Positions 1 to 64,000 of a DNA stretch of 64,000 bases are shown here, piece by piece. The stretch covers positions 15,500,001 through 15,564,000 of the forward strand of contig OZ038456.1 in the NCBI GenBank assembly GCA_964036195.1, read 5' to 3'. The notes beneath the pieces are model-generated. The model had not been told where the DNA came from. It saw only the letters and a program-made list of their open reading frames with translations, and ran no database searches. The position numbers and the translations under genes were made by a program. Within the stretch, counting starts at the first letter, position 1; each line of letters starts with the position of its first letter. The stretch comes from Sphaerolaimus hirsutus (taxonomy: Eukaryota; Nematoda; Chromadorea; Monhysterida; Sphaerolaimidae).

Positions 1-1101
1 TCGTTTGTTCAATACGCAAGTTGGAAATTGGACGAGGGCCAAGTTGTAATAAGTGTAGCGATCCTTTTTTAATAAAAAAAGCCATTAATTCAGCCATGTT
101 TTGGGACACTGGGGACTGGTCCGGCACCTAATTTCTGAGTCGGTGCCGGACGCCATATCTTTAGCTGTAGTTAGGGGATTGATTCGAAATTTTTAGGGCG
201 TATACTCAAAACCCCCAACTACTAAATACGGGCTTAGGATGGTCGGCGACCCACCTGAGTGTGGGCCGCCGTAAACATGAATATTTTTTTGAAGAAATCG
301 CCGTCCACGCGAGGTCCGGCACCTCGTGTTCTTACAGTATAACGGGCTGCCAATCTAAAACTGTTGGGGGGAATTGATCGAAATTTTTAGGGGGTGTACA
401 CGACATCCCCCACTGCTTTTCATGGAAGTTTGAGCCCCCGCCCTGGCGACCCCCTTAAGAGTGGACTGCTGGAAAATAAAATGATATTTTTGAGAATTCA
501 CTGTCCAGGTTTGGCACTGGACAACATGATATCTTGATGGAATCTAGGATATGATTTAAGGTAAAAATTCATGTAAACAACATTGCCCCAAAAATCAACC
601 ATGGAGGAGATTTGATGGGGGTCAACACTAGTGATGTTAAAGGCACCGGGAAAAATGGCACCGCACCGCACCGGCACCTTTGCCAACGCATGAAAAGGGC
701 ACCTGGCACCCTGGGGCACCGGCCAGAAAATGGCACCGCACCGCACCGGCACCTTTGCCAACGCATGAAAAGGGCACCTGGCACCCTGGAGCACCGACCA
801 CAAAATGGCACCGCACCGCACCGGCACCAGTGCTATTCGGAAAAAAATGGCACCGGCACCGAAGGGCACCGGTGGGTTGCCGGTGCTAGCACCGAAAGGC
901 ACCGCACCGGGCTGAAATTTCCGAAGTAAATATCAGGCAGTTTCTCAGTGGCCACACCTTCGGAAGTGCATATTTCCATGAATTTTCTACCGATTTTGAT
1001 GGTTGAGCACTTAAAATGATCAGAATGATGTGGCAATCACTTTGTATGAAGCAATTACAATTATTAAAAATGGAAGCTAAAATATTTAATACACTACAAT
1101 G

Positions 1102-1955
1102 CCCCAGAGTTGTACAAATACTGGTATTTTTGGAAAACGTAAACGTAAACGTAAATACCTTTTCCAAATCAAAAGTATAAATACTAAAACATAAGGTATT
1201 TTTTAAATACCTGGGAAAACGTAAAATAAAACGTAAACGTAAAAATTTTATTAAGTGCTTCCACTGTGAGAGGACATAAAAAGCCATGTTTTTACAACAT
1301 TATGGTTGTTCCTATGATCTCCACCAACATTATCTGCTTTTATTTTATCTAGAGGGATGAAAAATAGTGAATTTTTGAAGGAACGAAAAATGAGACAGTG
1401 ATGCTGTGATTATCACCACCTGGTTTTGGGATGTCACTGTGATGACATGTCGTTTTGTTGCATCGTGCATTTATTGTCATCATCACCAAACTCATTCATT
1501 GACAGTTCAGTATGCAATTTATTTTGAAGACATTTGATTGATGAGTAAAACCAGCGTGCACCAAATTAGCGTTCACAAAACGATCACACAGACCGCACAA
1601 TGAACACCCACCTCAATTCAGTTCTAATATTTTCAATACCTAAATGGTATTTTTTGTGTATGTACATATTTACATAGGTGAGTGTTGCGGAGTGCGAACA
1701 GAAAGCATTCTGTCTAATGTATATTCCTTTGGTACCTTTTACACATTGTTTGAAAGTGCATTTCTGAGAAAATAAGCTATTAAATGTTTACTTAAATAAC
1801 GTTTTTTACGTTTTCTCTGGTACCCGGGTATTTTGGCCAGGAAAACGTAACAAAACGTAATGGTATTTTTTGAAAACGTAAACGTAAACGTAAGTATAAA
1901 TACCCGAATAACCGGGTATTTCGGGTAAACGTAAATACGTTTTTCCGACTCTGCA
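1102..1955. mobile_element. MITE with CAGAGTTGTxxAAATAC ends and AAACGTAAACGTAAA arrays
   Basis: Starts CCCCAGAGTTGTACAAATAC and ends AATACGTTTTTCCGACTCTG, with inverted stretches of GGAAAACGTAAACGTAAACG on both sides. Relatives: 16970-17430, 27130-27620, 27733-28556, 45305-45560 and 53880-54110. Confidence 0.55.
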
Positions 1956-2070
1956 ATGCCCATAGCCACTATTGTCTACTGATTGGAGTCGTTGCTGTAC
2001 AGAGAATGGAACTATACTCTGTCATAAACTGACAACAAATTTGGAACAAAAAGTAAGAGAAGTACAATAT

Positions 2071-3181
2071 ATGCCGTATTTCCTCGAAATACCCCCCCCC
2101 TCGTTTGACTCTCCCCCCTCTCGAGACCACTATCAAACAATCACCCCCCCCCTCGAAATACCCCCCCCCCCCAGATTGAGTGTAAAGAGAACGTATACTC
2201 GGCAGACATGATACTATACAATGAGTTGCATGATGTCATATCATGCACGCTGTATCCAACCCGTAGAACTCTGTTTTGGTGACTCGTGCTTACGCATATA
2301 CGGAATGAAACTATTCAATTGTGCCCGCACAATTCAAACCCCCGTCAAAGTGTAGTTGAGTTTTTTGGCATGATGCCATCCAAGCGTCGTCTGGATCTGA
2401 ATAAATACAAAGCGGGAACGTTTTCTGAATTCAAAATTTTGAACGTAACAAGTTTTCGTCAAAATGAATCGATAGTGTGTAACTTTTCTAAATATGAATT
2501 AGATTAAAATAGGTAAACGTATAATCAAAAATTTTCAGCACCTATCGGCACAAAAATTGGAGTAAACGAGTGCGTAAAGAACAGCACATTTTTATTTTCC
2601 TTCTTACTATCTTTATATTTTTTTTTTTACTGAATTCCTTTCTCGTTCGCTCTACAAGAACAAAATATAACTTTCCAATTTTGTAGAATGAGATGTCCGT
2701 CGACTATACATATTGACATATTTACGACCCTCTGTGCACCGTTTTTCTACCGTATTTAAGATGTATCGCACTTCGCTGTTCAGTAAGATGTTGAATTTCA
2801 TTGACGCGCAGCGAAGCGAAACATAAGTGGACCAAACCTGTGTAATATCATGTCTGCCGACTATACATGAAAAATACGGCAGTTTGTGTTCTGCGTAGTG
2901 CAGAACACACGTTAAAGCAATGTTGAAATCACGTTTTAACAGTGTTTATACCATTTACGTACTAAGATTAGTATACAGGTGGTGTACACGTCAGTTATTG
3001 ATGCATTTTCCTACCCCAGCGCACATCACAAACCACGATTTTGTACTAGGATTTCAAAAAAATTCCTGTGAAATAATAACCCCCCCTCGAAATACCCCCC
3101 CTCGTTTAACCCCCCCCCCCTCTCGGGAGCACTATGAAACAATCACCCCCCCCCTGGGGGTATTTCGAGGAAATACGGTAA
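2071..3181. mobile_element. MITE of the ACCGTATTTCCTCGAAATACCCC family, itself carrying an insertion
   Basis: Left terminus at 2071 and inverted right terminus ending 3180. An inner insertion at ~2202-2862 has ends GCAGACATGATAC and GTAATATCATGTCTGC. Confidence 0.65.
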
Positions 3182-4449
3182 ATATGATTTAAAACTCAAC
3201 AAAATGTTATATTCACTCATCAGATAACCTTTCAGGTATAATAGATTTCACAGTAGGCAAAAAACGGGATCGATTTGATGGGATTTTACAAAAAAGGCAA
3301 AAAACGGTTGGGTAAATAAATTGCTGTATTTTGAAATATGAATAAGCACGTATTTACTATGGACAAAATTGCACAGCACATGAAGCCATGTCCGGTGCCT
3401 TTCCCGGTGCCTTTTACTTTGGCCCTGGTGCTAGCACCTTTGGCACCGGCAAAAAAATAGCACCGCACCGCACCGGCACCGGTGCTATTCTGAAAAAAAT
3501 GGCACCGGCACCGACAGGGCACCCCTGAAGATTGTAATGGCACCGCACCAGCACCGGTGCTGGTGCCTTTCGGTGCCCAGCACCGGGGTACTGGTGCCCC
3601 GGTGCCTTTACATCACTAGGCAACACAAAAGCTGTCCCACAAGGTGAATTTTGTTCCTGGAATGAGGTCATTGATGACATCATTACAGGGACCCCCATTG
3701 AAACTCCACTATGGTTGATTTTTGGGGGAATGTTGTTTACGCGAATTTTTACCTTAAATCATATCCTAGAGGACATCATAAACCAGCTTTTAAAGTGTGT
3801 AAAAAGATTTGACTTAAATCGAAATTTAACATGTGTATGGGTGTCAAATACACTTTGGTACCAGATCAAATTTTTATTTTAAAATTCGCTTTACTAAACA
3901 CACATTTTACAGTGGTATACATTGTCCTCTAAGGGACATTCTAATGTAATTATTATTTTTGCTGTCCAGTGCCAAATCTGGACAGTGAATTCTCAAAAAT
4001 ATCAGGGTTTTTTTCCAGCAGTCCACTCTCAGGGGGGTCACCAAAAGGCTCAAACTTCCAAAAATAGTGGGGGGTGTCGTGTACACCCCCTCAAAATTTC
4101 GATCAATTCCCCGTAACAGTTTTTGATTAGCAGCCCGTTATACTGTAAAAACACAGGGTCCGGACCTCGTGTGGACACGTATTTAAAAAAAAATACACTC
4201 AGGTGAGTCGCCGGGGCCCGCCTGCAGTGTATGGTCGAATGGGGTTTAGAGTATATTCCCCCAAAATTTCAAATTGTTACCCCCCCTAGAACCTGAGTTA
4301 TAGGCTCCGGAACCGACTCAACTTTTGGGTGCTGGACCTGGCCTGTCCCCTGTCTATATTTGCTGTGCATATTGATTTATATACCATCTATATTTCTGCT
4401 TATTCCTACCCACCACGTTTTTCATGAATGATTTTTTCTACTCGTCTTA

Positions 4450-6325
4450 ACTGAATACTCTGCATGCACACTTATTTATGTCTCACGTTGGAAGCTTTCC
4501 AATGATATAATAATTGAAGCATGCATTTTTTGTAAATTGTGAAAAGCTCTTATCTGTGAATACATTAACATACAACATTATAATAGCAATTAAATTTTTG
4601 TGAAAATCGCATTCATTTAAGACTCGCTTTGCCCAAGAACTAAACATGCTCAAACCTCAGTATGTTCAAAATTCTGACCCCCGTTTTTATCATGGATTCA
4701 GAATCTACATAATGAAAACTCTAAATTTTCTACCATACATGTATCCGGAAATGTCATCTTCCTGCTTATAACGATGATCTAAGTCAAAAACGGTCATTTT
4801 TGGGGCTGTTTTTTAGAAATTCATAACTTTTGCTAAACATTATCTATCAATATTCCATTTTGGATTCTTTTAAAGATAGTGATGGAGATTAATTGGTGTA
4901 TACAAACAAACTTCATCAAATGTTTTTTCTTACTGAAAATAATGGCTGAAATTTTGAAAATGGTGCCAAATTTTCAGTTGTGAATTGAGACCTCTACAAT
5001 TTTAATAAAAACTGTGCTAAACTGTGCTCAATTGTAAAAAGTGCGGACTAGTGATGGAAAAGCACCATGGCACTGGCGCCTGGCGCTAGCGCCAAACGAA
5101 AAAGCGCCATGGTGCTTTTGGTGCTTGGCGCTATTTTTGCCTGGTGCCAGGAACAAGATGCCTGGCGCTGGCGCTTGGCACTAGGGCCAAAGCAAAAAGT
5201 GCCATGGCGCTTCTGGTGCTTGGCTCCATTTTGCTCTGGCGCCATTGGCGTTTGGCGCTGGGGTTCAGACAAGTGCCATGGCGCTTTTGGCTCCATTTTG
5301 CTCTGGCGCCATTGGCGTTTGGCGCTGGGGTTCAGAAAAGTGCCATGGCGCTTGGCGCCGAAGTCCTGGTGCTTTTTCCACCACTAGTCTACACTTTTTT
5401 GCCACATCAGTTTGAAATGAGGGTGTGTCGTGCACAAGTAAACCCGGTGCACAAGTAACAAAAGTAGTAGAAGGGCGCCATGGTGCGGAGTACTTTGGCA
5501 CCCTCAAATGGCACCATCCCATCACTAATCATGTATATAGTTGTTGTTTTTGGAGGGGGGTTGCAGGGGTTCAATATGTGTTTTTTCAAGCTTTAGGAGG
5601 AAAAAGGGTTAAAAATCACTATGTTTTACATGGAGATATACAAATCAAAGAGCATGAAAATATAACCTTAGTTTATAATGAAAACTTTTTTCCCTAAAAC
5701 GTCACCTGAGTGTTTAGAGTGGGATTGTCTGTGCTGGTGAAATGGGTGTCTGGCTGTTTCAAACTGATGTGGCAAAAAAGTGCAGACCTACTTTTTCAAT
5801 TTTTTATTTTATTTTATTCATTGCTGGGTTCACGTCACAGAATGTTCTGTATGCTTAACTATGTAATTGAGCACAGTTTTTGTAAAGATTGTAGAGGTCT
5901 CAATGCAGAACTGAAAATTTGGTGCAATTTTCAAAATTTCAGCCATTATTTTCAGTAAGAAAAAAACATTTGATGAAGTTTGTGTGTATAGACCAATAAA
6001 TCTTCATAACTATCTTTATAAGAATCCAAAATGGTATATTGATAGATAATGTTTAGCAAAAGTTATGAATTTCTAAAAAAACAGCCCCAAAAATGACCAT
6101 TTTTGACTTTGATCATTTTTTAAGTAGGAGGATGACATTTCCAGATACATGTATGGAATAAAATTTTGAGTTTTTATGGTATGTAGATTCTGAATCCATG
6201 ATAAAAAATGAGGGTCAGAATTTTGTACCTACTGAGGTTTGGCCCTTTTGCAAAGCGAGTTTTAATATCATTGGTACGCTTCCAGCGTGAACCATGCGTA
6301 CAAAGTGTAAAGTCACTGGAGTTGT
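4450..6325. mobile_element. Foldback element with ~400-bp inverted arms, centre occupied by a GGCGCC MITE
   Basis: 4600-4990 is the inverted counterpart of 5880-6260 (for example GTCATCTTCCTGCTTATAAC against AGTAGGAGGATGACATTTCC). The ends (CTCACGTTGGAAGCTTTCC; GGTACGCTTCCAGCGTGAACC) resemble those at 10345-10585 and 56120-56350. The region 5047-5530 is a nested element rich in GGCGC and GCGCCATGGCGC with CTAGTGATGG-type ends. Confidence 0.7.
5045..5535. repeat. GCGCCATGGCGC-rich MITE cluster (CTAGTGATGG ends)
   Basis: Left end CTAGTGATGGAAAAGCACC at 5048; inverted ends near 5390 (CTTTTTCCACCACTAG) and 5528 (CATCCCATCACTAAT). Long open frames here are artefacts of a stop-poor GC repeat. Related blocks: 14540-14650, 16070-16110, 31395-31510, 46310-46380 and 60500-60740. 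Confidence 0.65.
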
Positions 6326-6574
6326 ATGTAATACTGTATTTCTTCTAATAGAACGGCATACCTCCTATAGAACGGCACCTCTAATAGAATGGCAGGTAGA
6401 AATAATGTTGGGAGTGTGCCAAGACACAAAAATAAACAGAAAAGGGATGCCAAGAATGTTCAAATCATTCAAATACAATTGTTTAAAAGCAACTTTTTTT
6501 GAAGAAAAAAACTCATTTTAAAAACCTGGCTTGTTGAAAAAAAACGTTTTCAATCCCCAGAGTTGAAATAAATA

Positions 6575-6967
6575 TACCGTATTTCCTCAAAATACCCCAA
6601 GGGGGTTTATTTTTTCAGAGTGAGAATTTTGAGGGGGGGGGGGTTAAATGAGGGGGGTATTTCGAGGGGGGTTTATTGTTTCGCCATAAATTTTTTGAAA
6701 TCCCAGATTTGTCATCGTAAAGAGCCATTTATAAGACTCTAAAGACATTTATAAGTGTGTAGACGTACAAACACTGTTCTCACATAATAACGGAGTCATC
6801 GTTTTTAACGTGTGTTCTGCATTGCCGGGATGACAAACCACAGCCTTTGTCATTTACGTTCTCTATACACTAAATTTGGGGGGGGGTATTTCGAGGGGGG
6901 TTATAAGTTCATAGTGTCCATTTTGAGGGGGGGGGGTATTTCAAGGGGGGTATTTTGAGGAAATACA
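6575..6967. mobile_element. ACCGTATTTCCTC MITE
   Basis: TACCGTATTTCCTCAAAATA at the left and inverted GGTATTTTGAGGAAATAC at the right, with internal GGGGGTATTTCGAGGGG blocks. Confidence 0.65.
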
Positions 6968-8619
6968 ATAGTTATTTTTGAAAGAAATCACTGTTTATAA
7001 TGGTATCTCATGACTCCACTGTCTTGACCACAATCGACATAACAATATGTTATGTGACACTTAACATATGCATATTTTTTGCCTAAATGTCCATTTTGAA
7101 CGATTTTGAAAAAAATCTGATTTAAATTGTTTTAATACTTTTTTATATCAAGAGATATGAAATAATGATCTTTTTGAACCCTATGGCTGACATCACACTT
7201 AGTATTGAAACCTGCCATAATCCATCTGAATAATGAACCAATAATTATAGTTTTTTCATCATGTTTCATTTTTAATATGGAATATGGAATTATGAAATTT
7301 ATTATTAGATTTTATTCATCAAATTATTGTAGGATTCTGCACAAAGTATGTGCTCCACTCGGTATAGGTATTTAGCATTCAGTGTTATCAGTATACAAGA
7401 GTATAATGGCATGTAAAATAAAGTTATATACTTACTACACAACAGTTTATAAAATACAGAAAAACACTACTGTATTGCTTCTAACAGAATAGTGTCATTC
7501 TATTTTTCAACAATTTTTATACCTTCTCTTTGAGGTTGCCATTCTATTTTGTTTTACCTATCTTTCCACATTTTTTTCATTTCAATATACCGGTAGGTAG
7601 TTTTTTTATTATTATGATACTTAAACAATATTTTAATGAGATAAATAATTTGAAATTTAATATCTATTTGAACACTTTGAATGTGCTCGCCATTCATTTT
7701 TAATATGTATTTTTTGTGTTTTGGCACTCTCCCAATGTAATTTCTACCTGCCGTTCTAGTGAAGGTGCCCTACTATTGCAGGTATGTCATTATACTTAAA
7801 GAAATATGGTAGGTACATCTGTACATGTCTACTTACGTAGAATGTGATCAAAAACATATGGCACTGGCGCTTGGCGCTAAAATCGTGTTGGCGCCAGGAG
7901 TCTCGAATACTCCCCAAACCGCCCAGCTATCTAGGTATCTATCCCGGAGGCAACTTTTTGACTACTATCCCCTGAACCACCCCACCCCCCCCCCCCCCGA
8001 AATCGCCCAGCTATCTATCTATCTATCTGAAGCGACTTTTGAGAAATTTTTATCCAACTTACACTCAAAATCGCTAGTTTTCATACCCTTTTATAGATTT
8101 TCATCTCCACAATCGTAAGTTCATGTGTTTTTTTAACCTATTTTCAGATATTTTTCACTTACTTTCAAGCGATTTTTCTACCTTTCTTCCTTCTATGTGA
8201 TTTTGCTTCTTTTCTTCCTTCTATGTGTTCTCTGAGTAAAAATTCAGAGTTTCATATCGTAAGTGCATAAGCGCCACCTTCACTAGGTGGACATATTCAT
8301 TTTCGATATGAAACTCTGAACCACCTCGGACAAAATGGACTGTAACTCGCATGTACGGCACGGGCCACTGGTGGTTATATATATATATATATAATAGAAA
8401 AATGTCTAAGGTATATGAAAAGTGCGGGGCAAGCGTCGTCCCCCAAACATGGCGCTGTCGGGCCAGCGTCAAACTTTGAAATGCGATTTTGAAAAATCGA
8501 AAAACTTGGATATATGCACTTTTAGAATGAAACTCCCCAAGTGTCAAGTTACAATTATTGATAAAAATGGTTTGCATTTTTAATAGAAGGACTACTGGAG
8601 TGTGCTGGGCTCATTCATG
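6968..8619. other. Intergenic; no gene seen
   Basis: AT-rich unique-looking DNA to ~7850, then a GGCGCC fragment (7860-7900), a CTATCTATCT repeat block (7910-8110) and a short (TA)n tract at ~8374-8392. An inverted pair surrounds 8230-8320 (AAATTCAGAGTTTCATATCG). Confidence 0.5.
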
Positions 8620-9049
8620 AAATGTCATGCAAAGTGTCAATTGTCATGACAAATGTAAAGTAAAGTGTCAATTGTCATGCAAAATGTCAAGTTTCATGTC
8701 AAATTTCAAGCAAAGTGACAATCGTCATTACAAATGCCATGCAAAGTGTAAATTGTGTATCCAAATATTGTGTTTTTGTATCCATAGTCTGTTTTGTATC
8801 CAAATATTATGTTTTTGTATCCAAACGTTCACATAAGATTTGGATTCAACAACCACGTGATTTGGATACAAAACACAAGAGTAACAAATAAAACATAAGA
8901 TTTGAATACAATTTGCTTGACAATTGATACTTTAATTTTTATATGCCATGACAATTTATGCTTTACTTTTCATTTGTCATGACACTTGACACTTTGCATG
9001 ACATTTTACATGACATTTGACACTTTACAAAGCTTGGGACTGCCCCCAG
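8620..9049. mobile_element. Third member of the TGTCATGCAAAGTGTC MITE family, left end degenerate
   Basis: Repeats of TGTCATGCAAAGTGTCAATTG on the left and inverted copies on the right, with an inner GTATCCAAATATTGTG inverted pair as in 42404-42803. The right end AAGCTTGGGACTGCCCCCAG matches the family terminus. I do not recognise a left GTGCCA terminus, so the exact start is uncertain. Confidence 0.65.
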
Positions 9050-9054
9050 ATAAA

Positions 9055-9300
9055 TGAATAAACAGGTTGAATCTCAAGCAATGAGATAAAATTTTACAAA
9101 AAATGTGATTTTTTTATACAATTTTACAAAAATACGAATTTTTATACAATTTTACAAAAAATTTACAAAAATTCGAATTTTTATACAATTTTTATTTTTA
9201 TTCTTAAATTCTCCATTTTATTTTATTTTATTTTATTCTTTAATTTTCCATTTTATTTTTATTTTATTTTTATTTTTTTTCTGAGATTTTGCCAACCCTG
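9055..9300. repeat. A/T-rich element with CTGAGATTTTGCCAACCCTGC end
   Basis: Runs of ATTTTACAAAAA, CGAATTTTTATAC and ATTTTATTTTATTTT end in CTGAGATTTTGCCAACCCTG. Inverted or related copies are at 33980-34200 (starting GCAGGGTTGGCAAAATCTCA) and 38860-39010. Confidence 0.55.
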
Positions 9301-9616
9301 CATCTGACACTAAATATGATAGACCGCACACTTACCTATTTATGACATTAATTTGTCAGAAACTGATTTGATAGAACAGAATTAACAAAGGTGTTTGACA
9401 AACTCCCGTCGTGAACCAGAATGCGGGGCCACTAGGCGACCGGTACTGAAAAATTTACTTTCACGTGCCAACAGTTTTTAAAAATGGCATTTATTCCAAT
9501 CAAAAGTCCCTCAATTGTCCCTTTATTTTAAAAATACAAATTCCGCACGCGCAGAACCAAAAACATTCGGAGGCGGAAACTAATATTTTCGGTGTACCTC
9601 CACGTGATAATGAATA

Positions 9617-10047
9617 TACCGTATATCCTCCAATAAGACCCCCTCGATCAACTCCCCCCTTGAATAACTCCCTCTCAATACCCCTGACGAAATAATAACT
9701 CCCCCTCGATCAACTCCCCCTTGAATAACTCCCTCTCAGTACCCCTGACGAAATAATAACTCCCCCTCGATCAACTCCCCCTTGAATAACCCCCCCTCAG
9801 TACCCCTGACGAAATAATAACTCCCCCTCGAATAACTCACCCGTTAGGTGAAAAATATGCCACAAAATTGACAAAACTGCATTGTACAGATCACAAACTG
9901 CGGTATTTGTCATGTACGTTCTCGTTACGCTCAATTTTAGGGGGGTATTTCGAGGGGGGGTATGAGTTCCTCAGCCAAATTTTAGCGGGGGGTATTTCGA
10001 GGGGGGGTTAATTCAAAGGTGGGGGGTTGATTCGAGGTAATACGGTA
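9617..10047. mobile_element. ACCGTATATCCTCCAATA MITE
   Basis: Terminal inverted repeats, plus a tandem array of a unit containing CCCCTCGATCAACTCCCCCT (9640-9840). Confidence 0.65.
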
Positions 10048-11055
10048 TGTAATACACATAGGTAATGTACGAGTTAAATTAAAAATGTGCATAAAAATGA
10101 GTGTACAAATGTAACTGCTTCATTATAATGTTTTATTTTCAGAAGGAATTTAAAAAGAACAACAGAACAATATGATAGTTTCGTACAAAAATTGTTAGAT
10201 TAAATAAATTTCCTTTGCTGTTCCAAAATGCTTAAATTTTACTGTCAATTTTATAGAAGTCAATATAGGTAGGTAAGTATTAAGTATACAGTGGTATAAT
10301 TTTCAATAATAATGCACAGCAATAAATAAATTTGAATGTATTAGGTATACTCCGGTTACTTTACACCCTGCACGCGTGGTTCCCGCTGGAAGTGTGCCAA
10401 CGATGGTTAACGCATCCGAGTTTCATAAAAAGATGACAAAATTGATTGTTGTTATTATGTTATTCATTAACATATTCACATCGATTAATTTTTTTCATAT
10501 TTTTACGGAAATCGAATGAATTAATAATCATTGGCACGCTTCCAACACGAGACATAAATCAGTGCGAGGGCAGAGTATCACGTACGCCGAGTATATCTAC
10601 AGGGATTTTACAGATTATGCCCTCTGTTCTGTACAAATGATGATCCAAATCATGAAACGGATGATCCAAATAATAGCAACTCATTGTGGGGGTTCTCAAC
10701 TTTTTACATACTATATGGTGGGTTCACATGCTCAACTTTTTTCTACAATAAGCTACACAAACTGTGGCGTAAGGGTATTCACATGTGGTAAAATGCTACA
10801 CTTTTCATGCAAAACTTATTCATTTGACATGCTGTAATAATTAATTTTAACATGCTTATTAAAAGTATACTGTGTAGTGTACACATGCACTGTAAATACA
10901 TTCTCATGCAATCGCAATCTCATACATTCTCGTGTCGAAACATATCACTAGGTATAAATAAAATATGTGTTATTAGATGTCGAGATGAAGTCGATATCAA
11001 TCATAACAAAATAAACTGCAGTAACCACAAAATCAATACAGCTGCCCCAGTGGAG
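10048..11055. other. 3' flank of the receptor gene; one MITE, no gene seen
   Basis: 10345-10585 is a small element with inverted ends (CTCCGGTTACTTTACACCCTG and CCAACACGAGACATAAATC). It is related to elements at 6260-6325 and 56120-56350. The rest is AT-rich with no supported frame. Confidence 0.5.
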
Positions 11056-14000
11056 TTAAATCACATGCTCCGGGTTGGGTTTGGAGCACAAAAACAGCGC
11101 AGTCATGACGCCGTTCACGGTCAGCATGATCACCATGGCTGCGCTGTCCAAGCGGTGGCACACCTGCGTTTGCATTTTGCATTTGTGTTTGTGATGTTAC
11201 AAAATTGGAAGGATCTTTTATAAGGTAGAAGGCTGGATGTGGGTAGATATTACCGGGGCAAAACCAACTCAAAGTTCAATTTTACATTTCAGTGCTGTTT
11301 TTCGAATTTATCAACAGAAAAATGAGAAAAGATAAACTTTTATGTTTCTCTGGAAAAAGTATTTTTACTTAAAAAAACCTTTTACACTGTGTAAAAGTTC
11401 AAAATGACTTTACACCTTCTGTACTTAGGATGAGTAAAAAGTACTTTCCGTTCATATCTACTTTGAAAATTTAGTTGAAGATTATTTAGTTAAGTACTTT
11501 TAACAACACTTAGTCATTTCCACTGATCCTAGTAATCTTCTATTCATTGAATTTCTCACAAATTAAACCAAGCTATGAAGTCAGCAAGGTATTCTGTGTG
11601 GGCGGTGAATAACCTCTGAGCAGCGAACACCCCTGGACAACTGCGTCTCACGCCGCGTGAGTCACGCGTCACTGCCACACAGTGCACGCCAAGTGCGGGC
11701 GCCAATGCATGAGCAGTTGCGCCGCTCACGCCGAACAGCAGTGGCTACGCGGCAAAGTGGCGCCTGCCGGGCGCGAATGGCAACTGTTCACACACTGCGG
11801 TGGCGACGCGTGTGCGTGCTGGGGTTGCCGGGTGCCCAGGGGTGTTCGTTGCCCACAGTTGCTGGGTTGTCTAAATAGGCACCAAGCAAGCAACCCTACA
11901 ACAAACACCCCCACACACCTGCATCCAAGTGAACATGGCATCACGCGATGCCTGTCCCTCCTTCCTTTCCTTGTGCATAAGGTCAGCGGCAGCTTCCAGA
12001 CGGGACAGGGCTACCAGGGCTCGCTCGAGCCACACCTATGGGTCAATGAATTGAGATTTTGTAGTGTGTGTAGATGTGTAGGTAGTGTGTGTAGATGTAT
12101 TTACACTGAGAGTAGGCTTTACTGTATTGTAGTGTATGACAACTGTATTTTTCTTTTCCATAGCTGGAGGAAGTATAAACCTGATCAAAGGTTCCTGGTG
12201 AGGTCAGTTTGCCATACGGAACTGGCGAGCTGCGCAGATGTTGCAGGATATCTACATGATCCTCTACCTGTGAAAAAACAACATTTTTAAATACAAAACA
12301 AACTTTTTTTAAATGAAGAAAAAAATTGACTGACCGCCCTCAGGCCATCGGCGCTGTCCAGCTGCTTGAAGAGAGACCCCGAATGAGATGAACTTTTAGA
12401 TGGCCTCCTTTTTCCTTTGGTGCTGCTGCAGTCGGACATTTTGGAAGCACATGGGGGCAAGCGCAGTTTTACCATTTTTTGCTTGGAGCTGCAGTCACAT
12501 GTGAGACCTGGATATGATTTCTTTTGTCAGAACACTCTTTTCAGTCTGGTTTGTTGCCATAAATTGAGCCAAATTATGCTATTGGAGCCTGGATGACTTT
12601 CTGGCTATGATATAATTTTGAATGGTTTATACTACCAACTTTCTTGGTGAAAAATTGTGATGACTAAGTATTTCAGAGCTGTGCTACTGCATACTCAGAA
12701 TTTTCTGCTGATAACAGAGATGGTTTTCTGCATGATTTTCAATACATTGTAAACAGTCAATTCTTGAATATATATGCCTAATCCTTCAATTGCATGCTGC
12801 TCTAAGATCAACAATGCTTAAGCCAAGCAGAATGAAAAAAAATTGATGTGAATCATCAAATAATGAGTTAAATAGACAAACCAGTGAGAATTTGAATCCA
12901 TCGAAATGCAGCTATGCCAAATGTAGCATTGCACTGTAGATACATCAAAACCATGGAAATGAACATGGAAACACAGATGATAACCATCTCTTTGATTATG
13001 TAAATGCCTGGAAAAACCCTCAATAAATGGCAAAAAGGTGCAATGCCATTAAAAAATTGCATTGATTTTACAACCCACCCAGAAGTGGAAAACTAGTGCC
13101 AGATTTAGGCACCAGATCCGCAACCATTAGCAAAATCACAGCAATTGTCAGGAGAGCTGCCATGCCAACACTCATCTACACAGGGAATACATGTAAATAT
13201 GAAATGTCTCCAATGATGTCTAAGTACAGAAGAAAAGGGTCCCCAAAAATGGGATGTGGGAGTACCGGTTACACCCCCCCAACCAAACCAACTGTCTATT
13301 TGAGACACAAGCAGTCGTCTTGTCTATATGATTGGATGTCAAAATTTTCTGTTCATATATCCTTCATTTGTACCTGTTTATAAATTTAGTCAGATTTAGC
13401 CACAGTTATTTTTTAGTAAAAAGCCTGGGCAAATGACTCACACACAATACGCAACAAACACACAATCAAACAATATTTTAGCTGTAATCTCCAGAAACAC
13501 CACTTGTTATATTTCAACTCCCACAATGTCCCAATCTTGGAGACCCCCTGCACAAAAACTGGCACCTTTTCACTTCTTTCCATGGACGCACTGGATGGAC
13601 TATGTATACCCATTACACCCAAACAGGTGATTATAAAGGTAGGTGCAACCAATGTCAGAATGTAGAAAAGTGGTTTTCTCTCAATCACAGTCATGTAGTT
13701 AATTAACACTTCACCTGGAGCTGGTTCAAATACTTCAGAATGATAGGACAACAGATGCCAAGTACCTGGAATGAAGTTTGTTGCATTTACAAAAATTGAC
13801 AAATTTCCCAAGATAGCACATTTTCCACACCCAATAAAAAACACATTAATCTAACCACTTTCATTCAACTGCACACTGATCCTACCCACAGTAGTGGGTG
13901 TGACTAAAACCTCATCTTTTGAATATGCCCATGAGCCCACAGTTGCAAAACAGGTCTGCCTGTCGAATGGAAATGCCTCCACTGTGAATTGACACATGAG

Positions 14001-15954
14001 GTGCATCACTTCAGGCTTCATGTAGGACACTATGCCTGCATTTTTAACTGTTGATGTGTTGAATGCATTCAATCAAAAGCTCATTTTGTGAATTTTTTGC
14101 CAATTCTAACCAGTATGAGTGATTGTCACATAAACACCATCCACATCGAGAGGGCTTTCCCTTTTGGCGCTGTAAGTATTATATGAAAAATGTAATATAG
14201 GTGTTATATTACCAAAATTGAACAAAGACAATTTATGATGTTTTGTACAAATGTACCTTTGTACAATAACAATGTCAGGAAACCAGATAATCTCCTTAGG
14301 TATTGTCAGCTGACTGATACCATCATAGTCTGCAGGATCCCAGGTCAACAGTGCATCAGTCCATGTCTGTGAATAGTTTTTTGGGGGGGGTTTATCCTAG
14401 GGGAGTTATTCACTATCAGAATTTTTGCAGCATTCTGGTGTGGAATGGATTGATTTAAAAAGAACATCAAATGTATGCAAAGCACTGCTGAACACACTTT
14501 TCTGGCCAAAAAACTGCACTAAAAACTGCATAAAAGTGATGGAATGGCGCTGGCGCCATTTGAGGCGCCAGATAGCGCTTTACCATCGCGCAATTGGCGC
14601 TTGGCGCCTATTTTCTGTGGCGCCTTGTGTGCTCAGCGCAATTTTTTCTTCGATTGGATTATAACATATGGAGATTATTCGCAGAATTTTTGAAAGCCAG
14701 TGGTCGATTCTTTTCTCGACAGGCTTCGGCACAATGCAAGAATTTGTCGAGAATACACAGTAAATACGTACCAAATTCATAACGTGGTAATACTTGATCA
14801 TCTGTTCAATCTCCAACACGTCCAGCACAGTGACCAACTGGAAGTGAACAAATACCTGTGATGAAAATAAAAAATGAAATTGTACATCAAATGTTTAATA
14901 CAACGTGGCATAAATTTGTTTTGAAATTTTGGGAACTGATCAATACGTTAAGGATTTGACTTTTACCGGAATAAGGAGTCATCAACTACCGTTGACGGAG
15001 GTCGAAAGTGATTCATTATGGCTAACTCGTGTATCCAAAACACAGTTATCAGTTTCCAAAATTTCGGTCGTGAACTATGTAGGAAGAGTGTACAGCCACA
15101 TTCATGCGTTCTATGGCACCCTCAAAAAATACGTGTTGGTCAACAATACTCACAATATCCTTCCAATACATACCGTAAATACTCTATTATTACAACCCCC
15201 CCCCCCAATAAAGCGACCCCTCCAATAGTGCGACCCCCAAAAATGTGCTGAAAAAATAATATGACAGTCGCATCAATAGATTATTTACAGTATTTCATCA
15301 GAAGCACAAAATAACTAACACAAAATGATTCATTCAACACAAATTGATTAGGTACTTCAACCCAAAACACGTGATAAATATCGTATTACCTCGAAATACC
15401 CGTAAGGATCGTAGTAAAGAGTAGGCATTTGCGTACCCAAAACAGGTAATAAATGTGTTCAAACAGGATATATTTGGACATAAAAACGTAGACAGCTACA
15501 CAAACTTAGTCTATGCGTAGCTGCAATGCAAATTAGCAGTTATAAATACATCATGTACATTGCATAAATGATGTACTTCTTTCGGGGGCGGGTATTTCAC
15601 GGGGGGGGGTATTATTTCCCCAGCCCATTTTGAGGGGGGTGAATTCGAGGGGGGGGGGGGTTAATTCAAGGGGGGATAATTCGAGGTAATACGGTAAATA
15701 CGCCCGTGCTGCGTAAATAACTGGAATTGTATTATTCTTCCCGCATTTACAAAAGTCATCCCCCACACCTGCGTAACAGCAGAAATATTAGCCACGGGTC
15801 TGACATTCTTATCATAGGCGGTCATGAGCCATTTCCTCAAAAGCGCCATAGTAGTCATGTTTTTCTCCATGCACTGGCCGCAGTTTATATTGAAAGTGTA
15901 AATCAGAAGCGAACTGAATAGCATGGTTGAGATTAATTTGGTGACAAAATGCAT
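11056..15954 (-). CDS. Cys-loop ligand-gated ion channel subunit, nicotinic acetylcholine receptor-like, complete, 12 exons
   Basis: Pentameric cation-channel subunit of the plasma membrane. Exons in coding order: 15954-15769, 14855-14772, 14366-14257, 14169-14111, 14035-13856, 13765-13566, 13175-13079, 13007-12878, 12488-12335, 12267-12181, 12035-11919, 11163-11056. Phases agree at all junctions, giving 503 aa. The protein starts MHFVTKLIST, a hydrophobic signal peptide, then LLRKWLMTAYDKNVRPV, WTDALLTWDPADYDG and IIWFPDIVI. The Cys-loop is CQFTVEAFPFDRQTC, with 13 residues between the cysteines, followed by GSWAY. TM1 follows RKPLFYIL. TM2 reads SEKMSVGMAALLTIAVILL: the -1' Glu of cation channels and the 9' Leu are present. 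TM3 is IYIIKEMVIICVSMF. A Ser/Lys-rich cytoplasmic loop leads to TM4, and the protein ends SKPNPEHVI. The vicinal Cys pair of alpha subunits is absent from loop C (YHSEVFEPAPGEV), so I infer a non-alpha subunit. The donor after TM3 (12877, GTCTAT) is the weakest junction. Confidence 0.9.
15380..15696. mobile_element. ACCGTATTACCTCGAA MITE in the first receptor intron
   Basis: Starts TCGTATTACCTCGAAATACC and ends inverted TCGAGGTAATACGGTA, with G-runs between. It lies between the receptor exons at 15769 and 14855. Confidence 0.6.
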
Positions 15955-17539
15955 ATTTTGTCGGATGAGATGCGGCTGGATGTCTGAATTCTGAAGTGTG
16001 AAAATTGAGCGACAATGTATAATACCTAGCTGGGAAATTTTCATAGGATATTTTAATAGTGGGCCTTCATTTTCCATTGGCGCTAGCACCAGCGCCATGG
16101 CGCTTTGCTATCACTACCTACGGTACAGATACGCTATGAGTTAATGGCTACCAGGAATCTGCCAGACCACAGCATAAAGTAAAAAGTAAAAGTGTATTGG
16201 GTAAAGTAAGAATATTTAGGTATTTATAGATACCGTATTGTTAAAATTGTTATTTTGCGGGAAAAGTTCAATTTTCGGCAGCGCAATTTCGAACGGTCCA
16301 TTTGCATGTGCAAATCGAATTAGCAGCTAGCGGCGCCACAACTAGCACACGGAAAACCAAACATCAATGCGCTGGCGCCATGGCGCTACCGGTTAGTGCG
16401 CCATATACCCCGGCGCCTCACGAATCATGCAATGTGCAATGGGTAGATTGAAAACTGGGCTCAAATTTGCCATTTGGTGGCTAGACTTTTGAAATTAGTA
16501 CCCGCTCACGGCCACAGTTAATCAAGTTCAAAAGTTAAGTAAATAGTTACTCTGCATTCCGCTTTCACTGGTGCAAGAAAAATGGGCACCGAAACAGATA
16601 CATACAATTATTGTTAATTTACTTTCCTGCGCAATTTGGTTTTTGTACTTTTCAAAGACGAGAAAACAGGAAACAGTAAATTACAGAAGATAATTGGGGT
16701 TTTGGACATGCACAAAAGTGTTCAGCTACAGTTCACGTGAATAGCGGTTTAAATAACCACTTTTCATGTTTTCAAACTACCTATATATAGTTTCTCGCAC
16801 TTCTATTCTTACCGTGTTTTGTTAATATTTAATATCACAGCCAAAAATAGTGATGCGCCGGGAAGTGGACTGGATGTGCGTGAAGCGGTCTTGGTGAAGG
16901 CACTTCACACGTTTCACGAGATTCTTGGCGAAGCGTCGTCCAGTTGAACACGCTTAACCTTACTTGACCATAGTTGTTAAAACGTATTTACGTTTACTTG
17001 ATAAATACGTATACTCGTGTACTGCGCAAATACGTTTACTGCCACAAAAAATACCGGTAGTCACTTACTCGCGTACTTTAAAGTACGCGAGTACTGAAAA
17101 CGTATTTTAAGGAGACATAGAAAGTGCCAAACATTGGATATTTTCGCAAGAAATACCACACAGGAGAAAATACCACACATTTGATGTATTCCCGATTAAA
17201 AATAGAAAAAATACTGACTTTTACGCTTTGTGTGAGAAAATACTCAGTTTTACATTTTCTGTGAGGAAAATACCCACTCTTACGTTTTCTCAAGAAAAAA
17301 GTATTTTACTCACGTTTTACCCAGTGTAAAAATTACTTTACCTTTTCTGTACTCAGCCGTGCGTAAAATAAAAATACTTTACGTTTACTTTGAAAAAAGT
17401 TCAGTACTTTTAACAACTCTGCACTTAAGCTACCTCAACCACTTAACCACGCTGAAAAATATTCATGAAGTGCACTTCACGAAACGGTATGGATGGCGGA
17501 TACTAGAATTAGGAATATGTTTACTGACACGTGGAATAT

Positions 17540-19000
17540 ATACAGGGGACACGCCAGGTCCGCCACCTCGATTCTGAGTCGGTGCCTGTGGCCATATCCC
17601 CAGCTGTAGTGGGGGGATTTATTCAAAATTTTGAGGTTATATACTAGACATCCCCCCACTACTTTATGCGGGCTGGGGGAGGTAGGCGACCCACCTGAGT
17701 GTGGGCCGCCGTATACATGAATATTTTTTTGAAAAAATCGCTGTCCACGCCAGGTCCGCCACCCCGTGTTGTTTCAATATAACAGGCTGCCAAATTGAAA
17801 CTGTTGGGGGGATTTATCGAAATTTTGAGGGGGTGTACACGACACTCCCCACTACTTTTCGCGGGAGGTTGAGCCCCCTGGCGACCCCCCTGAGAGTGGA
17901 CTGCTGGAAAATAAAATGATATTTTTGAGAATTCGCTGACCAGGTTTGGCACTGGACAGCAAAAATAAAAATTACATTAGAATGTTCCTTAGAGGACAAT
18001 CTATACCACTGTAAAAAGTGTGTATTAAAAAAGCAAATTTTAAAGTGAAAATTTGATCTGGTACGAAAGTGTGTTTGACACCCATACACAAGTTCCAGAT
18101 TAAATTTCGATTTAAGTCAAATCTTTGATACACACTTTCAAAGCTGGTTTACGATGTCCTCTTGGAAATGATTTAAGGTAAAAAATCGTGTAAACAACAT
18201 TGCCCCAAAAATCAACCATGGAGATTTGATGGGGGTCAACACAAAGCTGTCCCACAAGGCGAATTTTGTTCCTGGAATGACATCATTGATGACATCATTA
18301 CAGTGATCCCCATCATATCTCCTCCATGGTTGATTTTTGGGGCAATGTTGTATACACGATTTTTCACCTTACATCATCTCCTAGAGGACATCGTAAACCA
18401 GCTTTAAAAGTGTGTATTAAAGATTTGATATAAATCGAAATTTAATCTGAAACTTGTGTATGGGTGTCAAATACACTTTCGTACCAGATCAAATTTTCGT
18501 TTTAAAATTTGCTTTTTTAATACACACTTTTTAGCGTTGTATACATTGTCCTCTAGGGGACTTCCCAATGTAATTTTTATTTTTGCTGTACAGTGCCAAA
18601 CCTGGACAGTGAATTTTAAAAAAATCAGTTCATTTTCCAGTAGTCCACCCTCAGGGGGGTCGCCAGGGGGTAAAACCTTTCGTGTAAAGTAGTGGGGGGT
18701 GTCGTGTACACCCCCTCAAAATTTCGATAAATTCCCCCCAACAGTTTTGGTTTGGCAGCCGCTTTATCAAAAAAACATCGGACATCGCGTGGACAGCGAT
18801 TTTTAAAAAAAAAACTATTCATGTATACGGCGACCCAAACTCAGGTGGGTCACCGACCTTCCCCAGCCCGTATATAGTAGTGGGGGGTTTCGAGTATATT
18901 CCGTCAAATTTTCGAATAAATCCCCCCACTACAACTGGAGATATGGCGTCCGGCACCGACACAGTATTTGGGTGGCGGACCTGGCGTGTCCCCTGTTTAT
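17540..19000. mobile_element. Intact foldback element (~1.46 kb) with ~650-bp arms
   Basis: Ends ACAGGGGACACGCCAGGTCC and inverted GGACCTGGCGTGTCCCCTGT. The arms pair over most of their length around a centre at ~18200-18330 (CCATGGAGATTTGATGGGGG ... CCATGGTTGATTTTTGGGGC). No transposase frame. Confidence 0.75.
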
Positions 19001-19009
19001 TTTTAAACG

Positions 19010-19889
19010 TTCGTTCCACCGTTGTCACTTGACCGCGAAATTGCAGCAAAGTTGTCTGTGTTCAGCTTAAATCGCGCAGATCACGCCATAAAATAATTGC
19101 TCGATGATGAAAAATTTATTCTATTCCACAAAAAGATGCCTTAAATAGACTACCTAGGCAGGCAGAGGGAAATATCACGGGATATCTGATAAATATACCG
19201 TATCTGCTTGAATCATCTCCCCTGTATGAGGAAGAAATAATCTTCCCCTTGAACAGTCCCCCCTAAGGTATATGTTGTGTGTGTGTCCAATTTGAAGAAA
19301 TATAGCTTGTTATCACGTTAATGAAGCATGTTTCGTGGAATGAAATAAAAGAAACAGGCCTGAAAATTTTGACAAAATGATAATTCCTCCATCGAATACT
19401 TCCCCCTCAAAATAGTCTGACGGAAAAAAATTCCCCAGGGGAATTATTCAAGCACATAGGATACCTATAAAATTTGAAATCATCACGTTGTAAACAGATA
19501 AAAAAACCTGAAAAAATACAATTTGGCAAAAAAATGGTTCAAAATGAGTGGCAAATAATATCAAAGTAGGATTCCAATCATTTAGAATATCAGTGCTAAA
19601 CATAATACAAGCAGATAACAATAGGCTAAAACAGGTTAAAACATAAAAAAGACGGAATAAATCCGCAAAATTATCTATAAATCCGGCTAAAATTCTGTGT
19701 TCTTCAGTACTCGACTTGGCACCTATAATATCAGAATTGTTTTTAAGTAAGTCCCCTTTATTTCTTGCACAATCAAGATATATGGGAGGAATGCTTCAAG
19801 GTGCAACAGTGCCGCAGTAATTTGCTCGATGTAAATATATGACTGTGGATTATGACGTCGTGTGTGTGTCCACAAACAAATAAGTTCAG
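19010..19889. other. Intergenic; degenerate ACCGTAT element and AT-rich DNA
   Basis: 19195-19450 resembles the ACCGTAT MITE family (ACCGTATCTGCTTGAATCAT ... GGGAATTATTCAAGCA). No supported gene in the remainder. Confidence 0.45.
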
Positions 19890-20085
19890 TTAACATGCAA
19901 AAACTGGGAGATAAGTGAAAATTCCATGAAAGTCCTTTCTTCTCCACCATGCAATTTTCACCGTGATCCTAAGATCAAATTCATTTTCAAATTTTTTTAT
20001 ACCTGCTACATTTCACTTTTGATGGAAGCCACTCTGGGTACCATATAATTTCGTAACATTTCGCAAAATAAACGTCCAGACTCAG
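19890..20085 (-). CDS. Two possible 3'-terminal exons, unrecognised protein
   Basis: Exon 20085-20003 follows a strong acceptor (TTTTTTTCATGCTCTCAG) and reads LSLDVYFAKCYEII, then WYPEWLPSKVKCS. It ends at AGCAG|GTATAA and joins in phase to 19968-19890, which reads ITVKIAWWRRKDFHG, then IFTYLPVFAC and stop. This stretch is not made of the local repeat families. I do not recognise the protein, and no upstream exon was found. It could be chance. Confidence 0.25.
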
Positions 20086-20544
20086 CTGAGAGCATGAAAA
20101 AAATTGTGAACGTCGACAGATTATTTTTGTGCACATGAACTGCGGGATTAAATGCATGCCATTTACAGGTGACATTTTTGTGACATTTATGACGAGTTAC
20201 GACATCCTTTCTACTGTAATCATTTTTCATGCACTGGTTAACAAGGCATCTAGCTTCCTTTTATGACTTGAAATAATACAATGTTCATGTGCCCACATAC
20301 CCGACAGCATAACCTAGATCCTGTAAATTCCCGATTACAAATTACGATTGAAATTACGTAAAATTGGGGACGGGTTCATAGCGCTATGGGTGTCAGTCAA
20401 CTGGTTTCCATGATAATTCAGATTTTAGTTACGGGTCGCATATCCATTTTAAAGTGCACACGCGGCAACTTCGAAAAGGAATCATAAACGTGACGCATAA
20501 ACTAAAATCTGAATGAAATCACTCGGCTCATATATTTGTGTTAT

Positions 20545-20803
20545 TGTCAACTAGTGTGTGTAGAGCCATTAACACAAATGGTTCCGTTCCCAATTCAAAG
20601 CTTGCGTTTGAACGTCGTTAGTCGGCTCGTCAGCAAGCCCAATGGGCCCACACACGCTAGTTGACATCGAAACCAAATGCCAACTGGCGCCGATCCCGAT
20701 TCAACGCTTGCTGACGAGTGGACGAACGACGTTCAAACGCAATCTTTGAATTAGGAACGGAACCAGTTGACATTTGGTGTCGATGTCAACGGGCCCGTGC
20801 CTT
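20545..20803. mobile_element. CACACACGCTAGTTGACATC MITE copies
   Basis: Contains GGGCCCACACACGCTAGTTG and inverted GATGTCAACGGGCCC, with an inner CAACTGG...CCAGTTGACAT inverted pair. Same family as 30955-31105 and 54175-54689. Confidence 0.6.
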
Positions 20804-21259
20804 ACGCATCTGAACCCATTATGCATCTAGAACCAGAACGCATCTAACTATACCAGGCATGCTGAAAATAAGCAATAAAACACATGATGTAGTGACTTGA
20901 AAGTTGAAATTCGATAAAAATTATGAAAATTAGCAACTTTGGGTGAAATTAGGGTAAAATTGCTCAAAAGCGATCCTGATAGCTAGATAGCTAGGCAATT
21001 TGCTTGGGATGGGGTTCTGTTAGGGAAAAGTACACAAAAAATTTGCCTCTTGTATAGATAGATAGCTGGGCAGTTTGGGATGGGGAACCCGCCCCCTTTC
21101 TTACCTCTGCGGGTATAATGTGTCTATAATGGATGTAGATGCACAATGGGTTTACATGCATAATAGGTTTGACCCATGTCAACTAGTGTGTGGGGGGCCA
21201 TTGACACGCCAAACGATGGAGTACTGAAAATAAATACAGAAAATACATCAAAGACAATC

Positions 21260-24200
21260 TCAGAAAAATCTCAATGTCTGTCCGCTGCAACCATACTTAT
21301 CTTTGTTTTCGTCGAACAATTTTTTGAGTTCGTCCAAATATTTCGCATGCAGTTCCTCTACCATTTCTATGGTGGGATTTTCGACGGGAGCGCCAACTTT
21401 GATGGGGGCGCCAACTGAAAAATGGAGATTACAAAATTCCTTCTGATAACGTTCGTTTAACATCACCGGGGCGGCATTCTAGGGTGAAATTAAATTAGCT
21501 CGGAGTATTTTGCAGGCAACACGAATATTCGTATCTGAATTTTTTCCCCGTCAATTTAAATGTCGTTTTGTTTGGCAGGCACGCTGACAAAAAAATTATG
21601 AAAAGCGTATCTTGTGCCACTCGCTGACCCCGTAAAATGTGAAACGCCCTGGGAAATGGCAAACCCCGTTTGCCATTTTACATCACCTTTACACTTTGCA
21701 TGGCTTAATTTCGTATCACGAAGTCACCATGTGTCAGATCAGTCACCAGAAGTTTCCAGTGAAAACAGTCATGTTTGTTTGTTAACTCCAATGCTAATCA
21801 TAAATGTGATTCACAAATTCAGCTGGTTGAAAATATGAAAATGCACAACAAACCATCACCAACAAAAACTCACCCACGGTAAACAAGGGGTGTCGTCTTG
21901 GCAGAATGCCAAATGTATAATTGAAAATACCCCTGCCGTAAAAGATGGGCGGGGAGTAGCCCATGCGTTTCTTGAACTGCGTCTGCCAGTGCCTGATGCC
22001 GGAGCCGCGCGGATTGGACACTTGTTCGTATAAATCGTTCTCGCCGAATGTGTAGACCGGTACGAGATCGGCTCTGGGTAGGGGTGATTTTATTTCAAGT
22101 TTCATGGTATTCTCGTTTACTTAGCTATTTAGAATTTTCGTTTATTTAGAATTTTCGAATTTTTCTAGAAAAATTCGATTTTCAGGTGTTTTTTAGTGGT
22201 GTAAAAAAAATTCGAAAAATGCAAAAATGCGAAAATAGAAATTCTCAAACCCACGGTCACATTTGTACAGACAACCAAACCCCTCGACTAAACACACCCG
22301 TATTTAATAGCCATTTTCACGAATCCTTTCCTGTGCTTCAAGGTGAGATCGGCCATTCCCGGGTGCGCATCCAGACCCTCCTCGGCTCCGCCCACCACGA
22401 TTAAGCACGCGTGCCCGCCACGCGTCGATTTGGGGGGTTCTGATGTTGTTGTTTTTGCCATAAAATTGATAAGGGATAGAGATTTTATATGGGTCTGTGC
22501 CGGTGCGCATGTAAACCCGGTACGCATGTAAACCCGGCGCGCATGTAGGCCAAATTTCCGCCATTTGTCCATCACACTGATGTTTTATAAGTAAATCGGT
22601 CCTCGTACTGTCAATTCTCTACCAAATACACCGAATGGCGTGCCCGTCGCTCTATATGTATGCATGTATATAGGGATGGCCAGCGCTATTTTTTAAGCGC
22701 TTTTTTTAAAAAAAACGCCGCTTTTTGTTGTACCTATGCATAGGTATTTTGCAATTTTTTCGCGCGCGAGCGCGCAATTCCGCATGCAAATTGCCATTGG
22801 TGGTTGTTTTCATTGGTATTGTGGCATTTTTAGTGCCATTGCTTCTATTCCTGCATGGTATCATGTAATAATAAGTTGTGGTATGTCAGTCAAGTCTATA
22901 ATATCCAGCCAATGTGCTTCAACACACTTTTCTACAGTGTGAAACATCAGTGTCATCGTCATGTATTAGCCTTCTCTTATAGCCATATTTAAGAACTATC
23001 CCATGCTCAACTTCACTAGAAGTCACGAAACATTCACAAACGGCAATATATATAACAAGTCAACATAAAATTGGATTTTTTCAGCAGAAATCAGGACTTT
23101 TAATGCTATCGCATGATTACACAGCCATTCTATGACTATATATCATCACAAGTACTACCACTTGTCTGATATACCTGTATATATTGGCTCAGAACCATAT
23201 TTGGGAGCTTTTTAGGTAATCTCTTGACATTTTTTGAAAAAAAGCGAAAAAAGCGCGTTTTTTAAAAAAAGGCGGGGTCGTTAAAAAAAGCGCTTTTTTC
23301 CATCCCTACATGTATATTTACATACATCTTCTTACGTATACACATACGCGCCGACTTCTCGCCAATCATATTGAGTCGGGCAATAGATCAGAGTGATAAT
23401 TCGGATGTGATAATCCGGGCTTTTCGAGACGAGTCGGGTAACAAAATCTCACGTTACTTTTTAGGGAATAAAAGTTAGCGTCTGATGCCCTTTTTGTCTG
23501 ACGCTTTTGCCACTTGGTTGCATGAACAGTATTATTTTTACCTCTTTATTTACCTACATCTAATCAGCTAACCATCGGTGTTATTATTAACAGAAGTTGT
23601 TTCTTTAGAGGTCGATTTCTTTGGGCCCAGTTTGAGACAATATTCGATGGAAGCCTTTGAAACATCGCAGCCGCCTGAGATCAAATATTTGATTTTTGAA
23701 ACAGTTGTGAGCGCATTTGTTCAGAACTGTCGCGCACTGCAGCATGCATCAAAGTTGCAAAAAATTACCTTTAGAATTACAATTGAAACACGTCGATCGC
23801 ATGAAAATATTTTTTTTCACGCCACGAAAATAAAAATCTTTTCAAACAAAAGCAACAGTGCACTTTTAAAAGTAAAAGCACCCACAACCGAATGCTCAAA
23901 AAATACCCCAACCCACCCAACATCATAAAATACTCTCTTCTAATTGGAAAAGTGAAATTTGCCGCCAATGTCATCATGTGAGTTTCAATCCCAGGGAATT
24001 TCTCCTGAAAACCAGCCGCTGTGGTGCCAATCGAACCAAAGGCACCATAACTTATTATACCGTGGGGGTGCGCTCTGAAAATAGGGATCAAGGTTTGAAT
24101 TAGGGTTGGGACAATATATAGTATCGAATATCGATATAGAAAATTGGGAAAATATCGAATATCGACAATTTTTTCATGTGATCGAATGTGGGTAATCGAA

Positions 24201-25968
24201 TGGGAAAATTTCCCTCCATTGAACATCAATATCGAAAGTCCATATCGATACAGATATTCAGAACTAAATATCAAATCATATCGTCGCAAAACTAGTTTAA
24301 ATCCCTAATTTTTTAATTCAGCGTTGCAAAAAAAACAACCAACGCAAAGATGTAATTTCTATTTGGGTCCAAATCGGCAGTTTTCACCAGCGTTATGGGA
24401 AAGTAATCAATGAAGTATTTCCAAATTCTGCTGTTCAGCAACGGCCACCATCTCCATCTGCTACCTGTGTAAACATTCGGTAAAAATATTTATGGAAATG
24501 TTTTTGAAAATTATAATGAGAAAAAAATGATCATTTCATAGATACATTTTCCAATTGCAAAAGTACAACAACCTCAAAATTCTTTGGGCATAGCGGCAGC
24601 TCAGTGTGCAGATCATGTATCAATGCAAAAAGATTTTGTCAAATGTTTCGGAATGTTGAAAAAAGCACAATTTTAAATCTGTAATAAAAAAGTCAACCTT
24701 GACTGGGAATATCCGCAGTGTAGTAAAACCAAGCAGCGTAAGCGAGCACCAGCCACCAATAGTTTGTGTACAATAGGAGGTATATCGTTACCCCGAGCAT
24801 CACGAGCGGCCACTGAAAAGTTTCATTTTGCAAAGATGGGATTTTGGTCAACTTAGACACTGGAAAATTTCAACAAGTGAATGTGTAATAGCAAATTTGC
24901 AAAATCGGACACGCGCGATGGAGCGTGAACAGTTGCAAATTCAATTTTGCAAATTAAATTAGTTTTTAAAAAAACGCATAAAATTGTGATCTTGTAAAAT
25001 CCTCACGGGATGACCGCAGGGGCCTCCAACTAGGGTTCAAACGGGATCCCGATCCCGATCCCGGATCCCGTGAGATTCCGGGATTTAGCAGTCCCGATCC
25101 CGATCCCGAAACCCCAATCCCGATCCCGATCCCGAAATCCAAAAATACCAATCCCGATCCCGATCCCGAAAACTTTCAAATCCCGATCCCGATCCCGAGA
25201 ATCTCCCAAGTCCGGGATCCCGATCCCGGAAAAAATAGTGGAAATTATAAAAAGTGAAAAAATCACATTTTTGCATGCAAAAATGTGAACACAAACCCCC
25301 AGCGTCCATTTTATGTCACTTTTCTGGCATCCAACAGTGTTTTGAGACCTTTATGAACAACTGTGAATGCCAGAACAGTGATGAAAATCTCTATCCCTAG
25401 ACCCCAATCCCGATCCCGAAAAAATGACAATCCCAATCCCGATCCCGTGACCCCAATCCCGGCCAATCCCGATCCTGATCCCGAAATCTCAAAATACCAA
25501 TCCCGATCCCGATCCCGAAACCCCAATCCCGATCCCGATCCCGAAATCTCAAAAAGTGAATCCCGATCCCGATCCCGAAAAGTCAATCCCGTTTGAACCC
25601 TACCTCCAACGGGGGTTGGGGGTTTACACCCGAATCGCCCAGCCATCTATCTAAACCACAGGCCGCTCAGCTATCTATCCCGCAGGCAAAATTTTAGGCT
25701 AATATCTCCTAACCTACCCCCTCGAAAATCGCTCAGCTCTGGCTATCCGGAGCGATTTTTGAAATAAATTTTGCCCTCTTATAGCCTATTTTCAGCTATA
25801 TGTATAAATGTGCCTGTATACCCGTTTTCGGGTAACCCTATTCTCAGCAATTTTTCTCATTTTCTGCAATGCAAAAAAACTCACGATAAAAAGGGTAAAA
25901 ACGTGAAAAAACACAGCCAAAGTCTGCAGTCGTCGTTCCAAAGGTATAACCAGCGGGGCGAATTCCAT
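21260..25968 (-). CDS. DGAT2: DGAT2/MOGAT-family acyl-CoA:acylglycerol acyltransferase, complete, 8 exons
   Basis: ER membrane enzyme that transfers an acyl group from acyl-CoA to di- or monoacylglycerol in triacylglycerol synthesis. Exons in coding order: 25968-25885, 24812-24698, 24464-24344, 24074-23917, 23674-23573, 22439-22298, 22073-21874, 21414-21260. All phases match, giving 358 aa, a normal family length. Visible motifs: N-terminal [19 protein letters not shown]; a hydrophobic hairpin ending [21 protein letters not shown]; the active-site HPHG in [21 protein letters not shown] and [51 protein letters not shown]; and the C-terminal VGAPIKV block. The chosen start gives the usual short N-terminus; an in-frame ATG at 26016 would add 16 residues. 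The stretch [18 protein letters not shown] ending exon 5 looks like a lineage-specific insertion. The first intron (~1.07 kb) holds a hAT-like MITE (25031-25602), and another MITE (22671-23308) sits in the fifth intron. DGAT2 versus MOGAT cannot be settled by eye. Confidence 0.92.
22671..23308. mobile_element. hAT-like MITE with 8-bp duplication, in a DGAT2-family intron
   Basis: Ends TAGGGATGGCCAGCGCTATT and inverted AGCGCTTTTTTCCATCCCTA, flanked by CATGTATA at 22663-22670 and 23309-23316. A small relative sits at ~62807-62899. Confidence 0.8.
25031..25602. mobile_element. GATCCC-array MITE, hAT-like, 8-bp duplication CCTCCAAC
   Basis: TAGGGTTCAAACGGGATCCC at the left and inverted ATCCCGTTTGAACCCTA at the right, flanked by CCTCCAAC at 25023-25030 and 25603-25610. 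Both halves are tandem GATCCC arrays punctuated by GAAACCCCAAT-type spacers, with a unique core (~25210-25385). It lies in the first intron of the DGAT2-family gene. Confidence 0.88.
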
Positions 25969-26469
25969 CCCGAAAAATTCGTGCGATCTTTCGATTTTAG
26001 ACGTCGCTTTTGCCATTTCTTCTACTTAACACCTTTAACGCACAAAATCTGCCTGAAACGTGAATGTTCTGATTGTGAAGCTTGCTCAAGAAATGCCATA
26101 ATGGGGTGATAAGAACTTTGCAAAGTGAGCGTACTTTGAGCGGGTCAAAGTTCACTTTTTGGCACAGTGACAATAAAAAAAGTCGCACATTCTGGTAAAT
26201 TGTACGCCCGCATAAGTATAGAACTTCTACATCTTTTTACTTGTCTGAACAGCCGCAATTCACAACATTCTCCGCACACAATTGTAAACATACACAATTT
26301 ATGTATCCTATTTGTTTCACCCAGAAGTTCAGGGCTGGGAAGGAGGACAGACATAATGTGAAGTTGGCATTATTCCAAAACAATTTTTGGATAGACCCGT
26401 TTGTATACCGACGTTGACGATTGTGAACCGGCGCAGCATGCCAGTGTGTCGGCCGCCATTAACGACCAG

Positions 26470-26688
26470 GTGCCAGTTCCGCAAGTGGAAAAGTTAAGAG
26501 TTAAAATTTAAGAGTTGAGTAAAATGACAAATGACAAGTTATGAGTAAAGTTAAAAGTTAACAGTTGAGTAAAATCGTTTGTCGTTTTACTCAACTCTTA
26601 ACTCTTAACTTTACTCATAACTTGTCATAAGTCATTTTACTCAACTCTTAAGTTTTAACTCTTAACTTTTCCACTTGCGGAACTGGCC
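26470..26688. mobile_element. Near-perfect hairpin MITE
   Basis: GTGCCAGTTCCGCAAGTGGA at the left is matched by TCCACTTGCGGAACTGGCCC at the right. The arms consist of AAGTTAAGAGTT / GAGTTGAGTAAAATGAC repeats and pair over ~100 bp each. No target duplication is evident. Confidence 0.7.
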
Positions 26689-27099
26689 CCATTTCTGGTT
26701 GCTTAATCGCATTCAGCGGTCATTATCGGCGACGCACACCAAAATTCTGCATCTATTACTCCGTTTTTACAATATTTAAGCGTATCCAAATACGAAATTG
26801 GAATTATGCCAACTTCTGTTGTAATGTCCGCGATCCGCTGGGCAGTTATCTGGGTCAGCATCCAAAATACAATCGGTATCCAAATAAGTACCGTGTTACG
26901 AAATCATTGAAATTCAGGATTTTTCATTTTCCCTCCTTTCAAACTGATACCAAACTTCTTCCCGAATGTCACACGCTACTCAAATCCTAATCCCAATGCT
27001 TAAATTGTGCATCAAACAGCCAAAACGACAATGGAAGCAGTTGCAAAAGTTCGGAGACAGCACATAGCCAGCTGGAGCCAGATCAAATTAGAAAGTAGG

Positions 27100-28990
27100 G
27101 CTATGGCCTAAGTCTAAGCCCGACAACAGAGTTGTTAAAGCTACCGAACTTCAAAGTATGCGTATGCGTAAAGTATTTTGTTTTTACGTACCCCCGAGTA
27201 CAGAAAGCGTAAAGTAGAATTTTTTACATTTACTTTCGAGTAAATGAGAGTAAAATACTTTTTTTCCCAGAAAGCATAAGTGTGAGTATTTTTGCTCAGG
27301 AAAGCGTAAAAGCTCATGAAATTACATTTTCTTTCCTGAAAATGTAGAAGGGAGCACTGTGAGTGTTTACCCTGGACAATAAAAAGGTGTTTTCTTTCTA
27401 TTAATGATTTGCCAGTATTCTTTATGAAAAGCAAGAGTCTTGAATGGCCAAATTACTCTTTCTGTACTCGCAAAAATTACTCTACTGTACTCGAATACTC
27501 TCAAAAAGTAAGCGTACAGATGAGTACAGATACTTTAGTCAAAGTATGCATATGCATATGTACTCGGTACTCGAGTATGCGTACTTTTTGGGTAAATGTA
27601 AATACGCATTGACAACTGTGCCTGACATGCGCGATCCTTACGATAATTTCTGACAAAATAATAAACCCACCCTCGAAAAAGCCTTCCTCAAATAATAATA
27701 AACCCCCCATGGAGGTATTTTGAGGTAATACGCAGAGTTGCGAAAGTGTATTTACACTTACCCGAAATACTCAGGTAAATGGGTATTTATATTTACACTT
27801 ACACTTACACTTTCATAAAATACCCATACACTTTTTTTACACTTTCCTGAGCAAAATACCCGGGTACAGAAAGTGTATTTTTTCTTTCAGATGGCCCTGT
27901 TTTATGCTTTTGAGAAAGCATAAAATAGGGTCATGTACAAAAAATAACCGCACAGTGCACACATGCAGTTATGGAATGAATGTTGAAAATATGACAAAAT
28001 GTACAAACTAGCCTTTGATCTCCAACCTTTGATCAGTACTTATGGTATTCTACAGTTCATCATACTTTTGTAAAAAATCAATCAATGGAAATCGATCAAA
28101 TCAAAATAAAAGATCAATGGAAATTCACCAGCTGGACACAAAGTCAACTGGCTTTTGCATTGACATTTGCTGCATGTCCATTCTTGCATTTAAACAGTGT
28201 GTATCGCATTGCTTTATCAGTAAAATATCAACACTGAAAAAGTGCCATTATTAGGGAACTTCATACCACTACAGTACTTGTTACAGTTTGAAATGTTTTA
28301 TAAAATGCAGTAAAATGTGAAATAATGCATGAAAATGACAAATAAAGTGATCTAAAGGTGAAAACAGTGGTGTTTTTTAATGCTCAACAGTGAGAGCTCT
28401 TTCTAAAAAATTTATTACACTTACACTTTTTTTTACACTTTCCTAGGTATTTTTAAAATACCTTACACTTTTGGTATCCATACTCAAAATTTGGAAAGTG
28501 TATTTACACTTACACTTACACTTTCCAAAAATACCGGTATTTTTACAACTCTGGTAATACGGAAGTCACCATTGTCCAGAGTCAATCCCATACAGAGAAT
28601 GGACATATATTTTGTCATAAATTGACTACTAATCAATAATCATGAATAAAATGAAAGCCATGTGAAATATATGTATGATTAAAAATATTACAGTTCTCGG
28701 TACCCCCTTCAGCTGGGGATTTCATCATAAAGATTAGATTTCACAGTTTATTTTATGGTCGTTTTTCTCGAAAACAGACTAAAAACAGTTGTGTATGTTG
28801 CCTTTTTTTATAAAATGTGAACAAGCACCTGATGTAGATAAAATTTTACCGCCCATGAACACATTTGCTGGTACCTTTTACTTTGGCCATGGCGCTAGCA
28901 CCTAAAGGCATCCTCGAAAAACGGCAACACACCGCACCGGCATCGGAGCTATTCTGAAAAAATGGCACTGGCACTGGCAGGGCACCTCTG
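27100..28990. repeat. Two GTTGTTAAAAGTAC / GAGTTGCGAAAGTG elements; no gene seen
   Basis: 27130-27620 carries inverted GTACTCGAGTA-type and AAAGTATTTT tracts. 27733-28556 starts CAGAGTTGCGAAAGTGTATT and ends inverted AATACCGGTATTTTTACAAC, enclosing ~350 bp of unrelated sequence. Confidence 0.5.
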
Positions 28991-28994
28991 AAAA

Positions 28995-29425
28995 TGGCGC
29001 CGGCACCGCACCAGCACTGGTACTGGTGCCCTATGGTGCACCGCACCAGCACTGGTACTGGTGCCCTATGGTGCACCGCACCAGCACTGGTACTGGTGCC
29101 CTATGGTGCACCGCACCAGCACTGGTACTGGTGCCCTATGGTGCACCGCACCAGCACTGGTACTGGTGCCCTATGGTGCACCGCACCAGCACTGGTACTG
29201 GTGCCCTATGGTGCACCGCACCAGCACTGGTACTGGTGCCCTATGGTGCACCGCACCAGCACTGGTACTGGTGCCCTATGGTGCACCGCACCAGCACTGG
29301 TACTGGTGCCCTATGGTGCACCGCACCAGCACTGGTACTGGTGCCCTATTGTGCACAGCGCCAGCACTGGTACTGGTGCCCTATGGTGCACCGCACCAGC
29401 ACTGGTACTGGTGCCCTATGGTGCA
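28995..29425. repeat. Minisatellite, 35-bp unit, about 12 copies
   Basis: The unit is GTGCCCTATGGTGCACCGCA followed by CCAGCACTGGTACTG. Copies are nearly identical, with a variant (TTGTGCACAGCG) near 29350. The array ends an element with GCACCG-rich sequence (28870-29000, 29425-29450). Confidence 0.92.
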
Positions 29426-29891
29426 CAGCACCAGAGCACCGGTGCTTTTTCATCCCTCTCCAATAAGCTCCTTTGAATTAGACCACCTCAATATTTGCTG
29501 GGGTAATAATAAACCCCCCAGGGGTATTTTGAGGAAATACACTATATCCTATCAAAAAGTTAACTGACTACCGCATGGATTTGGCACCTATAATATGTAA
29601 TTGTGGCACCCTTATTAGAACATGAGGCTCCAATCAGTGTACTCTGTGATGTCAACGACAGTTAAAGATTATCTATTTTAATTCTCAATTTCAATCCACC
29701 TGCGAAGATTCGATTTCACAATGTACTGGAGGAACCATGTTGTAACCTGGATTTGCATAGGATTCCTTACTGGTTCGATTTTTTGTGATTTCTAACCTCT
29801 AGATAATCGATAGGGGTTTTGTAGATTTGGGAATTGGGGCAAAATTTCTCAAAATTTCGGCTACCGTATGATTCAGTATGGCATTGGTAAA

Positions 29892-30335
29892 TACCGTATA
29901 TCCTTGAATAAGACCCCCCCCCTCGAATAACTCCTCCCCCTTGAATAACTCCCCCCTCAAATACGCCGACGAAAAAATGACTCCCTCCCTCAAATAACTC
30001 CCCCCTCTTGTATAACTCCCCCCTATGGGTGAAAAATATGCTACATATTTTACAAAAATAATTGATGAAAATACAAAATAATGTTAACGTATGGCAGCTT
30101 CAGCAGATACATAGCATGTATGCAATGTATACACACCTTTTTGTTGTTGTTGAACTGTCAAATAGCTGGATTACATGAGTTGACAGAATGCATTCATACA
30201 ATGGATTAAGTCCAAGTTTTCTGAGGAAAAAAAAACTCCCTCCCTTGAAAAACTCCTTCCCCTTGAATAACTCCCCCCTCAAAAGCTCTGACAAAAAAAT
30301 AACTCCCCTGGGGTCTTATTCGAGGATATACGGTA
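29892..30335. mobile_element. ACCGTATATCCTTGAATAAG MITE
   Basis: Left TACCGTATATCCTTGAATAA; right inverted CTTATTCGAGGATATACGGTA; internal AACTCCCCCCT repeats. Confidence 0.65.
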
Positions 30336-30954
30336 TTTAGTATTTAGTTTCAGTGTACCAATCAAATCCCTCCAAATATGAATTGAATACAAGATGGATT
30401 GGAAAAAATCGTCTACTTCAGAAGTTGTAAGTCAAAAAATAGATTTTTGATCCACTCATTAAGCTTTATCCTTTTACTAACCTCACCCAGAAACCGTGCT
30501 GGCGCCAGGGGTCTCCAATTGGGGGTTGGGGGGGGGGTTACCCCCAGTCGCTCATTGGGAGAAAAGTAGTATTTATGTGAGTACAGAAAATATATTTAAG
30601 AAAATCAATGGGGTGGATAAAGAGCAAAAAACGGCTCAAACAAATTGGAACCGCTGCCAATATGCCAGCGGAAATGATGGTAGTTGAGATGGGTAGGAAA
30701 AGCAAAGACTCTCACTTTTACTTTTTCTGTTTTCATGTGTACAAAATCCAAAGCAAAATTCGTTTTTACTTTTTCCCAGAGTGAAAAATACATGTATTTA
30801 CGTTTACTCACCTTTTGCAGTGTAAAATAAATAAAAATTTCTTTACGTTTTCTGTACTAAGGGGTTACTAAAATAGAATACTTTACATTTACATTGAGGT
30901 ACTTTAAAAAAAGTTCAGTACTTTTAACAACTCTGCACCAGAGACTGCATTGGG

Positions 30955-31105
30955 CCCACACACGCTAGTTGACATCGACACCAAATGTCAACTGGTGCCG
31001 ATCCCGATTCAAAGCTTGTTGATGAGCTGACGAATGATGTTCAAACGCCTGATTCGAATTGGGAACGGAACCAGTTGACATTCGGTCTCGATGTCAACTA
31101 GCGAG
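30955..31105. mobile_element. Short CACACACGCTAGTTGACATC MITE
   Basis: GGGCCCACACACGCTAGTTG at 30955 and inverted CGATGTCAACTAGCGAGTGG at ~31090-31108. Absent from the duplicated block at 53.1 kb. It provides the upstream open frame of peptide copy 1. Confidence 0.6.
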
Positions 31106-31181
31106 TGGAGCCTTTTCCACAAACACAGGAGCAGCGCTGAGCTGCAGCGGCGACAAATCGAACAAACCCCAAAGCATTCCA

Positions 31182-31292
31182 ATGAAGGCTAACGCGTATA
31201 GTGACTGTGATAACAAGTGTACTGATGCGGGGTATAAACAATTCCAGTGGGATGCAGTGAAAAATAAGTGTAGTTGTTATTTTCCCGGCTGA
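31182..31292 (+). CDS. Small cysteine-patterned peptide, copy 1 (CxxxC...CxC)
   Basis: The open frame ends AYSDCDNKCTDAGYK, then QFQWDAVKNKCSCYFPG and stop. The start at 31182 (MKANAYSD) is the nearest ATG; the frame is open further upstream (ATG at 31059) through a MITE. The spacing C-x3-C ... C-x-C, with Gly-Tyr four residues after the second cysteine, resembles the second half of CS-alpha-beta (defensin-type) peptides. The usual fourth cysteine position is Phe/Gln/Trp, and no partner cysteine is certain. Sequence similarity to the other copies begins at ACGCGTATAG, so an upstream exon or a repeat boundary may lie there. The function is unknown. Confidence 0.4.
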   Translation: MKANAYSDCDNKCTDAGYKQFQWDAVKNKCSCYFPG

Positions 31293-31553
31293 TTCGCGTC
31301 GCATAGCTAAGTGATAAATTTTTTTGGCACCTGTGACAGTAAATAAATTTACCTGCAATGTTATTGGGTCTCGTGCAATTAGAAAGCGCGAGAACTTCGG
31401 AAAAAGCGCCATGGCGCTTTTTGCTTTGGCGCTAGCGCCAAGCGCCAGGCATTTTGTTCCGGGCGCCGTTCAAATATAGCGCCATGGCCATGGCGCTTTT
31501 ACATCACTGACTGACAGAACGTGGCCGCCTAATCCAAACAAAATCATTCGGAC

Positions 31554-32347
31554 TAGAGTGTCAAATTTCCGTTTCCGTTTTCCGTTTCCGCAGGAAAATT
31601 TTGTACCTTTCCGTTTCCGTTTTTCCAGCCCATTTTTCCATTTTCCGGCTGAAAAATTTTTACCTTTCCGTTTCCATTTTTCCAGGCTATTTTTCCATTT
31701 TCTGGCTCAATTTTCAGTTTTCTGGCATTTTTCGATTATTTTTCCAATCTGTATTTATCTGTTTTCACTATGGTGTTTTTAACTACCAGGTTCTTGTGTC
31801 GTTCATCATTTTTATCTGTATCCAAATCTGTAAAAAACACCAAGTAATTTTGGACACATACTTTGCAGTCTGCTGAGTATACTTTTTACTATTCAGATAC
31901 ATCAGAGTTCACTTTGCCTAATTTTTATTGTTGTTGTAGTGTACTATTGCTACCTTTTGATGCTTTTTTGTTGGTTCAGTTAAGCTTGAACTACAAGTGA
32001 AGTTACTGGCATGATTTATAGTTGCAGAATGTACAGCTACAACAATCAAAGCCAAACAGGCAAACTTGCATGCAGGTTTTCCTCCTGCAAATTTGTCCAT
32101 TTCCGTGCAAATTTCACTTTATTTTCGTCATTTCCATGAAAATTTCGCTTTCTGTTTTCCGGCATTTCATTTTTCCGTTTTCCGGCCGATAATTTTCTTT
32201 TACCTTCCCGTTTTCCACCGAGGGAAATCTTTTTACCTTTCCGTTTTCCGGCCGATAATTTTTTTTTACTTTTCCGTTTTCCATTTTCTGTAAAGTTAAA
32301 AATTTTTACCTTTCCGTTTTCCGTAAAAAAATTTTTTTGACACCCTA
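31554..32347. mobile_element. TTTCCGTTTTCCGG-array MITE, hAT-like, 8-bp duplication ATTCGGAC
   Basis: Ends TAGAGTGTCAAATTTCCG and inverted TTTTTTTGACACCCTA, flanked by ATTCGGAC at 31546-31553 and 32348-32355. The subterminal arrays of ACCTTTCCGTTTTCCGGC are in the same orientation on both sides of a unique core. Confidence 0.85.
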
Positions 32348-32700
32348 ATTCGGACTAGGTTTTTTTCTGTTCCGATGGCAAGGCACCAAAAATACAGCTC
32401 AGTATACAGTTGTTTAACAGAGTTGTGAAAAATACTGAACGTTTTTCAATGTAAACGTAAAGTATTAGATTTTTACTCACCCATGAGTACAGAAAACGTA
32501 AAGTAATTTTTTTTACGTTTACGCTGCGTAAAAGGTGAGTAAAAGTAAATACCAAGATTTTTTCAGGGAAAACGTAAAAGCGATTTTTTTTGGTTTTGTA
32601 CCTAGGAAGGTGTAAGGTGAAAACGAGAGTCGTCGCTTTCCCTGCCTACCGCAACTTCTATCGTTTCCGCTGCAATTTTTGGAGCTGTTTCAACTCATTG

Positions 32701-32940
32701 GCGCACCGCACACTGCAAAGTGTAACGATCGGGTCCGGAGTCCGGACTTTTTAATTTCCGCCAGGGCAGAATTATAAAGTCAGTTCGGACGATTTTGTTT
32801 ATGACACATCTAAAAAACTACTGATATTTGATCGGTTCGGACGATTGTTAATTCCACCCCTCTTTTTAATTCCGCCTTTGAATTCCACCCATGCAAAAAT
32901 CGTCCAAACTTCCCGTTACACTTTGCAGTGTGCGGTGCGC
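32701..32940. mobile_element. GCGCACCGCACACTGC MITE
   Basis: 240 bp with inverted ends GCGCACCGCACACTGCAAAG and CTTTGCAGTGTGCGGTGCGC. Absent at the paralogous position near 54.76 kb. Confidence 0.75.
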
Positions 32941-33099
32941 CTTTCGAATGGTTTTTGCTTTTTATGCACCCCAAAATAATTTCTAAATTACATTTTGTGT
33001 ACTCGCGTACCTTCAAAAAGTACACGAGTATAAGTCGGCGGACGTATCGCCAAACAAACAAACAAACATTTGTATGAACCACTCCACCACAGTGTCATG

Positions 33100-34500
33100 A
33101 CGTGCATAACTACCGTATCTAACCCGCAGGAATTTTGAGACAGAAATAAAATTAAAAGTGAACGATAAAAACGGAAAGATGACGAAATGACACGGGCAAA
33201 AACGTACGTGCATGTCTGAAACTTAAATTTGGCTTAGGCTTGCCATATTTGATAATTCAATAGTTTATCATAATTCATCATTTATTGGATCTGGTAACGT
33301 ATGAAAAGTTGGCCAACGTCCAAGTTACCGGTTGCACATTGTTTTTTGAGAGATTTCCCCAAGTTTTCGCTCAAAATCGATAAAACTCCCCTTCATTTTG
33401 TCAATTTTCACTAACATAATCGCAATTTTTGTCTATATATCCTATATTTAGCCTACTTTATCTATATTAAATTAGATTAAGAAATTTTTGGCCGGCTGCC
33501 AAATCTATGTTTTTTTTTGGTCTGCATTCTTATGTGAAAACAGGAGATTTATTATGTCATTTTTGGCTCAGTGCCAGCGTGGCCCTTATATAAACTTTTC
33601 GATATCACTTTAAATATGGCTAAAATATGTATTTAACCATGTATACAGACTAAAATAGGGATTTTAAAGGTGAAAATTAGCGAAATGGAGTCAAACTTTA
33701 TGATTTTTGGAGAAAATTCAAGAAAAACGCCTAAAATTTGCTAAACACAGATTATTGATGAATGATTTGGATAGGGCTTAGGGATAGTAGTCAAAAATTG
33801 TGCCTAAGGATGCATGGATAGCTGAGCAGCCTCTGGGATAGATAGATGGTCGATTTGGGGAGGGCTGCTTCCCCCCATTGGAGACACATGAAAGCCACCT
33901 ATCCTGCTAGATAACCAGGGGTATCTTGAATTTCAACCCTCTGAGTGGTTGGATAGATAGCAAATCGCTCCTCTGGAGCAGGGTTGGCAAAATCTCAGAA
34001 AAAAAATAAAAATAAAATACAAATAAAATAGAAAATTGGAGAATAAAATAAAATAAAATAAAATGGAAAATTAATAAAATAAAATTACAATTTTACTAAA
34101 ATTCAAATTTTTGTAAAATTTTAGTAAAATTGTACAAAAATTTGAATTTTTCTACAATTATAGTAAAATTTTACAAAAACTCGAGTGTCTGTAAAATTCT
34201 ATGAAAAGTTTTCTATCCTCTTGTTAAAGATTCTAGCTGCCAATTTGCAGAACTGATGCTATGTTGTTGCTTTCATTGTTGTGATTTTTGCTCAAAATCG
34301 CAAATTTTCACATTTTTTTATATATTGTTACCTTAAAAAAACTAATCTATGTGATTTTTTCCCATTTACTTCGTTCCATACCATGAAAAAGCCTATATAT
34401 TAACCCCGCAAGCCCCCCCCCCCCAAATAACAAATTATTAGCTATCTTCCCTCGGGAGGAGCAAATTAGCTGCAGATCTATCCGGCCCCTGTGAGGGTCA
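33100..34500. other. Intergenic AT-rich DNA with GATAGATAGC and poly-AAAT repeats; no gene seen
   Basis: 33790-33990 holds the GGATAGATAGATGG/AGCAAATCGCTCC repeat family (also 25640-25790, 62270-62735). 33980-34200 is the AAAATAAAATAAAAT element. Confidence 0.45.
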
Positions 34501-34516
34501 AAATTCAAGATACCTA

Positions 34517-34527
34517 CATAGCAACCG
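34517..34527. repeat. MULE target-site duplication, left copy (CATAGCAACCG)
   Basis: 11-bp direct repeat, identical to 38765-38775. It lies exactly outside the inverted repeats. Confidence 0.88.
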
Positions 34528-34702
34528 GCTGACACCCATTGTGGCCGCGCCATTTTGGCCGCGGACGTTAAGGCCGCGCCGTTCTGGCCGCGGGACAGGA
34601 AGGCCGCGGACACGAAGGCCGCGGGACACGAAGGCCGCGGACACGAAGTCCGCGGACACGAAGGCCGCGAGCCCATTGTGGCCGCGGACATGATGGCCGC
34701 GC
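34528..34702 (+). repeat. Left terminal inverted repeat of the MULE
   Basis: 175 bp, GC-rich, built of variants of a 15-bp unit GGCCGCGGACACGAA, some with GGGACAGGAA or GGACGTTAA. It is the reverse complement of 38620-38764 except for the outermost ~13 bp and two additional units near 34642-34671. GCCCATTGTGG recurs inside the arm, echoing the CCCATTGTGG at the tip. The repeated units are plausible transposase-binding sites; that is an inference. Confidence 0.9.
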
Positions 34703-34966
34703 TGTGCATACAACGGCTTAGTACAAAGACGCGGATGCGAAAACAGAAAGTGTGCAGGTGTGCCTGGAACAGGCACGCAGATGTGCATTAGCAGGCGCGT
34801 GTGTGGTGCGGTGCGTATCAGTAATGGGACATCGAAGGGCAAATGATCTTTGTATTCAAGTGCCGACCCGGGATTAAGTTCAAGATGAAAAATATTGGGC
34901 ATGCACTCACGCGTCATGTGACACAAAAAATCACTGAATCACTAACAAAATTAGTAAATTTGTGCC

Positions 34967-37919
34967 ATGGAAGTTCTCAAAGCGAGTCGACAAGGCACCT
35001 ACGTAATTCACGATGGCCATATTCATTCAAAAAAAGAGCAGCTGTCTAGTGGACGCATCAGCTGGCGCTGCATTGACCGTAGCTGCAAAGCGATTATTTG
35101 GACGCAGCCGGATTTTACGGGCCTAATCATTCGCAAAGGCCACGATCACATAGCAGATCCCACAAAGATTTCTTTGATCAAGGTTGGCATTTAATAATTG
35201 ATTTTTTTAACCTTTCGCTTATGTTTACATTTGGTATAATACTTTGTTTTTACTATGGAATAATTAAGCATGACATTTATCACAAGATTCTTTTCATTAA
35301 ATTATGGTAGGATTCTGCACATACTTTTTGATCCACTTAGTATACCGATGTAAATTTCATCCGGTGACCACTCAAAAGTAGAATGAATGCAATCATATTT
35401 CACTCAAACATACTAAAGCTATACGAAGGATGTGATGTTTACACAGCACACATGTAATATATTTACACATTCACAACAGGCACGCAATTTGGCAGACGAA
35501 CAGGCGCGCACCACTGCAGCCACCACTACTGCGATTATCGACAATGTACGCAGTGGGCTGCCAGCATATGCAGAGGCGCAGTCGCAATCACGGCAGGCCC
35601 TTATCAAACAGATAAACAGATCGAGGTTGGTTAAGGGGTTAAGTGCTGACTGTTTTTACCTTAATTGATGCTTATACTGAAGTTTTTGCAACTTGCAGTT
35701 TTGACAAAACACTACCCGAAACTGAACCCGGAATTGAAATTGATTATTTTGGGTCGCTTTTCTGAACACTAGTTCAGTAAACAAGTGTTCAGAAAATATA
35801 CCCGAAATTATCGATTTCGATTCCGGGTCAGTTTCGATAGTGTTTTGGGACGTGAATAATGTATATTTTGTTTGAAAACACTACCCGAAATTGTACCCGG
35901 ACCGAAATTGTAACACTATATTCATAAAAGCGACCCGAAATAATCAATTTCGATTCCGGGTACAATTTCGGGTCGCGATCCGGGTTGAAATTTTTTCTAT
36001 ATTTTTGTAATTTTTCAACCCGGATCGCGACCCGAAATTGTACCCGGAATTGAAATCGAAAATTTTAAAAAAATTTTAAAAAATACATTTTCAAATACAA
36101 ATTGCTTCTGTTATTGCAGGAGGGATGCAACTGGGATAAAGCATCCCCAACCTCACAAATTGTCAGAACTGGGTGACCTCCCTGAGATGTACACTCTGTA
36201 CGAGCGGGAGCCTGGTCAAAGTGAGAAATGGTTGCAGTATGATAGTGGTGCTAACAGCACAAACCGGATGTTCATTTTTTCGACAAAGAGAAATTTGTCG
36301 ATATTGGGAAATACAATGGATTTGAAGGTTGATGGCACATTTGATTGTGTGCCAAACATTTTCCGCAACCAGAATGAAAGTGCCCAGCTTTACACGATTC
36401 ACGGCACCTATTTTGTGAGTCAATCATAAACTATTAATATTTATTAAACATAAATATTATGATAAATCATATTTCATCATTTGTTAGGACCAAAATTTCC
36501 CGCTGGCTTTTGGGCTGTTAACTGGGAAAACGGCGGTGAAGTACCGAGAGTTCTTCACAGAAGTGAAGAATGCAGTGGAAATGTCGAGCGGTTTGACGTG
36601 TTGGCAGCCTAAGTCCATCATGATGGACTTTGAGTACAGTGCATTCAATGCTGTTCAGCAGGTGCCAGTCCCACGCCCTGTAAAGAGTGAATTCAATTGT
36701 CAAATGTCATATAAATTTGTCAATTGTCATGCAAAGTGTCAAAATTTTAGCGAAATTTTTCAAAGAGAGTTGTGATTGAAACATAATTTACATGACATTT
36801 GACACTTGACTTTACACTTGACAGGGCTTGGGACTGCTCCCAGGTTTTTGGAAATTCAATTGAGTGCAGTGGCTGCTTTTTCCACCTGCAGCAAAATGGG
36901 CAGAAAAAAATTGGTGTATGTTATTTTCAAATTATATTTTTGAAATTGAATAAAATTGAATTTTAAATTGTAAAAATATGTTTCCTCCAAATGAAGGAAC
37001 TGCGTGACGACAATGGCGTCCCTTTCAAGACAATGCTCGCTAACGATGGTGAGCTCAACCACTGGGCTCGGTGCATTCCTGCCACGGCCTTTGTCCCTGT
37101 GGAGTATTTACTTGAGGCGTGGGATGATCTTATGGGCGAGCTGCCTGAATGCAGGTATAAGTGTTTTATGTATACTTAGTGCACTGCAATTCCATAGTAC
37201 AACCCAAAGTTTTATGATTATCCCATTGTAAAACTGAATCAAGTCAAAGTGTAAGTGTAAGTGTAAGTCAAAATGTAAGTCAAAGTGTATGAAAACATAA
37301 AAATGAACATTTGCTCAGGCCATTGATGGCGTATGCGCGCTGGTTCGAGGAAAACTATATTGGGCTCCACGCTGGTGCGCGTCGGCGCAAACCGCTGTTT
37401 GAGCATAACTGGTGGAACCAGTATCTGCGCGTTGTTCAGGTAAAATAGTTTTACTGTAATTAGCATAAAATGGCAAAATGTAATTAGCAAAAAATACAAA
37501 TAATATAAATAGGATATTTTGGGGTTTTTGTATAAATAAAAGATAATTTAATCTCTCTTGGTCCACTGGAATGCCATATATTACCATATTTTTTATTAAA
37601 TATTTCATATTCACAGGGCTTGCCACGCTCCAACAACGAGGTTGAGGCATGGCATCGTGTGCTGAATCAGAAGATAAATGGCAGCCACCCCTCCATTTGG
37701 ACATTGCTTAAGACACTTACTAACATCCAGAAGAGTAATGACACTGACATGTCTAGGTTTGAAATGGGAGAAAAGCCCAGAAAGAAGTCCCCTTTTTATG
37801 GTAGTATCACTAATAAGCTGACACATTTGGTACTTAATTATGGACAGGATGGTAGGAGTAATGTGCAGTATTTGAAAGCTATTGCCACAAGTTACAATTT
37901 CAAAGGTCATAAGTTGTAA
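34967..37919 (+). CDS. FLYWCH zinc-finger / MULE transposase, complete, 8 exons, 494 aa
   Basis: Transposase of the surrounding MULE, expected to bind its terminal repeats and catalyse cut-and-paste transposition. Exons: 34967-35182, 35480-35625, 36120-36414, 36488-36661, 36844-36915, 36997-37154, 37319-37439, 37617-37919. All introns are GT-AG and all phases match. Residues ~8-68 form a FLYWCH zinc finger (TYVIHDGHIHSK, SWRCIDRSCKAIIWT, then GHDH). An Ala/Gln/Arg-rich linker follows. The catalytic domain shows LKVDGTFDCVP (first Asp), SIMMDFEYSAF (second Asp) and the late NNEVEAWHR (Glu), plus the conserved blocks YTIHGTYF, CSGCFFHLQQ, AFVPVEYLLEAW and FEENYIG. The fourth intron (36662-36843) is a MITE (see its own entry). 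The 36916-36996 intron has a weak pyrimidine tract, but its acceptor is the only AG that keeps the frame. No disabling mutation is seen. Confidence 0.93.
36662..36843 (+). mobile_element. MITE acting as an intron (introner-like) inside the MULE transposase gene
   Basis: A 182-bp insertion interrupts codons of the conserved transposase core. The left side reads CAGCAG then GTGCCAGTCCCACGCCCTGT. The right side ends ACAGGGCTTGGGACTGCTCCCAG, then GTTTTTGG. The ends are imperfect inverted repeats (AGTCCC.CGCCCTGT against AGTCCC.AGCCCTGT), and the body carries TGTCAAATGTCAT / TGACATTTGACA motifs seen in relatives at ~8620-9049 and 42404-42803. Removing GT...AG exactly joins SAFNAVQQ to VFGNSIECSGC in frame. 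Unspliced, the frame runs into a stop. Confidence 0.85.
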
Positions 37920-38127
37920 AAAATTACAGTTTTTATTGGCTTTCGTTTTTATTATACTTTTATAAATGAATTGTCTTTATCATTTTCTTGAGTTAAAATG
38001 GTTAAAATGGTTTAAATTAAGTACAAATTTTTAACTGCATTGATATTTATTTATTTGTAAATATATTGATTGATTTATAGGGAATAGCACTTTTATTTAT
38101 TTATTATTTACTTTATTTTATTGTTTC

Positions 38128-38260
38128 ACCAGAATTTTTCAACTCGCAGTACTTATTTATTTTTACTTTTATTTCGCCAGAATTTTTCAACTTGCAGTAC
38201 TTATTTATTTTATCTCTTATTTCGCCAGAATTTTTCAACTCGCAGTACTTATTCATTGTT
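38128..38260. repeat. Three ~47-bp tandem repeats in the MULE 3' region
   Basis: The unit contains CCAGAATTTTTCAACTCGCA then GTACTTATTTATTTT, at 38129, 38176 and 38224. It lies between the transposase stop codon and the right inverted repeat. Confidence 0.7.
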
Positions 38261-38619
38261 TGTACACTCTACACAGACAGGTAAAAATGCACCGATAGCT
38301 GACACCTAAATATAAACATTTAGACTTATAAACATAAGTGTGCAGATAAAATAATATGTCCTTTTTTAAGTAATACATTCTTTTGATGTCAGGGTATTGC
38401 AATATTTATATATATTTTACATATTTATAAACTGTTTTGCACCATGTGAAGGAATATGAAGCACACGTAAGTACACAGATATGTTGAAAAGTTCACACAC
38501 AGTTCACACGCACACGTACTCACAATTCAATAGAATCTCAAAAACAAACAAAGACAGACAGATGCTAATCCGATCTGAAGGCAATAGCATGCAGTGGCGT
38601 CTGTTGTGTAATTAGATAC

Positions 38620-38764
38620 GCGCGGCCATCATGTCCGCGGCCACAATGGGCTCGCGGCCTTCGTGTCCCGCGGCCTTCGTGTCCGCGGCCTTCCTGTCCC
38701 GCGGCCAGAACGGCGCGGCCTTAACGTCCGCGGCCAAAATGGCGCGGCCGAAATGGGCTCTTAC
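38620..38764 (-). repeat. Right terminal inverted repeat of the MULE
   Basis: 145 bp, the inverted partner of 34528-34702. It ends next to the second CATAGCAACCG copy at 38765-38775. It has two fewer 15-bp units than the left arm. Confidence 0.9.
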
Positions 38765-38775
38765 CATAGCAACCG
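38765..38775. repeat. MULE target-site duplication, right copy (CATAGCAACCG)
   Basis: Identical to 34517-34527; it sets the right boundary of the element. Confidence 0.88.
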
Positions 38776-41700
38776 ATGTCACAAGTCTACATAAAAAAAT
38801 TTTTGCGTGCACATTGTTGCACAAAGCGTGTACATTGTTTTATGGCCTTGCATCCAAGATTTTAGATTTTTTGTAAAAATTTTGTAAAATATTTGTAAAA
38901 TTTTTGTAAAATGGTTTCATTTTATTTTATTAATGACATTTCAGAAAAAAATAAAATAAAATAAACTGGAACATGAATAAAATAAAAATAAAATACAGTT
39001 TTAGTAAAAAGAATTTTACTAAAACCAACCATGCTCCGGAGGGATAGATAGAAACCCACTCCCTCGAAATACCCCGAGATCTGAGCGAGCTGAGCAAAAC
39101 ATACCCCCCCCCCCCCCTTGAAATACTCTCACCCGAATGGAGTACCTAAATGACAAAACTGCAGTTGGTGATCCATGTGAATAGCGTTCTAAACATCTCT
39201 GGGAGATTTATATTTAAAAAATCACAGAAAATATACTCAAATGGCAATTTAATTATTTTTATATTTTCTTCTGAGATTTTTCAGAGAGATTTAATTATAT
39301 TTTTTATTTCTGTTGGAGAAAATATAAAAAAAATCTCTCTGAAGTAACCTTTTTGAGAAATTTTGCCCCAATTTTCATACTTTTTGCCCATTTTCACCTT
39401 CAAATCCATGCTTTTTCCCATTTTTGACTACACATCCGCTTACTCATATACCATGTTTGGCTATTTTATTCCCTTTTAGGTGTTGAAAAAGCTTACATAA
39501 AACTTAAAAGCCTATGTGATATACAAGTTCTGTCATGTGGTGTTTGGGAAGTTATGCACCCAGACCAATCAAGCAATGCACCATTACCATCATCACCTGC
39601 CAGGTCCTTCACAATTCACAGTTTATGATATTTTTATGAAAGTTGGCTGAAAGGAATGCCCAACATTTTACACTGAATATACTCTGCATACCTTGAAGTG
39701 CTGCGCGTGCTGAGCAGCTTTTCAATCAGACTTCAGTTGTGACAAATATGTGTTTTAATTTGAGTGAGAAGACTTTTTGGCATGATATGTTTTTGAAGAT
39801 AGTTTTAAAGTTACATTTGTGACTTTTGATAGTTGCACTTGAATCTATTTGAAAATTATATTGTTCTTTCTGTTGTTTGAAATTTGAAATAAAACTGTTT
39901 AAGCAACACATAAGAGCTTATTGAATACATATTTATACTCTTATGTTGTCCAAACACCTTGAAATATCAAATAAAACTAAAATTCCAGTAGGGAGATTTT
40001 TTGGAGTTTTTTTCAAGCATGGGAGATTTTCTCAGAGATTTGATTATATTTTCCAAATGACATGAGAGATTTAATTATATTGTATTTTTATACAGATTTT
40101 CTGAGATTATATTTTCTCAAAATCGGCCATTTTTGGAATGCTACATGTGAAGCAAACCAATGACTGGGTTGTATTAGGTATTACAACAAATTGATACCGT
40201 ATTACCTCCAATATAAGGCATCCCTCTAAAGGTACCCTCGCATATAAGGTATAACTTTTGGCTATATTGAACGTGACAAAATAAATATAAGGTACCCTCT
40301 AATATACAGCATACCTCTAATATAATACAGCTGGCTGCGTGCCAAACCGCACAAAATCTTGAAAACGGTTGCTAAACATGGCGGAAAATGATGATAATGG
40401 TGCCGAAAGGCACTGCGATAACTCTTCGTCGACTTCTTTGGCAATAACTCGATACCGATCAGGTCGTTTTGTATTGAATTTATGCATGTTAAATTTATGC
40501 AAAATCTGGCCAAAAAAATTGAAGGTACCCTCTAATAAAAGGTACCCTCTAATATAAGGTATAACTTTTGGCTCTAACAATGTGACGAAAACAATATAAG
40601 GTATACCTTATATTAGAGGTAATACGGTACTTATATTTGCATGTCTATAAACACCTACCTATACATCTCGGTTATTGTGGAATTTCCTACGTCTGACTCT
40701 GAGTATGTGGATTTTCATATAAAAAATTCTGGTGAAATAACAAAACTCCCTCAAATAAGCCCCTTAAATTTGGTGTGATGAGAAAATATATAATGTCTGT
40801 TCGTTCATTCAGATGAAATATGGTAGATTTCGTTGTAAGGTGCGGCGTCAGTAACGATGGCAAAAAAAGATTCGAAAATTCGAAAATGTTCGAAAAATCG
40901 AATTTTTATTTCACCCCTAGAAAAAACACTTAAAAATCGATTTATTTCTCAAAAAATTTGAAAATTCGAAAATTCAAAAATTCAAAATAGTTTTCGAATT
41001 TTTTAGGAAATTCAAGGCAACAAAACACACCGTTAAGTTCAACGTACTAAATAAATCGACAATTGATACGCGGCGCATATGGAAAAGCGAAACGTAACAA
41101 AAAAACACGTTGAAATGTCATCCACGGCGGAAGAGGCGGACTTTGACATATCCGTTTTCATACTGTATTTCCTCGAAATACCCCCTCAAAATTTACACTA
41201 TTAATTTATTCACCCCCCTGGAAATACCTCCCCGATTTGGTGTATAGAGAATGTAATGCAGTTTGTGATCTGGGAAACACAGAACACACATAAAAACAAT
41301 GACTGTGTTGTGTAGAACAGGGTTTGTACCATCTACGTACTTACCTATATAAGTATATAGAGTCTTAAAAAAGACGGTTTTTGTTTTACATTTTTTGACA
41401 TCTGTGATTCTTGACTACAAATAACAATTTTTACTGGGATTTCGAAAAATTTCTGGCACAATTATACAGCCCCCACGAAATACCCACCCTCGTTTAACCC
41501 CCCCCAAGTTTCCACTCTGAAAAAAATATGGTATTTGATGCCAATTTTGTATTTTATGCTGATATTTTATTTGACGCCAATTTTTAACTTGTTGTTTTTA
41601 TTGCCTTCGCTCTGTTGGTGAATTAAATGTATCAATCTGTGAATTAAATGTATCAATGTGTGAATTTAATGTATCAATGTGTGAATGAAATGAAGAAGCT

Positions 41701-42360
41701 GCACACTGGTTTGCATAACTCCTTCCACCATTTTTAATGCTAATTTATGGTAAAAATAAGGTTATAACAACTGAGCAGAACATGAAGACAGTCCAAATTC
41801 TGTGTTTAAAGCTTCAGATTCAATATTTTTCCAAAAAGATTTGAAAATTCTTTGAAAAAATTCGAAAACTAGCCAAAAAAATTCGAAAATTGCCAAAAAA
41901 GATTCGAAAATACAAAATTTGAAAATTCAATTAGAAATTTGAAAATTATTTTGAAGAAAAATTTGAAAATTCATTTCAGAAAAAAACACTTAAAAATTTA
42001 AATACTTTTTTTTCGACTGTTTGCCATCGTTAGGCGTCAGTACGTACAGGACTATACATGGTTATGTGATAGTTCCTGAACACTGGCTCAAAGAGATTTT
42101 ATAAAAGGGTATGTGGCAGATGTGCACCAACACAATAGGCTCCACGTGTAGGGGACTATAAAAGCTCGAAAATGACCTAAAGTGAATGTGCTAACAACCC
42201 ACCCAATCAAAGTCTTATTGAAAAGAACACAAACATATCAGACGATAGTTTGTCATCCATTTTAATGACTACCCTTAACAAAAGGTCTGTTTAAACATCT
42301 GTGACCCATCTGAGTAGATAAATACAAAAGGGCATATTTTCACCCTGCCTGGTCAGTTTT
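38776..42360. other. Intergenic; repeats only, no gene seen
   Basis: 38860-39010 A/T element; 40195-40629 ACCGTATTACCTCCAATATA element with repeated AAGGTACCCTCTAATATA; 40850-41040 and 41820-42010 AATTCGAAAATTC-rich inverted tracts; 41161-41532 ACCGTATT-type element, within which no transposase is seen. Confidence 0.45.
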
Positions 42361-42403
42361 ATTCACAGCAGAATCGCATCAAATCCGCGTCAATCTCCTC
42401 CAG

Positions 42404-42803
42404 GTGCCACTCCCATACCCTGTAAAAGACCTTGTCAAGTGTAAAAGACCCTGTAAAATGTCATCGCTCCTGTAAAATACTCTGTAAAATGTCATGTGTT
42501 ATGTAAAAGACACTGTAAAGTGTCAAATGTCATGTAAAAGACCCTGTAATGCGTATCCAAATCTTAATGTTACCGTATCCAAATCTATGTTTTTGTATCC
42601 AAATCTTACCTATGGCACAATATTTGGATACAAAAACATTAGATTTGGATACACCTTCAGGGTCTTTTACATGACATTTGACACTTTTCAGGGTTTTTTT
42701 CATGACACATTCCATTTTACAGGGTCTTTTACATGACACATGACACTTTACAGGGTCTTTTACACTTAACAGGGTCTTTTACAGGGTCCGGGAGTGCCTC
42801 CAG
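42404..42803 (+). mobile_element. MITE, same family as the intron-forming element, also between CAG|GT and CAG|G
   Basis: A 400-bp element. The left end is GTGCCACTCCCATACCCTGT and the right end ACAGGGTCCGGGAGTGCCTCCAG, which are inverted repeats continuing into TAAAAGACC. CCTCCAGG occurs on both sides and could be an 8-bp target duplication. The body holds TGTCATGTAAAAGACCCTGT units and an inner inverted pair of GTATCCAAATCTTA-type repeats. The family and the boundaries are clear. Whether it is spliced here is unknown. Confidence 0.8.
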
Positions 42804-43569
42804 GATGATTGGTCCAGCGTTATCAACGATATTAATTCTGCTGCTCGACTATGCGGGCTTTATCTCGGGCTGCGCACCCTACTTTGAAGGTTCGATCATG
42901 GTGAAATGGTGTAACAATTTTGAGGTTTTTTTTATTATTCTGCGCATAGCTTATGTGCATAGGTATACTCGGCTGACCGCAAAGTATAGCGTCCAAAATT
43001 ATCTATGTCTCAGTTGATAACGCCGTGAGCAGGATACTTATTCACGCCACTTTCACAAAAAAAAACATTAAAAAAAGAAAAAGGCGCGCACAAGCAACGA
43101 ACATTTTTTCCAGAAACGTTTTTTAAACAATTTCGATTTTTTAACGATCACGTCACGATGGAGTATTTCTTTTGCAAAGATGCATAGCACGCGGTATCCG
43201 GAGTATATGAAGTTTTAGATTACTGATGCCAAATCGCAGGGATACATTTCAAGTACAAGGTCGCGCCGCTACTATCGGGCATATCGTCCAATAAAAAATG
43301 CGACGCGAGCTATAATGAATACAGTTGGTCTATTTTTATAATTGCATTTGCTATTTGGTAATAATTACCTACCATGTAGGCGTTGCTAATCTAGCTGTCA
43401 GTAAATACTCTGTCAGGTAACAAATTATGAAAGCTATAAGCACAGTTGTTAAAATGTATTTACATTTACTTGAAAAATACATATACTTGAGTACTTTGTA
43501 AATACATATATACATATACTTTTAGAAAAGTAAAAAAATCTAAAGCTTCATTCTACCTGAGATGTAAAA

Positions 43570-45215
43570 TTACCTCATAAAATTAATTACACGAGTGTGG
43601 ATGATGATACAGGTCTACAATTTTTTATTGATAATATATCAATACCTTAATCATATCCAATACTGTGTGTTATCAGCCACAGCTAGAGCGAATCGAAAAA
43701 TTCAATTTTTACATTTTACATCATCATTTGACATTGGGGAACTAATTTTACATTTCATGGCTATGATTGCATGCAATAATTGACGTAAAATGTAATATTA
43801 GTTCCCTGATGTAAAATGACCAAATTGGATTTTTCAATTCGCTCTAGCTGTGGCTGATAACATTCAGCATTGGATGGCAAGGGCCCATTCCACATCAAAA
43901 ACCATTCCACACATGTGCCCATCCCGCATATTATGTGACCCATCCCGCACATGTGCCCATCCCGCATATTATGTGACCCATCCCGCACATGTGCCCATCC
44001 CGCATGTGCCCATCCCGCACACAGGTGATGCAACATGCAAGATGGGCCATGATGCAAAATGGGCACAAATGCATGATGGGTATATGTGCAGGAAGGGCTA
44101 GGGATTGGCGGGATTAGCGACCCACAGAGTGTGGGGGGGCGTACATGCGGAATGGGCTACAGATTTTCATGAACGGCGCGGTGCGGCAAATCTCAAAGGG
44201 CACACAACAATATAAGTGACACGCAACAATGTGTCACCCATTGTTCTGCCGCCAACTCACCACACTCATTATAATCCAACCCCCCCCCCCCCCAACAGAC
44301 TGTTGCCGCGTGTTGCATGTCTGTGTTGCGCAGGAATGAAAATGCACGAAGTTGCAATGAAAATGGACTTCAAGTAAACTAGTGATGGAAAATGGAATCG
44401 GTACCCGGTTTTCATTTCCATCGCTAGTTGAGATGAAGTCGATTTTCATCACAACAATCGATTTCAGGTGAACTAGTGATGGAAATGAAAACTGATTACT
44501 CGAGTCCATTTTCAATCGCTAGTTTACTTGAAGTCCATTTTCATCACAACAATTGACTTCAAGTGAACTAGCGATGGAAATGAAAACCGATTACACGATT
44601 CTATTTTACATCTCTAGTTCATTTGAAGTCAATTGTTGTGATGAAAATTGTTGTGATGACTTCAAGTAAACTAGTTACATCACATTAACGTAAAGATAAA
44701 AAGGAAAAATTCTTGTTTTCATGAGCAACACGGAATGAAGCATGCGGCTACAGTCTGTTCGGGGGGGGGGGATTAGATTATAATGAGTGTGGTGAGTTGG
44801 CGGCAAAACTCAGGGCGACACATTGTTACATGCCACTTCTATTATTGCGTGCCCTTTGAGATTTGCCGCACCGCGCCGTTCATGAAAATCTGCGGCCCAT
44901 TCCACATGTACGCCCCCCCCACACTCTGCGGGTCGCTAATCCCACTAATCCCCAGCCCATACCGCACATATACCCATCATGCATTTCTGCCCTTCCCGCA
45001 TCATGGCCCATCCCGCACGTTGCATCACCTGTGTGCGGGATGGGCACATGTGCAGGATGGGCACTAATGCGGAATGGGCCTTGATGCGGAATGCTACACT
45101 GTCGCATTGGACATGATTAAGGTATTGATTCATATATTATCCATAAAAAATTGTAGACCTGTAGCATCATCCACACTCGTGTAATTAATTTTACGACGTC
45201 ATTTTACATCATCAT
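43570..45215. mobile_element. Large foldback element (~1.65 kb) with nested insertions
   Basis: 43595-44330 is inverted relative to 44750-45200 (for example CAGGTCTACAATTTTTTATT against AAAAAATTGTAGACCTG; AACGGCGCGGTGCGGCAAAT against its inverse). The arms carry CCCATCCCGCACATGTG tandem repeats. A palindromic MITE (43672-43862, TTATCAGCCACAGCTAGAGC ends) interrupts only the left arm. The centre (44370-44700) is ACTAGTGATGGAAATGAAAA repeats. Confidence 0.7.
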
Positions 45216-45584
45216 TTTACGTCAAATTCACACTGAGCTGTAATCTGAGCTTTACAGCAGTAGGTCTCAGCAGTACTGAATGCTCTGGGGTAGGAACCTA
45301 CCAGCAGAGTTGTTAAAAGTACTGAATTTTTTTCAAAGTACCTACACATAAACATAACGTAAAGTATTTACTTTTTACCCACCCCCGAGTGCAGAAAACG
45401 TAAAGTATTTTTTTACTGTTTTACACGTTTTCTGTACTCGAGTACTTTCAAAAAGTATACAGCTAGTATAGGAACTTTGTTCGGAGGAAACGTAAACGTA
45501 TTTACTATGTACTCGAGTATACGTATTTATCGAGTGAAAGTAAATACGTTTTAACAACAATGACCCCCAGCCTCATCCCCTACC

Positions 45585-46649
45585 AGGGACGTATCCAGGA
45601 TTTTTGAGCGGGGGGGGGGCTGCTTGTTTACGGAGCCCGGTGAACGGGGGGGTGGGTAGGGTTCAAACGGGATTGACTTTTCGGGATCGGGATCGGGATT
45701 CACTTTTTGAGATTTCGGGATCGGGATTGGGGTTTCGGGATCGGGATCGGGATCGGGATTGGTTTTTTGAGATTTTGGGATCGGGATCGGGATCGGGATT
45801 GGCCGGGATTGGGGTCACGGGATCGGGATCGGGATTGGGATAGGCATTTTTCCGGGATCGGGATTGGGTTCTAGGGATAGAGATTTTGGCCATTTTTCTG
45901 GCATTCACAGTTGTTCATAAAGGTCTCAAAACACTGTTGGATGCCAGAAAAGTGGCATAAAATTGACGCTGGGGGTTTGCATCCACTTTTTTGCATGCAA
46001 AAACGTCATCATTTCACTTTTTATAATTTCCACTAATTTTTCCGGGATCGGGATCCCGGACTTGGGAGTTTCTCGGGATCGGGATCGGGATTTGAAAACT
46101 TTCGGGATCGGGATCGGGATCGGGATTGGTATTTTTGAGATTTCGGGATCGGGATCGGGATCGGGATTGGGGTTTCGGGATCGGGATCGGGATCGGGACT
46201 GGTAAATCCCGGAATTTCACGGGATCCGGGATCGGGATCTGGATCCCGTTTGAACCCTAGGGGTGGGCTCAGCCCCCCCCCTAAAATTTTACCTATGTGG
46301 TAGCGGATTGACGTCATGGCGCAGGTGCCATTCGTAGGCGCAACACCATGGCGCCATTGGCGTTGGCGTTGGCACCAGAAATCGCTTGTATGTAGGTAAA
46401 TATACATACGTATAGAGCAAAAAACACGCCAATTAGTGTATAAAATAGTGAAGTGAGAGTACGGGGACCGATTTACCAACAATACATCTGCAGAAAGAGC
46501 AAATGCGCGCTTGAGCGCAAAAAATTTTACATAACACCTTCAAAAGTGGTACCAGAAGTTGCATTTTCACCGACTTTTTCATGTCTCACCCGGGAACAAG
46601 GGGGGGGGGCTGCACCCCCCCCCCGCCCCCCCCCCCTGGATACGTCCTT
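45585..46649. mobile_element. AGGGACGTATCCAGG element containing a GATCCC MITE
   Basis: Left AGGGACGTATCCAGGATTTT; inverted right CCTGGATACGTCCTTG, with long C/G runs inside. Similar GGATTTTTGCCTGGGGGTGC ends occur at 61850-61910. Confidence 0.6.
45657..46259. mobile_element. Second GATCCC-array MITE, 8-bp duplication GGGGTGGG
   Basis: TAGGGTTCAAACGGGATTGA at the left and GATCCCGTTTGAACCCTA at the right, flanked by GGGGTGGG at 45649-45656 and 46260-46267. Opposite orientation to the copy at 25031-25602. Confidence 0.88.
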
Positions 46650-46685
46650 GTCCCCTTCTTACTGCTGTTTTTTTTAATACGGGAA

Positions 46686-47109
46686 TACCGTATTTCCTTG
46701 AAATACCCCCAGATGGTTTATTTTTCCCTGTGGTATTCTCCCAGGGAAAATAGCACTGCAGTGTGCAACCAGCTGCAGCCAACCAAACCCCCATTATCCA
46801 GCACATTTTACATGACAGCATACCCACAGGAGTGCAAATTTTGAGGGGGGTATTTCGAGTGGGGGGCTTTATTATTTCGTCAGGAATTTTCATTAAGGAT
46901 TTATAAAGTCTTTACATACCCATATCTGGTACATATGTAAACGTGACTCAACGGGATATGGAAGGCTAGGTATTTATTGACATTGCTATTGCTACTTTTT
47001 TACATTGGTTAATTTACATTTACATTTACTTGGGCGTTTTTTCTTCCTCAGCTCGCTCAGACATGAGGGGGCGGTTATTCAAGGGGGTTATTTCGAAAAA
47101 ATATGGTAT
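46686..47109. mobile_element. ACCGTATTTCCTTGAAATAC MITE
   Basis: Left TACCGTATTTCCTTGAAATA; right inverted TTATTTCGAAAAAATATGGTA; internal GGGGGGTATTTCGAG. Confidence 0.6.
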
Positions 47110-47360
47110 ATTTTTAATATACTGAAATTTTACTCCATAATCAAAATTGGATCGTCCCTCCGTTTCCGCTGTTTACGTGATTTTCCACCATTTTAGCGGA
47201 TGGAATAACAGTATGGCCTGGCGATATATATTCTCGAACACGAACCGATCATCCTCCGAACCGTCCGGTGGCGTTCCAATGGTTTTGTGCAAGGTAAGTC
47301 AGAGCTACGAGTGCCTACATCAATGCATGAAAATACCCCCAAATTCGAATCGTGCCCGGG

Positions 47361-48002
47361 AATTGAGGCGTCCAATTCTAAAAGTCGACAAGTCCAAAAT
47401 ATGAAAATTTCGAGTTAGGCACGGAAACGTCATCTGGGGCTACGTCTGCACATTTTTCATCATCTTACATGAATTTTTTGACCTCACGTGCCCATATGGC
47501 ATCGTGCCAAATTTGACATTTTTGGGAAAAAATGCAAAAAATTTGGGCAAGAAGTCGACAAGTCCACTTTGTTTGGGCTAAAAATCGACAAGTCTATCCT
47601 CCACCCTTTTTTATGGGAAAAATACAAGAAATGTGAACGCAAGTCCACTGTGGACATCGATTTCTTAAAGGCGACAAGTCCATAATTTTCCCATAAGGGA
47701 GCCTCGGCTTCCCCATGTTCTCGCTCGCATGCAAGAAGTCGACAAGTCCATTTCCCTCCCCGAAACAGATTTGCTCTGACCAAATGGAATTTTATGGACA
47801 CCCCATTTTTCACATATACGTTGAGATTAGGGGCTGAAAATTTGACACTTTATTGTCAACATATGGAACTTAATTGAAAACATGAGAGAGCCAAATTGGA
47901 CACGCACCACGGAGCCTGAAATTGGGTCTGGAACTTAAAATGCGATTTACTCAAAATCGCATTTGGTGGACTTATCGACTTTTAGACTTAGACGCCTCAA
48001 TT
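47361..48002. mobile_element. GTCGACAAGTCC-repeat element
   Basis: Ends AATTGAGGCGTCCAATTCTA and inverted TTAGACTTAGACGCCTCAATT. AAGTCGACAAGTCCA-like motifs recur at 47383, 47552, 47586, 47670 and 47737. No target duplication seen. Confidence 0.65.
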
Positions 48003-48230
48003 ATATTCGGAGATACACGGTACGAGTACAATCTCGCAGACAATGCAAAACAAACTGCGCTGCATTCGGTAATCAACGGTCGATTAGCATGGAAGTGGCG
48101 ACGCCCAGCGCGCAACTGTACCACCAGGTGCAGATCAAATGTACCTGCGGATATGCAAGGTTAAACGGTGTTTCTGCTTGATAGTGCATAAATAGTGCAT
48201 TGAGGTAAGTTGAGTTACGTTGAAGCAATA

Positions 48231-49060
48231 TACCGTATACCCTTGAATAAGACGCCAGGGGAGTTATTATTTCGTCAGAAGTTTTTGAGGGGGAGTTATT
48301 CAAGTGGGAGTTGTTTTTTTCCTCAGAACTTGCAGTTAATGCATTGTGTAAATGTATTCCATCAACTCATGTAATCCGACTCCGAGTATATAACAGCTCA
48401 ACAACAACGAAAACAAGGTATGCTAAAATTCATGTTGATCAGCATCCAAATAATTCAAAATGCACATTCTGGATACACACATCATACAATCAGAGGGGAG
48501 AGTTATTCAAGAGGGGGGAGTTATTCAAGGAGAGGAGTTATTTTTTCCTCACCTGGTCAACAGGGGGAGTTATTCAAGTGGGATGTTGTTCAAGGGGGAG
48601 GTCTTATTCAAGGATACCGTATTTCCTCGAAATACCCCCCGGGGGGTGATTGTTTCATAGTGCTCCCGAGAGGGGGGGGGTTAAACGAGGGAGGGGGGGG
48701 GGGTTATTATTTCACAAGAACTTTTTTGAAATCCTAGTACAAAATCGTTGTTTGTGATGTGCGCTGGGGTAGAAAAATACATCAATAACTGACATGTAGA
48801 GACTCCTGTAGACTAATATTAGTACGTAGATGGTATAAACACTGTTATAACGTGATTCCGACATTGTTTTAACGTTTGTTCTGCACTACGCAGAACACAA
48901 ACTGCAGTATTTGTCATGTACGTTCTCTTTACACTCAATTTGGGGGGGGGGGTATTACTAGGGGGAGGGGGTGATTGTTTCATAGTGGTCTCGAGAGGGG
49001 GGGTCAAACGAGGGGGGGCGGGTATTTCGAGGGGGGGGGGTATTTCGAGGAAATACGGTA
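48231..49060. mobile_element. Two ACCGTAT MITEs sharing one terminus
   Basis: 48231-48620 (TACCGTATACCCTTGAATAA ... TTATTCAAGGATACCGT) and 48615-49060 (TACCGTATTTCCTCGAAATA ... TTTCGAGGAAATACGGTA) overlap by the ACCGT motif. Confidence 0.65.
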
Positions 49061-49697
49061 TATGGTCCCTAAATTGCTGATATTATAAATAACTCAGATG
49101 CAGATGTTGTGCTCTAACCTCGCCGAGCGAGGTAACGTGAAGAATTGTGGAAATACTGGTATTCTTGGAAAACGTAGGCAAAAATAAGCAGTACAAATCT
49201 TGAGTATTTAAATATACTAAAGCATAAGGTATTTTTCAAACACCGACGAAAGCGTAAAAAACATAAGCATTAATTTCTTTTGAACGTGCTGTTGTTGTTT
49301 AGCATTGGAAAATACCAATGTTTTCACTTTTAGATGAATTTGTCTGAATGATAAATTTAACAATGTTTACATTGTATGATACCATCGACGATGGTGATAT
49401 CGTCATTGAACAAGCCCCGAAATTTCACAATATAACATTGGTAAAAATTTCTGACATGTATCAATTTTCCAGTGCATAAGTGCACGTGTGCATTCATTTT
49501 TTGTACACGACCCTGTTTTACACTTTCTCAAAAAGCATAAAACATTGCCGCATGCAAAAAATACGCTTTCCCAGTACCCGGGTATTTTGGGCAGGAAAGC
49601 GGATGTAAACTGCTATCTGTGGAGTATAGAACCGTTTTAAAATGCCCGTGTATCGACTTATCAACCTATCGACTCGACTCGACCAAACGTTTCCAGC

Positions 49698-49916
49698 GGG
49701 CCGGGATGTCGAGACACATTCGCCCTGGGCACAATCGTTACCAGCTACTCCAAAGACTGTCTCGGCGTAGACAAGAGGATCCCAACGGATACCATGTACG
49801 TTGAAGCCGACGAAGAGAAAAGGGCCATGGCGGCGATCACCTTCAAACCCCTCCTCGAAATATATCCCCGGTCTGGAATAAAGTTCATCATGTATGCAAT
49901 GTACATGACGTATTAG
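49698..49916 (+). CDS. Possible exon of unrecognised protein
   Basis: After the acceptor-like GTTTCCAG at 49696, a 72-codon open frame contains DTFALGTIVTSYSKDCLG, VDKRIPTDTMYVEADEEK and RAMAAITFKPLLEIYP. Composition looks protein-like, and a donor-like CG|GTCTGG occurs at ~49870. The opposite strand is also open here (49518-49967), so the coding strand is not certain. Confidence 0.25.
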   Translation, partial: GPGCRDTFALGTIVTSYSKDCLGVDKRIPTDTMYVEADEEKRAMAAITFKPLLEIYPRSGIKFIMYAMYMTY

Positions 49917-52639
49917 TTGCTGCCAATATGCATCACAGGGAACAGTCCCCGTATGAGAACTTGGCATCCGGCCAAAATTTCGAAATCCGCTATAAATATG
50001 AATAAAATAGGCTAACGCTAGCTATATCACCATGTAATGTATATAAACAAAAATAGCGATTATGAAGGTGTATATTGGCAAACTGGAGCAAATTTTTGCG
50101 ATTTTGAGCTAACTTTGAGATTTCACTCTCATTTGTATAATCCGCAACTGGTAACTGGGGTGAGAGCCAAGTTCTCATACTTGACCCGATCCCATCGCAG
50201 CTACACATAGACTAGTTTGTGTAGCCATCAACGTTGAAAAAAAATGTCTAAATGTATCCTGTTTTATCACATTTATTACCAGCCTCGGGTATGTAAAAGC
50301 CCATCTTTAATACAATCCGTCTCGAAAATTTCTGGGGAAATAATAACCCCTCTCGAATAAGCCTCCTCGAAATGCAACCCACCCTAAAAAATAACCCCCC
50401 TATGGGTGTTTCGAGGAAATACGGTAAGTACTTCTATTTCCTATCATATTTCTTGACTGAATAGCGCATAAATTTGGCACCTAGCTATGTAATTCTGCCA
50501 CCTTTTTGGAACATGTAAGTGTTGAAAAGATGTGAGGCAATCAGTGTACTTTGTGATGTCAACGACAGTTAAAAATTACCTATTTTAATTCTCAATTTCA
50601 ATCCACCTGTAGAAATTCAATTTCACAATGTACTGGAGGAACCATTTTGTAACCTGGATTTGCATAGGATTCCTTACTGGTTCGATTTTCTGTGATTTCT
50701 ACTCTCTAGAAGTAGATAATCAATAGTGGTCTTGGAGATTTGGGAATTGGGGCGAAAATTGGGGCAAAATTTCTCAAAATTGGGTAAATCTAAATCAAAA
50801 ACAGTATGATTCAGTATGGCATTAGTAAATATTTAGTACCGTATTACCTCGAAATACCCCCATGGGGGTTTATTATTTCGCCAGCAAAATTTGAGGGGGG
50901 GGGGGTTAATTCGAGGGGGGGTTTATTCGAGGGTTTTTTTTATTATTTCGTCAGAAATTTTCGTAAGGATCGTAGTAAATAGTAGGCATTTGCATACCCA
51001 AAACAGGTAATAAATGTGTCCAAACAGGATATATTTGGACATAAAAACGTAGATAGCTACACAAACTAGTCTATGTGTAGCTGCAATGCAAATTAACAGT
51101 AATATACATCATGTACCATATCACCTTGAAATACCCCCAGGGGGTTTATTATTTCGCCAGCAAAATTTGAGGGAGGGATAATTCGAGGGGGGGGGTCTAT
51201 TATTTCGCCATAAATTTTCGGAAATTCCCCATACGCAGACGTAGAAAAATCGAACAATCACATAGATTTATATGTGTTTATAGCAGGCTGTCCGCGAAAA
51301 TAGGGAAATATTTGTAAATTCCCATAGTAAAAACGAAATATTATGATGGACAAAACCGAATAATTTTTTGTTCATTATTCGGATGGACTATGGTAGGTTT
51401 CATGCAAAGTGTGTTGTCTGCCAAGCTTATTTATGTGTCAAAAACATTTCCACAACGATTCGGCGCTTGGCCACTCAGAACATGACAACATGGATTATGA
51501 CGAGTTGGGAACATACCGCAGAATTACCCTACACGATGCATTGCGTGTTAGTGTAAACATACTAACACGCAGCAAATGGTCAATTTTTGAGTGACCTCTA
51601 AATTCGGGGTACAACCCACACGCTCAAAAAACGTATCCATTTCACAGTGTGGGTCAGTAATGTAAAAAAATTTTAGATCGTTTTTTTTGCATATGTGGAT
51701 TCATGTGCAAAGTAAATTATTTGACCAAGATCTTTAGTGGAATTTTTTGAGGGGAATTGAGGGGGGAATTTTTTATCTTAAATATGTATCTACCATATTT
51801 CCTCGAATTACCCCCTGGGGGTTTATTTTTTCAGAGTGAAAATTTTGAGAGAAAAACGTGAAAAATGTAACAATAACCATCATTTATAAGTTTTTACAGC
51901 CTTATATAAGGATGTAGATGGTTCAAACGATGTTCTAACGTAACACAATAAGTGTTTTGAACGTCTGTTGTGCATTTCCCGGACCACAAATTCATAGTGC
52001 CCATTTTGAGGGGGGTATTTTGAGGGGGGGTATTTCGAGGAAATACGGTACCCATATAAATTAAAATTGCAAATGTTTATTTATCATAAATTATTCTTTA
52101 ATTGAGGAATTTTTACGTAAATGTTTATTTATCATATAAGTGAATGAAAACAATGAAAACTTAATGCACATCCAGTGTGAGTCACCCATTATTTTTGCTA
52201 GCTGCTATGGAACAGATGCTGTAACACGTTGCACAGCGTTGTTGCCGTGTTACACATTGTTGTTTTACACGCAATAGTGCATACAGCGTGTTGGTAATAT
52301 TATGCCAACACGAGCAATTTTTGTCTGCGTGGTAGTACAAAAATTGTTAACCCGCATTGGTTAACACGCCTGTTTACCACAGGGTGGACTTTCGCGGACA
52401 GCCTGGTTTATAGGCATATATTACTGTATATACACAAAAACCCTTCCCTAACGTCACTTCATTATCAGTGTTAACGTGTGTTCTGCATAGTACAGATCAC
52501 AAACTGCAGTATTTGTCATGTACGTTCACGTTACACTCAATTTTAGGGGGGGGGGGTATTTCGAGGGGTGGGTTTATTATTTCCTCAGCTGAAATTTAGG
52601 GGGGGTATTTCGAGGGGGGGTGAATTCAAGGGGGGATAA

Positions 52640-52890
52640 TGACAAGTGAAAAAATGACATTATGCGTGCAAAAATGTGAACGCAAACCCCCAGCGTCCAT
52701 TTTATGTCACTTTTCTGGCATCCAACAGTGTTTTGAGACCTTTATGAACAACTGTGAATGCCAGAACAGTGACAAAAACATCTATCCCTAGACCCCAATC
52801 CCGATCCCGAAATGTCAAAATACCAATCCCGATCCCAAAACCTCAAAAAGTGAATCCCAATCCCGAAAAGTCAATCCCGTTTGAACCCTA
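52640..52890. mobile_element. Truncated GATCCC MITE (third copy)
   Basis: Shares the unique core (CAAACCCCCAGCGTCCATTT, GGCATCCAACAGTGTTTTGA) and the right end AGTCAATCCCGTTTGAACCC of the other two copies. The left half is missing. Confidence 0.75.
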
Positions 52891-53130
52891 GTACTAATGA
52901 GAACAAAAACAGAAAACGTAATTAAGAAAGTTAATGGGGTGGATAAAGAGCAAAAAAACGACTCAAACAAATTGAAACCGCTGCCAATATGGCAGCGGAG
53001 ATGATGGTAGTTGCGATGAGTCAGGAAAAGCGATAACTCTCGCTTTTACTTTTATTCACTCTTGTTTTCCCATTTACAAAACTAAATGAGCTTTTACTTT
53101 TACCCAGAGTAAAAATACAAGTACCTATTT

Positions 53131-53319
53131 ATGTTTACTCACCATTTACGCAGGTGGCGCTCTGCGTGGTCTGAGCTGCCCATTCGAAAGGTGGCCAAAT
53201 CGTATAGTGACTGTGATAACAAGTGCACCGATGCGGGGTATAAATTCCAGTGGGATGCAGATGCAGTGAAAAATAAGTGTAATTGTTATCATCCCGGTAA
53301 CTATGGTCATCTATGGTAA
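53131..53319 (+). CDS. Small cysteine-patterned peptide, copy 2
   Basis: The frame contains KSYSDCDNKCTDAGYKFQW, DADAVKNKCNCYHPG and then NYGHLW. Relative to copies 1 and 3 it lost one Gln codon and gained two codons, both in frame, so the frame is conserved while the length varies. The ATG at 53131 gives a 62-residue product, but no signal peptide is evident and the true start is uncertain. It lies in the block duplicated from ~30.6-31.4 kb. Confidence 0.4.
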   Translation: MFTHHLRRWRSAWSELPIRKVAKSYSDCDNKCTDAGYKFQWDADAVKNKCNCYHPGNYGHLW

Positions 53320-53429
53320 CGACCAACATCTGAAAACTCTAGGACATGCAAGCCCGCACATTTTACAAATCCTAAGAACTATTTTTTTAAAACTCCTAAT
53401 TTAATCGCTCTCTTCTCCACAATCACTAA

Positions 53430-53558
53430 TCGTGCATCAAGTTTTGGGGTTGCTGCAACGCGTATAGTGACTGTGATAACAAGTGTACTGATGCGGGGTA
53501 TAAACAATTCCAGTGGGATGCAGTGAAAAATAAGTGTAATTGTTATTATCCCGGCTGA
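53430..53558 (+). CDS. Small cysteine-patterned peptide, copy 3 (exon-like, start not visible)
   Basis: Open from 53430: SCIKFWGCCNAYSDCDNKC, then TDAGYKQFQWDAV, KNKCNCYYPG and stop. It is nearly identical to copy 1, with the same 3' flank (AGTGATAAATTT, GGCACCTGTGACAG, TTATTGGGTCTCGTGCA). The CC upstream could supply the missing cysteine of a CS-alpha-beta fold. No ATG is visible in frame, so an upstream exon is needed if it is expressed. Confidence 0.35.
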   Translation, partial: SCIKFWGCCNAYSDCDNKCTDAGYKQFQWDAVKNKCNCYYPG

Positions 53559-54174
53559 TTCCTGTCGCATAGCTTAGTGATAAATTTTTTTTGGCACCTG
53601 TGACAGTAAATAAATTTACCTGCAATGTTATTGGGTCTCGTGCATTTGTTTTGAATACGTTTAAGCTTACCGAAAAAAGATTCCACACATTTCGACGGTG
53701 TACCTACTTAGTGTGCGTTGTCAATTTTTGGCGTCAATTTTTCATGCCAAATCTGCAACAAATATTGCACTGTGACGGAACGCGGCCGCCTAATCAAACA
53801 AACAGCGTCCAACAAACTCATCGTTTTCTGTTCCGATGGAAAGGCACCAAAAATACAGATCAGTACACAGTTGTTTAACAGAGTTGTGAAAGTACTGAAC
53901 TTTTCAAAGTAAACGTAAAGTATTAGATTTTTACTCAACCCTGAGTACAGAAAACGTAAAGTATTAGATTTTTACTCAACCCCGAGTACAGAAAACGTAA
54001 AGTATTAGATTTTTACTCACCCCTGAATACAGAAAACGTAAAGTAATTTTTTTACTATTACGCTGCGTAAAAATTGAGTAAAAATACTATTTTTTTTCCA
54101 GGGAAAACGTAAAAGCGATTTTTTTTGGTTTTGTACCTAGGAAGGTGTAAAGTGAAAATGAGAGTCGTCGCTTT

Positions 54175-54689
54175 GGCCCCACACACGCTAGTTGACATCG
54201 ACACCAAATGTCAACTGGTTCCGTTCCAAATTCAAAGATTGCATTTGAACTCGTCCACTCGTCAGCAAGCTTTGAATCGGGATCAGCACCAGTTGACATT
54301 TCACAGCAAAAAATGGATTCGTGATGCGTGTGGAAGCGGACTGGATGCGCGTGAAGCGGTGCGCTTCCACACGCTTCCACCAACATCACGAGATTCTGGG
54401 TGATGTGTCTTCCACACGCTTCTCCTAGCTTCACCACGCGCATCCAAACATGTGGAAGACACTTCACAGCGCTGGCGCTTCCACACGCTTCCCCCGCATA
54501 TACATTTGCATGGGAGCGCCATATTAAGAAGTGTGAAGTGCCTTCACGCAGATTTTCGTGATGTGATGGCAGCTTGGTGAAGCATTCGGGAAGTGTTGGC
54601 GTGAAGACACTTCCCGACGCTTCACCGCGCATCCACACACCCATTTTTTGCTGTGTTTGGTGTTGATGTCAACTAGCGTGTGTGGGGCC
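54175..54689. mobile_element. CACACACGCTAGTTGACATC MITE, 3-bp duplication TTT
   Basis: Ends GGCCCCACACACGCTAGTTG and its inverse, flanked by TTT (54172-54174, 54690-54692). The paralogous block has the uninterrupted site CGTCGCTTTCCCTG at ~32632-32645. The interior contains GAAGCGTGTGGAAG inverted repeats also seen at 16855-16950. Confidence 0.8.
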
Positions 54690-56599
54690 TTTCCCTGCCT
54701 ATCACTATCACAACTTCTCACTTCCGCTGCCATTTTAGCAGCTGTTTCAACTGCTTTGAGTGGCTTTTGCTTTTTATGCACACCAAAATAATTTATCAAT
54801 GACATTTTCTGTACTCGCGTAGTCTCAAAAAGTACACGAGTAAGTGAGGTCCGGTATTTTTTTCAGGAGGAAATGTAAACGTATTCACACAGTAGGCGGC
54901 ATGACGTATAGCAACTGCACGAATAGCAACAAGGACATGTAGCAACAAATTTGTTGCTAAATAGTACATGAAAAATATCCTGAGTTGCTTATCAATACAG
55001 AAGGTTGCTATGTCACACAACAATAGCTACAACAGCCACAACGTAATTAATACCTATTGCACATGTGCGCCAGCAGAAACGACACATCCGAAAGTACACA
55101 AAATTGCTCATCAGAGATGCCACACGCATCTAATACTTGCAGCACATGAGGATATATTTGATGTGTATTCACTCATGCCACAATGACCGCACATAAACTC
55201 GACATACATTATGGAAGTCAATGATCTAAGGTAATTTCATACAAGTTTATTATATCAACTTGGCACATGTCCAAGTTACCATTTGCGCGAATGTGACTGA
55301 GTATGAAAGACGCAGGATTTCCGTCTGCATCACCAAAAATGGCTGCAGAATGTGATTAAGCGACTGCAATTGGTCGCTTATGGCGGCCCACACATAAGTT
55401 GACAAATGTGTTGACTTTATTGGATTCCGCAGTCATTGTCGTTGATGTGAATGGAAATATTGTGTCTTTTACCATGTTCAAATAAAATGCAGCAAGGACA
55501 CAATTATCAGTTTATTTCCTTTTTTGGAGGAATAGGTCGGGAGTGCGACAATAATATCCGACCTAAGACCTTACAACTCAACTTTCTTAAACAATTTGCG
55601 GATCAAATACACATAATCGAATACATATTATCACATAAAAAGTCAGATTGAATCAAATGTATTGTGAACCGAATGGAATACGTCCATTCAAGTTCGAATT
55701 AAAAAACACATGTCATGGTAACCAAAGGTTGAATCACTGACTCATTTCATGTCCGCCGAGTTTTTTTGTACAGTATATCACAGTTTTTCAGGTAATCTAA
55801 GGGAAGATGGGATGAAAAATATTGTGCAGGCAACAGACACATGATTGCGTTAAAAATCAAGGCAACAACTTTGACAAATTTTAACTTTTGTTCTCACTAA
55901 TCTGACTATGTTTTGGTTGGCTGCATAGTGTAATACAAATAAATATGTTGCTAAATGCACAAAAGAGTTGCTATATTGTATATCATTGTGTTGCTAAATC
56001 GTACACAGTACACCACCGGAAAAACAGATGCAGCATTGCTAATTAGTACATGGCCATTGTTGCTATATGCACAGTTGCTATTCACGTCCGTGTCACACAG
56101 TATACTCGCGAACATGATACTCTGCCCTCGCACTCATTTATCTCTCACGTTGGAAGCATGCCAATTATGATAAAGCACACGATTTTTGTATAAAAGATGA
56201 AAAAATCATTTTAGTGAACAAGTTAACGTTTAGCATTATAACAACGGTTACTTTTTTCAACTTCTTATGAAAATAGCATGCGTAAAAAAATCGTTGGCAC
56301 GCTTCAGGGAGCCACGCGTGCAGGGTGTAAAGTAACTGGAGTATACTCAAGGAGGGTATGTTGTTTAATTGCAAACGTGTAAACGTATTCATTGAGTTAA
56401 CGTAAATACGTTTTAACAAGTAGGGTATGTTGTTTGATATATGTATTTATGGTTTTGTACCGTATTTGCATCGCAGGAACACATACACTAGATTGTGTAG
56501 ATATGTATGTCCAAAATATCCCGTTTGGCTGCATTCATTACCAGTTTTGGGTATGTAAAAGCCTATTCTTTACTACAATCTATCACAAAAATTTCGGCT

Positions 56600-57785
56600 T
56601 ACATACCCTATCCCCCATGGACATCTTACCCTCTGGGTTGATATAGCCCTCGAGGACTTCTTCCGGCCGAGGACTATTTCGGCCCGACTTTTATAACGTG
56701 GGATGATGTAGTCCTCCATACAAAATATTTAATTACACTATTGGGGCATCTGTTGGGCCATGGGAATGTATTTGATTTATTTATATATTTTATTCTTTTA
56801 TTTATTGCGATGCAAGAACACTGCTTGCATCAGATCAAAAATATTTATTGACGCGTGGCAAGATACACTTATGCACGCGTCTGTTAGGCCTATTGGCATC
56901 GATTATCGATTGAGTGTGTAAATGAAAAACAATGCATGCAACTTCAAAACATAATTTCTCGGCCATTTCTCAGCCGATTTTCATCAATGAACATCTTAAA
57001 ATGATCAGAATCACATGGAGATTGCATTTTTATGTTCAGATTATTAAGAATTTAGTAAACTCATGGTAATCATGACAGACAAATCGCCAATATACTACAG
57101 ACAAAATGTCAATGCAACACAGACAAAACCCCAATGGATCACAGACAAAACATCAATGCAACACAGACAAAACGCGAATGCAACACAGACAAAATGCAAA
57201 TGCAACACAGACAAAACACCAATGGATCACAAACAAAATGCTTTGGCATTTTGCTGTGTTGCATTGGTGTTTTGTCTGTGCTGCATTCACGTTTTGTCTG
57301 TAGTATATTGGTGATTTGTCTGTCATGATTACCATTAATTTACCAAATTCTTAATAATCTGAACATAAAAATGCAATCTCCATGTGATTCTGATCATTTT
57401 AAGTGTTCATTGGTGAAAATCGGCTGAGAAATTGAGTTTTGAATTAGCATGCATTGTTCTTCATTTACCCACGCAATCGATAATCGATGCCGATAGGCCT
57501 AACAGACGCGTGCATAATTGTGGCATGCCACGCGTCAATAAATATTTTTGATCTGATGCAAGCAGGTCGCGGGCAACAGGTCAATGTAAAGCAAGCTCGC
57601 GGGCAGCGGGTTAATGTAACACACACAATAGGTAATACATTTGTATATATATAAAAATATATATATATATATATACATAAATATAATGGGTCGATATAGT
57701 CCTCATAACTCAAGGACAGTTGGGCGATAAAGTCCTCGAGGACTATATCATCCGCCGGGGTAAGAAGTCCATGGGGGGATATATA
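56600..57785. mobile_element. Foldback element with (CAGACAAAAYRCNAATG)n centre
   Basis: The outer ends TATCCCCCATGGACATCTTA and TAAGAAGTCCATGGGGGGAT are inverted. The arms 56780-57100 and 57270-57570 pair (for example GATTGCATTTTTATGTTCAG against its inverse). The centre (57090-57310) is tandem ACAGACAAAATGCAAATGCA-type units that invert near 57240. Confidence 0.75.
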
Positions 57786-57871
57786 CCTGGAATCGAAAAT
57801 TTCTACCCTCAAAATTTGCCTGGCGAAATAATAACCCCCTGCAGGTATTTCAAGGAAATACGGTACATACC

Positions 57872-58741
57872 TAGGGTGTCAAATTTCCGTTTCAGTTTTC
57901 CGTTTCCACAGGAAAATTTTTTACCTTTCCATTTTCCGGCAGCCGAAATTTTTTTACCTTTCCGTTTTCCGGCAGCCGAAAATTTTTTACCGTTCCGTTT
58001 TCCGGCAGCTCAAAATTTTTTACCTTTCCGTTTTCCAGCTGAAAATTTTTTACCTTTCCGTTTCCGTTTTACCAGACCATTTTTCCATTTTCAGGCTCGA
58101 TTTTCAGTTTTCTGGCATTTTTCCATTGTTTTTCCAATCTGTTTTTATCTTTTTCCACTATGGTGTTTTTAACTACCAGGTTCTTCTATCATGCATAATT
58201 TTTATCTGTATCCAAATCTGTAAAAAACACAAAGTAATTTTGGACACGTACTTTGCAGTCCGCTGAGTATGCTTTTTACTGTTCAGTTACATCAAAGTTC
58301 ACTTTTGCTAAATTCTTATTGTTGTTGTAGTGTATTTTTGCTACCTTTTGATGATTTTTTGTTGGTTCAGTTAAGCTTGAACTACAAGTGAAGTTACTGG
58401 CATGATCCATAGTTGCAGAATGTACAGCTACCACAATCAAAGCCAAACAGGCAAACCTGCATGCAGGTTTTCCTTCTGCAAATTTGTCTATTACCGTGCA
58501 AATTTCACTTTATTTTTTTCCATTTCCGTGAAAATTTCGCTTTGCTTTTTCTGTTTTCCGGCATTTCATTTTTCCGTTTTCCGACTGACAATTTTTTTAC
58601 CTTTCCGTTTTCCGCTGAGTGAAATTGTTTTACCTTTCCGTTTTCCATTTTCCGGCAGAAATTTTTTTTACCTTTCCGTTTTCCATAAAGTGCAAAATTT
58701 TTACCTTTCCGTTTTCCGTAAAAAATTTTTTTGACACCCTC
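57872..58741. mobile_element. Second TTTCCGTTTTCCGG-array MITE, 8-bp duplication TACATACC
   Basis: Starts TAGGGTGTCAAATTTCCG and ends TTTTTTTGACACCCTC, flanked by TACATACC at 57864-57871 and 58742-58749. The unique core is homologous to that of 31554-32347. Confidence 0.87.
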
Positions 58742-58745
58742 TACA

Positions 58746-58955
58746 TACCATATTTCCTCGAAATACCACCCGGGGGATTATTTTTCAGAGTGAGAATTTT
58801 GAGGGGGGGGTTCGATTTTGAGAATTTTTGAAATACCACCACAAACCGCAGCTTGTGTTATTTACACCCAATTGGGGGGGGGTATTTCGAGGGGAGTTAA
58901 AAATTAATAGTGGTCATTTTGAGAGGGGGGGGGGTTATTTCGAGGAAATACGGTA
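58746..58955. mobile_element. Short ACCGTATTTCC-family MITE
   Basis: CCATATTTCCTCGAAATACC at the left and TTTCGAGGAAATACGGTA at the right. Its left end abuts the target duplication of the preceding MITE. Confidence 0.6.
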
Positions 58956-59359
58956 GCTTGCTTCTCAAAATTGAAGAATGTGTATTTGGGTTTCATTGAT
59001 TAATACCTAAAATTATAGAAATATAGAATTCAAAAAGAAAGGCATCAATTAACGATGGAAAATATTGTGTACACACAGTGTACACAATATACAGTGTTGG
59101 AAAAAAACACAGTGTATTCTCAACATATATGTATACCGTATTACCTCGAATTAACCCCCCCCCTCGAAATACCCCCCTAAAATTTGGCTGAGGAAATAAT
59201 AAACCCCCCCTCGAAATACCCCCCTATAATTGAACGTAAAGAGAACGTACATAACAAATACCGCAGTTTGTGATCTGTACAATGCAGAATGAATGAAGAA
59301 ACTGAAGATTGAGTGACGTTAGGGACGGGTTCATGTGTATATGAAGGGTGTGCTTCTAA

Positions 59360-59790
59360 AAGTACCGATCTACAAATTTTTCAAATTTGAGTTAGGACCA
59401 TTTTTGCGCTTCAAAAAAATATATAATATGTGGGGGTGCGAAATTCAATTTTGAGATATGGGGGGTCGAAAAAAACAAAGAAATCGCAAAATACGGTTTT
59501 TGAAATTTTAAAAGTACCGATCTACAAGCTTTTTCAGCTTTTGTGTCTTTAAAAGTACCGATCTACACACTTTTTTCAAAATTGTTCTTTTAAATGTACC
59601 GATCTGCACATTATTTTTTGTGCTTAAAAGTACCGATGTCAGATCGGCGTCCGATTCAGCAAAAACTCATTTTGTGCTTTTTTATTATGGGTAAAAGTAC
59701 CGATCTACAGCTGTCTGATTTTGTGCTTTAAAAAATACCGATCTACATGCTATTACCAATTTGTTCCTTTAAAATGTACTGTACTACAAA
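59360..59790 (+). repeat. Irregularly spaced array of AAAAGTACCGATCTACA
   Basis: The 17-mer or close variants recur at about 59359, 59509, 59550, 59593, 59628, 59693, 59740 and 59776, with different AT-rich spacers of ~25-130 bp. All are in the same orientation. Confidence 0.75.
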
Positions 59791-60489
59791 AATATAATTC
59801 ACTAAACTTTATATAGCTAGTGTTATGTGTTTAATCAATGATTATACCCATGCATGTGGATACCCAACAATATGGCCAAAATACCCATACCCAAAATTCC
59901 CATACCCATATTGCTGGCGAAATAATAAACCCCCTGGGGGTATTTCGAGGTAATACGGTAGGTATGTGATTTTATATATTTTTACAGAATTGTGTGCCTG
60001 CATACAAAAAATTGTAGAACACCTAAAATATGGGTGCAGTGTCTACTTTTTTTGACAGAATTTTTTTACATGATTATGTTAAAAATCACGTAGGGACACC
60101 TACTGTAAAACACCTAGGGAAAAAGGCCTCACAGAAAGCTGAAAGTTCTATCAGTATCAAAACATCTCGAAACCCAGACAGGAAAATTAGATTGCAACAA
60201 ATGTAATAAATTTCTCTCGTCATTATTCAAGTATCAAGAAATCAACAAAGAAAATTTTCAAACAGACAGAAAAAATATATATGAATATTTGGCGAACATT
60301 TAAAACCCCAAAATTCAAAAGCAAGCTGTGTGAAATTCTGCACCACTGTAAAAATCGATGTGCAAGCGATACAGCTGTATCGTAGAATACATAGAATTAA
60401 TAGCGAAAAAATAGCGCGATTGAGAGACGAGAAAATTAGTCACATGGTGAACAAACGAGCATCTTTTTCGTGGCGCTTTTTCTTCCCGT

Positions 60490-60745
60490 GTCTGCATTAT
60501 TAGTGATGGAACGGCGCCATTTGAATGCGCCAAAATGTGCCGCGCCATGGCGTCAGTAGCGTTTGGCGCCTTGGCGTTTTTGAAATGTGTACCCTTTTTC
60601 CTTGCGCAGCGCCCTCTCAAAATGGCGCTAAAAATGCAGGCGCCATGGTAGTCTAATTGGCGGCGCCAATCTTCCCTTCTGCCATTTTCTAAAGAGCATC
60701 CTAACGCTTGGCGCCATTTTCCCGGCGAAATTCCATCACCAACGC
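60490..60745. mobile_element. GGCGCC MITE just downstream of YIF1
   Basis: TTAGTGATGGAACGGCGCCA at the left and inverted TGGCGCCATTTTCCCGGCGA then AATTCCATCACC at the right, with GCGCCATGG-rich interior. It lies ~70 bp past the YIF1 stop codon in the gene's direction. Confidence 0.65.
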
Positions 60746-60812
60746 CCAACCCAGTCTCAGCCCCATTTGAACCAGAACCAAAACCCTACATCAGAAAAAT
60801 CGTGCTAACATT

Positions 60813-63800
60813 TCACGCGGGACCCTTCACTTGCGCCATCAATTTCTCATCATTTCTAATCATATCTTCGGGAATATCGGCTAAATCAATGGGCAAAAAC
60901 TTTCGATTGACTGTATGATTAGCAGAAATCACGGAAATCACCCCGCTAGTAAGCCACCACATAACTAGGGGTTGCGTCAGTGCGATGTACACTATAAGAT
61001 ACAGTTTTCTCTTTTTGCCATCGGCCGTGTAACTTTGAGTACTGTCTGACAGGACGTAGGATTTCACGGAGCGAATCTGTGTAATTTTTTTTTGGCGATT
61101 TTTGTGCATTTTTTTAATTTTACGCTGGTATCAATCAACCTCATTTTTGAATTGAAATCTATCAACAACGTATTTCAACCATATACCAACCAGAAAAAAG
61201 GCAATGGACGCAGCGCAATATGCCAAACAGCCGTAATATGCAGCCTTGCCGCCGGCCAAGTAAACCAGTAAACACAGCGTCATTCTGAAGTTAAATTTAG
61301 CATTTTTGAAAGTCTGAATTTGCAGCAAAAAATGCATCACACTACGTGGGCGAAAAATGTATCCATGTGAGAAGTACATTGGCACTCGTAAATCTGTTTT
61401 GAACCAATTTGAGTTTACCAGAGTGAGTTTACCAAAAGGACCCACATACGCTTGTAGAATTCCGTGTGTGATATGAATGATTGATACGAGAATATCCATG
61501 CAGCCCACCCATACATGACACAAGTCAACCAAAACAATAAAAAAAATCCTCGACAAACCCAACAAATTTGTAAGAGCTGTAAGCTAGGGCGTGCCAAACG
61601 CCCAGCGAATGGGATATATTCATGAGAAACTTTGTGCCCAAAATGACCAGGTTTTCACATATGAGCCAGGCCAAAGCGTTGCTCGCAAGCAGACCCAGTT
61701 GTTCGGGTGAAAAGCTGCAATGTGAGTGTGAAAAATTTATGTTTGTGTGAGTGTTCAACTTTTGAAAAACCTTTTCAAAATTTGAGATATGGATAATCTA
61801 GATTTCATGTGAGAAAGAGCTCGATATCTGACTTCATCAGTGGCGTAGTCAGGATTTTTGCCTGGGGGTGCGGATTGTTTACGGAGCCCGGGGAAGGGGG
61901 GGGGGGGGTTGCAGCGCTATAAGCCGACAAATAAGCCAACCCCCCGCCCAAAAAATCGACCTTCTCTTTACCCGGATTAGATCGCTCCCCAAAAAATTCC
62001 ACCCACCTGTCACCAAATCCTAACGTCAAGCCGGCGACCATCACATAAGTCAGAACGGCCATCAAAGGCACGTACAAATCGGGTGCGTTCAATTCCCATC
62101 TTGGGGGCAAGGGGTCACCCCCCGCAGACTGATAACGCATGGACCAGTCCTGGGTAATGAGGGGTAGTTAGGGTGGGGTGGGGGGGGGCTACTCAAGCAA
62201 TTGGTTTTCGTCAGAATTTTTGTAAAAATATGTTATAAGAATCTTTTAGGGGTCTCCAAGATTTTGGCCCTCGCGGGGGCTGGATAGATAGCAATTCGCT
62301 CCTCCGGAGGGATAGATAGTTGAAAAATTTTCTGGGGGGGAGCTGGTGGGGCTGGCGGGGGCACAATATGTAGGTTTTTTCAAAGTTAAGAAGGCAGAAA
62401 GGGGACAAAAATCGCTAATAATCAGTTAAAAGTAGCCAAAAGCAGGTATAAAATGACTAAAAATAGGTTTGACTATAAAATGACTAAAAATGACATATAA
62501 CCATGTATGTAGCCGGAAAGCACGATTTTGAAGGTGAAAAACTATAAAAAGGTGCGAAAATTAGTGATTTTGAGCGAAAATTGGGGCGAAATTTCTCAAA
62601 AACCACTCCAGATAGATAGATAGCTGAGCGATTTGGGGGGTCTTTGGGGGTAGTAGCCAAAAATTTTGCCTCGGGATAGATAGATAGCTGGCCGATATGG
62701 GGGGGGGCAGCCCCCCCCCCTAGGAGACCCCTGGAATCTTTTGTATTTGCAGGTACAAACTGTACTTACACCCTTGTTCTTACAAGGATGAAAGGTTATC
62801 TTATAGGGATGAAAAATAACGTTTTTAACGACCCCGTTTTTAAAATATACCGGTTTTTAAATAAAAGCACGTTTGAAAAGCCTCCGGCCATCCCTACTCG
62901 TTACATTACAGAAATTGGAAGAAAAATCTAACAGTTTCGCCACTTCTCAAGTTGTGATAAATTACAAATAAGAACAAAAATTAAAGCGTTCTATAATGAA
63001 TTCGCCATACCTGATGAGCATAGGGAAATAATAGCAGTCCCAACTTTTTCGCAACATATGCATTATCAACATCGAAATAGTACTTTAGTTGGTCCAGCGA
63101 CAACCAGCGAGATATCTAAAGTTTATATTGAATTAGTTAGGTTTTTTAATTAAAAAAATATATTTATGTTAGAGATATTCTGTGCAGAACCTTAGCACAA
63201 AAGTCACTAAAATTGAATAGAGCAAATACAATCTATCGATATATTTCTAAATCATTTTATTCTACGATAGAATGATCTTCTAATCTATGAATCGGAAATT
63301 GGTTTTCATCTATATCCATAATAACAACACAATTCCATTTTTCCTCATTACAATACATCGCGTTAATTATCCGTGAAGTTTGTGCGTAAAGATTACTTTT
63401 TCTACAATATACCCATGAAACATATAAACCATTCAGTTACAATGGCATAGTACCATAAAAATTCGAGTGTTGTGTAATCTCTCATCGAACTAGAGTTTCA
63501 TATTTACCTTCTCTTTATGCTGCTGTGCCATTTGCTGTCCGTATGCCGCCGCGGCACCGACCATTGGATCGGCCAGAAACTGACCACTGGAAAATTGCAT
63601 AGAGCCGCCTGAAATTCATGTTTTTGTAACGCTTCATTGGATTTCATTGAACGTGAATTCTACTGAGAGGTGTTCGAAGATACAAAGAACATGTATTTGC
63701 TGGCGCAGAATTAAACATTTCGAAATGTCTTCTCATTGTAAAGAGAAAGACATCCACGTTTTGATTCAATCCGTCAAAATCTCACCATAATTGTATGGAT

Positions 63801-63980
63801 CAGTTGGCGGGGGCATAACATTGTAGCCACCTTGGCTATAACCTGGCGCATTGCCAAAATTCGTATTATGCTGGTTGTAAGGTGCACCCTGTTGGCCCAT
63901 GGCACCCATTTGGGCGGAATGTCCATCCAAGTTGGGATACATTCCACTTTGCATAGGTGCTTGGTGATGCGCCGAAGGAC
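60813..63980 (-). CDS. YIF1: YIF1 family (Yip1-interacting factor) ER-Golgi membrane protein, 5'-partial
   Basis: Multi-spanning protein that partners Yip1/Rab GTPases in ER-Golgi vesicle traffic. Visible exons in coding order: 63980-63786, 63608-63508, 63115-63011, 62149-62007, 61714-61559, 61284-61191, 61076-60813; phases all match, 351 aa visible. At least one 5' exon lies beyond the window, because 63980 follows an acceptor. Order of signatures: a Gln/Gly/Asn/Pro-rich N-terminus ([17 protein letters not shown]), [112 protein letters not shown], and [11 protein letters not shown] with [17 protein letters not shown]. About five membrane segments are visible. The tail after WWLTSGVI runs ~40 residues to MAQVKGPA, longer than in the vertebrate proteins I know. 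The exon ending at 61191 uses a weak donor (GTTGGT), but it is the only phase-0 solution. Confidence 0.93.
62200..62735. repeat. GATAGATAGCTGAGCGATTT repeat element in a YIF1 intron
   Basis: AGGGGTCTCCAAGATTTTGG on the left and CCTAGGAGACCCCTGG on the right are inverted. GATAGATAGC and GGGGCGAAATTTCTCAAA motifs recur inside. Relatives at 7900-8110, 20960-21080, 25640-25800, 30497-30560 and 33790-33990. Confidence 0.6.
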
Positions 63981-64000
63981 CTGCAAACGTGGTAGAATTT

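Follow-up and report, generated by a model that had tools for sequence, protein, structure and literature searches.

A CWG-duplicating foldback MITE that probably acts as an introner forms an intron of a MULE transposase gene in a nematode

Introduction

The origin of new spliceosomal introns is a long-standing question, and animals seemed nearly free of intron-making elements. The introner survey (PMC9860276) lists only two groups among animals and land plants, both of them animals, with copepods named. As described there, introners are repeated introns that are similar up to their splice sites, have terminal inverted repeats (TIRs) and a short target site duplication (TSD) in many families, restore the mRNA in most and are enriched in genes. 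The Chrysochromulina introners (figure 2 of the same survey) carry the 5' splice site and co-opt the 3' one, with 4-bp TSDs and no TIRs. In the alga Micromonas, GT-TG introners occur in the families IE-B and IE-D, with 25 and 6 members (PMC3879977). The introners of Amoebophrya have hairpin-forming inverted repeats and direct repeats of 3-5 nt at their boundaries, many are not GT-AG, and no family-specific repeat motif was identified among them (PMC7789003). In the tunicate Fritillaria borealis most introns break the GT/AG rule, the commonest non-canonical ends being AG/AC and AG/AT; introner transposons with weak sites have been suggested as a possible explanation (PMC13326754). The closest transposon type is NuwaI of the PHIS/Harbinger group, which has a CWG TSD, TIRs that usually, not always, begin with GGG, and animal hosts (PMC4482050).

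Here we describe a MITE family from a stretch of 64,000 nucleotides of Sphaerolaimus hirsutus DNA (the window) that appears to share the features given above for the surveyed introners. What sets it apart is that the 3' site comes from a 3-bp CWG duplication and the 5' site from the element, a division of roles shared with Chrysochromulina, and that a transposase gene is among the hosts. The CWG duplication, the right-end TIR starting with GGG and the animal host are as in NuwaI, whereas the left end reads GTG in place of GGG, which makes the donor. The apparent GT-TG sites recall Micromonas, where the account of IE-B and IE-D makes no mention of a CWG-targeting family with these as its CTG half. 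The hairpin and the short boundary repeats recall Amoebophrya, while here a single family has fixed ends and a strand preference of its GT end. Fritillaria is likewise an animal; the ends seen here are instead GT-AG and apparently GT-TG. Among the papers listed in searches of an open-access library, none deals, by its title and abstract opening, with an introner with a CWG duplication or an intron-making MITE in a transposase gene.

Results

The coordinates of the gene, the transposon, the MITE and its relatives in the window are given in Table 1. A sequence-only reading of the window had proposed that the intron is a MITE whose inverted ends supply both splice sites, inside a gene that itself belongs to a transposon. 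The identity of MITE and intron is confirmed: the 182-nt stretch is a GT-AG intron and a foldback MITE from end to end, inside an intact and complete MULE/FLYWCH transposon. The boundaries are exact, CAG/GTGCCAGTCCC...GGGACTGCTCCCAG/GTTTTTGG (slashes mark the splice junctions), and no part of the intron lies outside the MITE and the duplication. The proposal on the splice sites holds for one end, as the 5' GT comes from the left terminal repeat and the 3' AG from the duplicated CAG, outside the repeat.

Table 1. Features of the MULE transposon, its MITE intron and related elements in the window
Feature	Position	Strand	Remarks
MULE transposase gene: 8 exons, 7 GT-AG introns, 494 aa, FLYWCH and MULE domains	34967..37919	+	start codon and exon edges predicted from sequence
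MULE gene, exons 1-4	34967-35182, 35480-35625, 36120-36414, 36488-36661	+	
MULE gene, exons 5-8	36844-36915, 36997-37154, 37319-37439, 37617-37919	+	
Complete MULE transposon with long inverted ends	34527..38765	+	exact ends predicted
Left 9-bp MULE target duplication ATAGCAACC	34518..34526	+	inside an 11-bp shared word
Right 9-bp MULE target duplication ATAGCAACC	38766..38774	+	
Intron 4 of the MULE gene: MITE (36662-36840) and right target-duplication copy CAG (36841-36843)	36662..36843	+	
Left CAG of the MITE target duplication, which is the final codon of exon 4	36659..36661	+	
Left terminal repeat of the MITE GTGCCAGTCCC, opening with the two bases of the 5' splice site	36662..36672	+	
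Right terminal repeat of the MITE, reverse complement of GGAGCAGTCCC	36830..36840	+	family form GGGGCAGTCCC
Right copy of the MITE target duplication, CAG; source of the 3' splice site AG	36841..36843	+	
Copy B, MITE family: flanked by CAG at 42401-42403 and at 42801-42803	42404..42800	+	open frame across joined flanks
Copy C, MITE family: eroded left end, intact right end followed by CAG (9047-9049)	8620..9046	+	
Element D, palindrome of 91% over 222 nt, left CAG and right CAT, different subfamily	26470..26689	+	similar ends GTGCCAGTTCC

The MITE is palindromic: nt 5-175 align to their reverse complement with a 72% match across 178 columns (E 9e-24). With its flanks it folds as RNA to -77.1 kcal/mol, against -48.6 for shuffled sequences (z -6.5; 0 of 200 shuffles as good). 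The stem formed by the arms runs from 36666 to 36836 and excludes the 5'-terminal GTGC and the 3'-terminal CTCCCAG. Two properties of the ends count against an introner: the pyrimidine run at the 3' end is short, and GTGCCA is a weak donor when set against the common consensus.

That the host is itself a transposon gene is borne out by its domains and its ends. The MULE domain (PF10551) scores 36 bits (cut-off 27.6) and the FLYWCH domain 24.8 bits (cut-off 23.6). The inverted arms are 98% complementary over 105 nt and the 9-bp duplication ATAGCAACC is perfect on both sides; the target duplication of MULEs is typically about 9 bp. Both a duplication of this size and terminal inverted repeats are therefore present. 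Other palindromes lie inside intron 2 of the same gene, where they do not make up the whole intron. Among the sequences of the viral_contigs set, no relative of the MULE was confirmed.

Removal of the MITE fuses NAVQQ to VFGNSIECSGCFFH within the Pfam MULE domain, as the sequence-only reading had it, and exact excision gives an intact ORF of 494 aa. In the region searched around the MITE there are 37 in-frame, stop-free GT..AG pairs, ten of which are among the 14 readings that were scored on a fragment of the MULE domain. Exact excision scores best of the 14 (37.0 bits). The runner-up reaches 32.8 bits, the top score among seven further in-frame pairs. Removing one Q gives 31.6 bits and two Q 26.4, the addition of two or six residues 30.6 and 27.9, and the unspliced reading 22.8; the downstream piece by itself has no match to the MULE profile.

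The sequence-only reading had pointed to other copies of this MULE as the place to look for an intron-free site. In the assembly from which the window comes (348 Mb, 762 contigs), the MULE is found near the intron site at eight other places; a ninth, C4, is a match of 31 residues away from the site and is left out. All five sister copies that cover the position (C6, C14, C7, C1 and C2b) are free of the intron and their protein reads through. The junction DNA aligns without gaps, CAG/GTTTTTGG here versus GAG/GTKTTTG in the intron-free copies, as expected if the insertion created a new intron. The copies C13, C15 and C2a carry the MITE at the same position. The first two span it, with GT and AG preserved in both, while C2a ends inside it. 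In a protein tree of eight MULE copies (C2a omitted) the intron-bearing ones form one clade with a support of 0.997, and two other clades have no intron. The simplest reading is a single gain in this clade; a loss common to the other copies would formally fit as well, as the tree has no outgroup.

The claim that the element is mobile DNA and not an old intron can thus be kept in its first half, given the genome-wide copies described below, and has to be amended in its second, since three other MULE copies share the position. Copies of this kind had been named as a sign of an ancient, non-mobile intron. They do occur, and what they share appears to be a mobile element inherited with the MULE. 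This corrects the picture of a recent insertion into this copy: the intron would be older than the spread of its MULE clade.

The transposase has been under strong constraint. This copy and C13 can be compared over all 8 exons and 492 codons with no stops and no gaps (pS 0.331, pN 0.032, dN/dS 0.07), and C15, in which exon 1 is missing and exon 8 partial, gives 401 codons, no stops and a dN/dS of 0.09. The truncated C2a has one stop in 226 codons compared, with a dN/dS of 0.18 on few changes. Synonymous sites differ from this copy by 26% and 33% in two intron-sharing copies, and the MITE intron was already there throughout the divergence of C13 and C15. Because the transposase is strongly constrained and the 182 nt lie in its catalytic domain, the MITE must be removed from the mRNA, presumably by splicing, as judged from selection on the spliced frame.

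The MITE has relatives in the window, as had been noticed from the letters alone, namely B and C, the latter with its right end at 9036-9049, together with D, which has similar ends. Searching the genome for the ends, another check proposed there, yields thousands of exact matches. The 14-mer of the left end occurs 1,706 times after CAG (CAGGTGCCAGTCCC, 873+833; reversed control 3) and 1,494 times after CTG (CTGGTGCCAGTCCC, 727+767; reversed control 0). The right end is found 3,584 times with CAG (GGGACTGCCCCCAG, 1813+1771) and 2,581 times with CTG (GGGACTGCCCCCTG, 1300+1281), and neither reversed control gives a match. CAG makes up 53.3% of the left ends and 58.1% of the right ends (P 9e-6), and this higher share at right ends hints at a continuing preference for AG at the 3' site.

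Of 54 copies retrieved with both ends, 26 are flanked by CAG/CAG, 5 by CTG/CTG, 4 by CTG/CAG and 19 by other triplets; the same CWG stands on both sides in 31 and not in 23, in a pairing that preferred equal triplets. A triplet-blind pairing was made from 50 copies on chromosome C1 chosen by their left end (20 CAG, 30 CTG), of which 3 duplicates, 6 without a right end and 7 weak ones were set aside, leaving 34 well paired. With CAG at the left, the right triplet is CAG in 7, CTG in 1 and other in 4; with CTG at the left it is CTG in 12, CAG in 4 and other in 6. Equal triplets are thus found in 19 of 34, and left and right are associated (Fisher P 0.008). A further hint of an AG preference comes from the C1 copies as chosen: the change from CTG at the left to CAG at the right is seen in 4 of 30 and the opposite change in 1 of 20, too few to test. 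From these ends, the family element is GTGCCAGTCCC...GGGACTGCCCC with a 3-bp CWG duplication, and the TIR and the duplication are signs of DNA transposition. Copy B had pointed to an 8-bp duplication (CCTCCAGG), an idea given up in view of the 3-bp CWG of many copies. The TIR pattern also occurs in 35 stretches of viral_contigs, with one match each, which is taken as chance for a 16-base pattern.

Coding potential on both sides of the copies was scored with a codon model trained on the exons of the MULE, OSCP1 and DGAT and refined on the copies, with 1,636 random CWG pairs for comparison. The copies are not a random sample: 36 loci were chosen by similarity to this intron and the C1 loci by an exact left end, and only copies with both ends recognisable and equal duplications entered the flank counts. 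Joint scoring of both flanks covered 40 such copies after removal of duplicates (25 CAG, 15 CTG); in these the sense strand is coding in 18 (11 CAG, 7 CTG), the opposite strand in 2 and neither in 20, a strand bias of 18 to 2 (P 4e-4). Scored flank by flank, 14 of the same 40 are strongly coding on both sides, 12 of them in sense and in frame.

The final set of 43 adds L156, L159 and L160, from ten later loci, under one automatic rule. Here 17 copies are strongly coding on both flanks, compared with 78 of the 1,636 random pairs (P 2e-11). After exact excision, 14 of the 17 are in sense and in frame versus 28 of the 78 (P 8e-4), the other three being on the other strand. If OSCP1 is left out of the training, 17/43 copies and 89/1,636 pairs are coding, and 14/17 versus 35/89 are in sense and in frame (P 0.001). 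The frame signal weakens under plainer models, to 9/14 versus 26/89 without refinement (P 0.015) and, with an unrefined model of MULE and DGAT exons only, to 7/14 versus 23/101 (P 0.048), where 14/43 copies and 101/1,636 pairs are strongly coding. Single calls can flip: L129 is sense by joint scoring and antisense flank by flank. L160 is coding on the opposite strand.

In many copies the flanks look coding on the sense strand and join in frame when the element is cut out exactly, which supports the introner-like behaviour noted earlier. As in introners, similar sequences appear to stand as introns at many unrelated positions and to be similar up to the splice sites, with junctions deduced from reading frames. 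If about a third of the roughly 3,200 exact left ends are coding, an extrapolation from a sample partly chosen by similarity, the family would have made around a thousand introns. At E 0.1, eight of ten joined frames had no Pfam match in each of two sets of ten. The frame at L040 is saposin-like (E 0.007) and that at L103 resembles an SMP lipid-binding domain across the junction (E 0.029), both below the cut-off, and L124 has weak tetraspanin-like matches.

Strongly coding flanks are found in 8 of 18 CTG copies versus 9 of 25 CAG copies. The CTG copies thus look as exonic as the CAG copies, a pattern incompatible with a spliceosome bound strictly to GT-AG, and this counts against the introner reading. 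The clearest case is OSCP1, whose sole genome matches are at C1:3591410-3592807 and which holds one CAG copy and one CTG copy in its coding exons. With both cut out exactly, the Pfam Oscp1 match is unbroken (residues 17-143 to profile positions 1-127) at 168.9 bits and E 1.3e-49. The next downstream AGs give 143.0 or 138.6 bits instead, and the inner AG is out of frame. Exact excision of the CTG copy would make it a GT...TG intron, in an insertion that could be young or polymorphic. TG 3' splice sites have been reported from 36 human genes (PMC2374985).

Nearby ordinary AGs are a live alternative as 3' sites for several CTG copies. Among the 11 CTG ends listed, the next downstream AG keeps the frame in 5 and breaks it in 6. 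In 4 of the 11, GGGAG variants of the right repeat contain an AG whose use would leave 9 nt and preserve the frame; in the remaining 7, 19 nt are left by the last AG and the frame is lost.

Discussion

We put the probability at about 0.9 that the intron is a non-autonomous, CWG-duplicating MITE that works as an introner. It probably belongs to the NuwaI type within the PIF/Harbinger (PHIS) superfamily; the splicing, the helping role of the hairpin and the NuwaI transposase are what we infer. The left repeat starts with GT, and insertion at a CAG of the sense strand, left end first, would give CAG/GTGCC...CCCC CAG/. The left CAG would close the exon, while the 5' splice site would be formed by the first two bases of the MITE and the 3' splice site by the right CAG of the duplication. 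Splicing would leave a single CAG and restore the original message exactly, in any reading frame. The palindrome would pair the ends of the intron in the RNA and draw the splice sites together, and the GTG of the left end may be the change that created the donor. In the MULE, a single insertion into the DDE domain of the transposase most likely took place before the clade spread over several chromosomes, and the MULE would have carried the intron along since.

The ends of the intron could also be joined by the hairpin itself, outside the ordinary rules of the spliceosome, as proposed for Amoebophrya and for euglenid introns; the latter form an end-joining structure by a mechanism described as unknown (PMC4770533). 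The intron studied here and copy B both fold end to end, Amoebophrya introners have comparable inverted and boundary repeats, and the CTG copies, without a 3' AG, are flanked by coding sequence as often as the CAG copies. Structure alone would not require, however, that the GT end lies 5' in the gene, as it does in 18 of 20 coding copies by joint scoring and 14 of 17 flank by flank. CAG outnumbers CTG genome-wide, more so at right ends, and the MULE intron is plain GT-AG; we regard removal by structure as unlikely. Programmed DNA elimination in some cells would likewise restore the target exactly, for CAG and CTG alike, and in the ciliate Blepharisma a MITE infestation is accommodated by DNA editing (PMC9942856). 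Such elimination is disfavoured because the coding copies prefer one strand (18 to 2, or 14 to 3), whereas DNA excision is blind to the coding strand; thousands of MITE copies are moreover retained in the assembly, and the idea seems highly improbable.

There is similarly very little to recommend an older intron that was later invaded by a MITE. The palindromes inside MULE intron 2, which are not the whole of that intron, speak for it, but intron 4 consists of the MITE and the duplication only, five sister copies have no intron here, and other family copies end at the same type of junction. Partial splicing or inner sites might instead regulate the output of transposase, for example through the donor GTAAAG at 36680, which would add six codons and, with the acceptor at 36843, is in frame and stop-free. 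Its product scores 27.9 bits versus 37.0 for the exact one, which is what selection kept; some retention beside exact splicing could occur, and a regulatory role on the whole is quite unlikely.

The introner reading of the family draws on each introner feature that we compared, with junctions predicted from sequence, and in these terms the family works like an introner. The NuwaI type is probable from the CWG duplication (31/54 copies; 19/34 in the blind pairing, P 0.008) and from the right end GGGGCAGTCCC, which has the GGG start; we do not file the family there firmly, as the left end GTGCCAGTCCC lacks GGG and no transposase is tied to the family. A NuwaI partner would be expected to combine a DDE transposase and a Myb/SANT ORF with the same TIRs. 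The genome has 163 matches to DDE_Tnp_4, and one such element, read over 3.9 kb, has no such ends, so that this abundant family as mobilising partner is unsupported by the one copy read.

It can further be speculated, at about even odds, that one MITE family built about a thousand or more coding introns of an animal through CWG targets, the CAG half as GT-AG and the CTG half as GT-TG introns, both tolerated with help from the hairpin, and that a single G-to-T change in a GGG-ended element made this possible. An animal genome with thousands of recognisable copies and with empty sites would then offer a simple rule, an intron from almost any CAG, and the CTG copies a natural experiment on the departure from AG that a 3' splice site can bear. 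In the MULE, one transposon would have carried another as a working intron through its own spread.

An animal host is also indicated by a nicotinic-receptor-like exon, for which the nematode proteins ACR-23 and DEG-3 are the best solved relatives.

MITE ends and related palindromes

Across the whole assembly, exact right ends of the MITE family are nearly twice as frequent as exact left ends (6,165 versus 3,200), so in many elements of the family each end may be of the right type, or the left end may vary. One MITE copy (L160, G000:C1:7324702-7325335) departs from the usual orientation: its flanks seem to be coding on the other strand. If that strand is coding, the altered right end of this copy would give an intron with the ends GC...AG, which resembles a change towards a functional donor site.

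The palindrome listed first in the table has ends resembling those of the MITE family (GTGCCAGTTCC) and a different interior. Its left flank is CAG and its right flank CAT, and it is positioned close upstream of a possible minus-strand start codon.

Palindromes and other features in the window
Feature	Position (strand)	Details
Palindrome	26470-26689	91% over 222 nt
Palindromic repeat, CACTACCCGAAA type	35705-35847	inside MULE intron 2
Palindromic repeat, CACTACCCGAAA type	35938-36065	inside MULE intron 2
Exon-like piece	13416-13850 (-)	DEG-3/ACR-23-like receptor
Exon-like piece	21797-24304 (-)	diacylglycerol acyltransferase
Exon-like piece	60816-61130 (-)	YIF1 match, scored just under its cut-off
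Tandem array	28933-29527	35-bp unit, identity between copies up to 100%

Other introns of the MULE gene

Intron 2 of the MULE gene is only partly made up of its two palindromic repeats. The sister copies without the MITE intron (L073-L077, on C6, C14, C7, C1 and C2b) show a break near residue 249, probably an intron, that is absent from the intron-bearing clade, and thus the intron positions differ in both directions between that clade and the sister copies.

A Harbinger-type element in the assembly

The DDE_Tnp_4 (Harbinger-type) element has 163 matches in the whole assembly, and the scores are nearly identical for most of the matches listed, which suggests a recent burst.
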